From: a virus | Strand: one strand, 5' to 3' | Virus record (IMG/VR): IMGVR_UViG_3300020191_000027 | Span: 1 to 40,015 of that record | DNA: 40,015 bases | Shown here: positions 1 to 40,015 of the stretch, piece after piece | Numbering within the stretch: the stretch's first letter is position 1 | How the letters are laid out: each line of letters opens with the position of its first letter | Program-made: the position numbers and the translations under genes | Notes under the pieces: generated by a model | Told to the model about the DNA's origin: nothing | The model's database searches: none | The model's input: only the letters and a program-made list of their open reading frames with translations

Positions 1-2132
1 GGGCGTTGTTTAACTGGATCAGCTTCCTGAACGAGAACATGCTGGCTGTCGGCACCAACGCCAAGATGTATGTGGAGTATCTGGGCATCTACCACGACAT
101 TACTCCGCTATCCACCACCCTTACGCTACCCAACAACCCGTTTACCACGGGGGTTTCAACTTATCTGGTGACGGTCACCACCTCCTCGCCCCACAACATC
201 ACCGTGGGTACCTACGTCACTTTTGCTGGTGTGTCGGGCGGCGGCGTGGTCAATGGCGTTACGCTTAATGGGAACTTTGAGGTCATCACAACCCCAACCA
301 GCACGTCTTTCACGGTGCTTGGGGCCACCACGGCAACAAGTTCAGGCTCTGGTGGCGGTGCTGCGGTCACGGCTGCGGTGGAGATCACAGCAGGTAACGC
401 TATCTATACGGCGGGTTTGGGCTGGGGTGGCGGTCCGTGGGGCTTTGGCGGTTGGGGTATTGGCTCGACGGTCTCGACCCAGATCCGGTTGTGGTCTATG
501 GACAACGACCAAGAGAACCTACTGTTCAACCCGCGCACGGGGGGCATTTACTATTGGGTCAAGGATACGACCAGCTTTAACCGTGCGGTCACCCTAAACG
601 CCTACGCCGACACACAGGTCAAGGCTACAACCTACGCGTTGTTCGGCAGTGGTGCTACATCCATCACGGTAATTGATCCTAACGGCATTGATACAGGCGC
701 GGTCGTCTCGGGCACTGGCATCCCGGCAGGGACCTACGTCACCACGGCGTATGTGGCAGGCAGCTACACGGTGCCTATCTCTGCGGCAACTACCTCCGCC
801 TCAGGGGTGGGGGATTACACTTTCAGTTTTGCAGGCAAGCACGTCCCCAACAACACGTACCAAGTGCTTACCTCAAGCGTGGGTAACTTCACTATTGCCT
901 TTGGTTCCAACCCATACAGCCCAATCAATTTCACTGAGAACTTTGATGCGCTGTTGATCCGCTGGTCGGATGCCGACAACCCGTTTGAGTGGGTACCTGC
1001 CACGACCAATCAGTCCGGTGAACAGCGCCTGTCCTACGGCTCGTACATCATTACGGCGGTAGATACCCGGCAGGAAATTCTGGTCTTCACCGATGCGGCC
1101 ATTTTCTCCATGCAGTATTTGGGTCCCCCGTATGTGTGGGGTATTAACCTGTTGATGGACAACCTGTCGATCATCTCCCCCAATGCGGCTATCACGGTCA
1201 ACAACGTGACTTACTGGATGGGCGTGGATAAGTTCTATCAGTACTCGGGCCGTGTGGAGACGCTGCCGTGCAGCCTGCGCCAGTTCGTGTTTGCCAACAT
1301 CAACACCGATCAGTATGGGCAGGTGGTTTGCGGTACCAATGAAGGGTACAACGAGGTCTGGTGGTTCTACGCCTCAACTAACAGTCTCGTAAATGACACC
1401 TACGTCATCTACAACCACCTTGAACGTATCTGGTACTACGGCACTATGAACCGTTACGCGTGGCTGGATTCCTCGCTGCGCCAGTACCCGATGGCCTCGT
1501 TCAGTGTGCAGACTTCCTATCTGTCAGCGGCGATCAACAGCAGCGTCACTATCCTGCCGGTGGTCAATGCAGGCTCATACCCCACTACGGGGGTGGTGAC
1601 CATAGACTTTGAGAAAATCTACTACACAGGGCGTACTTCCTCGTCTCTGACAGGTTGCACTCGGGGTTATGACAGTACGTCGGCAGTCAGCCACATCCAG
1701 TACTCAACCCTGACTTACAGCGTACCCAATCAAGTCATGAACCATGAGTACGGTAACGATGACCGTTCGACCTCTACTATCCTGCCGATTGCCTCCTATA
1801 TTGAGTCCTCGGACTTTGATATTGGGGATGGGGATCACTTTGGCTACGTCTGGCGCATGCTGCCTGACTTCACGTTTGAGAATTCTGGTTCAAACACACC
1901 TGCGATAACTATGACGGTCAAGGGGCGGCAGAACTCCGGCAGTAGCTACGCTGCGGCTGATTCTCCCAGTGTGCAGCAGACGGCAACCTATCCGATTGAG
2001 CTCTACACCGGTCAGGTTTACACCCGGGTGCGGGGTCGTCAGATGTCGTTTCGCATAGACTCTGCGGATCTGGGCGTGGCGTGGCAGATGGGCTCAATCC
2101 GTATTGATATCCGACCGGATGGGCGACGCTGA
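1..2132 (+). CDS. Tail / DNA-stabilisation-like virion protein (5' partial)
   Basis: The frame is open from base 3 and enters from outside the window, so the true start is missing; a TTG at 6 is only the first possible start codon inside it. About 709 residues remain. The early part reads SFLNENMLAVGTNAKMYVE then YHDITPL, followed by Gly/Thr-rich beta repeats. The central part has DNPFEWVPATTNQSGEQRL and many Trp/Tyr residues, and the C-terminus reads SIRIDIRPDGRR. This pattern is typical of phage stabilisation proteins placed at the head-tail junction (P22 gp10-like group), which close the portal after packaging. The stop overlaps the next start (TGATG). The structural role is well supported; the exact family is inferred from general resemblance. 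Confidence 0.7.
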   Translation, partial: ALFNWISFLNENMLAVGTNAKMYVEYLGIYHDITPLSTTLTLPNNPFTTGVSTYLVTVTTSSPHNITVGTYVTFAGVSGGGVVNGVTLNGNFEVITTPTSTSFTVLGATTATSSGSGGGAAVTAAVEITAGNAIYTAGLGWGGGPWGFGGWGIGSTVSTQIRLWSMDNDQENLLFNPRTGGIYYWVKDTTSFNRAVTLNAYADTQVKATTYALFGSGATSITVIDPNGIDTGAVVSGTGIPAGTYVTTAYVAGSYTVPISAATTSASGVGDYTFSFAGKHVPNNTYQVLTSSVGNFTIAFGSNPYSPINFTENFDALLIRWSDADNPFEWVPATTNQSGEQRLSYGSYIITAVDTRQEILVFTDAAIFSMQYLGPPYVWGINLLMDNLSIISPNAAITVNNVTYWMGVDKFYQYSGRVETLPCSLRQFVFANINTDQYGQVVCGTNEGYNEVWWFYASTNSLVNDTYVIYNHLERIWYYGTMNRYAWLDSSLRQYPMASFSVQTSYLSAAINSSVTILPVVNAGSYPTTGVVTIDFEKIYYTGRTSSSLTGCTRGYDSTSAVSHIQYSTLTYSVPNQVMNHEYGNDDRSTSTILPIASYIESSDFDIGDGDHFGYVWRMLPDFTFENSGSNTPAITMTVKGRQNSGSSYAAADSPSVQQTATYPIELYTGQVYTRVRGRQMSFRIDSADLGVAWQMGSIRIDIRPDGRR

Positions 2133-2320
2133 TGGATAACACCAGACCGTCTAAAGCTTCCAACCTTGCCGTTGCCCCGGTCGAGTACCAGCAGCGGTAT
2201 CAGGACCAGCTTAACAACCAACTGCGCATCTACTTCAACCAAGTCGATGGCAACACTCAGCAGTTGATCCAGACAGCCAACAGCCTGACCGTGATGACGT
2301 GGCTTGGAGGGTCGTTCTAA
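2132..2320 (+). CDS. Small virion-cluster protein, 62 aa, unknown
   Basis: ATG overlaps the TGA of the upstream structural gene, and its own TAA shares a base with the next ATG (TAATG), so it is translationally coupled on both sides. The product is 62 residues, with a Gln/Asn-rich helical middle (YQQRYQDQLNNQLRIYFNQ) and a C-terminus ending TWLGGSF. There is no signal peptide or membrane segment. Its place between two structural genes suggests a small tail or head-completion component, but I do not recognise the family. Confidence 0.75.
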   Translation: MDNTRPSKASNLAVAPVEYQQRYQDQLNNQLRIYFNQVDGNTQQLIQTANSLTVMTWLGGSF

Positions 2321-2655
2321 TGGCGTTTCAGAACATTATTGGCAACCGTCTGGCACAGGCGGCACTGACCACAGCCTATGTAACGGTGTACACCACCCCC
2401 CTGCTGACCCGCACTTATGTGAAGAACATAGATATCTGCAACACCACGGCAGGGGCGTTGAACCTCTACATCTCGCTGGTGCCCAGTGGAGGCACGGCGG
2501 GTACGGGGAACGCCCTGTATTACAACTTTTCCGTAGCTGCCAACTCTCGGACGCAGTGGGCGGGAACCCAAATTTTAACCTCTGGCGACCTGATCAGCGT
2601 CAAAGCCAGCGGGGCGGGGCTTACAGTGACCATTTCTGGTGGCGAAGCAACGTAA
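2320..2655 (+). CDS. Small beta-rich virion protein, 111 aa
   Basis: The start is the ATG inside TAATG (MAFQNIIGNRL), coupled to the stop of the 62-aa gene; an in-frame ATG seven codons upstream lies inside that gene and is less likely. The product is rich in Thr, Gly, Ala and Val with alternating hydrophobic residues (TVYTTPLLTRTYVKNIDIC, then LNLYISLVPSGGTAGTG, SGDLISVKASGAGLTVTI). This suggests a small all-beta domain, such as a decoration or tail protein. Proteins of this look are common beside stabilisation proteins in environmental phages. Function is inferred from position. Confidence 0.75.
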   Translation: MAFQNIIGNRLAQAALTTAYVTVYTTPLLTRTYVKNIDICNTTAGALNLYISLVPSGGTAGTGNALYYNFSVAANSRTQWAGTQILTSGDLISVKASGAGLTVTISGGEAT

Positions 2656-2692
2656 GTGATACCATCGACCGCAATCTTTGACGGGGACTAGC

Positions 2693-5419
2693 ATGACAAA
2701 CCCATTCCTGCAAGGAATAGCTTCCGGGCTCCACAGTTACGCACAGGGCGGGATCATCCCGGCTCAGTCCGACACCATGCCCAACATGAATGGGTACTAC
2801 CCCCTGTCGAACATCCAGCGCACCGACGCTGCTTACGACCCCAAGTTGTCTTTTGCCCACCCCTCAGAACTGCTGGGCTCGGGCGATACCAACATCGACC
2901 CGTTCACGGGGGAGGAGAAGTTTGACGAGGGTGGAGCAGTGGCGATGTCGTCCCCCACCACGTTTGCCCGTTTCCAGCCCGGTTTTTCGGATGGGCAGAA
3001 GATGCTTGATGAGGGTCCTGCGTTTGATCCCTACGGCCCGGGACGCAATCGTGGGCCGGCTGATGATCCGTATGTTCCGTTGGATGTGGAGCCACAGCCT
3101 CAGCCTGCTCAACCCGTACCGCAGAATGAGGCTGAGCTCTTTCCGTATCAACAAAATACCGAGCCAGACGATAACGCGTTTTTTAGCCAACCGTGGTTAA
3201 AGGGGCAGCCCACTGACACGGGCGAGCCTCAGCCTGCTCAGCCTGCTCAACCCGTTCAAGAACCTCCGCCCACGCCGGTCTCCGGTCCTAGTGGACCTGC
3301 TTTTGCGGAAGAATATGATCGTCCCTACTATAACCCGTTTGATGTGGAGCGACAGCCTCAGCCTGCTCAACCCGTTCAGTCTTACTCTCCTCCGTCCTTC
3401 CCGCCACAGGAGCGGGGGCCAATTGGTCGTCAGCCGTGGATCAACCCGCCTAATACGTACCATCCCCTGCCTGCATTGCAGCCCCAGACGGGCGGCATCG
3501 GGGATTACGTAAATAACCTGAACAAAGAGTTTGCTGCTGCACCCCGATACAAGGACAACGCGGGTATCGACTGGACCAGCGGAGGCGGTAGCTATGTAGG
3601 CGGCACGGGGGGTGGTGGCGGTGGCGGTGGCGGTGGGGGAGACGATAGTAACGTACTTAACAAGTATGGCCCCGGGGCGCTCATACTCGGCGGGAAGGTC
3701 TACAAAAACTGGCCTGCTATTAAAGCGGGATGGAACAAGCTGACCGGGAAGCCTCCGACTGGTCTAACACCTGAAGAGCAAGCCCTATACGACCAGAACC
3801 AGAAGACGCAGACGCCTACGGAGCTTAAAACTGCCCCGACCGTTGCCGGAACGACTGCGCTTGTTGGTAGTCAATTAGAAAATTTGTTTGCTGCTCAACC
3901 GAGCGGCAGTGTGGGACTGACTAACCCAGACGGCACACCAATTACCGAGGTTGATGTGCCCGGGGAAGAGCCTCCAACTGACCAACCTGCGGATACCGGA
4001 CAGACTACCGGTACGGATCTGACTACCGACTTCTCTGGCCTTGATGCTGCGGGTGCCGCCGCTGCTGGTACAGGTATCTCGTCGTTGCTGGGCAGTGCGG
4101 GCACTGGCGGTACTACTGGGGTTGGCGCATTTGGTCTTGAAGGTGACGAACTACTAACGGGTACCGACCTTAATGCTGGCACTGGGCAGACTGCTGGTAC
4201 GGGGCAAGCTGCGTCTACTGGTGGAGCTAACCTTTCCGGTTTGGGTACCGCCGCTGCTACTGGCGCTGGCGCTGCGGGTCTTGCTTCTTTGTTAGGCAGC
4301 GGAGCTGGTGCGGGAAGCGCCGTAGGAATATATGGGCTTGGTGGGGAACTTTTAACCGGGTCCGCTTTAGGTGGCGCAGGACTTGGGGCTGGCGCTGCTA
4401 CTGGCGCTGGGCTTGGTACCGCCGCTGCTACTGGCGCTGGTGCTGGTGCTACTGGCGCTGCTGGCGCTGGCGCTGCTGGTGGATTAGGTGCGGGGCTAAC
4501 CAGCCTCGCTTCGACTGTTGGGGCTCCTCTCTTTGCGGCATACGTACTTGCAAAAATGATGGGAGTTGGAGAAGCCCCCGCCACAACCGTAAATCCGCTT
4601 ACCGGTGAGATGATCCTTGCCAATAGCGATGAAGGCAAAGCCCTGCGAGCGGCGCAAGACAGCGACAGTTATAAGGCAAGTGACTTGCCCAGTGGCCCCT
4701 ACGGTAGCCTTGGGATGAGCCCAGAAGCAGGCTATTACGCCAAGCAGAATCAAATGCGAGATCTGGCAAACCAGATGTCTGCTGCTGGGTACTCTGGCTA
4801 TGATAAGTATAAGAATGTAAATGTTAACGATCTACCCGCCGCAAAGGCTGCAGGGTCTAATTGGACCCCCGGGGCGGCTCCTGATTACTCGGGCGGCAAC
4901 ATAGCTGATTTCACGCCAGATCAGCTTGAAGTGATGAAGAAATTCTCGCCAGAGTATTACAGGGCGCTTACCAACCCTGCCGCCCGTAGTGCAAACACTG
5001 ACGCCGAATTGCAAAAGTCTCTTGAAGCCCAGTTGGCTACGGAAGGTCGCAGAGAGGCCCCGATTGACGCCTATGCAGGGGAAGAAGAGTTTGATGATCT
5101 GCCTTCTGCTCGACGTGGCAAAGCTGCTGGCGGTCTGGCCTCCCTGCCTGAGTACAAGGCGGGTGGGTTGCTGCACGGTCCCGGCGATGGCATGTCCGAC
5201 TCCATCCCTGCGGTGATCAAGGGTGAGCAGCCCCAACGGGCGGCGCTCGCTGACGGTGAATTTGTGGTTCCTGCGGACGTAGTTTCACACCTTGGCAATG
5301 GCTCGACCAAGGCCGGTTCTGCCCGACTTTATGAGATGATGGACAAGATCCGTCATGCCCGTACGGGCAACTCAAATCAGGGCAAGAAGATCAATCCTCA
5401 CAAGTTTCTCCCGGTTTAG
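2693..5419 (+). CDS. Large low-complexity virion protein, 908 aa
   Basis: The chosen ATG (MTNPFLQGIASGL) has a GGGGA ribosome site just upstream; a TTG five codons earlier is weaker. The N-terminal third is Pro/Gln-rich, with three QPQPAQPV-type blocks (about residues 135-235). A pure Gly run lies near residues 304-315. The middle (about 445-605) is Gly/Ala/Thr-rich and contains a duplicated unit sharing SLLGS and ELLTG. The C-terminus (about 815-908) is ordered and carries GPGDGMSDSIPA, ALADGEFVVPADVVSHLG and INPHKF, a cassette I know from large structural proteins of many uncultured phages. A virion or tail-associated role is likely. The biochemical role is unknown. The long opposite-strand open frame over the GC-rich middle is a composition artefact. 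Confidence 0.8.
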   Translation: MTNPFLQGIASGLHSYAQGGIIPAQSDTMPNMNGYYPLSNIQRTDAAYDPKLSFAHPSELLGSGDTNIDPFTGEEKFDEGGAVAMSSPTTFARFQPGFSDGQKMLDEGPAFDPYGPGRNRGPADDPYVPLDVEPQPQPAQPVPQNEAELFPYQQNTEPDDNAFFSQPWLKGQPTDTGEPQPAQPAQPVQEPPPTPVSGPSGPAFAEEYDRPYYNPFDVERQPQPAQPVQSYSPPSFPPQERGPIGRQPWINPPNTYHPLPALQPQTGGIGDYVNNLNKEFAAAPRYKDNAGIDWTSGGGSYVGGTGGGGGGGGGGGDDSNVLNKYGPGALILGGKVYKNWPAIKAGWNKLTGKPPTGLTPEEQALYDQNQKTQTPTELKTAPTVAGTTALVGSQLENLFAAQPSGSVGLTNPDGTPITEVDVPGEEPPTDQPADTGQTTGTDLTTDFSGLDAAGAAAAGTGISSLLGSAGTGGTTGVGAFGLEGDELLTGTDLNAGTGQTAGTGQAASTGGANLSGLGTAAATGAGAAGLASLLGSGAGAGSAVGIYGLGGELLTGSALGGAGLGAGAATGAGLGTAAATGAGAGATGAAGAGAAGGLGAGLTSLASTVGAPLFAAYVLAKMMGVGEAPATTVNPLTGEMILANSDEGKALRAAQDSDSYKASDLPSGPYGSLGMSPEAGYYAKQNQMRDLANQMSAAGYSGYDKYKNVNVNDLPAAKAAGSNWTPGAAPDYSGGNIADFTPDQLEVMKKFSPEYYRALTNPAARSANTDAELQKSLEAQLATEGRREAPIDAYAGEEEFDDLPSARRGKAAGGLASLPEYKAGGLLHGPGDGMSDSIPAVIKGEQPQRAALADGEFVVPADVVSHLGNGSTKAGSARLYEMMDKIRHARTGNSNQGKKINPHKFLPV
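3095..3378 (+). repeat. Interspersed CAGCCTCAGCCTGCTCAACC coding repeats
   Basis: Three near-identical blocks encode QPQPAQPV-type peptides within the 908-aa virion protein: near 3095-3118, 3227-3255 (expanded by one extra CAGCCTGCT) and 3353-3378. The first and third are both preceded by GATGTGGAGC, so the duplicated unit is longer than the core. The nucleotide identity points to recent slippage or recombination rather than only selection on amino acids. Confidence 0.7.
4039..4490 (+). repeat. Internal duplication and Ala/Gly/Thr micro-repeats in the 908-aa protein
   Basis: Two copies of a unit of about 47 residues are visible. Copy one (about 4039-4180) contains GISSLLGSAGTGG and GLEGDELLTGTDL. 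Copy two (about 4238-4374) contains GLASLLGSGAGAG and GLGGELLTGSAL. They are followed by runs of GCTGCTACTGGCGCTGG-like sequence coding TAAATGAGA repeats. This explains the strong sequence bias and the spurious long open frame on the other strand. Confidence 0.7.
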
Positions 5420-5428
5420 GGGTACACC

Positions 5429-6325
5429 ATGGCTGATACAGTTACTTCCCAAGGCGACGTTGCTCCGTTTCTACAACCGGCAGCAAGTCAACTACTGACC
5501 AATGCGCAAAGGGCTGCGAGCACGCCGTATGCAGGACTCAACGCGTACTACAACGCTACTGGTGGGGCAACCCCGTTTGCCCAAATTAACCCGCTACTTC
5601 AGCAGTCTTACACGGACGCTGCCAATCTAGGCCCCGCTGGTGAGTTAAATACCGGCGCTAATATGGCCAGTGCTGCGGGTATTGGCAGTCTGATGGCAGG
5701 CCAGAACTACATGGGTATGGCCTCTAACCCCTACGCGGTTCAGCAGTTCATGTCTCCCTACATGCAGAATGTGGTGGATCAGCAGAAGCGTTCGGCCATG
5801 CAAGACTACGCCCGTCAAGCGCCCGGCCAGCAAGCTCAAAGCATCCGTATGGGTGGTCGTGGTGGTACCCGTGACGCGCTGATTCAGGCAGAGAACAACC
5901 GCAACCTACAGAATTCTTTGCAAGGCATCCAAGCCACCGGTAGCCAGCAGGCATACCAAGGCGCACAGGACATCCTAAAGACGGGTGCGGATGTGGGTTT
6001 GCGAGGCTACGGTCAAGGCATCACCGCCGCCAACACTATGGGCCAACTGGGTACCACGCGGTTTGGTCAGCAGAAAGATGCTCTGATGGCCCGCAATACA
6101 ATGGGCAATGACATCTATGGTAAGGAAGATGCGGTTAACAAAGCCCGTTATGCTGACTTCCAGAACATGTCAAACGATCCAATGAACCGTGCAAAATTCA
6201 TGTCCGGTATCATTAGTCAAATTCCTATTTCAGCCCGGCAGACTTCTGCGGGGTCTAGCTCCGGTGGGGACTGGGCCTCTGCAATCGGCAGTATTCTGGC
6301 CTCTTACTTGGGCAACAAGCCGTAA
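5429..6325 (+). CDS. Gln/Ala-rich virion protein, 298 aa
   Basis: The ATG lies 9 bases after the previous stop with a GGGGT site upstream. The protein starts MADTVTSQGDVAPFLQPAAS. It has PYMQNVVDQQKRSAMQDYAR and RMGGRGGTRDALIQAENNRN, then a Gln-rich helical part, and ends in a Ser/Gly-rich tail. Proteins with this layout (an Asn/Pro-rich head with a PYMQNVVDQ-like helix, then Gly/Arg and Gln stretches) sit in late clusters of many uncultured phages beside the very large ejected proteins. A virion component, possibly internal or ejected, is a reasonable inference. No enzyme motif is visible. Confidence 0.75.
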   Translation: MADTVTSQGDVAPFLQPAASQLLTNAQRAASTPYAGLNAYYNATGGATPFAQINPLLQQSYTDAANLGPAGELNTGANMASAAGIGSLMAGQNYMGMASNPYAVQQFMSPYMQNVVDQQKRSAMQDYARQAPGQQAQSIRMGGRGGTRDALIQAENNRNLQNSLQGIQATGSQQAYQGAQDILKTGADVGLRGYGQGITAANTMGQLGTTRFGQQKDALMARNTMGNDIYGKEDAVNKARYADFQNMSNDPMNRAKFMSGIISQIPISARQTSAGSSSGGDWASAIGSILASYLGNKP

Positions 6326-6334
6326 GGACACGCT

Positions 6335-7801
6335 ATGTTTAACATGCCTACCAGCGGTCCGCTTTCCCCTATTGTGTCCCTTGAGCGCCGCAAGCTAGAG
6401 CAACAGGGGATTCCCCCCGGTCAAGAGCAACCGGGTTCTGCGGCCAAAGGCTCTCCGATCAGTGGAGATCTTGCCCAGTTGATCCAGCTTAACCGTATGC
6501 TCCAGCAGCAGGGCACAATGCAGCAGCAAGCTAACGCCGCCCCTTCAACCGTGGCACAAGATCTTATGCAGCAGGTTACGCAGCAAAGGGCCCCTCAGAT
6601 GCAGCAAATGGCCCCCCAACCGGACCCTCGTCAGCAGGGCATTGCTCAGTTACCCCAAGAGGCTGTCGGTAACGGCATGGCCGCAGGTGGCATTGTTGCA
6701 TTTGATGATGGGGGCTTTGTAGGCGGTCTGCTTGATCCCAACTACGGGCAGGACGACGATAACCCCCTTACAGAAGAATTGCGTAAGAGATCTAACGCAG
6801 AAATGGAGGCCAAACGTCAGGCAACATTGAAAGCCATCGCGCAACGTAACGCCGTACCTGATAAAGGTCAGGGGCTGAAAGATCTTGTGTCTACTCTGTC
6901 TGCACCTAAAGAAGCGGTGCCGTCCGAGCTTGAAATGGCGCTGTCTAAGGCAAATGTTGAAGCAACAAAGAATCCTGAGTGGTACGCAGCGCAGCGAAAA
7001 AAGATGGAAGAAGAGTCTGGCTTAGCGGGTATTTGGAAAAAGCAACAGGAAGAGCAAGAGCGCCTCAAGGCGCAAAACAACCCTGCGGCGCGGAATAAAG
7101 CTTTCTGGGATAACCTTTCTGAGCAACTGGCAGGTCAGATTGGCCAACGTGGTGTGCCTTTGTCTTCACGTCTTGCACAGATGGTGGGCGCGTATGGCAC
7201 TGCACGTTCTGCGACCAACAAAGAAACTAAGAAACTTGAAGCGGAGCTCAACAAAGCTGCTAACGATCTACAAGAGAAGCAGGCCATGTACCGTATGACT
7301 GGCACGGCGGCAGACCGTGACGCTGTTGCTAAGGCTCAAAAGGAGCGCGGGGCGCTGGCGCTAGAAGTAGAGAATGCAAAGCGTCTAGAGAAGAAACAAC
7401 TTGCAGACGAGGCAAGGGAAGATAAGCGTGATAAGCAAACCACCCGCGAGTTGGATCTTCGTGCAGCTAGAGACCAGCGAGAAGCAGACCACCAGCAAAA
7501 AATGTTGGATATTACTTCCGGTAAGGAGCCTATATCTCTCGCCAACTCTCTCATGACTAGTTACAACAATGAAGCTAGAGCACTAGTAGATGTTATAAAA
7601 GCCCCAGAGACTGATCCTGCGGCAAGGGCAGCGGCCACTGCATCCCTTACTGATGTCCGCAGACGGCTTAATGAAGTGCAACATATATTGAGGCAACGTT
7701 TGCCGGGGATAAGTGCAGCGCCAGCGCTTGCTCCGACTGGGGGCAGTTCATTGGTAAGCCCCTCACTTATTGCGGCTGAGAAAAAACGCCGGGGTCTGTA
7801 A
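6335..7801 (+). CDS. Coiled-coil virion-associated protein, 488 aa
   Basis: ATG with AAGGA 9 bases upstream. Residues 1-110 are Gln/Pro-rich (LQQQGTMQQQANAAPST). A short AAGGIVAFDDGGFVGGLLD motif lies near 112-130. Residues about 140-410 are strongly charged and helical, rich in Lys, Glu, Ala and Arg (KRLEKKQLADEAREDKRDKQ), which suggests a long coiled coil. The C-terminus is Pro/Ser-rich with EKKRRGL at the end. The stop shares its last base with the next start (TAATG). Position and composition fit an internal virion or ejection protein paired with the 2017-aa product. No catalytic motif is visible. Confidence 0.75.
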   Translation: MFNMPTSGPLSPIVSLERRKLEQQGIPPGQEQPGSAAKGSPISGDLAQLIQLNRMLQQQGTMQQQANAAPSTVAQDLMQQVTQQRAPQMQQMAPQPDPRQQGIAQLPQEAVGNGMAAGGIVAFDDGGFVGGLLDPNYGQDDDNPLTEELRKRSNAEMEAKRQATLKAIAQRNAVPDKGQGLKDLVSTLSAPKEAVPSELEMALSKANVEATKNPEWYAAQRKKMEEESGLAGIWKKQQEEQERLKAQNNPAARNKAFWDNLSEQLAGQIGQRGVPLSSRLAQMVGAYGTARSATNKETKKLEAELNKAANDLQEKQAMYRMTGTAADRDAVAKAQKERGALALEVENAKRLEKKQLADEAREDKRDKQTTRELDLRAARDQREADHQQKMLDITSGKEPISLANSLMTSYNNEARALVDVIKAPETDPAARAAATASLTDVRRRLNEVQHILRQRLPGISAAPALAPTGGSSLVSPSLIAAEKKRRGL

Positions 7802-10800
7802 TGGATCTGTCAAAGCTGTCTGACTCTGATCTTCTTGCGCTGGAGGCGGGAGACATCTCTAAGCTATCCGATCAAGGACTGTTAGAGGTTGAGCGTCAAC
7901 TTGCTCCAGATAAAGAATCTGGTGCAGGCAAAGTCTTTGGCAAACGTGCGGCGCTTTCTGCACTTCCCGGCGTTGGTGGTCTTGCTGGTGCCGAGGCTGG
8001 TGCGGTTGCTGGTGCTGCGTTGGGTTCTTTTTTCCCCGGCCCCGGCACAGTTGCTGGCGGGTTTCTTGGCGCTTTGGCAGGCGGTGTGGGCGGCAGTATG
8101 CTCACCAGTAAAGCCCAAGAAAAAGCCTTGGAAGCCATGCCCGAGACTCGGGCTGCTCTGGGTGTAGACCCTGAAACTCTTGCAAGGGAAGAAGAGGCCC
8201 ATGGCACGGCTGCTATGTTGGGTAACCTTGCTGGTCAAGCAGTATCTATGCGGCCAAGTGTAACAACCCTCCGTCAGGCTTTTGGCAAAGGTACAGCTAA
8301 AGAAATCGCCGATGCACGGATTATGATGGGTGCTGGCGCGGGTGTGGGCGGGGGTTTGAGTGCTGGGATGCAGCAGTTGGAGAACCCCGGCGCTGACTTA
8401 GATTGGGCGGGTATTGCAGAAGGCACGCTTGCTGGCGGACTTTTTACCAAACCTACTAGTCGTGTTGGTGAGCCTGTCAGCAGGGCAGCACGGCGTCTAG
8501 CCGGTGAAAAACCGCGTGTTGTAACGCCTATTGAAGAGCCCCCACCTGCGGAAGAGTCTGTTGTACGTCCTCCGCTTGAGGGTGAAGCAACGCCTCCTCC
8601 ATCCGCTGAACAACGCCCCGGACCGTCTAACCCAATTGCGGACTTGATCCGTGGCGAGTTATCTCCCGTTGAAAGAGCAGCGGCAGGGGTAGAAGAGCCG
8701 CCTGTCCCTCCGACTTACGAGGAGGAAGGGGTCCCCTCATGGTATGAGGGCGCGACTGAAGCTCCGCCTACTGAAGCTGTACCGACTGAAGCCCCGCCTA
8801 CTGAAGCTGTACCGACTGAAGCCCCGCCTACTGAAGTTGCTCCAACTACAGTTGCTCCGGTTGACCCTAAAGAAGCCGCGCAATTGTCGGCTGATATGGC
8901 AGAGCGTACAAAGGAGGAGACTCGGCGTAGCAAGTTAAACCGGATGGGTTTCCCTTCAACTGAACAAGAGCATACACCCGCTCTAGCAGCGTTAGTAGAA
9001 GGTAAGTTTGTAGTAGCGGAAGGATTTGGTAAATTTCGCAGTACCCCTGCTGAAACCATATTTCATATCTTTGATACAAAAGATGAAGCACTGGCCGCTG
9101 CGGGTCGACTGACGCGTAAAACAGCAGAAGCCCCTTCCTACGTTGACATTATTCAACCTGACGGAAAAATTACCAAACTAGATCGAGTACGTGGGAGACA
9201 GTACCGAGAGACACGCGCCCGAGTGGGTCGTGCTGTTGAAGAAGCTTTGGTCAAGACTGAGACTCAACGGATCAAAAATGAGTTTGGTACATACCCTGAG
9301 AACTTCGCCAAGCTCCCCCGTGCTAAGCAGCTTGAAGCGTTTGACCTTATAGGTAAAGATTTTGACCCTGAGAACCTTGCTCAGCAAGATACAGTTGCCG
9401 GGAAGCTTGAGGAACTTGGGCTAAACGACCGAGATACTGAGTGGCTGTTCGCCAAAGCTGAAGAACAAAGGGCAGCAGGGACGCGAGAAACCCCTGTCGC
9501 TGATATCCCCACGATTGAAGAAGGGGTGGCTGGGTATGAAACTTCTGCTGACTTTGAACAGAACACCCCCCTGCGGGCATCAACTGATCGAGAGATTGAT
9601 GTACGCGGTACTACGCCTGAAGAACGTGTCGCACCTACCGAAGCTCCGCGCACTGCTAAAGATTTTGTAGATTCTTACGGCAGGGGTGAGTCGTCATTTG
9701 ATGAAATGGTTGTGGGGCTAAACGAACGAGGGCTCAAGAACCGTCTCTTAGATCAAGTATTGGAATTTGATCCTCGCAACGGCCATAACTTTTCTGCAAA
9801 AACTAATGCTGAGCGAGTTTGGAAGACACTGGAGCCCTACTACAAAGAAGGCGCGGCTACGCCTGAAGCTCCGGGGGCCAAGACGCAACCCAAGATCACG
9901 TTCAAGCCAAAGAAAAACGCACCGGATAACTTGGCAGAGGCCCCTCAAAAGTCCGCTGCTGGTCCTCGGCATACAGTTGAAACAGTTCTTCCTGACCTGA
10001 AGAAGACGTTTGGCATCCACACTGATCGGCTGTTTAAGAGCGGTTTTCTTGAAGTAGTCTCTACTCATGCAGACCTGCCTGAGGATATTCGTAACGTCAC
10101 AACCCCCACGTCTCGCGCCGTATACAGCCCTACAGCTAACAAAGTTTATTTTGTTGCGAAGAACATTCCTGTTGGCTACAACCTCAAGGGGTTGATGGCT
10201 CATGAAGTGGGTGTTCATGCCGGTATGGAGACCATGCTTGGCACGCCAACCTTTGAGAAGTTGATCAAAGAAGTTGCCGAACGTGCTGCCAAGGGTGAGA
10301 AACCTTTTAAAGAAGCTCATGACCGAGTGCCGTACAACACTCCGGGACAGAATGTTGATGAAGAGCGTCTGGCCTATGTCATCAGCAACTATAAAGATTT
10401 ACCGTTTGTAAAGCGGATCTACTCGCAGTTGCGTCAGTGGCTGTACCGCAAGATGGGCGGCAATTTTGTCACGCTCACCAACGATGACCTCAATGCGATG
10501 GCGCTGGCTTCCCTCAAACGCGTGTCTGACCTTGCCGAGTCTGGTCGTACGGGGGAACTTCGTCGTGATGCAGCGCTGGCTGCGCGTAAAGAACGCTTCA
10601 TGGGTGAGGAAGCATCGCGTATAGACAAAGCCAACGAGGCCCTTGCGGAAGACGAACCTCCAAAGTCTGACGCTGAAAAGAACGCTGAAGACCAGAACAG
10701 GTTTGTGCGTGAAGAGCGTAGAAAACTCAACCGTAGTACTGTCAAGGGCCGGTTAAAAAACTGGTGGGAAGACACCAAAGACCGTCCGTACGAGACGCAG

Positions 10801-13800
10801 GTTCGACTTTTCCAAGACTCTCGCCGTAAGTTGCTCACTAGTGCACGTGCTTTGCGGGCAATCGGTAAGATAAAGAAAGATGAGATGGACCTCTATGATT
10901 ATTCTACAGCCACGCCCAGCAAAGTAGAGGCTGCACGAACCGCACCAAAACAGCAGAATCTTTCAGATGCCATTGCAGACTACATGGCGCGTACAAGCAA
11001 AAAGGCTGAAGAAGTTCTGGCAGAGTTCAATCGCTGGATGCACGGTCTGACTGAACCTGACCTGCGCAAGTGGTTATATACGCGCTATGTCCCGTTGAGC
11101 GAGAAGCCAATGCGCGGCGCAAATGGCAAGATGATCTCACCGGCTGAAGCTCGTGAAGCGATGGTCAAAGCCTACGAGACCGTTGAGAATCTTACTGCGC
11201 CTGACGCCAAGCAAAAACACGGCTACAACGCGGATGACATCCGTAACTATCTTGACTATTTGGCTAAGAACTTTGCTGAGCCTAACGGGTTCACCCCTGA
11301 AGATGCGCCGCCCGGCATTTTGTCGTTCAGGCCAGATAGGGGTATCACGGATATCAACCACCCGGCATATGACTTGACTGGTGTTTCGCAAGAGGCCGCT
11401 GCACGGTGGCGTGCTGAGCTCCAAGAGCGGCTTGCAAGTGAAGATGGCCCGGCAATTCAAAACGTACTGGATGCGGAGAAAGCGCTGCGCGAAGAGATTG
11501 TTAGACTTGAGAAACTCAACGGGCACTGGGGTGCCCATGTAGACAATGCGATTGCAGTCATGCGACGCGGCAACTACTACACGCTCAAGGGCGACTCAAA
11601 CAAATACAACTACGACATCATGAGCGGTACGCGCCTGCAAGGTGCGCTGGGCCGTGTTCAAGCCGAGATGGGTGGGCGCAGTTCAATGTCTGACAACCCT
11701 CTGACGCAGACCCTTGCCGATAGCAACGTGGCGCTGAGTCGTTTGGACAAGAAAGGATTCTTAGATGAGTTGTACAGGTACGCCAAGGAAGGGTTACTGA
11801 AAGATCCGGATGGGGACAACAAGAGAGTTCTAAAAGTACTAGATCCCATTAAAGTTGGGGAGCGCAAAAACTATGAACTGCCGGAGGGTGTCTCCCCCGA
11901 AAGCGTGGTTTTGCGCCCCAATGATAAGGGTGGGTACGATGTCATTCAGATTCTGAACAAAGACTGGCTTGAGCCCATCAAGGGTATTGTCACAAAGCAA
12001 AGTCTAGGAATGGAGCTGCTCGGCAAATTCACCCAGTTTGGTGCTTCGCAGGTTACGCGTTTTAGTATACCGTTTGCTGTCCCCAATTCTTTCCGTGACC
12101 TTGCTACCAACACAAGCACAGTCTCTAGTGAGTACGGGTTCAAGACCGGCGCTAAAGTTGCTTTGCGGTTCTTCTCGCAAGCAGCCAAGGGTTCAGCGTT
12201 TAAAGCCGCCAAAGTTGCCCACTTGTTTGCAAAAAATGACATTGCCGAGATTGAACGTCTTGCGGCTAAAGACGACTTTGTAAAAAACTTGTATACCTTG
12301 ATGAAAGAAGGTGGCGTGACGGCTTACAACACGGCCTTCAGTAATGAAACTGCTACGCGCCAGCTTGTAGACACGTTGAAAAAGAAAGGCCCGATAAGTT
12401 CTTCGTTAAAGAGCCTTGAGCAGCTTGCTGACGTGTGGAACAACGCGTTTGAGTACATGAATCGTGAAGCCGCCTTTGACACGCTCCACCAAGAGTTTGG
12501 TGAAAAAGGTGTGACTCGTGCTGCCAATGAAACTAAAAATTTGTTCAACCCAGAGCTCAGCGGTATCCACACAAAATCTTTGAACTCATGGTTTGCCTTC
12601 CTCCGTGCTTCGGCAACGGGTGCTGTGCGGCAAATTGACTCTATCTTAGTGCCGTTGACAATGGACGCCGATACGTGGATTCGCAACACCTACGGCACTA
12701 AGTACCAACGCAATACTAAAGCTTCTGTAGACAAAATTCTTAAACCAGATGAACTTAAAAAAGCCCGGGAGTACTGGAATTTCCGGCGTAAGAACGCATA
12801 TTTGCTATCCATAGCTTCGCTCGGGTTTGGTATGGCTGTTCAGCAGATGGCCAAGGCTGTCGCAGGTAACAATGAGAAGGGCGAGAACAAAGTAAGCAAA
12901 GATAATTACTCGCTGTGGACTCGCAGCCTCCGTGTCCCGACAACTATACTTGGGCCTTACGAAAAGTCGCTGGGTGAAAATGTTGACTTCATCAACGTCC
13001 CATGGGGCTACGGTGCGGGGTCATTTGCCGCGATGGGTGCGCAGATTGCTGCGATGGCAAGTGGAGATGTCAAACCTGTGGAAGCTGCCCGTAACATGGC
13101 CGGTGTTGCCAAAGATTCTTTTTTGCCAATCCCCATAGAAAACTTTGAGCTGTTCAACCGCAATCCTGTCGGCGGCGTGATAGCGTCAGCGGCACCTTCT
13201 CCACTTAGGCCCGTACTGTACTTTGCATGGAACGCAGATACATTTGGTCGCCAGATCCTCAGCACTCGTCAGGGTAGATATGCCCAGTCCTACTCGGGCG
13301 GCGACTACGTACCTGAAGATTTCAAGTGGCTGGCCAAGCAACTGTATGATCAGTCAGAGGGTAAGGTAGACATTTCACCGCAGTCGTTGCAGTTCTTTGC
13401 CAACAACTATGTATCAGGTATTGCAACAGCTACGCACGCTATCACCGGCACTGCGCAGACCTTCATGGGGCAGAAAGACTACGACCTTAAGACTGATTTA
13501 CCGATCTTCGGTAGTCTTTTGGGGCGTGCAGCGGATGCTGATGCACGGCAGTACAGCGACACTAGTACTGGGATCCAAAAGATTAAGACCCGGTTGTCTA
13601 CGCTGAGGAACACCAACAATCAGGCGGCGTACAGCAAGTTTGTTGCAGAAAACCCGACGGCTCCCATGCTGGTCAAACAGTATGACGTGTTGACTAACCG
13701 GATTAACAAGTACAACAGGATGCTCAATGACATCCGGGCATCAGACATGACGCCCAAGCAGCGTAAAGATCGCGTAGAAGAGCTGCGAAATATGCGCAGC

Positions 13801-13854
13801 CTTTATATGAAACAGTTAAACGATTCTTACGAGTTGTACAAAGAAGGGTCTTAA
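7801..13854 (+). CDS. Giant polyvalent virion protein with metallopeptidase-like domain, 2017 aa
   Basis: ATG coupled to the previous stop. Near residues 60-110 is a Gly/Ala-rich hydrophobic stretch (GAVAGAALGSFFPGPGTVAGG) that could insert in a membrane. A Pro/Thr/Glu linker with 30-base repeats covers about 318-355. A zincin-like motif LMAHEVGVHAGM has H801, E802 and H806 (HExxxH, one residue longer than HExxH), followed by DEERLAY near 853-859 and a charged helical region. About 1395-1640 carries NSFRDLATNT, FEYMNREAAF and LFNPELSG, resembling large polyvalent-protein-associated domains (LPD38-like). The length and domain string match polyvalent proteins thought to be injected with phage DNA. 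Proteolysis of host or virion targets is inferred, not shown. Confidence 0.8.
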   Translation: MDLSKLSDSDLLALEAGDISKLSDQGLLEVERQLAPDKESGAGKVFGKRAALSALPGVGGLAGAEAGAVAGAALGSFFPGPGTVAGGFLGALAGGVGGSMLTSKAQEKALEAMPETRAALGVDPETLAREEEAHGTAAMLGNLAGQAVSMRPSVTTLRQAFGKGTAKEIADARIMMGAGAGVGGGLSAGMQQLENPGADLDWAGIAEGTLAGGLFTKPTSRVGEPVSRAARRLAGEKPRVVTPIEEPPPAEESVVRPPLEGEATPPPSAEQRPGPSNPIADLIRGELSPVERAAAGVEEPPVPPTYEEEGVPSWYEGATEAPPTEAVPTEAPPTEAVPTEAPPTEVAPTTVAPVDPKEAAQLSADMAERTKEETRRSKLNRMGFPSTEQEHTPALAALVEGKFVVAEGFGKFRSTPAETIFHIFDTKDEALAAAGRLTRKTAEAPSYVDIIQPDGKITKLDRVRGRQYRETRARVGRAVEEALVKTETQRIKNEFGTYPENFAKLPRAKQLEAFDLIGKDFDPENLAQQDTVAGKLEELGLNDRDTEWLFAKAEEQRAAGTRETPVADIPTIEEGVAGYETSADFEQNTPLRASTDREIDVRGTTPEERVAPTEAPRTAKDFVDSYGRGESSFDEMVVGLNERGLKNRLLDQVLEFDPRNGHNFSAKTNAERVWKTLEPYYKEGAATPEAPGAKTQPKITFKPKKNAPDNLAEAPQKSAAGPRHTVETVLPDLKKTFGIHTDRLFKSGFLEVVSTHADLPEDIRNVTTPTSRAVYSPTANKVYFVAKNIPVGYNLKGLMAHEVGVHAGMETMLGTPTFEKLIKEVAERAAKGEKPFKEAHDRVPYNTPGQNVDEERLAYVISNYKDLPFVKRIYSQLRQWLYRKMGGNFVTLTNDDLNAMALASLKRVSDLAESGRTGELRRDAALAARKERFMGEEASRIDKANEALAEDEPPKSDAEKNAEDQNRFVREERRKLNRSTVKGRLKNWWEDTKDRPYETQVRLFQDSRRKLLTSARALRAIGKIKKDEMDLYDYSTATPSKVEAARTAPKQQNLSDAIADYMARTSKKAEEVLAEFNRWMHGLTEPDLRKWLYTRYVPLSEKPMRGANGKMISPAEAREAMVKAYETVENLTAPDAKQKHGYNADDIRNYLDYLAKNFAEPNGFTPEDAPPGILSFRPDRGITDINHPAYDLTGVSQEAAARWRAELQERLASEDGPAIQNVLDAEKALREEIVRLEKLNGHWGAHVDNAIAVMRRGNYYTLKGDSNKYNYDIMSGTRLQGALGRVQAEMGGRSSMSDNPLTQTLADSNVALSRLDKKGFLDELYRYAKEGLLKDPDGDNKRVLKVLDPIKVGERKNYELPEGVSPESVVLRPNDKGGYDVIQILNKDWLEPIKGIVTKQSLGMELLGKFTQFGASQVTRFSIPFAVPNSFRDLATNTSTVSSEYGFKTGAKVALRFFSQAAKGSAFKAAKVAHLFAKNDIAEIERLAAKDDFVKNLYTLMKEGGVTAYNTAFSNETATRQLVDTLKKKGPISSSLKSLEQLADVWNNAFEYMNREAAFDTLHQEFGEKGVTRAANETKNLFNPELSGIHTKSLNSWFAFLRASATGAVRQIDSILVPLTMDADTWIRNTYGTKYQRNTKASVDKILKPDELKKAREYWNFRRKNAYLLSIASLGFGMAVQQMAKAVAGNNEKGENKVSKDNYSLWTRSLRVPTTILGPYEKSLGENVDFINVPWGYGAGSFAAMGAQIAAMASGDVKPVEAARNMAGVAKDSFLPIPIENFELFNRNPVGGVIASAAPSPLRPVLYFAWNADTFGRQILSTRQGRYAQSYSGGDYVPEDFKWLAKQLYDQSEGKVDISPQSLQFFANNYVSGIATATHAITGTAQTFMGQKDYDLKTDLPIFGSLLGRAADADARQYSDTSTGIQKIKTRLSTLRNTNNQAAYSKFVAENPTAPMLVKQYDVLTNRINKYNRMLNDIRASDMTPKQRKDRVEELRNMRSLYMKQLNDSYELYKEGS
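8764..8841 (+). repeat. 30-bp tandem repeat in the polyvalent protein gene
   Basis: Units beginning CCGCCTACTGAAG start at 8764, 8794 and 8824. They encode PPTEAVPTEA-type decapeptides that form a flexible Pro/Thr/Glu linker. The first two units are identical over most of their length; the third diverges after 16 bases. Confidence 0.8.
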
Positions 13855-14060
13855 AGTTTCCAAACCCGTACACCAAGGAGCCCATCCTTGGTGGCGGGGT
13901 ACACCCGCACTTTTACTTTGGCGCTACGGGCCAATTGAACTACTACATAGACCATAAACGCGGGTCTTAGCGTAGGAAGGAAGAAGCTCTCTCCCGGTGA
14001 CATCCAGTCAAACGGGAGAATGAACTCAGGTTCCTCATTCACTGAGGGGGTCTGTGACAT
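13851..14060 (-). CDS. Small protein at the end of the leftward operon, 69 aa, unknown
   Basis: Starts at an ATG inside the 3' end of the primase-helicase gene (26-base overlap) and ends by overlapping the stop of the convergent 2017-aa gene by 4 bases. The sequence SPGESFFLPTLRPAFMVYVV followed by VKVRVYPATKDGLLGVRVW has the look of a compact alpha/beta domain with a basic C-terminus and is unlikely to be a chance frame. Position suggests a replication-associated accessory protein. I do not recognise a named family. Confidence 0.65.
   Translation of the reverse strand: MSQTPSVNEEPEFILPFDWMSPGESFFLPTLRPAFMVYVVVQLARSAKVKVRVYPATKDGLLGVRVWKL
13871..13893. terminator. Perfect hairpin between convergent transcripts (possible terminator)
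   Basis: CACCAAGGA, loop GCCCA, TCCTTGGTG: a perfect 9-bp stem just after the end of the rightward late operon and inside the last gene of the leftward operon. There is no U-tract on either side, so it is not a classical intrinsic terminator. Its place where two long operons converge makes a termination or RNA-protection role plausible. Confidence 0.4.
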
Positions 14061-16869
14061 CCTTCACATCCATCTTAAACCAGTAGCAGTTGACCGGGCC
14101 CACGTCTGACGCTTTCTGCCAGTACGCACCTAAACGCTTCTTCTTGTTGTCGTGGATCAGCACCCCGGCTTCGCGCAAATTGTGCTCAAACTGAGATACG
14201 TTGATCTTGCGCTTGGGGTCCGACAAGTACCTCTGCAACGCCACGCGGTTGACGTAGACAATCCCTGTGTCGATCTCCTTACGCCCGATGAACTCCTTGA
14301 AGTAGACCGGTGCGTCTATCACATCCTTGCCGTCTACCTTGAGGAACAGACCGATGTTCTCGTTCATGAACGTGTTGAGCATCTCAATGTAGTCTACGTT
14401 CTGGTTACCCACCTTATCGCGGTCATAGATCATGTCATCAAGGATGATTTTGTATACCCGGTTTATGTCTATGTTGATGATCCCGGCCCTAATAGCAATG
14501 TCACCCCCAGCAAAGCTAGACGCAATGAAACTGCGATAGAACCGGTACCGAGTGTGCTTGCCGTAGGACGCGTCAAACCGCTTGCCCCAGTACTCCACAA
14601 GTTCTGCAACTTGATCCAGCCCAAGCTCGTAGATTGCCTTGAGGTACTCAACTCCTGCATACCCGTAGTTTTTGTTGAACGGGTTGATGATGCGGGGGGC
14701 TTCGTCCGGGTTGCTCACAAACACCTCTGGCTTACGAAACATAAACTGGATGAAGCGAGCGTACTCACCTTCTGGGTTGGCCTTGTTGACCTTGAGCAGC
14801 ATGTTGAGATCTGAGTTGGAGTTCATCATGCAGATCAGCTTGGCCTGATTCTCGATATCACGTTCAGCGTTATGACTGCTGTACATGCGGATCTTGCCCT
14901 TGCCGGTGGACACCATGAAGATAAAGTTTGATAGGGTCTCTGGCAGGATGTTGTGTACCTCATCCACCCCCATAAGGATGTTCTTAAGCGTCAAGTAGCG
15001 TTGAACCAGCGCATTCTGCGTCGCGCCGCGTTCTTGCGGAGCCAGCAACTGAGGATCACCCCAGACACTTAAACCGGAGTACAACGTGCCGGACTTGCCA
15101 GCGCCCGACTCACCCGTGAAACAAACTGTAACGCCCGGCGTGTTGGTGAACTCCATCAAAGGAGAGCCAAAGCCCGTAAAGAGCCCAAGGGCTATGTGCT
15201 CCATGCCCTCACCGTTAAGTGCATTTGCCGATTCCTGCCACTTCTCGTAAGAGCCTACGGGGTTGAGAAGTGCGGCAAGCTTCTTAATCGACATCGCAGC
15301 GGCTGTCCTGCGAACTTCTCCATCATAGGTAACTTCACGGTTGCCCATGACAAACGACATCTTGTCATCCGTCCATCCCATCTGAGTCTGCATGACATCA
15401 GCAGATTGAATCCCCTTGAGGTACTCATTCCAACGCAGAGTGTAATCAGCCATACGGTTCACCATTGTTGGATTAGGAGATGCCGGTGTGAGGTCGTGCA
15501 TGGCCAAGGTCTCGCGGAACTTGTCGTTACCAGCAATGTGCTTGACCGGCAGGTAAAACTCACGCTCGGGGTCTTTGGCAAGTAGAGCTCGCATAACCAG
15601 CATTGCCCCATCCTGCTTACCGTACATACGCGCTACGGGGTAAAAGATGTTGCGACAAATAAGATAGGGATCGCCTTGGACCCACTTGCCGTTCTTGGCT
15701 ATCTCCGGTGGCGGCGTAAACCAAATACCCCCTTCACTCCAAGAGTATGGGGCAACTTGATCCGGCAGTTCGGGCATATCACTGGGCATCTTCTCAGGGG
15801 GCAACGTCTTGACCCGTCGTCCTAGTGCCAGCGGAGAACCAATGCTGCCCTTGTACGGGCAGTCACCACATCCTGCTGGAAAGATCCCCTCAATGATGGA
15901 ACACTTTTGTGGGCCAGAAACCTTTTGCGTCTCCTTGGCCTTGGCAATAGTGTCATTTGAATTGTAGTCTGGATGGCCCTTGGAGAACTCATGGATGGCC
16001 TGCTCGCCATCTACGCAGCGCACTGCGATGGACAACCCCCAGAACCACTCGTTGTAGTTCTGTTTTTCTGGTTCTTCCAACAGACGTTTGATCTGAGCAC
16101 AGCCACGATCCGATAGGCTCTTCTCTACGATGTCCGCGTAATGTGACTCGATGTCGTCATAGGCTTTCTTGCCCACGGCTGCGGTGGACTCATCCAACCC
16201 GCGCTCCACCGTAGCCAAGATCTGCGCTACAGGCGTCTCAACCACCGTCGTTACTGGCGCAGTGTACGCAACGCCGTACAGTACAGCTTTGATCTGCTCC
16301 AGATTGTGCTGCACAATCTCCTCACTAATCATGTGAGTTGGGCTAGGCGGGGCAGTCTTAAAGTTGAATGTGTCAGGGCAGCGCATCAAACGGGACGCAT
16401 CAGCGGTAACCACCGCATCAATCTTCAGCCCGTTGCTGATGCAGAACTGTTTAAACTTCTCGGCCAGCGGACGCCATTCGTCTACGCTAATGTCTTTATC
16501 CAAGATCCAGTACGCCTGAATCCCGGTGCCTGAGTTTACAAGCGTGGGGTACGGCAGCGTTGTACTACTAATGACTTGATCAAGATGTTCCAGCGCAGCT
16601 TCCTGCGTGGGGTATTCTTTTTCTTCCCCAACATCCAAATCTACAAAGAATGACTTCGCTTGTAGTGCGTATTTTGCTTGCCGACTGAACCCACTAAAGC
16701 TGTTAGGGGACACATAGACATCCCCTTCTTCGGCATTGAAAGCCTCTGTTAGCTGAAGCAACTCGTCAAGATTCTCTGCAAACCTGCTCTTCATTGCGCC
16801 GTTATGTAAGACGGCTGCGCAGTAGATGCCTGTTGAGGGCATCAACTTTTCGTAGAATTCTTTTTTCAT
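14035..16869 (-). CDS. Primase-helicase (AEP-like primase + P-loop helicase), 944 aa
   Basis: The N-terminal domain has VDLDVGEE with D77 and D79 as a DxD metal site, NSGTGIQAYWILD (112-124) and DASRLMRCPDTFNFK, the motifs of archaeo-eukaryotic-type phage primases. A Gln stands where many relatives have His in the second motif. A Cys cluster (FPAGCGDCPYKG) follows near 340. The C-terminal half has a Walker A GESGAGKS with K592 and a downstream hydrophobic-GVDEVHN Walker B, in the style of DUF927-type helicases. It would synthesise primers and unwind DNA at the fork. AGGA lies 6 bases before the ATG. A strong hairpin separates it from the HTH gene upstream, so its expression may be tuned separately. 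Confidence 0.85.
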   Translation of the reverse strand: MKKEFYEKLMPSTGIYCAAVLHNGAMKSRFAENLDELLQLTEAFNAEEGDVYVSPNSFSGFSRQAKYALQAKSFFVDLDVGEEKEYPTQEAALEHLDQVISSTTLPYPTLVNSGTGIQAYWILDKDISVDEWRPLAEKFKQFCISNGLKIDAVVTADASRLMRCPDTFNFKTAPPSPTHMISEEIVQHNLEQIKAVLYGVAYTAPVTTVVETPVAQILATVERGLDESTAAVGKKAYDDIESHYADIVEKSLSDRGCAQIKRLLEEPEKQNYNEWFWGLSIAVRCVDGEQAIHEFSKGHPDYNSNDTIAKAKETQKVSGPQKCSIIEGIFPAGCGDCPYKGSIGSPLALGRRVKTLPPEKMPSDMPELPDQVAPYSWSEGGIWFTPPPEIAKNGKWVQGDPYLICRNIFYPVARMYGKQDGAMLVMRALLAKDPEREFYLPVKHIAGNDKFRETLAMHDLTPASPNPTMVNRMADYTLRWNEYLKGIQSADVMQTQMGWTDDKMSFVMGNREVTYDGEVRRTAAAMSIKKLAALLNPVGSYEKWQESANALNGEGMEHIALGLFTGFGSPLMEFTNTPGVTVCFTGESGAGKSGTLYSGLSVWGDPQLLAPQERGATQNALVQRYLTLKNILMGVDEVHNILPETLSNFIFMVSTGKGKIRMYSSHNAERDIENQAKLICMMNSNSDLNMLLKVNKANPEGEYARFIQFMFRKPEVFVSNPDEAPRIINPFNKNYGYAGVEYLKAIYELGLDQVAELVEYWGKRFDASYGKHTRYRFYRSFIASSFAGGDIAIRAGIINIDINRVYKIILDDMIYDRDKVGNQNVDYIEMLNTFMNENIGLFLKVDGKDVIDAPVYFKEFIGRKEIDTGIVYVNRVALQRYLSDPKRKINVSQFEHNLREAGVLIHDNKKKRLGAYWQKASDVGPVNCYWFKMDVKDVTDPLSE

Positions 16870-16879
16870 AAGTCCTCAG

Positions 16880-16907
16880 AAAAATACGGCGGGGAGCTAC
16901 CCCGCCG
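16880..16907 (-). terminator. Intrinsic terminator or attenuator before the primase gene
   Basis: Read on the minus strand: CGGCGGGG, loop TAGCT, CCCCGCCG, then TATTTTTC. This 8-bp GC stem with a following U-rich run lies between the HTH gene and the primase-helicase start, where a leaky terminator would lower primase dose relative to upstream genes. The primase ribosome site lies just after it. Confidence 0.6.
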
Positions 16908-16931
16908 ACATCTCAACGCATCGAGATAAAC

Positions 16932-17243
16932 CTACACCGTCACTCCCCAAGAGGACAGCATGTAGTTCTTGGCATCCTTGGACCCCTTTGCTGGTAGCGA
17001 ACCTGCTGCCATGTCTTTGGATACAAGGTCTATGAATATCTCGACGATCTTGCGCTTCTTCTCGCTTACGCCGCTTCCACGGAACCAGCTATAGACGGTC
17101 ATGCGTGAGCACTCTAACACTACCGCTACATACGCGGCGGGAAGGTTAGCCTCTACACACAACCGTCCAAGCTGTACACCAAGACTAGTCGGGTCTGCAA
17201 CCATGAGCTCATTCAAGAACTTGGTGCTGTAGTTCCTTGGCAT
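16932..17243 (-). CDS. Helix-turn-helix DNA-binding protein, 103 aa
   Basis: ATG with AAGGA 7 bases upstream. Residues about 22-57 (LGRLCVEANLPAAYVAVVLE, then CSRMTVYSWFRGSG) have the spacing of a Cro/CI-type helix-turn-helix: helix, turn at the Pro/Ala, and a recognition helix with MTVYSW. The basic SEKKRK patch follows. The C-terminal part is short and helical. It is the only clear phage-repressor-sized HTH protein here and is the first candidate to bind the GTTACA-N2-TGTAAC dyads in the control region. That link is inference. No lysogeny genes are visible, so it may be a lytic-cycle regulator. Confidence 0.7.
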   Translation of the reverse strand: MPRNYSTKFLNELMVADPTSLGVQLGRLCVEANLPAAYVAVVLECSRMTVYSWFRGSGVSEKKRKIVEIFIDLVSKDMAAGSLPAKGSKDAKNYMLSSWGVTV

Positions 17244-17252
17244 ACGGATTCC

Positions 17253-18083
17253 TTACTTCTTCTTGCCCCACTTCTTGAGCAAGTCGTTAGGAGCGACCGA
17301 CTCAGTAGAAGTGCCACTCTTAACTTCAGGCTCAGCAATGTGCTCGACAACTTGCGTATCAGTCTCATCGGACTGGAACACATTCATGCGGACAGCATTC
17401 TCAGCGGCGGTAGACTTGCCCTGCTGGATAACGGCCTGCACATCGTCACCGTCTACTGCGGAAATCGGCTGGAACAACAAGCGCGGAACCGGAGCCTTCA
17501 TGTCAAACGACATACGAGTCACAACCCGACCTGCGCTGATGTTGTTACTAGCCAGCATCTGAATGTACGGCTTGAACGGCCAGCGGCCATTCTCTTCCTC
17601 ACCAAAGCAAGAAGTCGGGGGCAGCACAAGCTGCATAACATCGCCGCCAAGATCCTTCGGCAGTACGACAGCCGTGCGCCACGACAGGCGGCATGCAGTG
17701 CCCTTACCGCCGTTACCAGAACCCTTCACGCTGTTCGGACATGCGTTACAGCTAGAGGCGCACGGCGACTTGACCTCTGAGTCAGGGGTCTTGCCATCGC
17801 TTGACCAGCAAGCGGGAGAGACTTTAGCGCCTTCAACGTACGTCTGTGAATAGAAGGTACGCGCAGCGTTGTGGGCCATCTTCACAAAGACAACCTCCAT
17901 GTGCCGGTCTTCGTTCACGGCTACTTCCTTGCCGCCAACGTACTTACGGAACACACCGCCCTTGATGGAGATGCGCTTGCTACCACCTAACCCAGACCCT
18001 GCAACTGCGCGGGTATCATCATCCAGACCAGTCTGAATGGCGGGAAGCTGGCTCTTGATCGACAGAATAATATCGTTGCTCAT
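17253..18083 (-). CDS. Zinc-ribbon protein, candidate ssDNA-binding protein, 276 aa
   Basis: Residues 35-90 look like beta strands with aromatic residues (KRISIKGGVFRKYVGG, then MEVVFVKMAHNAARTFYSQ). A Cys cluster C108-x3-C112-x2-C115 with C131 forms a probable zinc site, and C92 is a further Cys. Residues about 132-200 continue with beta structure. The tail is acidic (DETDTQVVEHIAEPEV), then ends LLKKWGKKK. The size, beta core, zinc-binding insert and acidic segment recall phage ssDNA-binding proteins (T4 gp32 has a zinc site; T7 gp2.5 has an acidic tail). The setting between helicase and primase fits. No family match can be claimed from sequence alone. Confidence 0.6.
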   Translation of the reverse strand: MSNDIILSIKSQLPAIQTGLDDDTRAVAGSGLGGSKRISIKGGVFRKYVGGKEVAVNEDRHMEVVFVKMAHNAARTFYSQTYVEGAKVSPACWSSDGKTPDSEVKSPCASSCNACPNSVKGSGNGGKGTACRLSWRTAVVLPKDLGGDVMQLVLPPTSCFGEEENGRWPFKPYIQMLASNNISAGRVVTRMSFDMKAPVPRLLFQPISAVDGDDVQAVIQQGKSTAAENAVRMNVFQSDETDTQVVEHIAEPEVKSGTSTESVAPNDLLKKWGKKK

Positions 18084-18092
18084 TTTATCTAC

Positions 18093-18512
18093 TCACTTAG
18101 AAGGTTTGCGGACAGTAATACCAAACTCGCGCATGACGTTCACACCCGGGGGCAGCCCATCAGCTTGGTTCGGCTCATAAAATTCTTTGAAGTTGCCCTG
18201 ATGGATACGCTTCTCAAGCAACTGCGGTGCGTCATGCTCCGCAATGAACTTATAAAAGTTGTCCCAGTCAGTGCAATAGAAACGCTCTTTCAGGTTGCGG
18301 ATCACCGTACCCGTTGAAGTATTTATGCTGTTGGCTCCAATCGCCGTGCATGCTTCAAGCAGTTGCGCTTCAAACTGCTTAAGCTCCTCCTTCAACTCTC
18401 CGTCTATTGCCTCATAGTCACGCAACAAGTCGTCACGCTTGCTACGCACTTCAATGTACTTAGCCACAATGTGACTAATCTCCAGATCGTTTGACTGCTC
18501 TACTCCGCTCAT
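18093..18512 (-). CDS. Conserved phage protein with N-terminal coiled coil, 139 aa
   Basis: ATG overlaps the stop of the SNF2 helicase gene (ATGA). Residues 10-60 are charged and heptad-like (KRDDLLRDYEAIDGELKEEL). Residues 60-139 have an ordered domain: NTSTGTVIRNLKERFYCTDW, a DAPQLLEKRI helix, and LPPGVNVMREFGITVRKP at the end. Proteins with this build (small helical arm, a 'T-x-G-T' strand, then a GLPPGVN-type C-terminus) are frequent in phage replication clusters, usually as hypothetical proteins. A role as partner of the helicase or the putative ssDNA-binding protein is inferred from position only. Confidence 0.75.
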   Translation of the reverse strand: MSGVEQSNDLEISHIVAKYIEVRSKRDDLLRDYEAIDGELKEELKQFEAQLLEACTAIGANSINTSTGTVIRNLKERFYCTDWDNFYKFIAEHDAPQLLEKRIHQGNFKEFYEPNQADGLPPGVNVMREFGITVRKPSK

Positions 18513-20095
18513 ACGTTTTCCATCTCCTGTTTGTACAGATCTACTAATTTACCGTGTCTATTCACCTTGTCTCCCAGCATGTCGTAGACACGCCGCTCAA
18601 CGTCGCTGCCTTGCAGATGCACCACCGTCATGTTGTGCTTCTGCCCGACTCTTTCAATACGTCCAATGCACTGCAAGTAAGTCTCAACACTCATCACAGG
18701 CGACCAGAACACGATGGTATCTGCGGCAGTTAGCGTCACACCGTGTGATGCTGCTTGAGGCTGGATGACCAAGACTCTTGGGTCTGTTTGTGTCTGGAAG
18801 CGGTCGATGATCTGTGCGCGTTCACGCGCTGTTACGTCACCGTTGATGATCTCCGTGGTATACCCCGAGTCAATCAAGTACTTGTTGACAATCTCGATTG
18901 TATGCCGATAGGGGACGAATACTAGTACTTTGTTGGACGTTTCGTCAAGTACTTCGCCCAGCGCATCAAGCCGCGGCTTGATGTCAAAGTTCACCACTCC
19001 ACGCTTGTCTGTGTACACCGCACCACCGGATATCTGCAACAGCTTGTTCAGAACCGCCGCAGCGTTCACAGCGGAGACCTGCTCGCCAGAGGCTTCAATC
19101 AAGCTCTCAAGTTTAAGTTCCTTGTAGTACTTCTGCGCTTGTATTGACAGCGGGACAACTCTTGTCTGGTACACAAGTTCTGGGAGATCCAAACATTCTT
19201 TCTTAGCAAACCTAATCGCTGGCTGTAAGGCTGAGAAAACTTTATCTCGTGCGTCTTTGCGCGGGATCCATTTGAAGCGCGTCAGTTGCAGCATGACTTG
19301 ATCTTTCCATGCGGTAGCAAACCGAGGCACTCTGGCCGGTGACACTAGTCGTGCAAGTCCATACGCATCTTCAGGCGATTGACTGGCGGGTGTGCCAGTC
19401 ATCATCCACAACCATGTCTGCGGGGTAATCAGTTTAGCCAGCGTCTTCCAGCGTTTTGTGCTGGCAGACTTGTACGCGTTGGCCTCATCCACGATGATCA
19501 GATCAAAGCCGCCTTTGACGATGGCTTCTTGTATGATGTTCACACCATCATAGTTGATGATTACAAACTCATAACCCTGATCAATAATCTTGTGCCGCTT
19601 GGAGCTGGACCCGTGTGCTACACCACATGTGCGGTGCATAGCTGTCTTAAAGATGTCTGACTGCCAAGCCGAGTACATGATCGACAGGGGACAGACAACC
19701 AACACCCTATGCACCAGCCCTAGCTGCATCAAGTAGTCCGCAGCCCAGATCGCCGCAGAAGTCTTGCCGGTTCCTGCTTCGTTGAAACAGAATGCTCGTG
19801 GCCGCAGACTTAAGAACGCCGCTGTAGTGCGTTGGTGGTCAAACGGGGAGAAGATCCCCGGCCAATTGTAGTCCCGCACAATAGGCGCAGGGACTTCAGG
19901 AAAGCCTTGTGTGGGGCGCGTGTCATCCAGCACTTTGGCCAGACGCTGTGACTCATGCTGCCCCCAGTAGAACGCGATCTCTTTTGTATCGCCCTTGTCT
20001 GATAGGACTTCACTGTTTTCTAACTGATCGACTATGGTATCTGCCATTCGGCAAGGTAACGTCACCTTGACGATGGAGTTCTCTACTACTTCCAT
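18509..20095 (-). CDS. SNF2/DEAD-type helicase, 528 aa
   Basis: Walker A is FNEAGTGKTS with K111. Motif II is VDEAN (D203, E204), with Asn in the place of the His of DEAH. Motif III is MMTGTPASQSPEDAYGL. The C-terminal RecA-like domain has VLVFVPYRHTIEIVNKYL, then QPQAASHGVTLTAADTIVFW and the motif VI QCIGRIERVGQ. It is an ATP-driven superfamily 2 translocase of the SNF2 group, a common phage replication or recombination gene in which template remodelling or protein displacement is assumed. AGAGG lies 6 bases before the start. A hairpin-rich leader of 159 bases lies upstream and may control it. Confidence 0.88.
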   Translation of the reverse strand: MEVVENSIVKVTLPCRMADTIVDQLENSEVLSDKGDTKEIAFYWGQHESQRLAKVLDDTRPTQGFPEVPAPIVRDYNWPGIFSPFDHQRTTAAFLSLRPRAFCFNEAGTGKTSAAIWAADYLMQLGLVHRVLVVCPLSIMYSAWQSDIFKTAMHRTCGVAHGSSSKRHKIIDQGYEFVIINYDGVNIIQEAIVKGGFDLIIVDEANAYKSASTKRWKTLAKLITPQTWLWMMTGTPASQSPEDAYGLARLVSPARVPRFATAWKDQVMLQLTRFKWIPRKDARDKVFSALQPAIRFAKKECLDLPELVYQTRVVPLSIQAQKYYKELKLESLIEASGEQVSAVNAAAVLNKLLQISGGAVYTDKRGVVNFDIKPRLDALGEVLDETSNKVLVFVPYRHTIEIVNKYLIDSGYTTEIINGDVTARERAQIIDRFQTQTDPRVLVIQPQAASHGVTLTAADTIVFWSPVMSVETYLQCIGRIERVGQKHNMTVVHLQGSDVERRVYDMLGDKVNRHGKLVDLYKQEMENV

Positions 20096-20254
20096 TGAAA
20101 CCTCTATACTGAATAAAACCCCTTACGGGGGTGAGTCGGCTTGCACTGGGCCCAGAGGAACCACGCTAGGACGTGGTAAAAGAAACCCATACAAACTGGC
20201 GCGGTTCACGGGATATGAGAACCGTGTTTGTCCTCCACTCACGCCTTACGAGGA
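20096..20254 (-). other. Non-coding leader with several hairpins ahead of the SNF2 helicase gene
   Basis: Within the tightly packed operon this 159-base gap stands out. Read leftward it has GTCCTC...GAGGAC (6-bp stem), CACGG...CCGTG, CCACG TCCTAG CGTGG (20161-20176), then a short ACCCC/GGGGT stem followed by TTTTATT. No convincing gene fits: a 39-codon GTG frame has no ribosome site. It looks like an attenuator or processing site. Confidence 0.5.
20112..20132 (-). terminator. Weak intrinsic terminator or attenuator
   Basis: On the minus strand: ACCCC, loop CGTAA, GGGGT, then TTTATT. The stem is only 5 bp, so termination would be partial. It lies 17 bases before the helicase start codon. Confidence 0.4.
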
Positions 20255-20515
20255 CTACTTCATCGACCCGTCCGAGTTGCGACGGAACGATCTGTTCTTA
20301 GACGGGGCCTCCAGACGGACCCCCTCTGCATTGCTGCCACCCTTGGACAGCGCCTTGACGTGGGCAACGTCCTTGCCCTTGCGAGACACACCCTTGGCAT
20401 CGAGTTTGCGTCGGGCGCGTTGGCGCTCCATACGGTCTTCGTGCTCTCCACGGCTCTTCTGCTTCTCATACTCATGCTTGTAAGGTCGTGCAGACTTGGT
20501 ATACGGCATGGTCAT
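20255..20515 (-). CDS. HNH-like small basic protein, 86 aa
   Basis: ATG overlaps the stop of the nuclease gene (ATGA) and has a CGGAGA site. The N-terminal half is very basic (HEDRMERQRARRKLDAKGVS). The second half has DVAHVKALSKGGSNAEGVRL and SKNRSFRR. H52, N62 and N74 fall at the spacing of the H, N and final N of an HNH core, but the zinc Cys pairs of many HNH enzymes are absent. It may be a compact HNH nickase/endonuclease of the kind often seen near phage polymerases, or an inactive DNA-binding relative. Confidence 0.65.
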   Translation of the reverse strand: MTMPYTKSARPYKHEYEKQKSRGEHEDRMERQRARRKLDAKGVSRKGKDVAHVKALSKGGSNAEGVRLEAPSKNRSFRRNSDGSMK

Positions 20516-21165
20516 TTCTCCGAGTAAAAATTACATGTTTTGACAGGGCACCAGCCACACAGTTTAGTGGGATTTGGAGACCAGTTACCCGTGTCAAATG
20601 ACATTTGTAGACGTTGTATATCTGGAAGGAACGCGTGCCAGTAGCTGTCTGTATCCTTCCGGTTGTAAGTTTCTGGGACAAAACTGTTGTGTACTACAAA
20701 CAATAACCCACCGTTTACAGTTGTCACCCCGGGGAAGATGGCGAATGTCATCAGAGCCATAAGTTTCAATTGCTTCGGGTCAGGGTACCTATTGGAGCCT
20801 GTCTTGTAGTCCACGATAAACGCTGTGTCGCCATCCACAATCAGCAAGTCCGCGATGCCGCGAACCCAGTAGTCTTTGGAGTAGAAGTCGCACGGCGACT
20901 TGCCCTCGGTCAGTGCCATCTTGTACTCAAAGTACTTCTCGCCGGGGATCTCCATGAGCGTGTCCACAAGGGCCTGAAACCGTTTGTAGTTGGCTGGGAG
21001 TTCCACCTCGTCTCGCGTGTAGTCCTCCAATGCCTTGTGAACGTCCGTCCCGTACTGCATCTGTTTAGATACTTGGGTCTGGAAGTTCTGCAATACTTTG
21101 ACCTCGTGGTACTGCTTGGGACAGTTGACGTATTGCTTCAAGCCACTGAAAGACCACTTGATCAA
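20512..21165 (-). CDS. PD-(D/E)XK nuclease of the RecB/Cas4-like group, 217 aa
   Basis: The start is a TTG preceded by GGGGAG at 9 bases; it lies 1 base past the polymerase stop. Motifs run in order: SFSGLKQYVNCPKQY, GTDVHKALE with H43, VRGIADLLIVDG with D106, and FIVDYKTG with D119 and K121, then Q132. This is the RecB-family exonuclease fold. Cys15 plus C203-x2-C206-x4-C211 recreate the four-Cys iron-sulfur arrangement of AddB and Cas4 nucleases. It is likely a 5' or end-processing exonuclease working with the polymerase, which has no 5' nuclease domain. No Cas genes or arrays are near, so it is not a CRISPR protein. Confidence 0.85.
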   Translation of the reverse strand: MIKWSFSGLKQYVNCPKQYHEVKVLQNFQTQVSKQMQYGTDVHKALEDYTRDEVELPANYKRFQALVDTLMEIPGEKYFEYKMALTEGKSPCDFYSKDYWVRGIADLLIVDGDTAFIVDYKTGSNRYPDPKQLKLMALMTFAIFPGVTTVNGGLLFVVHNSFVPETYNRKDTDSYWHAFLPDIQRLQMSFDTGNWSPNPTKLCGWCPVKTCNFYSEK

Positions 21166-21166
21166 G

Positions 21167-23035
21167 TCAACACTCCCCGTATGACCGCCCGTATTTGGCT
21201 TCGCAGGCGACGGGAAGACCCAGTGCCCAACTAGGAGGAGTAGACATAGTTTCCGTTACAAATGCAAGGGCTTCCGTTAACTCCGCTTTTTTAACCACCG
21301 GCACAGCGGCATCATGCACCGTCAAAGCTATGGGGTAACGCTCATGTATTTTGAGCATCTGCTCCCCCACCACAATCCGAGCCAACCCCTGCACTACGTT
21401 CTCTACGACAGCGCCGCCCCAAAGGTTTATGTCTCCTTTACGAGATGTGTAGATCTTGGAGAGCCTGTCTTTTTCTTGTTTGGTCCGTAACCCCGGGTAT
21501 CGTATATACAAACCATTAGGCAGCTTGATACCCGTGCGGTCTACGGTCAGGCACTTATGTTTACCCAGATGGATAAAGTCTGTTGGGTTGCCCTCATTGT
21601 CTAACGGCCAGTCTATCAAGTCATCCAACACACGATCTGCGGCTCTCCACAACGCAACGATCTTGTCATTGCTCTCCCGCCATGAGTTGACCAACTCGAC
21701 GCACTTATCCTCAGTCAAGTCAGCGCCGCCTAGCGCCAAGGTACGTTGTAGCTTTATAGCCCCTGTGCCGTACCCAAGTCCAAGCCGCATGGTCTTGCCA
21801 ACGAACCGCTCCATGACATCGGCCTTGGTGATTACGCGGCCAAACGCTTTGGTAGCGTCCTCGCAGTAGATGTCACGCTTTTCGGCAAAGGCTTTCACCA
21901 CTTCGTCCTGTCCAGCCAGCCACGCAAGCACACGGGCCTCGATCTGACTTGAGTCACAGTTGATGATGTAATGCCCATCAGGCGCGACGATAGAATTCTT
22001 CAGAGACTTCTTGGCTTTGTCACGGCTTGGTAAGTTCTGAAAGTTAACCGAATCAAGTCCAGACCAGCGGCCAGTATGAGCGCCGTAATACTTAAGAGGG
22101 ACAGGCAGATACCCGCGATTCCTAGCGCCAATATCAATAAAACGCTCAATACGAGACTCTTCAATGGTGCTCTTGGTTCCAAGCCTGACACGGCACAGCT
22201 CCTGTACGAATACATCTGGATGCTCCTGTAACTCTATGAACCCTTGGTCTGTCTTGGCAAAGGCAAAGGTTGTCTTGCCTGTTGTGGGACTGACTTTCTC
22301 GGGAGGCGTTACGCCTTGGCGTCTCAACAATTCTGCAAATTTAGGATTGCTGGACAGCTTGCTACGGACTTCCTCTTCGGTGTTGGCCCCGATGCCGGTC
22401 ATCAATCCACGCAACCAACTGGACTGTTCGTTGCGTACAGCCTCCAAACGATCCAGCAGTACAGCATCGTCCACCATGAGCGTTGGCTCGGTGTACATCC
22501 GCAGGGTCATGTCGATCAGCTTCATCTCGTCTTCTGCCATTGTGCAAGATAAAATGTCAAATAGCTTATAGGTCAGATCAGCGTCGTTCTTGCAATACTC
22601 GCCGTACCTGTGAAACTCTTGAGCCGTGAAGTCTGCGCAGCGTTTACCCAGCGCGTTGATAACTTCATCGCCCTTCTCTCCAATCTCATATTGCTCAGCC
22701 AGCTTCTTGAGACTGCCACCAGCATCTACGCCATGGATAGCACGAGCCATACACAATGTATCAAGCCAGAACCCCGGCTTGACCCCGTACTTCCACGCAA
22801 GGATGGCGCCATCGAATAGTGTGTTGTGGCAGAGGATGGCGTGTTCAGACCAATCAAACAGCGCCAGCACGTTATCTATACCATCCGTGTACCACTGCGC
22901 CGGATCATCATCAACCTTGATCCCCATGCCGATCACTTCAAAGCGCGGGTCGTTGATGTACTCCTCAGTGGTCATCTTCGACAGGGAGTAGTCCTTGTCA
23001 TAGTAGGTCTCAAAGTCGATGGTGATGATGCTCAC
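21167..23035 (-). CDS. DNA polymerase, family A, with 3'-5' exonuclease, 622 aa
   Basis: GTG start, sharing one base with the stop of the gene before it (TAGTG) and with GGAGAG upstream. The N-terminal exonuclease has IDFET (D7, E9). The polymerase domain has HTGRWSG, motif A INCDSSQIEARV with D361, motif B R410-FVG-K414-TMR-L418-GLGYG, and motif C LTVHDAA with D575. There is no 5'-3' exonuclease domain, as usual in phages. L418 occupies the position of E. coli Phe762, making this a 'Leu762' polymerase, a type reported as common in aquatic viruses. It copies the phage genome and heads the nuclease-helicase-primase gene run. Confidence 0.93.
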   Translation of the reverse strand: MSIITIDFETYYDKDYSLSKMTTEEYINDPRFEVIGMGIKVDDDPAQWYTDGIDNVLALFDWSEHAILCHNTLFDGAILAWKYGVKPGFWLDTLCMARAIHGVDAGGSLKKLAEQYEIGEKGDEVINALGKRCADFTAQEFHRYGEYCKNDADLTYKLFDILSCTMAEDEMKLIDMTLRMYTEPTLMVDDAVLLDRLEAVRNEQSSWLRGLMTGIGANTEEEVRSKLSSNPKFAELLRRQGVTPPEKVSPTTGKTTFAFAKTDQGFIELQEHPDVFVQELCRVRLGTKSTIEESRIERFIDIGARNRGYLPVPLKYYGAHTGRWSGLDSVNFQNLPSRDKAKKSLKNSIVAPDGHYIINCDSSQIEARVLAWLAGQDEVVKAFAEKRDIYCEDATKAFGRVITKADVMERFVGKTMRLGLGYGTGAIKLQRTLALGGADLTEDKCVELVNSWRESNDKIVALWRAADRVLDDLIDWPLDNEGNPTDFIHLGKHKCLTVDRTGIKLPNGLYIRYPGLRTKQEKDRLSKIYTSRKGDINLWGGAVVENVVQGLARIVVGEQMLKIHERYPIALTVHDAAVPVVKKAELTEALAFVTETMSTPPSWALGLPVACEAKYGRSYGEC

Positions 23036-23196
23036 TACTTCTCTCCAAAATAACTAGGCTTCTTCAACTGACTCAACTCATGCTCCAACTCGCGCACACG
23101 GTCACGCAGCTTGTTGACCTCGCGCCACAACTCGGCTTTGCTGGGGCTGCTATCGTAGATCATGATGTCATCGTCGTCGTCGTTTTTAATGTCCAT
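23035..23196 (-). CDS. Small acidic/coiled-coil protein, 53 aa
   Basis: The chosen ATG (MDIKNDDDDDIMIY) has GGGGTGGAG upstream; a longer frame beginning nine codons earlier lacks such a site. Residues 4-9 are acidic. Residues about 20-44 (SKAELWREVNKLRDRVRELE) form a leucine-heptad coiled coil, suggesting dimerisation. It ends KKPSYFGEK and couples to the polymerase start. Unknown function; a small partner of the polymerase is conceivable. Confidence 0.65.
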   Translation of the reverse strand: MDIKNDDDDDIMIYDSSPSKAELWREVNKLRDRVRELEHELSQLKKPSYFGEK

Positions 23197-23416
23197 CACT
23201 CCACCCCTTTGGTGCATCTGCATCGGTTAATGAGAATTGGATCTCGTTCCTACCACCGGGTAACGTCACGGTCTGAAAGCCTACGGTCTTGAACTGCCAG
23301 CCTGACTCTTGCGGGATGCTTAGCTCTTTGCGCAGCATCTGCAACTCAAGATCCACAGGACGGCCTTCATCTATCGCATTGACTAGGGCTTGTGCAGCCT
23401 CTACCAGTTTGTTCAT
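23186..23416 (-). CDS. Small protein of unknown function, 76 aa
   Basis: ATG in an ATGA overlap with the previous stop. It has an N-terminal helix (MNKLVEAAQALVNAIDEG), a middle LELQMLRKELSIP, and a C-terminal beta-like part (FKTVGFQTVTLPGG, then IQFSLTDADAPKGW). The coupled overlaps on both sides and a normal composition support it as a real gene. No family recognised. Confidence 0.65.
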   Translation of the reverse strand: MNKLVEAAQALVNAIDEGRPVDLELQMLRKELSIPQESGWQFKTVGFQTVTLPGGRNEIQFSLTDADAPKGWSDGH

Positions 23417-23577
23417 TGCGTACTCCTCGCTTTAAGCCGCAGTCGTTTGCGGCAGGATATGATTGAACTTCTTGTACGTTTGAGCAGCCTACGCAGCAGC
23501 TTGCTATCGCCTCGCGCACAGTACTGCATCACCAGCTTGATTTCGTTAGTCTTCCAAGGGCGTACTGGGCCTCTCAC
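23413..23577 (-). CDS. Myb/SANT-like small DNA-binding protein, 54 aa
   Basis: The start is placed at a GTG that overlaps the upstream stop as GTGA, preceded by GGAGAAA; an ATG 12 codons earlier would overlap the neighbour by 40 bases. The protein PWKTNEIKLVMQYCARGD followed by LLRRLLKRTRSSIISCRKRL has a Trp-led three-helix pattern with a basic third helix (RTRSSIISCRKRLRL), as in Myb-like or GcrA-like folds. It probably binds DNA. It could regulate this operon or host genes. Confidence 0.6.
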   Translation of the reverse strand: MRGPVRPWKTNEIKLVMQYCARGDSKLLRRLLKRTRSSIISCRKRLRLKARSTQ

Positions 23578-23762
23578 ACTTTCTCCAACTCGTGCGCATC
23601 CCAATGCTTCCATCCACGCAGCGGCTCAGTCAGGACCACGCAATTCTCCCAGTGTTCTTTTGGGTTAAGTTCCTGCACGGTTGTCACCGTCTTAAAGCCC
23701 TTCACCCGCACTCTGTCTCCACTGGACAGGTTATGCGTGATCTTTGATCTGTCGTAACTCAT
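23574..23762 (-). CDS. Small beta-barrel-like protein, 62 aa
   Basis: ATG in an ATGA overlap with the preceding gene's stop. The pattern SGDRVRVKGFKTVTTVQELN followed by VVLTEPLRGWKHWDAHELEK alternates hydrophobic and polar residues as in SH3-like or KOW-like barrels, often RNA- or protein-binding. The N-terminal motif SYDRSKITHNLSSGD is charged. No known family name. Confidence 0.65.
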   Translation of the reverse strand: MSYDRSKITHNLSSGDRVRVKGFKTVTTVQELNPKEHWENCVVLTEPLRGWKHWDAHELEKV

Positions 23763-23929
23763 GACTTCACTCCCTCCAAGCCCTCGTCCTCAAAGATCTC
23801 CGTCAGGTGGAACAGAGCCTTACGCCTAGTCTCTTTGTCTGTGGGATTCAGCAGCAGGGCACGGATATGATCGAGCATCATGCGCCGCTCAAAGTCCCAC
23901 TCGTTAGGTGTTGTTGGTTTGCGGATCAT
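23759..23929 (-). CDS. Small helical protein, 56 aa
   Basis: ATG at 23929 with GGAAG just upstream; the TGA overlaps the next ATG. It starts MIRKPTTPNEWDFERRMMLD and continues IRALLLNPTDKETRRKALF, ending FEDEGLEGVKS. It is highly charged and helical. It overlaps the preceding gene by 26 bases. The coupled stop and normal codon choice support it. Function unknown. Confidence 0.65.
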   Translation of the reverse strand: MIRKPTTPNEWDFERRMMLDHIRALLLNPTDKETRRKALFHLTEIFEDEGLEGVKS

Positions 23930-24194
23930 CTTCCTTTACCTCCAAAGGCCACAGGAATGCTGGAGTTTTCTCGCCCATGTATGCGCCGATGATGTTGTAA
24001 TTAAAGAACTCGTATGCCTCTTCTTCTGTCATGCCTCCATCCGTCAGGCACTTGATTACTTTGTTAACGTCATAGCACACGCATGGGGCTGACCCCGCTC
24101 GTTCTACCAGTCCCACGATGCACGAGTCATAGGTCTCTCGCGACTCAAGCAGCAGCAGGTCAGGATGCAGTTCGGCCAGTTCTTCGGGGGTCAT
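23904..24194 (-). CDS. Conserved small phage protein, 96 aa
   Basis: ATG in an ATGA overlap with the previous stop. It has MTPEELAELHPDLLLLES, a Cys pair (APCVCYDVNKVIKCL), and a helical motif MTEEEAYEFFNYNIIGAYMG. The last part, EEAYEFFNYNIIGAYMGEKTP, resembles a family I have seen repeatedly in phage early clusters as hypothetical proteins. Soluble, acidic, no catalytic motif visible. Role unknown. Confidence 0.7.
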   Translation of the reverse strand: MTPEELAELHPDLLLLESRETYDSCIVGLVERAGSAPCVCYDVNKVIKCLTDGGMTEEEAYEFFNYNIIGAYMGEKTPAFLWPLEVKEDDPQTNNT

Positions 24195-24415
24195 GTCTCA
24201 TCTCTCCATGTACCGTCTTTAAAAATGAACCGTGTAAACAGCAGGTTGTTGCTCACGTCATAGTGTGCTGCCATGCACGGTAACTCTCTGAATGCAGGGC
24301 CGGTTGGCTGAAGACCCAGACTGCTTTTCTGTTGGTGTGGGAAGTAATACAGGGTTGTGCGTACTTCCTTGGGCATCTCTGGTGGTCTGGTGAAGTCATA
24401 TTGTTCGGGGGTCAT
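24191..24415 (-). CDS. Small protein of unknown function, 74 aa
   Basis: ATG in ATGA overlaps at both ends. The sequence MTPEQYDFTRPPEMPKEVRT and later YDVSNNLLFTRFIFKDGTWR are mixed beta and loop, with aromatic residues throughout. It shares the opening MTPE with its downstream neighbour, but there is no further clear likeness. No family recognised. Confidence 0.6.
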   Translation of the reverse strand: MTPEQYDFTRPPEMPKEVRTTLYYFPHQQKSSLGLQPTGPAFRELPCMAAHYDVSNNLLFTRFIFKDGTWRDET

Positions 24416-24633
24416 GTCTGTCCCCTTGCGCGGATGGCGTTAGCGCATTGTTGTTGAATGTCCCATTCGCGTAGATCATCGTCGTGTGCTTCACACACCT
24501 TCGCACACGCCTCGCGCTCATGGGCTGCGCCAGCTTGCACAATTTGGATTAACAGTTCTATCCCAGCACCTGTCATTCCGGTGTGAATAAGATGCAGGCG
24601 AGTAAGCAACGTCATGGCTTCTTCGCGGGTCAT
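24412..24633 (-). CDS. Small helical Cys/His protein, 73 aa
   Basis: The chosen ATG (MTREEAMTLLTRLH) has GGAGGA upstream and an ATGA overlap with the 55-aa gene before it; a longer frame from 24678 lies inside that gene. It is mostly helical, with HEREACAKVCEAHDDDLREW and QQCANAIRARG near the C-terminus. The phrase REACAKVCE...A.AIRARG is typical of short phage proteins from Burkholderiales-like hosts. Function unknown. Confidence 0.65.
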   Translation of the reverse strand: MTREEAMTLLTRLHLIHTGMTGAGIELLIQIVQAGAAHEREACAKVCEAHDDDLREWDIQQQCANAIRARGQT

Positions 24634-24797
24634 TTCACTTCCTCCACCACAACCCTGACACACTTGCTGTCGCGCCACTCAGCTTGGATGCTGGTGCAGG
24701 CTTCGCGGTGACCGTCGCGCAGGCCAAAACTGTATAGGATGATCAGTCCAAGAGCGATAACGCCCAAACAGATCACGCCCTTTACGTTGTCATTCAT
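24630..24797 (-). CDS. Small membrane protein, 55 aa
   Basis: ATG at 24797 sits in an ATGA overlap with the previous stop, and its TGA overlaps the next ATG. A single membrane helix spans about residues 7-26 (GVICLGVIALGLIILYSFGL). A cytoplasmic or periplasmic tail follows with C34 and C46 (EACTSIQAEWRDSKCVRVV) that could form a disulfide. It may be an inner-membrane accessory or a superinfection-exclusion type protein; it is too small to identify. Confidence 0.65.
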   Translation of the reverse strand: MNDNVKGVICLGVIALGLIILYSFGLRDGHREACTSIQAEWRDSKCVRVVVEEVK

Positions 24798-25015
24798 TTC
24801 TTTTTCTCCAATGCTTCAAGCGCCTCGCAGATGTCGCATACGGCAACTGAGCCATTGCAATGAGTTTCCATCGCCTTCACCAACGCCATCAGCTTGCGCC
24901 AGTCGGACTCACGGACGATGCGATAACTTTGTTCTTCAGAACTAACGCGATTGCCATAAAAGCGAAAGTCATCCTCTAGCAGCCACGCTTTTGGCGCTTT
25001 GATCTTGATGGTCAT
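24794..25015 (-). CDS. Small protein of unknown function, 73 aa
   Basis: The chosen ATG (MTIKIKAPKAWLLEDDFRFY) has GGGGGAAG upstream and overlaps the stop of the 44-aa gene (ATGA); a longer frame from 25084 lies wholly within that gene. The middle has SYRIVRESDWRKLMALVKAM and the end has CNGSVAVCDICEALEALEKK, with three Cys in CNGSVAVCDIC that might bind metal. No family recognised. Confidence 0.65.
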   Translation of the reverse strand: MTIKIKAPKAWLLEDDFRFYGNRVSSEEQSYRIVRESDWRKLMALVKAMETHCNGSVAVCDICEALEALEKKK

Positions 25016-25146
25016 GGCTTCCCCCAGCATGGGCCAATCCAATTTTTGCGATAGCCACGAACGTACAAAATAATTCGCTGGCACATAGTGTCTGGGTGCG
25101 CGAACGCTTTCGCTGCACCGTTGATACGAACATGGAACACTTTCAT
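25012..25146 (-). CDS. Very small basic protein, 44 aa
   Basis: The ATG at 25146 overlaps the stop of the upstream gene, and its TGA overlaps the next start, both as ATGA. The product starts MKVFHVRINGAAKAFAHPDT and ends in a basic, aromatic tail with NWIGPCWGKP. This double coupling is the main reason to accept it. Function unknown. Confidence 0.55.
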   Translation of the reverse strand: MKVFHVRINGAAKAFAHPDTMCQRIILYVRGYRKNWIGPCWGKP

Positions 25147-25649
25147 AGCTTCACCTCACGCGCTTTGAGTGCTGTTCTAGCTTTCTGCCACGCTTGTTGT
25201 GGCTCATTGCAAATCGGTTCACCGCACCCACAATGCTCTGGCTCAAAAATTAACACGCACTCCAGCGCATCCCTCAACGCATCGCGCTCGGCTTTGAGTT
25301 GCTCGATCTCACCGTGCTGCGCGTCAATTTCGTGGTTCCATACTCCACAATGGATGCACCGGCATACGCCATACGCCATCGCGCCCGTGCGAAACCATTC
25401 GTGCTTGTGGATGATCGGCTCCGGCTCCGGCGCGGCAAGCCGGTTGACTGCCTTATCCACGCTCGACTGCATCTGCTTCTGCATACCATCAATAACCCCC
25501 CGCTCGTATTCGGCAGATGGGTTGACCGGCTGCGGCGCGTTGAGGGCTTCGCGCAGGACATCAATGTACTGTTCTATTCCCAACCGCTGAGACAACAACC
25601 GTTCCAAAATCTGCAAAGCTAAAGCCCGATCAATCGTGATGGTGGTCAT
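25143..25649 (-). CDS. Cys/His-rich phage protein, 168 aa
   Basis: ATG with GGAGAGAG upstream. The N-terminal 70 residues are helical (LALQILERLLSQRLGIEQYI). HKHEWFRTG followed by C96, C98 and C101 looks like a small zinc knuckle. Residues about 112-131 form a short coiled coil (IEQLKAERDALRDALE), and the end has a second Cys set (EHCGCGEPIC). Proteins built around 'ERDALRDALE' helices are frequent in phages of Proteobacteria. A nucleic-acid or protein-binding role is possible; the function is unknown. Confidence 0.7.
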   Translation of the reverse strand: MTTITIDRALALQILERLLSQRLGIEQYIDVLREALNAPQPVNPSAEYERGVIDGMQKQMQSSVDKAVNRLAAPEPEPIIHKHEWFRTGAMAYGVCRCIHCGVWNHEIDAQHGEIEQLKAERDALRDALECVLIFEPEHCGCGEPICNEPQQAWQKARTALKAREVKL

Positions 25650-25752
25650 AATCTCTCTCCTCTCTGTACACTCTTACAGCAGTGATGATCCACGCCAGCA
25701 GGAAGACCGGCGCACCGATAACAAAGCACAACGCCCAGTCTTCACTCTTCAC
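25630..25752 (-). CDS. Small membrane protein, 40 aa
   Basis: A GTG start inside the 3' end of the preceding 45-aa gene; no strong ribosome site, so translation would rely on coupling. One membrane helix at about residues 8-26 (CFVIGAPVFLLAWIITAV) is followed by a basic then acidic/His tail (RVYREERDYDHHHD). It ends inside the next gene by 20 bases. It might be a holin-like or accessory membrane protein; this is a weak call. Confidence 0.45.
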   Translation of the reverse strand: MKSEDWALCFVIGAPVFLLAWIITAVRVYREERDYDHHHD

Positions 25753-25879
25753 GGTGACCTGCCCACAGCAGCCCGTTGATGACAGCCAGCACCACTGACA
25801 TGATTACGCCACCCCATTCACCATCTCGTGCAAACACCAGAGCAGCGCAAGCAACAAAGCCGTATGCAAAGTTTTTCAT
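25742..25879 (-). CDS. Small membrane protein, 45 aa
   Basis: ATG with GGGAG upstream, shortly after the previous stop. Two short hydrophobic stretches (FAYGFVACAALVFA and VIMSVVLAVINGLLWAG) are joined by RDGEWGG, giving a possible two-helix hairpin. It ends GHREE. Together with the 40-aa, 55-aa and 69-aa products it forms a set of small membrane proteins in this cluster. Lysis or membrane-modifying roles are only conjecture. Confidence 0.6.
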   Translation of the reverse strand: MKNFAYGFVACAALVFARDGEWGGVIMSVVLAVINGLLWAGHREE

Positions 25880-25880
25880 G

Positions 25881-26114
25881 TTAATGCTCCCTCTTAGATC
25901 GCATCGAACGGCGTACTACCTTCAGTGAGTTCTTGAACGCATCCATAGCGTCAGGAGTTGTCACGTCGGCTTCGGATATCACAATGGATAACACAGTCAT
26001 CAATGATGTGATGGCTATGATTGCGTTGGGTTCTTGGGATACCACCGCCATAACTTTGTTAGACAAGTCACCAGCGGCGTTACCCTTCTCATCATCTGTG
26101 CGCGGGTCTTGCAT
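25881..26114 (-). CDS. Small helical protein, 77 aa
   Basis: The ATG shares a base with the previous TAA (TAATG). The N-terminus is polar (MQDPRTDDEKGNAAGD), the middle hydrophobic (NAIIAITSLMTVLSIVIS), and the end basic (SLKVVRRSMRSKREH). The hydrophobic part could be a membrane helix or a buried core helix. No family recognised. Confidence 0.65.
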   Translation of the reverse strand: MQDPRTDDEKGNAAGDLSNKVMAVVSQEPNAIIAITSLMTVLSIVISEADVTTPDAMDAFKNSLKVVRRSMRSKREH

Positions 26115-26629
26115 TACTTCACCACTTTGAGCAGCCCACGATCCAGAAAGATCGTGATGTACTTACTCAGGTTGGCCCTCTTGAACGTAGATTCAAGTAC
26201 CTCGGTCACAACTTGTCTGGGTGCAGGGCCATGCACAAGCAAGTCTTCGATCAACCGCCACGCCTTGAACAGGATTGTATCCCGCGCAGGGAGGCGACCT
26301 CGTGGATTTTTGACAAGCGTAAGAGATACATGGTGTCCGTACTTCTGCTTGCCACGCGGATTGGGAATCGGTAAGTACAATTGTTGCGCAATCTGTTTTA
26401 CAGGCTCGGCCACCGGCTCGGGAGCAACACGAGGGTAATTACCGATCTCACGCTCCAAGTACCACTTGGCCTTCTGCAAATCCTCCAGCCGGTTAGCCTT
26501 GTGATCTGCACGAGTGATGTACTTGACCACGTTGCCCAAGTTGTAGTTGAGCTTCTTGGCTTCAATGAAGTCGATAGTCTCAATGCCGCCAACCTTGTAG
26601 TGGGCGGGGCTGTTCACATTGTCAGTCAC
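26114..26629 (-). CDS. DUF3310 protein with winged-helix-like C-terminal extension, 171 aa
   Basis: A GTG start with GGAGAG upstream, overlapping the VRR-NUC stop by 8 bases. Residues 6-63 match the DUF3310 pattern: SPAHYKVGGIETIDFIEAK, then NYNLGNVVKYITRADHK and LEDLQKAKWYLEREI. DUF3310 is a common phage early domain of unsettled function. After a Pro-rich linker (about 64-95), residues about 110-171 form an unusual extra domain (AWRLIEDLLVHGPAPRQVV, then LSKYITIFLDRGLLKVVK) with the look of a winged helix-turn-helix. The fusion suggests DNA binding, an inference from pattern only. Confidence 0.8.
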   Translation of the reverse strand: MTDNVNSPAHYKVGGIETIDFIEAKKLNYNLGNVVKYITRADHKANRLEDLQKAKWYLEREIGNYPRVAPEPVAEPVKQIAQQLYLPIPNPRGKQKYGHHVSLTLVKNPRGRLPARDTILFKAWRLIEDLLVHGPAPRQVVTEVLESTFKRANLSKYITIFLDRGLLKVVK

Positions 26630-26912
26630 GTTTACTCTCCAAAAAGTTGCGTAGTTCTGCTACGTTGTTTTCATCAATGATGAACGCGAGTCCCCCAGCC
26701 GACTCGATGTCAGCTAAGTTCTTCAGTTGTAATGCAGTGGGTTTACCACCGTTTGCTTTGCACTCAATGCCAATGAACCGACCTCTAACGCACACCAGAA
26801 AATCTGGCACGCCTGCATTGCCGAAGCCAGTTCCTATTGGCATAGCGTAGTAGGCTCCTATCTCAAGCAAGGTCTTCTTGACCTTGGCCTTGACCTTACC
26901 CTCGGGGGTCAT
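26622..26912 (-). CDS. VRR-NUC domain nuclease, 96 aa
   Basis: ATG in an ATGA overlap. The whole protein is a compact VRR-NUC domain: MTPEGKVKAKVKKTLLEIG, GNAGVPDFLVCVRGRF with D37, IGIECKANGGKPTALQ with E50, K52 and Q62. These form the PD-(D/E)XK active site. Stand-alone phage VRR-NUC proteins are thought to be structure-specific nucleases acting on branched DNA, such as Holliday junctions, during replication or before packaging. It probably works with the SNF2 helicase, its frequent companion in phages and bacteria. Confidence 0.88.
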   Translation of the reverse strand: MTPEGKVKAKVKKTLLEIGAYYAMPIGTGFGNAGVPDFLVCVRGRFIGIECKANGGKPTALQLKNLADIESAGGLAFIIDENNVAELRNFLESKRD

Positions 26913-27292
26913 TGTTTTTCCATATAATACCCAGCCATGAACATGTCGTATGCCTCAAGCAACTCGTAATACTCTGAGGCGTCCATGGTGTGAGGCACTA
27001 CAGAAGGGTTACGCACAAACTCATCGACCTGTTTGGACGTAGTAACGCCCACGTTGTCGCGGTATGCCTTGACGAAAGCCTTCTGGAGCGCGGTCAACTC
27101 GGCTGGCTTGTACCGCCACATAAGCCGGTCATCCCCGCCCATGCAGTTGTTTACGGTAATTATCAAATCCGTAACCGTGGTATCGCTAGTGTTCTCCGGC
27201 ACATGCGCCCGATGAACCCCGCCCATGTCGTACGCCTCTTCCCAACTTTTGTACTGCGACGGGCGGTACATCTCTACAATTTTGCTTTTCAT
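26909..27292 (-). CDS. Phage protein of unknown function, 127 aa
   Basis: ATG in ATGA overlaps at both ends. The product is mixed alpha/beta: MYRPSQYKSWEEAYDMGGVH, NTSDTTVTDLIITVNNCMGG, then helices with ELTALQKAFVKAYRDNVG and YYELLEAYDMFMAGYYMEK. No catalytic motif stands out. Placement between a small membrane protein and VRR-NUC gives no clear clue. Unrecognised. Confidence 0.7.
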   Translation of the reverse strand: MKSKIVEMYRPSQYKSWEEAYDMGGVHRAHVPENTSDTTVTDLIITVNNCMGGDDRLMWRYKPAELTALQKAFVKAYRDNVGVTTSKQVDEFVRNPSVVPHTMDASEYYELLEAYDMFMAGYYMEKQ

Positions 27293-27498
27293 TCCGATAC
27301 TCCCTGTCGTTCAAGCCGCGCCCTGTATCGGGCCATCTCGTCCATGCGCTCTGAATAGCGCAGCGTAGACCTATCGGGTGGCGGCAGGATGGGCCGCACC
27401 CCGTCCCACTTGTCCATCAGCACACTGATGCCAGTCACTAACGCGCCTAGCAGACACACCGCGCCGACGATGGCGCAGACAATGATTAGGGTTGTCAT
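27289..27498 (-). CDS. Small membrane protein, 69 aa
   Basis: ATG in an ATGA overlap with the previous stop. An N-terminal membrane helix covers about residues 2-27 (LIIVCAIVGAVCLLGALVTG), followed by a Pro-rich part (RPILPPPDRST) and a basic helical tail (MDEMARYRARLERQG). It is a probable single-pass inner-membrane protein with its tail in the cytoplasm. Function unknown. Confidence 0.65.
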   Translation of the reverse strand: MTTLIIVCAIVGAVCLLGALVTGISVLMDKWDGVRPILPPPDRSTLRYSERMDEMARYRARLERQGVSE

Positions 27499-27656
27499 TT
27501 TTTTCTATCCTCTTTCTCGCTCACCAATACAGTTAGCCAGTATTCGGGGTAGCCCATATGCTCGCCGTGGTTATAAACATCAGAAACAGTATCAAACGGC
27601 CCAACGTAGGCAAAGCCATCTACAGGGTTGCCGTGTATAAGAATGTATTCGCTCAC
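27495..27656 (-). CDS. Small acidic/aromatic protein, 53 aa
   Basis: The GTG start overlaps the NinX stop (GTGA), and its TGA overlaps the next ATG. The product has MSEYILIHGNPVDGFAYVGP, then DTVSDVYNHGEHMGYPEYWL and ends VSEKEDRKK. The conserved-looking G-P-F and Y-W positions and the coupling at both ends support it. A small alpha/beta fold is likely. Unknown role. Confidence 0.65.
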   Translation of the reverse strand: MSEYILIHGNPVDGFAYVGPFDTVSDVYNHGEHMGYPEYWLTVLVSEKEDRKK

Positions 27657-27997
27657 TTGAGTTCCTCCGGTATTTCTACTTCATCGCCCAGCTTGGATGC
27701 CACATAGCAGCGCATAGCAGCGATCAGTGGGGTGGGGCCATAACCCCATCGTCCTCCTGCCCCTTTTGCCGTAATGCTTGGCATAGCTTCCCATTCACGC
27801 CCTTTGCTACACGGTGCGTTGCGTTTAATACCAATCTCCTCCCGCTCGATGATCGGGCCACCTTGTTCCCACAGTTCGTGCGGTAGATACGCCGTCCACA
27901 TCTGATCTGCGTCGTAAAACCGTGGCGCGATCCCTTCGATACGTCCGACAACAGCGGCTAGCGCATTGCCTGTCAACTCGCTTGTTTTGATTTTCAT
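27653..27997 (-). CDS. ninX: NinX / DUF2591 family protein, 114 aa
   Basis: ATG in an ATGA overlap with the previous gene. The order MKIKTSELTGNALAAVVGR, QGGPIIEREEIGI, a variable middle, and GYGPTPLIAAMRCYVASKLG with EVEIPEEL at the end is the DUF2591/NinX signature seen in lambdoid and other phages. Length is about normal for the family. Its molecular role is not established. In lambdoid phages it sits in the nin region of accessory early genes, and here too it is in a run of small early genes. Confidence 0.85.
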   Translation of the reverse strand: MKIKTSELTGNALAAVVGRIEGIAPRFYDADQMWTAYLPHELWEQGGPIIEREEIGIKRNAPCSKGREWEAMPSITAKGAGGRWGYGPTPLIAAMRCYVASKLGDEVEIPEELK

Positions 27998-29064
27998 GCC
28001 AGCAGCCCTCGCTTGTCAGAGATAAGAAAGAAGTTACTCATGTTGCTACCGCCCCTCCAGCAGAAGGACGGTGAGTCATTGAACAACACATGGCCCCCCG
28101 TAGCTACAGGAAACAGTGGATCAGTGTTAGTAAAGACTCGTCTTGAAGAACGATTCATCTTGTCCAGATGCAACGTAGACATCACCACGTCTCGAAACTC
28201 TATGGGCAACGCAGGCAACACTGACCCATTGTCACTGCTCAATACCTTGAGCCTACGAAAGTCATGGTTGATCTGGAACTTGGCCTCTGGGCCTGTATAC
28301 CAATTCCCGTCTGCCTCGTAAATGTTATCCAGCATCTCCTCTGGATTAGTTAACTCCATAGCGCCAAACAGTAGGCTAGACATCGGAGCAGCGTCATATA
28401 TGAACACAAACTTCGGGCCGCTTAAGTAGTTGAGTACGTTCTGCCTGTACTCTTTATGTTTCTCATCTCGCTCTGCAATCCGCTGCAATTCAAACGCTAC
28501 GGAAGTTAATTCGCTAGTGGAGAAGTCACTCTTGGTGAGTGTGCCGCTTAGCATTTTCGTGGCCTTGATACGCAGACCTATATCCATCTGCGGGGCATAG
28601 CGCGTTCTTCCCTCGGCTTCGCTCCAGTGCAGCAGTAACCCCGTCACCATCTCCCGCATGTACCGCATAAAGTGATCGGCTCCGCGAGTCTGGATAGTGT
28701 GCAATCCTGCTGGATGAGGGTCTTCCTTGAGTTTGTTGAGCCTACCCAACATGTACTTAACGTTCTTAGACTTAAGCAACTCCTCTGTGTCAGAGCTCAC
28801 GGTAAAGAAGCTGTTCTTTGTAACAGAGAAAGTAATTTCTTCATCTTTATCGACGACCAACACCGCTTGCCGCAAGCCAGTGCCATCGCAGAGCAGATAC
28901 TTAGTTTCCCCATTGAGCGGCTTCATCAGGGCCTGCAAGTACAAGTTGCACTCCATCTTGAGTGCGATGATTAGCGGCCAGACCTTGTGTTTACGCAGGT
29001 CGGCCTGTGTAGAGGGCCCGAACATGTCGGGATAAAACGGACTGTCAAATACTGGATTGAACAT
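27994..29064 (-). CDS. Unknown protein of the AAA+/VWA module, 356 aa
   Basis: ATG with AAGGAG 7 bases upstream; the ribosome site lies inside the last codons of the VWA gene, so the two are coupled. The protein is mixed alpha/beta: VWPLIIALKMECNLYLQALM, YLLCDGTGLRQAVLVVDKDE, then ATKMLSGTLTKSDFSTSELT, and a C-terminal LFPVATGGHVLFNDSPSFCW. No known catalytic motif is seen. Constant proximity to the ATPase and the VWA protein suggests it is a substrate, adaptor or effector of that module. I do not recognise it. Confidence 0.75.
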   Translation of the reverse strand: MFNPVFDSPFYPDMFGPSTQADLRKHKVWPLIIALKMECNLYLQALMKPLNGETKYLLCDGTGLRQAVLVVDKDEEITFSVTKNSFFTVSSDTEELLKSKNVKYMLGRLNKLKEDPHPAGLHTIQTRGADHFMRYMREMVTGLLLHWSEAEGRTRYAPQMDIGLRIKATKMLSGTLTKSDFSTSELTSVAFELQRIAERDEKHKEYRQNVLNYLSGPKFVFIYDAAPMSSLLFGAMELTNPEEMLDNIYEADGNWYTGPEAKFQINHDFRRLKVLSSDNGSVLPALPIEFRDVVMSTLHLDKMNRSSRRVFTNTDPLFPVATGGHVLFNDSPSFCWRGGSNMSNFFLISDKRGLLA

Positions 29065-29067
29065 ACG

Positions 29068-30393
29068 TTACTCCTTAACTTTTACTTTGCGTCCCGCAGG
29101 GGGTACGAACTGCTCACTCTCTAACACCAGCCACAACGTCGGGATAGTGGTCTCCCATTTCAGATCATGTTCAAGATACCCGTCAGTGATCACCACTACG
29201 CACGTAGGGTTATAGCCGTTGCTCTCGATATGCTCCACCACACACGCTGCCCGTGTGCCGCCACCACCTCGCGGTTTGAGATGCTCACGCAGACCCTTGT
29301 AGTCGTCAGCGAACACTTGATCTGAGCAGATACTTGTATCCCAGAACACAACGCGCACTGTTTCAGGATCTAGCGCCTCGACTGCATCGAGTACACCTTC
29401 GACAGCCTTGTTGAACAGATCGCCGTACATAGATCCGCTTGCGTCTACTGCAAAGATAACCTCTTTGATACGCTCATCAAACCGGCTTGGGAACAGATCG
29501 TCGTCTACCATGCGTCGCCGGTTATACCTACGCCATGAATACTCCTCAGTCCCTCGCGTAAACTCCGTAAAGAACTGCGCGGTCTCCTCTTTCCAATGCA
29601 CCTCGGGCTTGCCAGCGTCGATGAACACACGGGGGAGATTCATACCCAACACACCAGCCAACGCGGTGGCCTGCTGGATAGCCTCTGTGATCTGGGCCTC
29701 CAACTCCTCCATCTGCTGATCGGTACGCTCGACCTCGATATGCTCGTCTTGTGTCTCAAGGGAATACTTGCGCCCCTTGATGATCACTGCACTAGCCTGT
29801 GGAGCCTCCTGCTCAACGCCATCGTCGTCCTCAGCTCCACCATCCTCATCTTCATCAGATGAAGTGTTACCTGTGTCACCATCTTGTTGCCCGCCAGCGG
29901 GCGACGGGGGACTTGGTACACGAACAGGTTGACCCTCCTGCTCCCCGTCAGGGTTACGGCCCTTGGTTAAGAACTCATAGACCTCGTTGACAGACCAGCC
30001 CATGAACTTCGCATCGTACAAGTGCGGCTCGGGCAGCTTGATCCACGCCCCATAACCTTTAATCTGATAGATGATCCCATTGACCACATAGTCCATCGCA
30101 GCGTTAGCTGTCTGTGCATCCTTGCTCATCAGTCCGCCAAAGCGCAGCATGTGCTTGAGCATGATGTGCAGGTTCTCATGGAGAGCGACACCAGTTACCT
30201 CCGCCTGTGTCTTAGTCCTCATGAACTCGTAGCCATACAACTTATCCACACCGTTCGTGCATGCGGTAGGAACATGCTCAACGATCTCAGACCGACCCAA
30301 CAACACGGCGCTGCTATAGAACCGCGTCTCCTCGTTGGACAGCAATGTGATGTGGGCCTTCTGCAAAGCCTTTGTTAACTGTGCGATATCCAT
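29068..30393 (-). CDS. VWA-domain protein with HExxH metallopeptidase-like domain, 441 aa
   Basis: Start set at the ATG sharing a base with the ATPase stop (TAATG); a frame 12 codons longer lies inside the ATPase gene. The N-terminal domain has VTGVALHENLHIMLKHML, an HExxH motif (H72, E73, H76) in a helix, as in predicted metallopeptidases of the DUF2201/COG3864 type. A linker with a very acidic patch (SSDEDEDGGAEDDDG) follows. The C-terminal VWA domain has FAVDASGSMYGD, the MIDAS DxSxS with D317, and VVVITDGYLEHDL. MoxR-type ATPases work with VWA partners to remodel or load metal into targets (RavA-ViaA, CobS-CobT, NorQ-NorD). A phage target is unknown. Confidence 0.88.
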   Translation of the reverse strand: MDIAQLTKALQKAHITLLSNEETRFYSSAVLLGRSEIVEHVPTACTNGVDKLYGYEFMRTKTQAEVTGVALHENLHIMLKHMLRFGGLMSKDAQTANAAMDYVVNGIIYQIKGYGAWIKLPEPHLYDAKFMGWSVNEVYEFLTKGRNPDGEQEGQPVRVPSPPSPAGGQQDGDTGNTSSDEDEDGGAEDDDGVEQEAPQASAVIIKGRKYSLETQDEHIEVERTDQQMEELEAQITEAIQQATALAGVLGMNLPRVFIDAGKPEVHWKEETAQFFTEFTRGTEEYSWRRYNRRRMVDDDLFPSRFDERIKEVIFAVDASGSMYGDLFNKAVEGVLDAVEALDPETVRVVFWDTSICSDQVFADDYKGLREHLKPRGGGGTRAACVVEHIESNGYNPTCVVVITDGYLEHDLKWETTIPTLWLVLESEQFVPPAGRKVKVKE

Positions 30394-31520
30394 TACAGCA
30401 ACTCGTAGTTCTTGTTGGTCATCTGCCACTTGAGGATCTCAGGGTTCTGATCCGTCAGCTTCTTAGTGCGGCTGATCTTGGTCAGCATCGTGATGAAGAT
30501 CGCTTTGACCTCTGACGAATCACAGCGATTGATGAACCGCATGTACTTGCTCAGTTCGTCCTGCGTCGTGATGTCTCGTGTGGCAGTACACACCATGTGC
30601 AGCAGTGCAGCCATTTTCTCCGGCACACTGATCGTATCCGGCGCAGCGATCACATCCTCGAACGTGTGCAACTCGCTGCTCAGTGCAAGGTGCGTGATCA
30701 ATGACTCGGCTGCACTACCGCCTATCGTGCCGTACAGCGCAGCGCGTGTCAGGTTCGGGCCTGCGATATGACGTTGCTTAACCACGGGGTCACACTTGGT
30801 CATCGAGCGCAGCGACAGGAACGAGCGTCCCTTCTTAGCGGGGTTGAACACCCAGTCGTTCTGCTCCAACTCTTTCGGGCTCATCTGCAAGTAGGACGTG
30901 AAGATCTGTCCACGGTTGAACATGGCCCACGAGAGCAGTCCCGAATCAATCCCTATCTCGCTGGCGTAGCCCAGATATGACATCGCGTCAGGCCCGACGT
31001 ACTTATACATCTGCACACGGTTGATACCGTGATCCTGCAACGCGTCACCCACACCATCTGTGGGATTGTTAGACGTGGAGAACACCTTAGTGCCCTTGGG
31101 AAACGGCCTGTTGCCGACCATCCGCTCCAGCTTGATCGCCTGCCATACGATCTGTAGCAGCTTGGGAGACTTCAACTCCTCGTCGAGCATGATGATCTTG
31201 GGACGTGGGTCGTCCATCTGAAAGATGTCGCCAATGTAGGTGACGATCTTCTTCAACTCCCTGTCCAAGTACCCAGCCTGCACGTCGGGGACGTCCTTCA
31301 CCGGACACTCTACGTAGATATAGTTGTACTGGTCATCAGCGTAGTGGTCGCCCGGCTTGCGCCACTTGTCACCGTAGTACCGCGCCATGCCAGCTAGAAG
31401 TGAACTCTTGGCGGTGCCCGGCACGCCCAAAAACTGTGGCGTGATCTCTTCACCGAATAGCGCAATGGCCTTGATCGCCTCATCGAAATTGACGATGGGG
31501 GCAGTGTTAATCATGCTCAT
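30393..31520 (-). CDS. MoxR/CobS-like AAA+ ATPase, 375 aa
   Basis: ATG with GGAG 7 bases upstream. Walker A is LGVPGTAKSSLL with K38 and S39. Walker B is KIIMLDEELKSP with D113 and E114. Sensor 1 is VFSTSNNPTDGVGDAL near 147-160, and the following GINRVQMYKYVG fits the MoxR group. The C-terminal half is helical with arginine-rich stretches. This family forms rings and uses ATP to change the state of a partner carrying a VWA domain, which is encoded directly downstream and coupled by TAATG. The unit probably acts early in infection on a host or phage complex. CobS-like genes are known from cyanophages. Confidence 0.88.
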   Translation of the reverse strand: MSMINTAPIVNFDEAIKAIALFGEEITPQFLGVPGTAKSSLLAGMARYYGDKWRKPGDHYADDQYNYIYVECPVKDVPDVQAGYLDRELKKIVTYIGDIFQMDDPRPKIIMLDEELKSPKLLQIVWQAIKLERMVGNRPFPKGTKVFSTSNNPTDGVGDALQDHGINRVQMYKYVGPDAMSYLGYASEIGIDSGLLSWAMFNRGQIFTSYLQMSPKELEQNDWVFNPAKKGRSFLSLRSMTKCDPVVKQRHIAGPNLTRAALYGTIGGSAAESLITHLALSSELHTFEDVIAAPDTISVPEKMAALLHMVCTATRDITTQDELSKYMRFINRCDSSEVKAIFITMLTKISRTKKLTDQNPEILKWQMTNKNYELL

Positions 31521-31546
31521 CTCTCTACTCCTCTACTGATTGTTAA

Positions 31547-32467
31547 TTAGACCTTGACACCGAACTTGGCGAGGATGTCGTCCACGCCAGACTTGACCAC
31601 GGCTCGCATACCGTCCGACTCACGCAGGACATCCACTGATACATCTTGTAATACACGTTCGAGCGCGGCTCGGGCCTCCTCGATACGCGGGTCGTTGGTC
31701 ACGTTAATAGACTTGTACGTGTCGCACAGTTCTAGGGCTTTCTCGATAGTCGTATCGTAGATACGCTTACGATCCGTCTTGACCTTGCCGTTCTCAATCA
31801 CCGTGTCGGTCGTGCAGGACTTGCTGATTGATGTCATCAGCGACACCATCGTAGCGATCTGCTTCTCCATCATGCCGTTGATGAGGTTGGGCAGCTGCTT
31901 GTTGAAATGCTCTTGTAACTGTGCCGCAGACTCCAGCGACAGTTGGTTACGGAAGTCACCGGCTGGAACCTCTTGGGTGAACAGCTTCACGCTGAACTTG
32001 TCGCGTACTTGATCCGCTGACGGGTAATCCTCCCGCTTGAACATCTCTCCTGCGAATGCAGTGTTCGACAGCACCATGGGATACGCAGTTTCAAACTTGC
32101 TCACCAAGTCAGCATGCTCAACAAGCCGCTCGTTGAACTCCTGCATGAACCGTGAGATACGCATGTTAGGGAGGAAGTCCCAGTTGCCAGCCCACGGAAA
32201 GGTCAGACGGTTGCACCAGTTCGTCCACGATGCGCGGTTCTTAACCAACGCTTGATGCTCCATACAGTTCTTCATCAGATACTTGATGACCTTGGCACTG
32301 TTGGGGTCAGCGTTCTTTGAGGAAGTCACCTCGTCGCTGATCTCTTGATCCTGCTTGGTCGCAGACCAGACGCGAGTCTGTACATATACAAGGATGCCGC
32401 TGCTAGCCAGCGACGTGATGGTCTCGGGGCCGGTCAACACCGGCAGGGTTACAGCTGTATCGTTCAT
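31547..32467 (-). CDS. Unknown first protein of the AAA+/VWA module, 306 aa
   Basis: The start is placed at the second ATG (MNDTAVTLPVLTG), which has CGGAG at proper distance; the first ATG two codons earlier is too close to it. Mostly helical, with EISDEVTSSKNADPNSAKVI, NWCNRLTFPWAGNWDFLPNM and VLRESDGMRAVVKSGVDDIL. It may belong to the DUF3150-type proteins that I recall beside phage MoxR and VWA genes, but this is from memory of context. It is the first gene after a strong promoter and precedes the ATPase by 26 bases. A dyad GTTACAGCTGTATC covers codons 3-7. Likely a third component of the module. Confidence 0.75.
   Translation of the reverse strand: MNDTAVTLPVLTGPETITSLASSGILVYVQTRVWSATKQDQEISDEVTSSKNADPNSAKVIKYLMKNCMEHQALVKNRASWTNWCNRLTFPWAGNWDFLPNMRISRFMQEFNERLVEHADLVSKFETAYPMVLSNTAFAGEMFKREDYPSADQVRDKFSVKLFTQEVPAGDFRNQLSLESAAQLQEHFNKQLPNLINGMMEKQIATMVSLMTSISKSCTTDTVIENGKVKTDRKRIYDTTIEKALELCDTYKSINVTNDPRIEEARAALERVLQDVSVDVLRESDGMRAVVKSGVDDILAKFGVKV
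32448..32461. promoter_or_regulatory. Dyad GTTACAGCTGTATC (candidate operator)
   Basis: An imperfect copy (one arm with two mismatches) of the dyad GTTACA-N2-TGTAAC seen in the control region. It lies inside the first codons of the 306-aa gene, 62 bases past the -10 of promoter P2. Confidence 0.4.
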
Positions 32468-32522
32468 TTGCATGCTCCGTTATGATTGTGACTGCTCAAC
32501 TCATTACTCGACTGTAGAAGAT

Positions 32523-32551
32523 AGTATAGCATATCTGGACATTAAAGTCAA
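32523..32551 (-). promoter_or_regulatory. Leftward sigma70-type promoter P2
   Basis: Minus strand: -35 TTGACT (32546-32551), 17-base spacer, -10 TATACT (32523-32528), with TGC before the -10 as an extended -10 element. It stands 56 bases before the 306-aa start and would drive the AAA+/VWA module. The -35 hexamer contains the TGA stop of the 43-aa gene. Confidence 0.85.
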
Positions 32552-32679
32552 GGGAAAGGTAGAGGAAGCTGTACAGGTTCGGTCTCTTCAGCCTCCGGTA
32601 CGGACTCATTCTTGTGTGATTCAAACAGCGCAGACCAGATGTCTCCCATGCATCGCAGGGTGTAGTCCTCAGTGTTCAT
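32548..32679 (-). CDS. Small acidic protein, 43 aa
   Basis: ATG at 32679 with a perfect AAGGAGG site and an ATGA overlap with the previous stop. It has MNTEDYTLRCMGDIWSALFE, then acidic residues (VPEAEETEP) and ends VQLPLPFP. That QLPLPF tail has a resemblance to the QLxLF type of sliding-clamp-binding peptide, but this is a weak match. The TGA forms part of the -35 of promoter P2. Confidence 0.7.
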   Translation of the reverse strand: MNTEDYTLRCMGDIWSALFESHKNESVPEAEETEPVQLPLPFP

Positions 32680-32834
32680 CGGTTGTCCTCCTTGAGTTGG
32701 AAGTACTCAGCACACAGACGCGCCACCTCGTTCAACACGCACTGCATCATGTCGGGGTCGTTGGACTTGTAGCCTTCGGTCGCCAGCTTGTAGATGTCGT
32801 CTACGCAGGTCTCGGACTTGGGTAGGTTGTTCAA
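32676..32834 (-). CDS. Small helical protein, 52 aa (TTG start)
   Basis: Start set at a TTG with AGAGG 8 bases upstream; the longer open frame to 32984 runs through the zinc-ribbon gene and has no site. The product is helical (NNLPKSETCVDDIYKLATEG, then MMQCVLNEVARLCAEYFQLK). It couples to the 43-aa gene by ATGA. Unknown function; probably one of the first early proteins made. Confidence 0.55.
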   Translation of the reverse strand: MNNLPKSETCVDDIYKLATEGYKSNDPDMMQCVLNEVARLCAEYFQLKEDNR

Positions 32835-32845
32835 TGTGGAATCCT

Positions 32846-33046
32846 CTAGTAGTTGTCGCCCCTGCCGGGGCGGGTGATCTGTGCTAACAGGGATAAATCT
32901 GATACGACAATGTAGTTGCTCTTGTGCATCGGCACGATAGTGTGCCGAACTTTCTTCGCCTCCTTTTCTCCGCAAGGGAGACACGTGTCATAGCCCAACG
33001 CACTACGCGCTGGAAGGATGGATAGGTCGCAGTGGTAGCAGTTCAT
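32846..33046 (-). CDS. Small zinc-ribbon protein, 66 aa; first gene of the early operon
   Basis: Start at the ATG of MNCYHCDLSILPARS, with AGAGG 7 bases upstream; an ATG 14 codons earlier would put the dyad element inside the gene. C3-x2-C6 and C22-x2-C25 form a four-Cys zinc ribbon, followed by KKVRHTIVPMHKSNYIVVSD and a Gly/Arg-rich end. The 'MHKSNYIVVSD' part is a recurrent phage motif. It is the first gene after promoter P1. It could bind RNA polymerase or nucleic acid, as small early phage zinc proteins often do, but there is no direct evidence. Confidence 0.7.
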   Translation of the reverse strand: MNCYHCDLSILPARSALGYDTCLPCGEKEAKKVRHTIVPMHKSNYIVVSDLSLLAQITRPGRGDNY

Positions 33047-33059
33047 GGTTGCCTCTGTG

Positions 33060-33073
33060 GTTACAGGTGTAAT
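33060..33073. promoter_or_regulatory. Dyad GTTACAGGTGTAAT (candidate operator or leader hairpin)
   Basis: A near-palindrome between promoter P1 and the first early gene, directly upstream of its ribosome site and 66 bases past the -10. It matches the GTTACA-N2-TGTAAC dyads at 33741, 33807 and 33938 with one mismatch. Confidence 0.5.
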
Positions 33074-33138
33074 CGCTAAGTTGTGCATCGGGCACGGGTT
33101 GCAGGTTGCTGCACGTCTTTCTCGCCCTTTGCACCCCC

Positions 33139-33167
33139 ATTATAGCAGGTTTCAACTTTAAAGTCAA
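33139..33167 (-). promoter_or_regulatory. Strong leftward sigma70-type promoter P1
   Basis: Minus strand: -35 TTGACT (33162-33167), 17-base spacer, perfect -10 TATAAT (33139-33144), preceded by TGC. It shares TTGACTTTAA and TGCTATA with P2, so the two look like copies of one early promoter design. It faces the first gene of the leftward operon. Confidence 0.9.
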
Positions 33168-33343
33168 GTGTTCTATAGTTATTACTGGGTAAGCGGCGGG
33201 GAGAAAGCTAGAAGAATCAATGGGTTAGGTGGGGAAGTTAGAGACGTTCCGGCGTTCCGGCGTTTTTGGGTTTATTAATGGTACAGGAACAGGGCTGTTT
33301 GAGAGGGTTGCGGGTTTTGTAAGTGGTTGAAATCTTTAGAGAT

Positions 33344-33381
33344 AGTTAATTTTTTAAAATATTTATTTATTTATTTATTAG
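33344..33381. other. AT-rich tract (possible DNA unwinding element)
   Basis: A run of A and T including TTTTTTAAAATA and then repeated TTTA units (TTTATTTATTTATTTATT), almost without G or C, in a region otherwise balanced in composition. It sits between the two groups of GGAAC iterons, as an unwinding element does in iteron-type origins. Confidence 0.5.
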
Positions 33382-33740
33382 TACAAAAAGGGCCTTTGTT
33401 CCGCTGTTCCGGGTTTATAAGTACAGTTCTCTGGGAAGAGGAAGTCAGTTTGTCGGTCATATTTTTTCTCCATTTGCTGACCTCTGTCTTGCTCACAGAT
33501 TTTTCCCAGAAACTTGTGAAAAATGCCGGAACAGCCGGAACGCAGGAACGCGAGGTCTAAGTCATTGATTTTATAGGGGGGTTTGCGTTCCTGAACGAAC
33601 CTGTACATATAGAACGCTAGGAACAGGAGCGTTAGTCCAATCTGGACAATAAGCCGGAACACGCAGGAACAGCCGGAACAGAGCATTTTATAACTCTATA
33701 TTGGACGTATACGCAGGAACAGCCGGAACGCTAGGAACAG

Positions 33741-33754
33741 GTTACATATGTATA
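33741..33754. promoter_or_regulatory. Dyad GTTACATATGTATA
   Basis: An imperfect copy of the GTTACA-N2-TGTAAC dyad, directly following a GGAAC triplet. Confidence 0.45.
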
Positions 33755-33806
33755 CTCTGGACTTATCAGCCGGAACAGCCGGAACGCTAGGAACGCAGCG
33801 ACAGTG

Positions 33807-33820
33807 GTTACATGTGTAAC
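33807..33820. promoter_or_regulatory. Dyad GTTACATGTGTAAC
   Basis: Perfect arms GTTACA and TGTAAC with a 2-base centre; the flanking G and C extend the match to GGTTACA/TGTAACC. It follows the second GGAAC triplet and is a probable binding site for a dimeric regulator. Confidence 0.6.
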
Positions 33821-33843
33821 CGTACGCGTGACGCATCGCGCAT

Positions 33844-33978
33844 GATGCCCCACCCCGAGACCAGTGCCTCTCCCTTCCATGCGAATGGTGCCCGACCCCA
33901 AACGATGCCCCACCCAGAGATAGGCGCGTCTGGCTGGGTTACAGCTGTAACACGAAAATTGCAGACGATGCCCCACCC
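33844..33978. repeat. Three direct repeats of GATGCCCCACCC
   Basis: Exact copies at 33844-33855, 33904-33915 and 33967-33978, spaced 60 and 63 bases. Copies 2 and 3 extend upstream to ACGATG, and copies 1 and 2 extend downstream to GAGA. A frame on the minus strand reads GWGI at each copy, but it begins at a GTG within a hairpin and has no ribosome site, so I treat the repeats as DNA sites. Confidence 0.65.
33938..33951. promoter_or_regulatory. Dyad GTTACAGCTGTAAC
   Basis: A perfect 14-bp palindrome between the second and third copies of the GATGCCCCACCC repeat. It is the cleanest member of the dyad set. Confidence 0.6.
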
Positions 33979-33988
33979 TGCGAAACCA

Positions 33989-34023
33989 GTTCCCGCGCAG
34001 CGGGAACGCACGCGTAGCGTGCG
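33989..34023. repeat. Tandem perfect hairpins with 3-base loops
   Basis: GTTCCCGC-GCA-GCGGGAAC (8-bp stem) is followed directly, sharing one base, by CGCACGC-GTA-GCGTGCG (7-bp stem). Both have the core CGC-GYA-GCG, also found in the hairpin at 35047-35061. Such short-loop GC-rich palindromes can be extruded or can fold in RNA. Confidence 0.65.
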
Positions 34024-34034
34024 CGGGGGGTGAA

Positions 34035-34054
34035 AGGGGGGCAGCGGCCCCCCT
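34035..34054. terminator. G6/C6 hairpin
   Basis: AGGGGGG, loop CAGCGG, CCCCCCT. There is no U-tract, so this may be a barrier or pause site rather than an intrinsic terminator. It lies just left of the clear terminator at 34074-34106. Confidence 0.35.
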
Positions 34055-34073
34055 CTCTTATCTGGCGGAACAT

Positions 34074-34106
34074 AAAAAAAGCCAGCTCTGCGATGCAGAG
34101 CTGGCT
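34074..34106 (-). terminator. Intrinsic terminator of the two-gene unit
   Basis: Minus strand: GCCAGCTCTGC, loop ATC, GCAGAGCTGGC, then seven T. This perfect 11-bp stem and U-run is a textbook rho-independent terminator. It ends transcription of the 242-aa and 36-aa genes and shields the control region from read-through. Confidence 0.93.
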
Positions 34107-34124
34107 GTTGGGCTGACGCTTGGA

Positions 34125-34235
34125 TTAGCGTTTTGTTTTGTTGCGCAAGTGCTCAACGATGAACACTACGCTGAAGAGGATTATCGGCAAGAATATGGCG
34201 ACAATCAGTGAGAGTGAGAATTCTTGTGCTGTCAT
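34125..34235 (-). CDS. Small membrane protein, 36 aa
   Basis: ATG 5 bases after the stop of the 242-aa gene, with no strong ribosome site, so probably coupled. It starts MTAQEFSLSLIVAIFLPIIL, and the hydrophobic stretch continues through FSVVFIVEH, then LRNKTKR. That is one membrane helix with a positive C-terminus. The terminator begins 19 bases past the stop, which supports it as the last gene of this unit. It might be a lysis or exclusion peptide; unproven. Confidence 0.6.
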   Translation of the reverse strand: MTAQEFSLSLIVAIFLPIILFSVVFIVEHLRNKTKR

Positions 34236-34240
34236 GGTGA

Positions 34241-34969
34241 TTAGGCCATGCCGAGGATGACAGCGCCCTGCTTCATCCACTTGTTGAAGGCAGCTTCGTC
34301 CTTGACGGGGAACGCCTCATCCTTGGCCCACTTGTACGCAGCCTTGATAGGCTTGAACGCGTTCTCCAACTTCTTCGTCGGATCGTTTGTCTTGGCACCG
34401 CCCTTGGCCTTGCTCTTGAGGCGCGATATGGTAGTGGTTGCAGCACGTCCCATCTTCTTGCGAACCGGCAGGATGACCTGCTCAACCAGATCCTCATCGT
34501 CAGTCTTGAACCGCTGACGGGGGTCGACGATGTTGCCGGTGGTCGTGAAGTGGCGATACTTCTCAGGATCAATGTCGATGAGCTTACCGTCAGCATCCTT
34601 CTGTGTACGAACGTCTACCCACATCAACGCGCCAGTCGGTGTCGGCACCTTGGCAAAAGTGATCACGTAGTTCTGTGAGTAACGCAACCGATCAAGCGCC
34701 ATGTTCCTCGCAACCTTCATGAAGTCCCTGAAGGCATCAGAGGCGGTGTCCGTCTTCTGCTTGATGTTGCCCTCGGCATCCTTGATCTCAGTCGTCGGCA
34801 ACTTCTTGAGGAAGCGAGCGAACTTCTCCTGCAACGGCTCCATAGCCTTGAGGTTCTCGTCAGTGATCTCTGCACCGGAACCAATGAGTACACTCATCTC
34901 TTCGAGGTCGTGCTCGCTGAAGCCGCAAGCAGCCAACGAATCCGTCATAACTGTTTGAACTTGAGTCAT
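34241..34969 (-). CDS. Unknown phage protein, 242 aa
   Basis: ATG with AGGAG 7 bases upstream. The N-terminal half is helical and acidic (CGFSEHDLEEMSVLIGSGAE). The middle has ARNMALDRLRYSQNYVITFA and PTGALMWVDVRTQKDADGKL. The C-terminal third is very basic (KKMGRAATTTISRLKSKAKG) and ends in a charged helical part. The basic tail suggests nucleic-acid binding. It stands alone with its own terminator, separate from the main early operon, and is probably expressed strongly. No family recognised. Confidence 0.75.
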   Translation of the reverse strand: MTQVQTVMTDSLAACGFSEHDLEEMSVLIGSGAEITDENLKAMEPLQEKFARFLKKLPTTEIKDAEGNIKQKTDTASDAFRDFMKVARNMALDRLRYSQNYVITFAKVPTPTGALMWVDVRTQKDADGKLIDIDPEKYRHFTTTGNIVDPRQRFKTDDEDLVEQVILPVRKKMGRAATTTISRLKSKAKGGAKTNDPTKKLENAFKPIKAAYKWAKDEAFPVKDEAAFNKWMKQGAVILGMA

Positions 34970-35017
34970 GTCTTACTCCTACTGATTGATGAACGAACTA
35001 CTTTGTTAAGAACTATC

Positions 35018-35085
35018 CATGAAGTTTATATCCTTCACACGAAGTGCCTCGCGCAGCGAGGTTTATGAAGGATAGAAACTTCATG
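35018..35085. repeat. Large inverted repeat with nested hairpin
   Basis: Left arm CATGAAGTTTATATCCTTCA (35018-35037) and right arm 35066-35085 pair over 20 bp with one mismatch. Inside the loop is a second perfect hairpin CCTCGC-GCA-GCGAGG (35047-35061). The nested core matches the CGC-GCA-GCG hairpins at 33989. It could be a recognition element for packaging or for a regulator, or an RNA structure. Confidence 0.7.
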
Positions 35086-35265
35086 AGGAGTTCGGCTGAT
35101 TCCCGCTGGCCGAGACCCCACCGTACCCGTACCACCCCAAATAGGATTACAGGAGGTAGTCGTTACATACACTGAAAAACTCTCAAACCCCCTCCACTTT
35201 TCCAGACCTCTACCCCCACCCCCCTTCATATAGAAGACCCCCCGGCTAGGATTCCTTACCTCCCC

Positions 35266-35295
35266 TTGCAGATAACGTATGCTTCTGTTTATATT
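35266..35295 (+). promoter_or_regulatory. Possible late promoter for a leaderless terminase mRNA
   Basis: TTGCAG (35266-35271), 18-base spacer, TATATT (35290-35295). The -10 places transcription start at or next to the ATG at 35302, and no ribosome site is seen there. The -35 match is weak. Confidence 0.3.
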
Positions 35296-35301
35296 TGCCG
35301 G

Positions 35302-35853
35302 ATGGCATTCATCCCAGACATTGACGACGACGTGCCCCTTCCCGTAAGAGCTTCAGAGGTCTTGCCGGAGCTCTCTCCAGCCGAAGAACTGGAGATGCGG
35401 GTCAATACAATAAAACTTCTTGCTGATCTATCAGGCAAACCACTAACTCCGACTTCTGAACATCAGAACGAGGCGTATGAATTGGCTAGACAGATGACCA
35501 TGGATCCCAAACTGCGCCCCGACTACGCTCGTTATCCCAACGAAGTGATGGCGTACCTTGCCGGAATGGTCTCCCAATCCAACTGCATGCTGGTGGAGGA
35601 GTTATCAGACCTCAAATTGTACGTAGTTAATAAACTTATACATGAAGTAGAGCACGCCGGTACCTCCAAAGACCGCATTGCTGCCCTAAAAAGTCTGGGT
35701 GAAGTGGACGGAGTGGACGCTTTTAAGAAGCGTTCTGAGGTCACGATGCAGATTAAACCCCTTCAAGAAGTTGAAAAGGAGTTGCTGAGCATCCTCGACG
35801 GAGTGGAGTACTCTGTTACAGACGCTCCAGAGATAGAACCTAGTGCAGAATAA
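35302..35853 (+). CDS. Terminase small subunit (probable), 183 aa
   Basis: Start set at the ATG of MAFIPDIDDDVPLPVRASEV; a TTG 12 codons earlier overlaps promoter-like sequence. Largely helical, with PAEELEMRVNTIKLLADLSG, then QNEAYELARQMTMDPKLRPD and KDRIAALKSLGEVDGVDAFK. The RIAALKSLGEVDGVDAFKKR segment resembles small terminases of uncultured phages, and the gene overlaps the large terminase by 11 bases. The small subunit would recognise the packaging site and regulate the large subunit. Identification rests on position plus general resemblance. Confidence 0.7.
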   Translation: MAFIPDIDDDVPLPVRASEVLPELSPAEELEMRVNTIKLLADLSGKPLTPTSEHQNEAYELARQMTMDPKLRPDYARYPNEVMAYLAGMVSQSNCMLVEELSDLKLYVVNKLIHEVEHAGTSKDRIAALKSLGEVDGVDAFKKRSEVTMQIKPLQEVEKELLSILDGVEYSVTDAPEIEPSAE

Positions 35854-37378
35854 TTCTTTTACACCAACTCTGACTCAAAATGACCTCGCAAGGCTGCGGG
35901 CAGCGTTGCCAACGCTGCCCGAGAAGCAAAAACGCAAGGCTGCGGCCCTCTTAAAGCAGTACCAGTCGCAGTTGATGAAGCAAAAGGGGGTCAATTCCTT
36001 CTTAGACTTCATCCAGCACGTCTACCCGGGCTACAAAGTTGGCCCACATCACCGAAGATTGGCGAAGATCTTCGAAGATATTGCAAATGGGGTGAAAAAA
36101 CGGGTGATCGTGAACATTGCCCCCCGCCATGGCAAGTCAGAGATGATCTCCTACCTAGCTCCGGCATGGTTCTTGGGCAAATTTCCGCACAAAAAGGTCA
36201 TCATGGCCTCCCATACTGCCGATCTGGCAGTTAACTTTGGTCGACGGGTCCGAAACCTTGTAGGAAGTGAGCCATACCATGATATTTTCCCAGACGTTGA
36301 GCTCCAAGCTGACTCGAAGTCTGCTTCTCGTTGGGGGACTAACTCTAACGGTGAGTATTTTGCTATTGGCGTGGGTGGCGCTCTTGCTGGACGCGGCGCT
36401 GACCTTTTTATCATTGATGATCCGCACTCTGAGCAGGATGCCAAGCAGAATCGTGCGGATGTGTTTGAACCGGCGTGGGAGTGGTTCCAGTCAGGCCCGT
36501 TACAGCGACTGATGCCCGGTGGCGCGATCATTGTGGTGATGACTCGCTGGTCTAAGTTGGACCTGACGGGGCAGCTAATCAACCACATGACCAAGAACGA
36601 CGATGCCGACCAGTGGGAAGTGGTGGAGTTCCCCGCCATCCTCAACGAGAAGCCGTTATGGCCAGATTTCTGGTCAATTGATGAGCTTTTGTCCAAAAAA
36701 GCAGGCATGGACCCTCGGTATTGGCAGGCCCAGTACATGCAGGAGCCCACGGCAGAAGAGGGGGCACTGCTCAAACGCGAGTGGTGGCAGGTTTGGGAGG
36801 AGGATGACCCGCCCAACTGTCAGTTCATTATCATGGCGCTAGACGCCGCCCAAGAAGCTAACAACCGTGCCGACTACAACGCCCTGACAACGTGGGGGAT
36901 CTTCTTCAATGAGGAGACACAATCCCACAACATCATCTTATTGAACGCCATCAAGAAACGCCTTGAGTTCCCAGACCTTAAAGCTTTAGTATTGGAGGAG
37001 TATAAAGAGTGGGAGCCTGACAGTTTCATCGTTGAGAAGAAGTCCAACGGTGCTGCGCTCTACCAAGAGATGCGGCGCATGGGCATACCAATCAGCGAGT
37101 TCACCCCCGGTAAGGGGCAGGACAAGATCTCCCGAGTCAATTCAGTCTCTGATCTGTTTAGTTCCGGCATTGTCTGGGCCCCCGATATGAGGTGGGCTAT
37201 GGAAGTTATAGAAGAGTGTAACGACTTTCCCGCAGGGCGCAACGACGACTTGGTGGATAGTATGACACTTGCCCTGATGCGGTTTCGGCAGGGTGGCTTC
37301 TTGAAGCTCCCGTCAGATGAGCCCGAGCCGGTGAAGATATTTAAGCAGCATCGCAATCGCATGCAGGGGTACTACTGA
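35843..37378 (+). CDS. terL: Terminase large subunit, 511 aa
   Basis: A GTG start (MQNNSFTPTLTQND) inside the end of the small subunit gene. The ATPase domain has a Walker A-like VNIAPRHGKSEM with K98, then ASHTADLAVNFGRRVR, and Walker B LFIIDDPHSEQDAK with D192 and D193, plus VVMTRWSKLDLTG. The C-terminal nuclease domain starts MALDAAQEANNRADYN with D334, has FIVEKKSNGAAL, and ends with NDDLVDSMTLAL with D468, D469 and D472, the RNase H-like metal site. It translocates and cuts the concatemeric genome into proheads. Full length. The stop overlaps the portal ATG (TGATG). Confidence 0.95.
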   Translation: MQNNSFTPTLTQNDLARLRAALPTLPEKQKRKAAALLKQYQSQLMKQKGVNSFLDFIQHVYPGYKVGPHHRRLAKIFEDIANGVKKRVIVNIAPRHGKSEMISYLAPAWFLGKFPHKKVIMASHTADLAVNFGRRVRNLVGSEPYHDIFPDVELQADSKSASRWGTNSNGEYFAIGVGGALAGRGADLFIIDDPHSEQDAKQNRADVFEPAWEWFQSGPLQRLMPGGAIIVVMTRWSKLDLTGQLINHMTKNDDADQWEVVEFPAILNEKPLWPDFWSIDELLSKKAGMDPRYWQAQYMQEPTAEEGALLKREWWQVWEEDDPPNCQFIIMALDAAQEANNRADYNALTTWGIFFNEETQSHNIILLNAIKKRLEFPDLKALVLEEYKEWEPDSFIVEKKSNGAALYQEMRRMGIPISEFTPGKGQDKISRVNSVSDLFSSGIVWAPDMRWAMEVIEECNDFPAGRNDDLVDSMTLALMRFRQGGFLKLPSDEPEPVKIFKQHRNRMQGYY

Positions 37379-39864
37379 TGGCAATCGACAAGTCTCTCTA
37401 CGAAGCCCCGCAGGGTATGGACGAGGCTGGACCGGGTGTCCAGATTGAGATTGAAGACCCCGAGGCCGTACGCATCGGCATCGATGGCATGATGATTGAG
37501 CTAGGCAAAGATGAGCCTCGTGCAGAGGACTTCGATGACAACCTTGCGGAGTTTATGAGTGAGTCAGACTTGCAGAGTTTGGCCTCCGACTTGCTGGCTG
37601 ACTACGACGCGGATATCTCCTCGCGCAAGGACTGGCTTGACACCTACGTCAAGGGTTTGCAGTTGCTGGGCCTCAAGTATGACGAGCGCACAGAGCCGTG
37701 GCCCGGTGCATGCGGTGTGTATCACCCGTTGCTGATGGAGAGCGCGGTCAAGTTCCAGTCTGAAGCGATCATGGAGACTTTCCCCGCCGCAGGTCCGGTC
37801 AAGGCCAAGATCATTGGTAAGGAGACCACGGAGAAGAAAGAGTCTGCCGTCCGCGTTCAGGACGACATGAACTACGAGCTCACCGAGGTGATGAAGGAGT
37901 ACCGCCCCGAGCATGAGCGGTTGCTGCTCAGCCTTGCGCTGTCGGGCAATGCGTTTAAGAAGATCTACTTCGACCCTTCATTGGACCGTCAGACAGCGGT
38001 GTACATCGCTGCTGAAGACATTGTTGTGCCCTATGGTGCGATGAACCTTGAGTCGGCAGATCGTGTTACGCATCGCATGCGTAAGACCAAGCATGAGCTG
38101 GAGCGGCTGCAATACGCAGGCTTTTACCGTGACATCGACCTTGGCGAGCCCATGCGGGTCATGGACGAGGTGGAGAAGCAGAAGGCCGTGGATCAGGGCT
38201 TCACAAGCTCAATTGATGATCGGTTCCAACTACTTGAGATGCACGTCAATGTCGATCTGCCCAAGTACCCGGACGTTGATAAGGACAACAATGAGACCGG
38301 CCTTGCGCTGCCCTATGTTGTAACGATTGAGAAAGGCACCGGCACTGTTCTTGCCGTACGCCGTAACTGGAAAGAAGATGACGATCTCAAAGCCCGACGC
38401 CAGCACTTTGTGCACTACGGGTACATCCCCGGCTTCGGCTTTTACTACTTTGGCCTCATCCACCTCATCGGTGGGCACGCCCGAGCCGCCACCAGCCTTC
38501 TTCGTCAACTTGTCGATGCAGGAACTCTTAGCAATTTGCCGGGTGGTCTCAAGTCACGCGGCCTGCGTATCAAAGGAGACGACACCCCTATCTCCCCCGG
38601 AGAGTGGCGCGACGTAGATGTGCCCAGCGGTGCAATCCGCGACAACATCCTGCCCCTGCCGTACAAGGAGCCTAGCCAGACTCTTTCCATGTTGATGGAC
38701 AAGATCGTGGACGATGGCCGACGTTTCGCGGCGGTTGCTGATTTGAATGTGTCGGACATGTCCGCACAGGCCCCGGTGGGCACAACGCTTGCGATCCTTG
38801 AGCGCGTGCTCAAGGTGATGTCGGCTGTACAGGCTCGCATCCACTACACGATGAAGCAGGAGTTCAAGCTCCTTGCATCCATCATCCGTGACAACACCCC
38901 GGAAGACTACGACTACCAGCCCGAGGTGGGGAACAGGTCAGCCAAGAAGTCTGACTACGACAACGTGGATGTCATCCCAGTCTCTGACCCCAACGCGGCA
39001 ACTATGTCGCAGAAGGTTATGCAGTATCAGGCGGTCATGCAGTTGGCACAGGGTGCCCCGCAGATCTATGACTTGCCGTACTTGCACCGGCAGATGATCG
39101 AGACGTTGGGCGTTAAGAACGCTAGCAAGCTGGTGCCGATTGTGGATGACATGAAGCCGGTTGATCCGGTGTCTGAGAACATGGCGATCCTCAACGGCAA
39201 GCCAGTCAAGGCGTTCATCATTCAAGACCACGACGCACACTTGGCTGTGCATACATCGTTCTTGCAAGACCCCAAGATTGCAGCGTCGATGGGGCAGAAC
39301 CCGCAAGGTCAGGCGCTAATTGCTGCTGCGCAGGCGCACATCATGGAGCACACCGCGTTCCAGTATCGCGCCAACATCGAGAAGATGCTCGGTGCTCAGT
39401 TGCCGCCTCCGGCAGATGACTCGAAGGATGAGGACGCCCCGCAGTTGCCCCCCGAGGTCGAGGCGCAGATTGCGCAGTTGGCTGCGCAGGCCGCAGGCAA
39501 GCTCTTGCAGAAGGACATGGCTGAGGCCCAAGCGCAGCAGGCTCAGCAACAGCAGCAGGACCCGCTCATTCAGATGCAGCAGCAGGAGCTTCAGATCAAG
39601 CAGTCCGACGTGCAGCGTAAGGCCCAGAAGGACCAGACCGACGCACAGCTCAAGGCGCAGAAGCAGCAGCAGGACATGCAGATTAAGGAAGCAGAGTTGC
39701 AGCTTCGTGCCCAAGAGAATCAGATCCGTACGGCGGTGGAGTTGCAGAAACACACCGATACGCAAAACTCACAAATGCAAATTGAAGGCAACCGCATGGG
39801 GGCCGACATTGCACACAAACGAGCCGTACTGGCTCGCCCGCAACCCGTCAAGGAACCTAAGTAA
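37378..39864 (+). CDS. Portal protein, 828 aa
   Basis: ATG overlaps the terminase stop. The N-terminal part is acidic. RTEPWPGACGVYHPLLMESA followed by QSEAIMETFPAAGPVKAKI is a typical portal core of uncultured podo-/siphophages. The middle carries the stem and crown (YGYIPGFGFYYFGLIHLIGG, RVLKVMSAVQARIHYTMKQE). The last 150 residues are Gln/Lys/Asp-rich coiled coil (AQAQQAQQQQQDPLIQMQQ), as often seen in long portals of the P22-like size class. It forms the dodecameric DNA gate at one vertex and docks terminase. Position directly after terL agrees. Confidence 0.88.
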   Translation: MAIDKSLYEAPQGMDEAGPGVQIEIEDPEAVRIGIDGMMIELGKDEPRAEDFDDNLAEFMSESDLQSLASDLLADYDADISSRKDWLDTYVKGLQLLGLKYDERTEPWPGACGVYHPLLMESAVKFQSEAIMETFPAAGPVKAKIIGKETTEKKESAVRVQDDMNYELTEVMKEYRPEHERLLLSLALSGNAFKKIYFDPSLDRQTAVYIAAEDIVVPYGAMNLESADRVTHRMRKTKHELERLQYAGFYRDIDLGEPMRVMDEVEKQKAVDQGFTSSIDDRFQLLEMHVNVDLPKYPDVDKDNNETGLALPYVVTIEKGTGTVLAVRRNWKEDDDLKARRQHFVHYGYIPGFGFYYFGLIHLIGGHARAATSLLRQLVDAGTLSNLPGGLKSRGLRIKGDDTPISPGEWRDVDVPSGAIRDNILPLPYKEPSQTLSMLMDKIVDDGRRFAAVADLNVSDMSAQAPVGTTLAILERVLKVMSAVQARIHYTMKQEFKLLASIIRDNTPEDYDYQPEVGNRSAKKSDYDNVDVIPVSDPNAATMSQKVMQYQAVMQLAQGAPQIYDLPYLHRQMIETLGVKNASKLVPIVDDMKPVDPVSENMAILNGKPVKAFIIQDHDAHLAVHTSFLQDPKIAASMGQNPQGQALIAAAQAHIMEHTAFQYRANIEKMLGAQLPPPADDSKDEDAPQLPPEVEAQIAQLAAQAAGKLLQKDMAEAQAQQAQQQQQDPLIQMQQQELQIKQSDVQRKAQKDQTDAQLKAQKQQQDMQIKEAELQLRAQENQIRTAVELQKHTDTQNSQMQIEGNRMGADIAHKRAVLARPQPVKEPK

Positions 39865-39867
39865 CGT

Positions 39868-40015
39868 ATGAGTTACGACTCAGGTATCCGGTACCTCAAT
39901 TCAAAGCTTGAGGAATACCGCGCTTCAATCATTAACGGCATCACTCAGGGCACGTTGTCCGAAGGTGAGTACCGCAGGCTTTGCGGAGTCCTTCAGGGTC
40001 TGGACTTTGCGATGA
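39868..40015 (+). CDS. Small protein following the portal (3' partial)
   Basis: ATG 3 bases after the portal stop. 49 codons are visible and the frame is still open at the window edge. It starts MSYDSGIRYLNSKLEEYRAS, then IINGITQGTLSEGEYRRLCG and VLQGLDFAM. The helical pattern with LSEGEYRRLCGVLQGL is often found in small proteins directly after portal genes in uncultured phages. No ribosome site is clear, so translation may be coupled. Function unknown. Confidence 0.7.
   Translation, partial: MSYDSGIRYLNSKLEEYRASIINGITQGTLSEGEYRRLCGVLQGLDFAM

Follow-up and report, generated by a model that had tools for sequence, protein, structure and literature searches.

Does the dense cluster of GGAAC repeats in this uncultured aquatic bacteriophage mark the place where it starts copying its DNA, or does it serve packaging, transcriptional control or partition? 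In the window, the whole 40,015-bp stretch of DNA that was analyzed, GGAAC occurs 81 times, a total at the level of shuffled sequence. Within the 549 bp from 33246 to 33794 there are exactly 19 copies, 14 in plus and 5 in minus orientation, in agreement with an initial annotation that had reported at least 19 in two orientations. When all pentamers of the window are ranked by clustering, GGAAC comes first (19 per 549 bp; runner-up, 14), and the maximum per 549 bp was 7 in 200 dinucleotide shuffles of the whole window and 6 (mean, 1.3) in 2000 local shuffles. The two triplets described as having exact 9-bp spacing were recovered (33716/33725/33734 and 33772/33781/33790), and two further triplets show steps of 10 and 9 bp (33656/33666/33675) and of 9 and 8 bp (33528/33537/33545). 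The TTTA run that the copies were said to surround (33360–33379) is indeed bracketed by iteron pairs in minus orientation (33246/33254 and 33398/33406). The array and its flanks contain the following features, from left to right.

33139–33167, minus strand: sigma70-like promoter, TTGACT-17-TATAAT with a TG-extended -10 (11/12 matches)
33215–33227, plus strand: IHF-consensus site AATCAATGGGTTA (consensus WATCAANNNNTTR), outside the left iterons
33246–33258, minus strand: left iteron pair (GTTCC at 33246 and 33254; 8-bp step)
33286–33290, plus strand: one GGAAC iteron of opposite orientation, 32 bp beyond the last left iteron
33320–33332, minus strand: one-mismatch IHF-like site (TTTCAACCACTTA), close to where relatives have their left IHF site
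33340–33379, unstranded: AT-rich tract with TTTA repeats (38/40 A/T), candidate DNA unwinding element
33398–33410, minus strand: middle iteron pair (GTTCC at 33398 and 33406)
33528–33549, plus strand: right iteron triplet R1 (33528, 33537, 33545), 122 bp from the middle pair
33558–33570, minus strand: IHF-consensus site AATCAATGACTTA, in the gap from R1 to the single minus iteron
33587–33591, minus strand: single inverted iteron, 42 bp past the last R1 iteron
33620–33679, plus strand: right iterons R2 (33620, 33656, 33666, 33675)
33716–33738, plus strand: extra iteron triplet, exact 9-bp steps
33772–33794, plus strand: extra iteron triplet, exact 9-bp steps, a near copy of the 33716–33738 triplet (start to start, 56 bp)
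34080–34106, minus strand: intrinsic terminator, right flank

The description of this DNA as non-coding and heading the early operon is borne out, since the promoter flanks it on the left and the minus-strand terminator on the right; ORFs inside the array region (e.g. 33378–33686) did not cluster with ORFs of relatives. The promoter lies ~80 bp left of the first iteron and is directed into the early operon, with the array behind it. An Rfam search of the array region gave no match, a tRNA search found none, no DNA-level similarity to named phages was detected, and the window's IMG/VR record has no end repeat.

Several other elements are found in the neighborhood. Palindromes of the family GTTACANNTGTAAC lie at 32448–32461, 33060–33073, 33741–33754, 33807–33820 and 33938–33951 (8 matches with at most 2 mismatches, compared with 1.2 expected); similar palindromes, GTTACAAGTTGTAAC and CTTACAAGTTTGTAAG, occur in the relatives G004 and G005, and the family may represent operators of a phage regulator. 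Right of the array, the repeat GATGCCCCACCC is present four times (33835–33983), three of the copies 60 bp apart, and is adjoined by AACTGGTTTCG-like sequences, which are present in relatives too. Two contigs, L190 (G028) and L191 (G029), carry tandem GACCCgcct and CCTTGcccg at 9-bp steps immediately to the right of the array and end there. A trio of genes at 29068–32473 encodes a MoxR-like ATPase, distantly related to ATPases of N4-like phages, a VWA/DUF2201 protein and a 308-aa protein; the trio is found in seven of eight complete relatives and is absent from G015.

Relatives were collected by means of the large terminase, and further contigs by means of the HTH protein and the primase-helicase. 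Those found through the terminase have GGAAC clusters a few kb upstream of terL, and the whole contigs of seven relatives share the primase-helicase, a 103-aa HTH protein, a 276-aa protein, an SNF2 helicase, an exonuclease and PolA. Arrays were detected 51 times, 44 of them non-redundant, and follow a shared layout. The left half consists of minus iterons at 8- to 12-bp steps, an AT-rich tract and one or two more minus iterons, often with an opposite-orientation iteron 42–45 bp from the first left iteron; nearly every array has an AT-rich 40-mer (31–40 A/T) upstream of its middle iterons. The right half follows after a spacer of 103–137 bp and consists of R1 with two or three plus iterons, then in most cases a single minus iteron, and R2 with further plus iterons. 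The two extra plus triplets at the right end of the window's array go beyond this common layout. In the stretches read of four named TerL relatives (DSL-LC04, 023Pt_psg01, HTVC023P and Pag-Yong1), no comparable array was seen.

Distances between the blocks are multimodal, with modes about one helical turn apart. From the middle iterons to R1 they fall at 103–104, 109–117, 120–125 and 132–137 bp (with one at 96), from R1 to the single minus iteron at 41–44 bp in 25 of 31 arrays and at 53–54 bp in two, and from there to R2 at 12–13, 21–23 and 31–34 bp. Rayleigh tests of this phasing give very small values; because the genomes share ancestry, the discrete jumps in spacing are preferred as evidence. 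The proposal that a 9-bp step places the sites on nearly one face of the helix is only roughly true inside the triplets, because their steps range from 8 to 12 bp and a 9-bp step slips by ~50 degrees each time; the clean phasing is found instead in the distances compared between arrays. That spacing rather than sequence would be kept in relatives was borne out, as the layout is constant in the 44 arrays while the iteron varies, and the original suggestion of an origin or a cooperative binding array is thus well supported by layout and phasing.

Plasmid centromeres also consist of clustered short repeats with helical phasing, and by this likeness the array could serve, as a centromere does, in partition or nucleoid anchoring. 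The family-matched genes include no partition ATPase or GTPase, no integrase or plasmid-maintenance gene was found, and partition would explain neither the AT-rich tract nor the association with an initiator described below; we consider this reading highly implausible.

The variation in the iteron itself is concerted. All iterons of G015 are GGCAC, and G004 and G005 have mixed GGAAC/GGCAC arrays. GACAC is found in L037, G028 and G073, TGCAC in G027, CGCAC in G072, AGAAC in G078 and G081, C/TGAAC in G076, and TGAAC in G086. The pentamer switches across the entire array and the layout is unchanged. Judged from these sequences, such concerted change under fixed geometry is the expected trace of a sequence-specific binding protein.

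The iterons of the initial description were confirmed, but two perfect IHF-consensus sites (33215–33227 and 33558–33570) had been overlooked. Only three perfect matches to the consensus occur in the 40-kb window, and two of them are these, at 33215 and 33558. Across the relatives, 36 of the 44 arrays contain the consensus, with 60 occurrences in total; shuffling gave a mean of 2.1 and a maximum of 6 in 100 trials. Relative to R1 the sites lie at about -179, -190, -200, -211 and -221 (the left site spanning -179 to -224 overall) and at +22, +33 and +44, that is, in helical steps. Judged by the consensus, these sites would be expected to bind IHF. DnaA boxes are not enriched in the 44 arrays (4 found versus 4.4 expected from shuffles), strict boxes being present in three, and an origin driven by DnaA was rejected on this ground; two genomes do have TTATCCACA, in both at an identical distance from the first iteron. 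Runs of TAG, AAG and TAA in the AT tract that could be read as a DnaA-trio are present in many relatives, but this reading was also rejected, as the strand is inconsistent (TTA runs in G015 and others). Cumulative GC skew, which had been proposed as a check, reaches its minimum within ~0.3–4 kb of the array in the contigs examined; the support is weak, since the minimum coincides with a switch in gene strand.

IHF sites would also fit DNA packaging, in which the array would be a pac or cohesive-end site bound by the small terminase; phage lambda cosB likewise pairs spaced terminase sites with an IHF site. The array is located just upstream of terS and terL, which lie 1.5–2 kb to its right, and contig ends are frequent between array and terL: of the 25 contigs that are 8 kb or longer and have their upstream end no more than 7 kb from terL, 17 end within 2.1 kb of terL. 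Repeats or a physical genome end could be the cause, and the ends may merely mirror the tandem repeats that adjoin the array. In G015, however, the array is ~3 kb from terS with several ORFs in between, the AT-rich tract is left without explanation, and no column of terS separates CAC-type from GAAC-type arrays, an observation that also led us to reject TerS as the iteron binder. We consider a packaging site very improbable.

We scanned the proteins present in all these phages for conserved columns that follow iteron type. In the first three non-GGAAC genomes, no such column was found in the HTH, 276-aa, 139-aa or exonuclease proteins; SNF2 and PolA each have one, and the primase-helicase has four, including the clearest, in its C-terminal motif KKxRLxxGW. 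The coordinates of this protein in the window are as follows.

14035–16869, minus strand: 944-aa candidate initiator with an N-terminal primase-like part, a DUF927 helicase and a C-terminal winged helix
14038–14403, minus strand: C-terminal winged-helix domain (residues 823–944), the proposed iteron-binding domain
14140–14145, minus strand: codons of K909 and K910, of which K910 varies with iteron type

In a check with 17 added genomes, residue 910 is lysine in all 31 RGAAC genomes and arginine in the CAC-type genomes G015, G027, G028, G029, G072 and G073; it is the sole such column among 66 conserved ones. The rule from the first genomes that arginine predicts CAC held in two new ones, G073 (GACAC) and G072 (CGCAC), for which predictions were made before their arrays were read. 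Against the association, the mixed arrays of G004 and G005 go with K910. Arginine is also found in G076 and G086, of a distant clade with C/TGAAC iterons, which weakens the simple idea that residue 910 distinguishes A from C at position 3 of the iteron. When the tree is built from sequence other than the C-terminal domain, the iteron label changes about five times, and the three independent, well-supported pairs all agree (sign test, p = 0.25); the pattern of association is thus strong but its independent support modest, because three pairs cannot reach significance alone.

The same comparisons bear on transcriptional control, in which a regulator of the phage, for instance the 103-aa HTH protein, would bind GGAAC next to the early promoter and switch the early genes. 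A strong minus-strand promoter does lie close to the first iteron, and the HTH gene is common to all complete relatives. However, the majority of iterons are far from the promoter, the palindrome family GTTACANNTGTAAC is more operator-like than the GGAAC array, and the recognition helix of the HTH protein is identical in G035 (GGAAC) and G028 (GACAC), with no HTH column tracking the switch. We consider this alternative very improbable and, like packaging, less likely than a replication origin. The identical helix also speaks against the HTH protein as the binder, which had been nominated earlier along with the Myb-like and 242-aa proteins. The 242-aa protein nominated with it fares no better: it occupies the slot between array and terS (34241–34969) and has no family match, and in relatives unrelated 190- to 290-aa proteins without assigned function fill the same slot, all read toward the array.

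From sequence and structural models, the best candidate for the iteron binder is instead the 944-aa primase-helicase, acting through its C-terminal winged helix. Its DUF927 match (Pfam PF06048) scores 73.3 bits against a curated cut-off of 22.6, and a PDB search with a profile built from the helicase plus the C-terminal region matched SCCmec Cch (5dgk, E 4.5e-6) and SaPIbov1 Rep (8tch, E 1.2e-5). Although the helicase part of the larger model is weak (pLDDT 76, pTM 0.38), Foldseek still ranks Cch and SaPIbov1 Rep first. Modeled alone, the C-terminal domain is confident (pLDDT 87.5, pTM 0.80), and its best fold matches are Cch, SaPIbov1 Rep and oriT-bound TcpK (E 0.01–0.03). In the model, K909 and K910 lie where the strand that runs into the wing ends. 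The gene is ~16 kb from the array in the window and 17–22 kb in relatives.

These matches connect the phage with several known systems. Cch belongs to a staphylococcal chromosomal cassette and is not known to have a fused primase domain; it has a DUF927-class helicase, is the best PDB match by both sequence and fold, and resembles the phage domain in its C-terminal winged-helix region, although with only ~16% identity. PICIs are mobile islands that carry an integrase and a phage-inducible repressor and parasitize a helper phage; in their pri-rep-ori replicons, with initiators such as SaPIbov1 Rep and the E. coli PICI Pri-Rep, autonomous replication is driven by initiator plus origin. Origins of PICIs consist of two short-iteron sets flanking an AT-rich region, and in the SaPI/PICI pri-rep-ori module the origin is directly 3' of the initiator gene (PMC6092414); iterons are recognized by the C-terminal domain of SaPI Rep (PMC7581432). 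The phage arrays likewise have two iteron sets flanking an AT-rich region, and SaPIbov1 Rep has a homologous helicase and a similar C-terminal fold (TM 0.58 by query). In contrast to these islands, the phage has its own terminase, portal and virion genes as well as PolA and no integrase among its family matches, its origin would lie 16–22 kb from the initiator gene rather than directly 3' of it, its arrays have conserved, phased IHF sites and a five-block layout, and iteron specificity varies across the whole lineage.

TcpK of plasmid pCW3 reads tandem 9-nt boxes mainly through its beta-wing (PMC6137059). Its winged-helix fold is similar (5vfx; TM 0.64 by target, probability 0.99, Foldseek E 0.03), and the wing used for DNA reading corresponds to the place of K909/K910 in the phage model, although TcpK is a small dimeric relaxosome protein and no initiator. 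Phage P4 alpha is a primase-helicase-initiator whose C-terminal domain binds the type I iterons of ori and crr. It works similarly to the 944-aa initiator proposed here but has a helicase of another family and belongs to a satellite phage, and PDB sequence and fold searches with the 944-aa protein returned no match to it. The role of P4 alpha at ori is cited in PMC6092414. Like iteron plasmid origins, the phage array has direct repeats, an AT-rich region and IHF-consensus sites, but it differs in that DnaA boxes are not enriched. Those plasmid origins combine short direct repeats, an AT-rich region, IHF sites and sometimes DnaA sites, with iterons usually near 17–22 bp and Rep proteins of another fold.

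More distant phages were also compared. The initiator of Pseudomonas phage Rollin (L404, a partial genome record) is 25% identical to the 944-aa protein, and eight of its nine TATGCAA copies fall within 420 bp (260–680), three plus copies at 22-bp steps and three minus copies at 9-bp steps, adjoining an IHF site at 324 and an AT tract. This region is likely the origin of a distant relative. Rhizobium phage RHph_TM29 has an AT-rich stretch between two IHF-consensus sites, near which no iterons were recognized. A search for the host by scanning genome contigs with a single protein found nothing, and a profile scan found three metagenome-assembled bins with no array in them.

The conserved layout, the phasing, the IHF-site enrichment, the AT tract, the helicase homology and the residue-910 association are all computed results. 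From them we infer binding by the initiator, melting of the AT tract, helicase loading and a start of replication at the array. The 944-aa primase-helicase would bind the GGAAC iterons via the wing of its C-terminal winged helix, and IHF, probably the host's, would bend the DNA, bringing left and right iteron clusters together in a fixed helical register. Melting would occur in the AT-rich tract that separates the left iterons from the middle ones, the helicase part would load there, and the primase part and the phage PolA would begin synthesis. We assign this reading a probability of roughly 0.8; the region is very probably where the phage starts copying its DNA. Of the marks of an iteron origin, direct repeats and an AT tract are present, and the covariation suggests binding by the cognate initiator. 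On the strength of sequence comparison, we conclude that this phage lineage probably has, in the array, an iteron origin resembling those of SaPIs and PICIs, with IHF sites and an iteron specificity that turns over.

Whether this large lineage carries a rapidly switching origin code, in which pentamer and wing residue change together under a rigid, phased, IHF-bent layout, is an evenly balanced question. If it does, origin-code switching perhaps keeps co-infecting relatives from firing each other's origins. Because the layout is fixed while the pentamer and the wing residue vary, the set of arrays amounts to a natural experiment on how initiator and origin specificity change together. A SaPI/PICI-like origin in a broad lineage with its own virion genes would link the replication modules of satellites and phages, and it suggests that the origins of uncultured phage genomes can be found by sequence alone.
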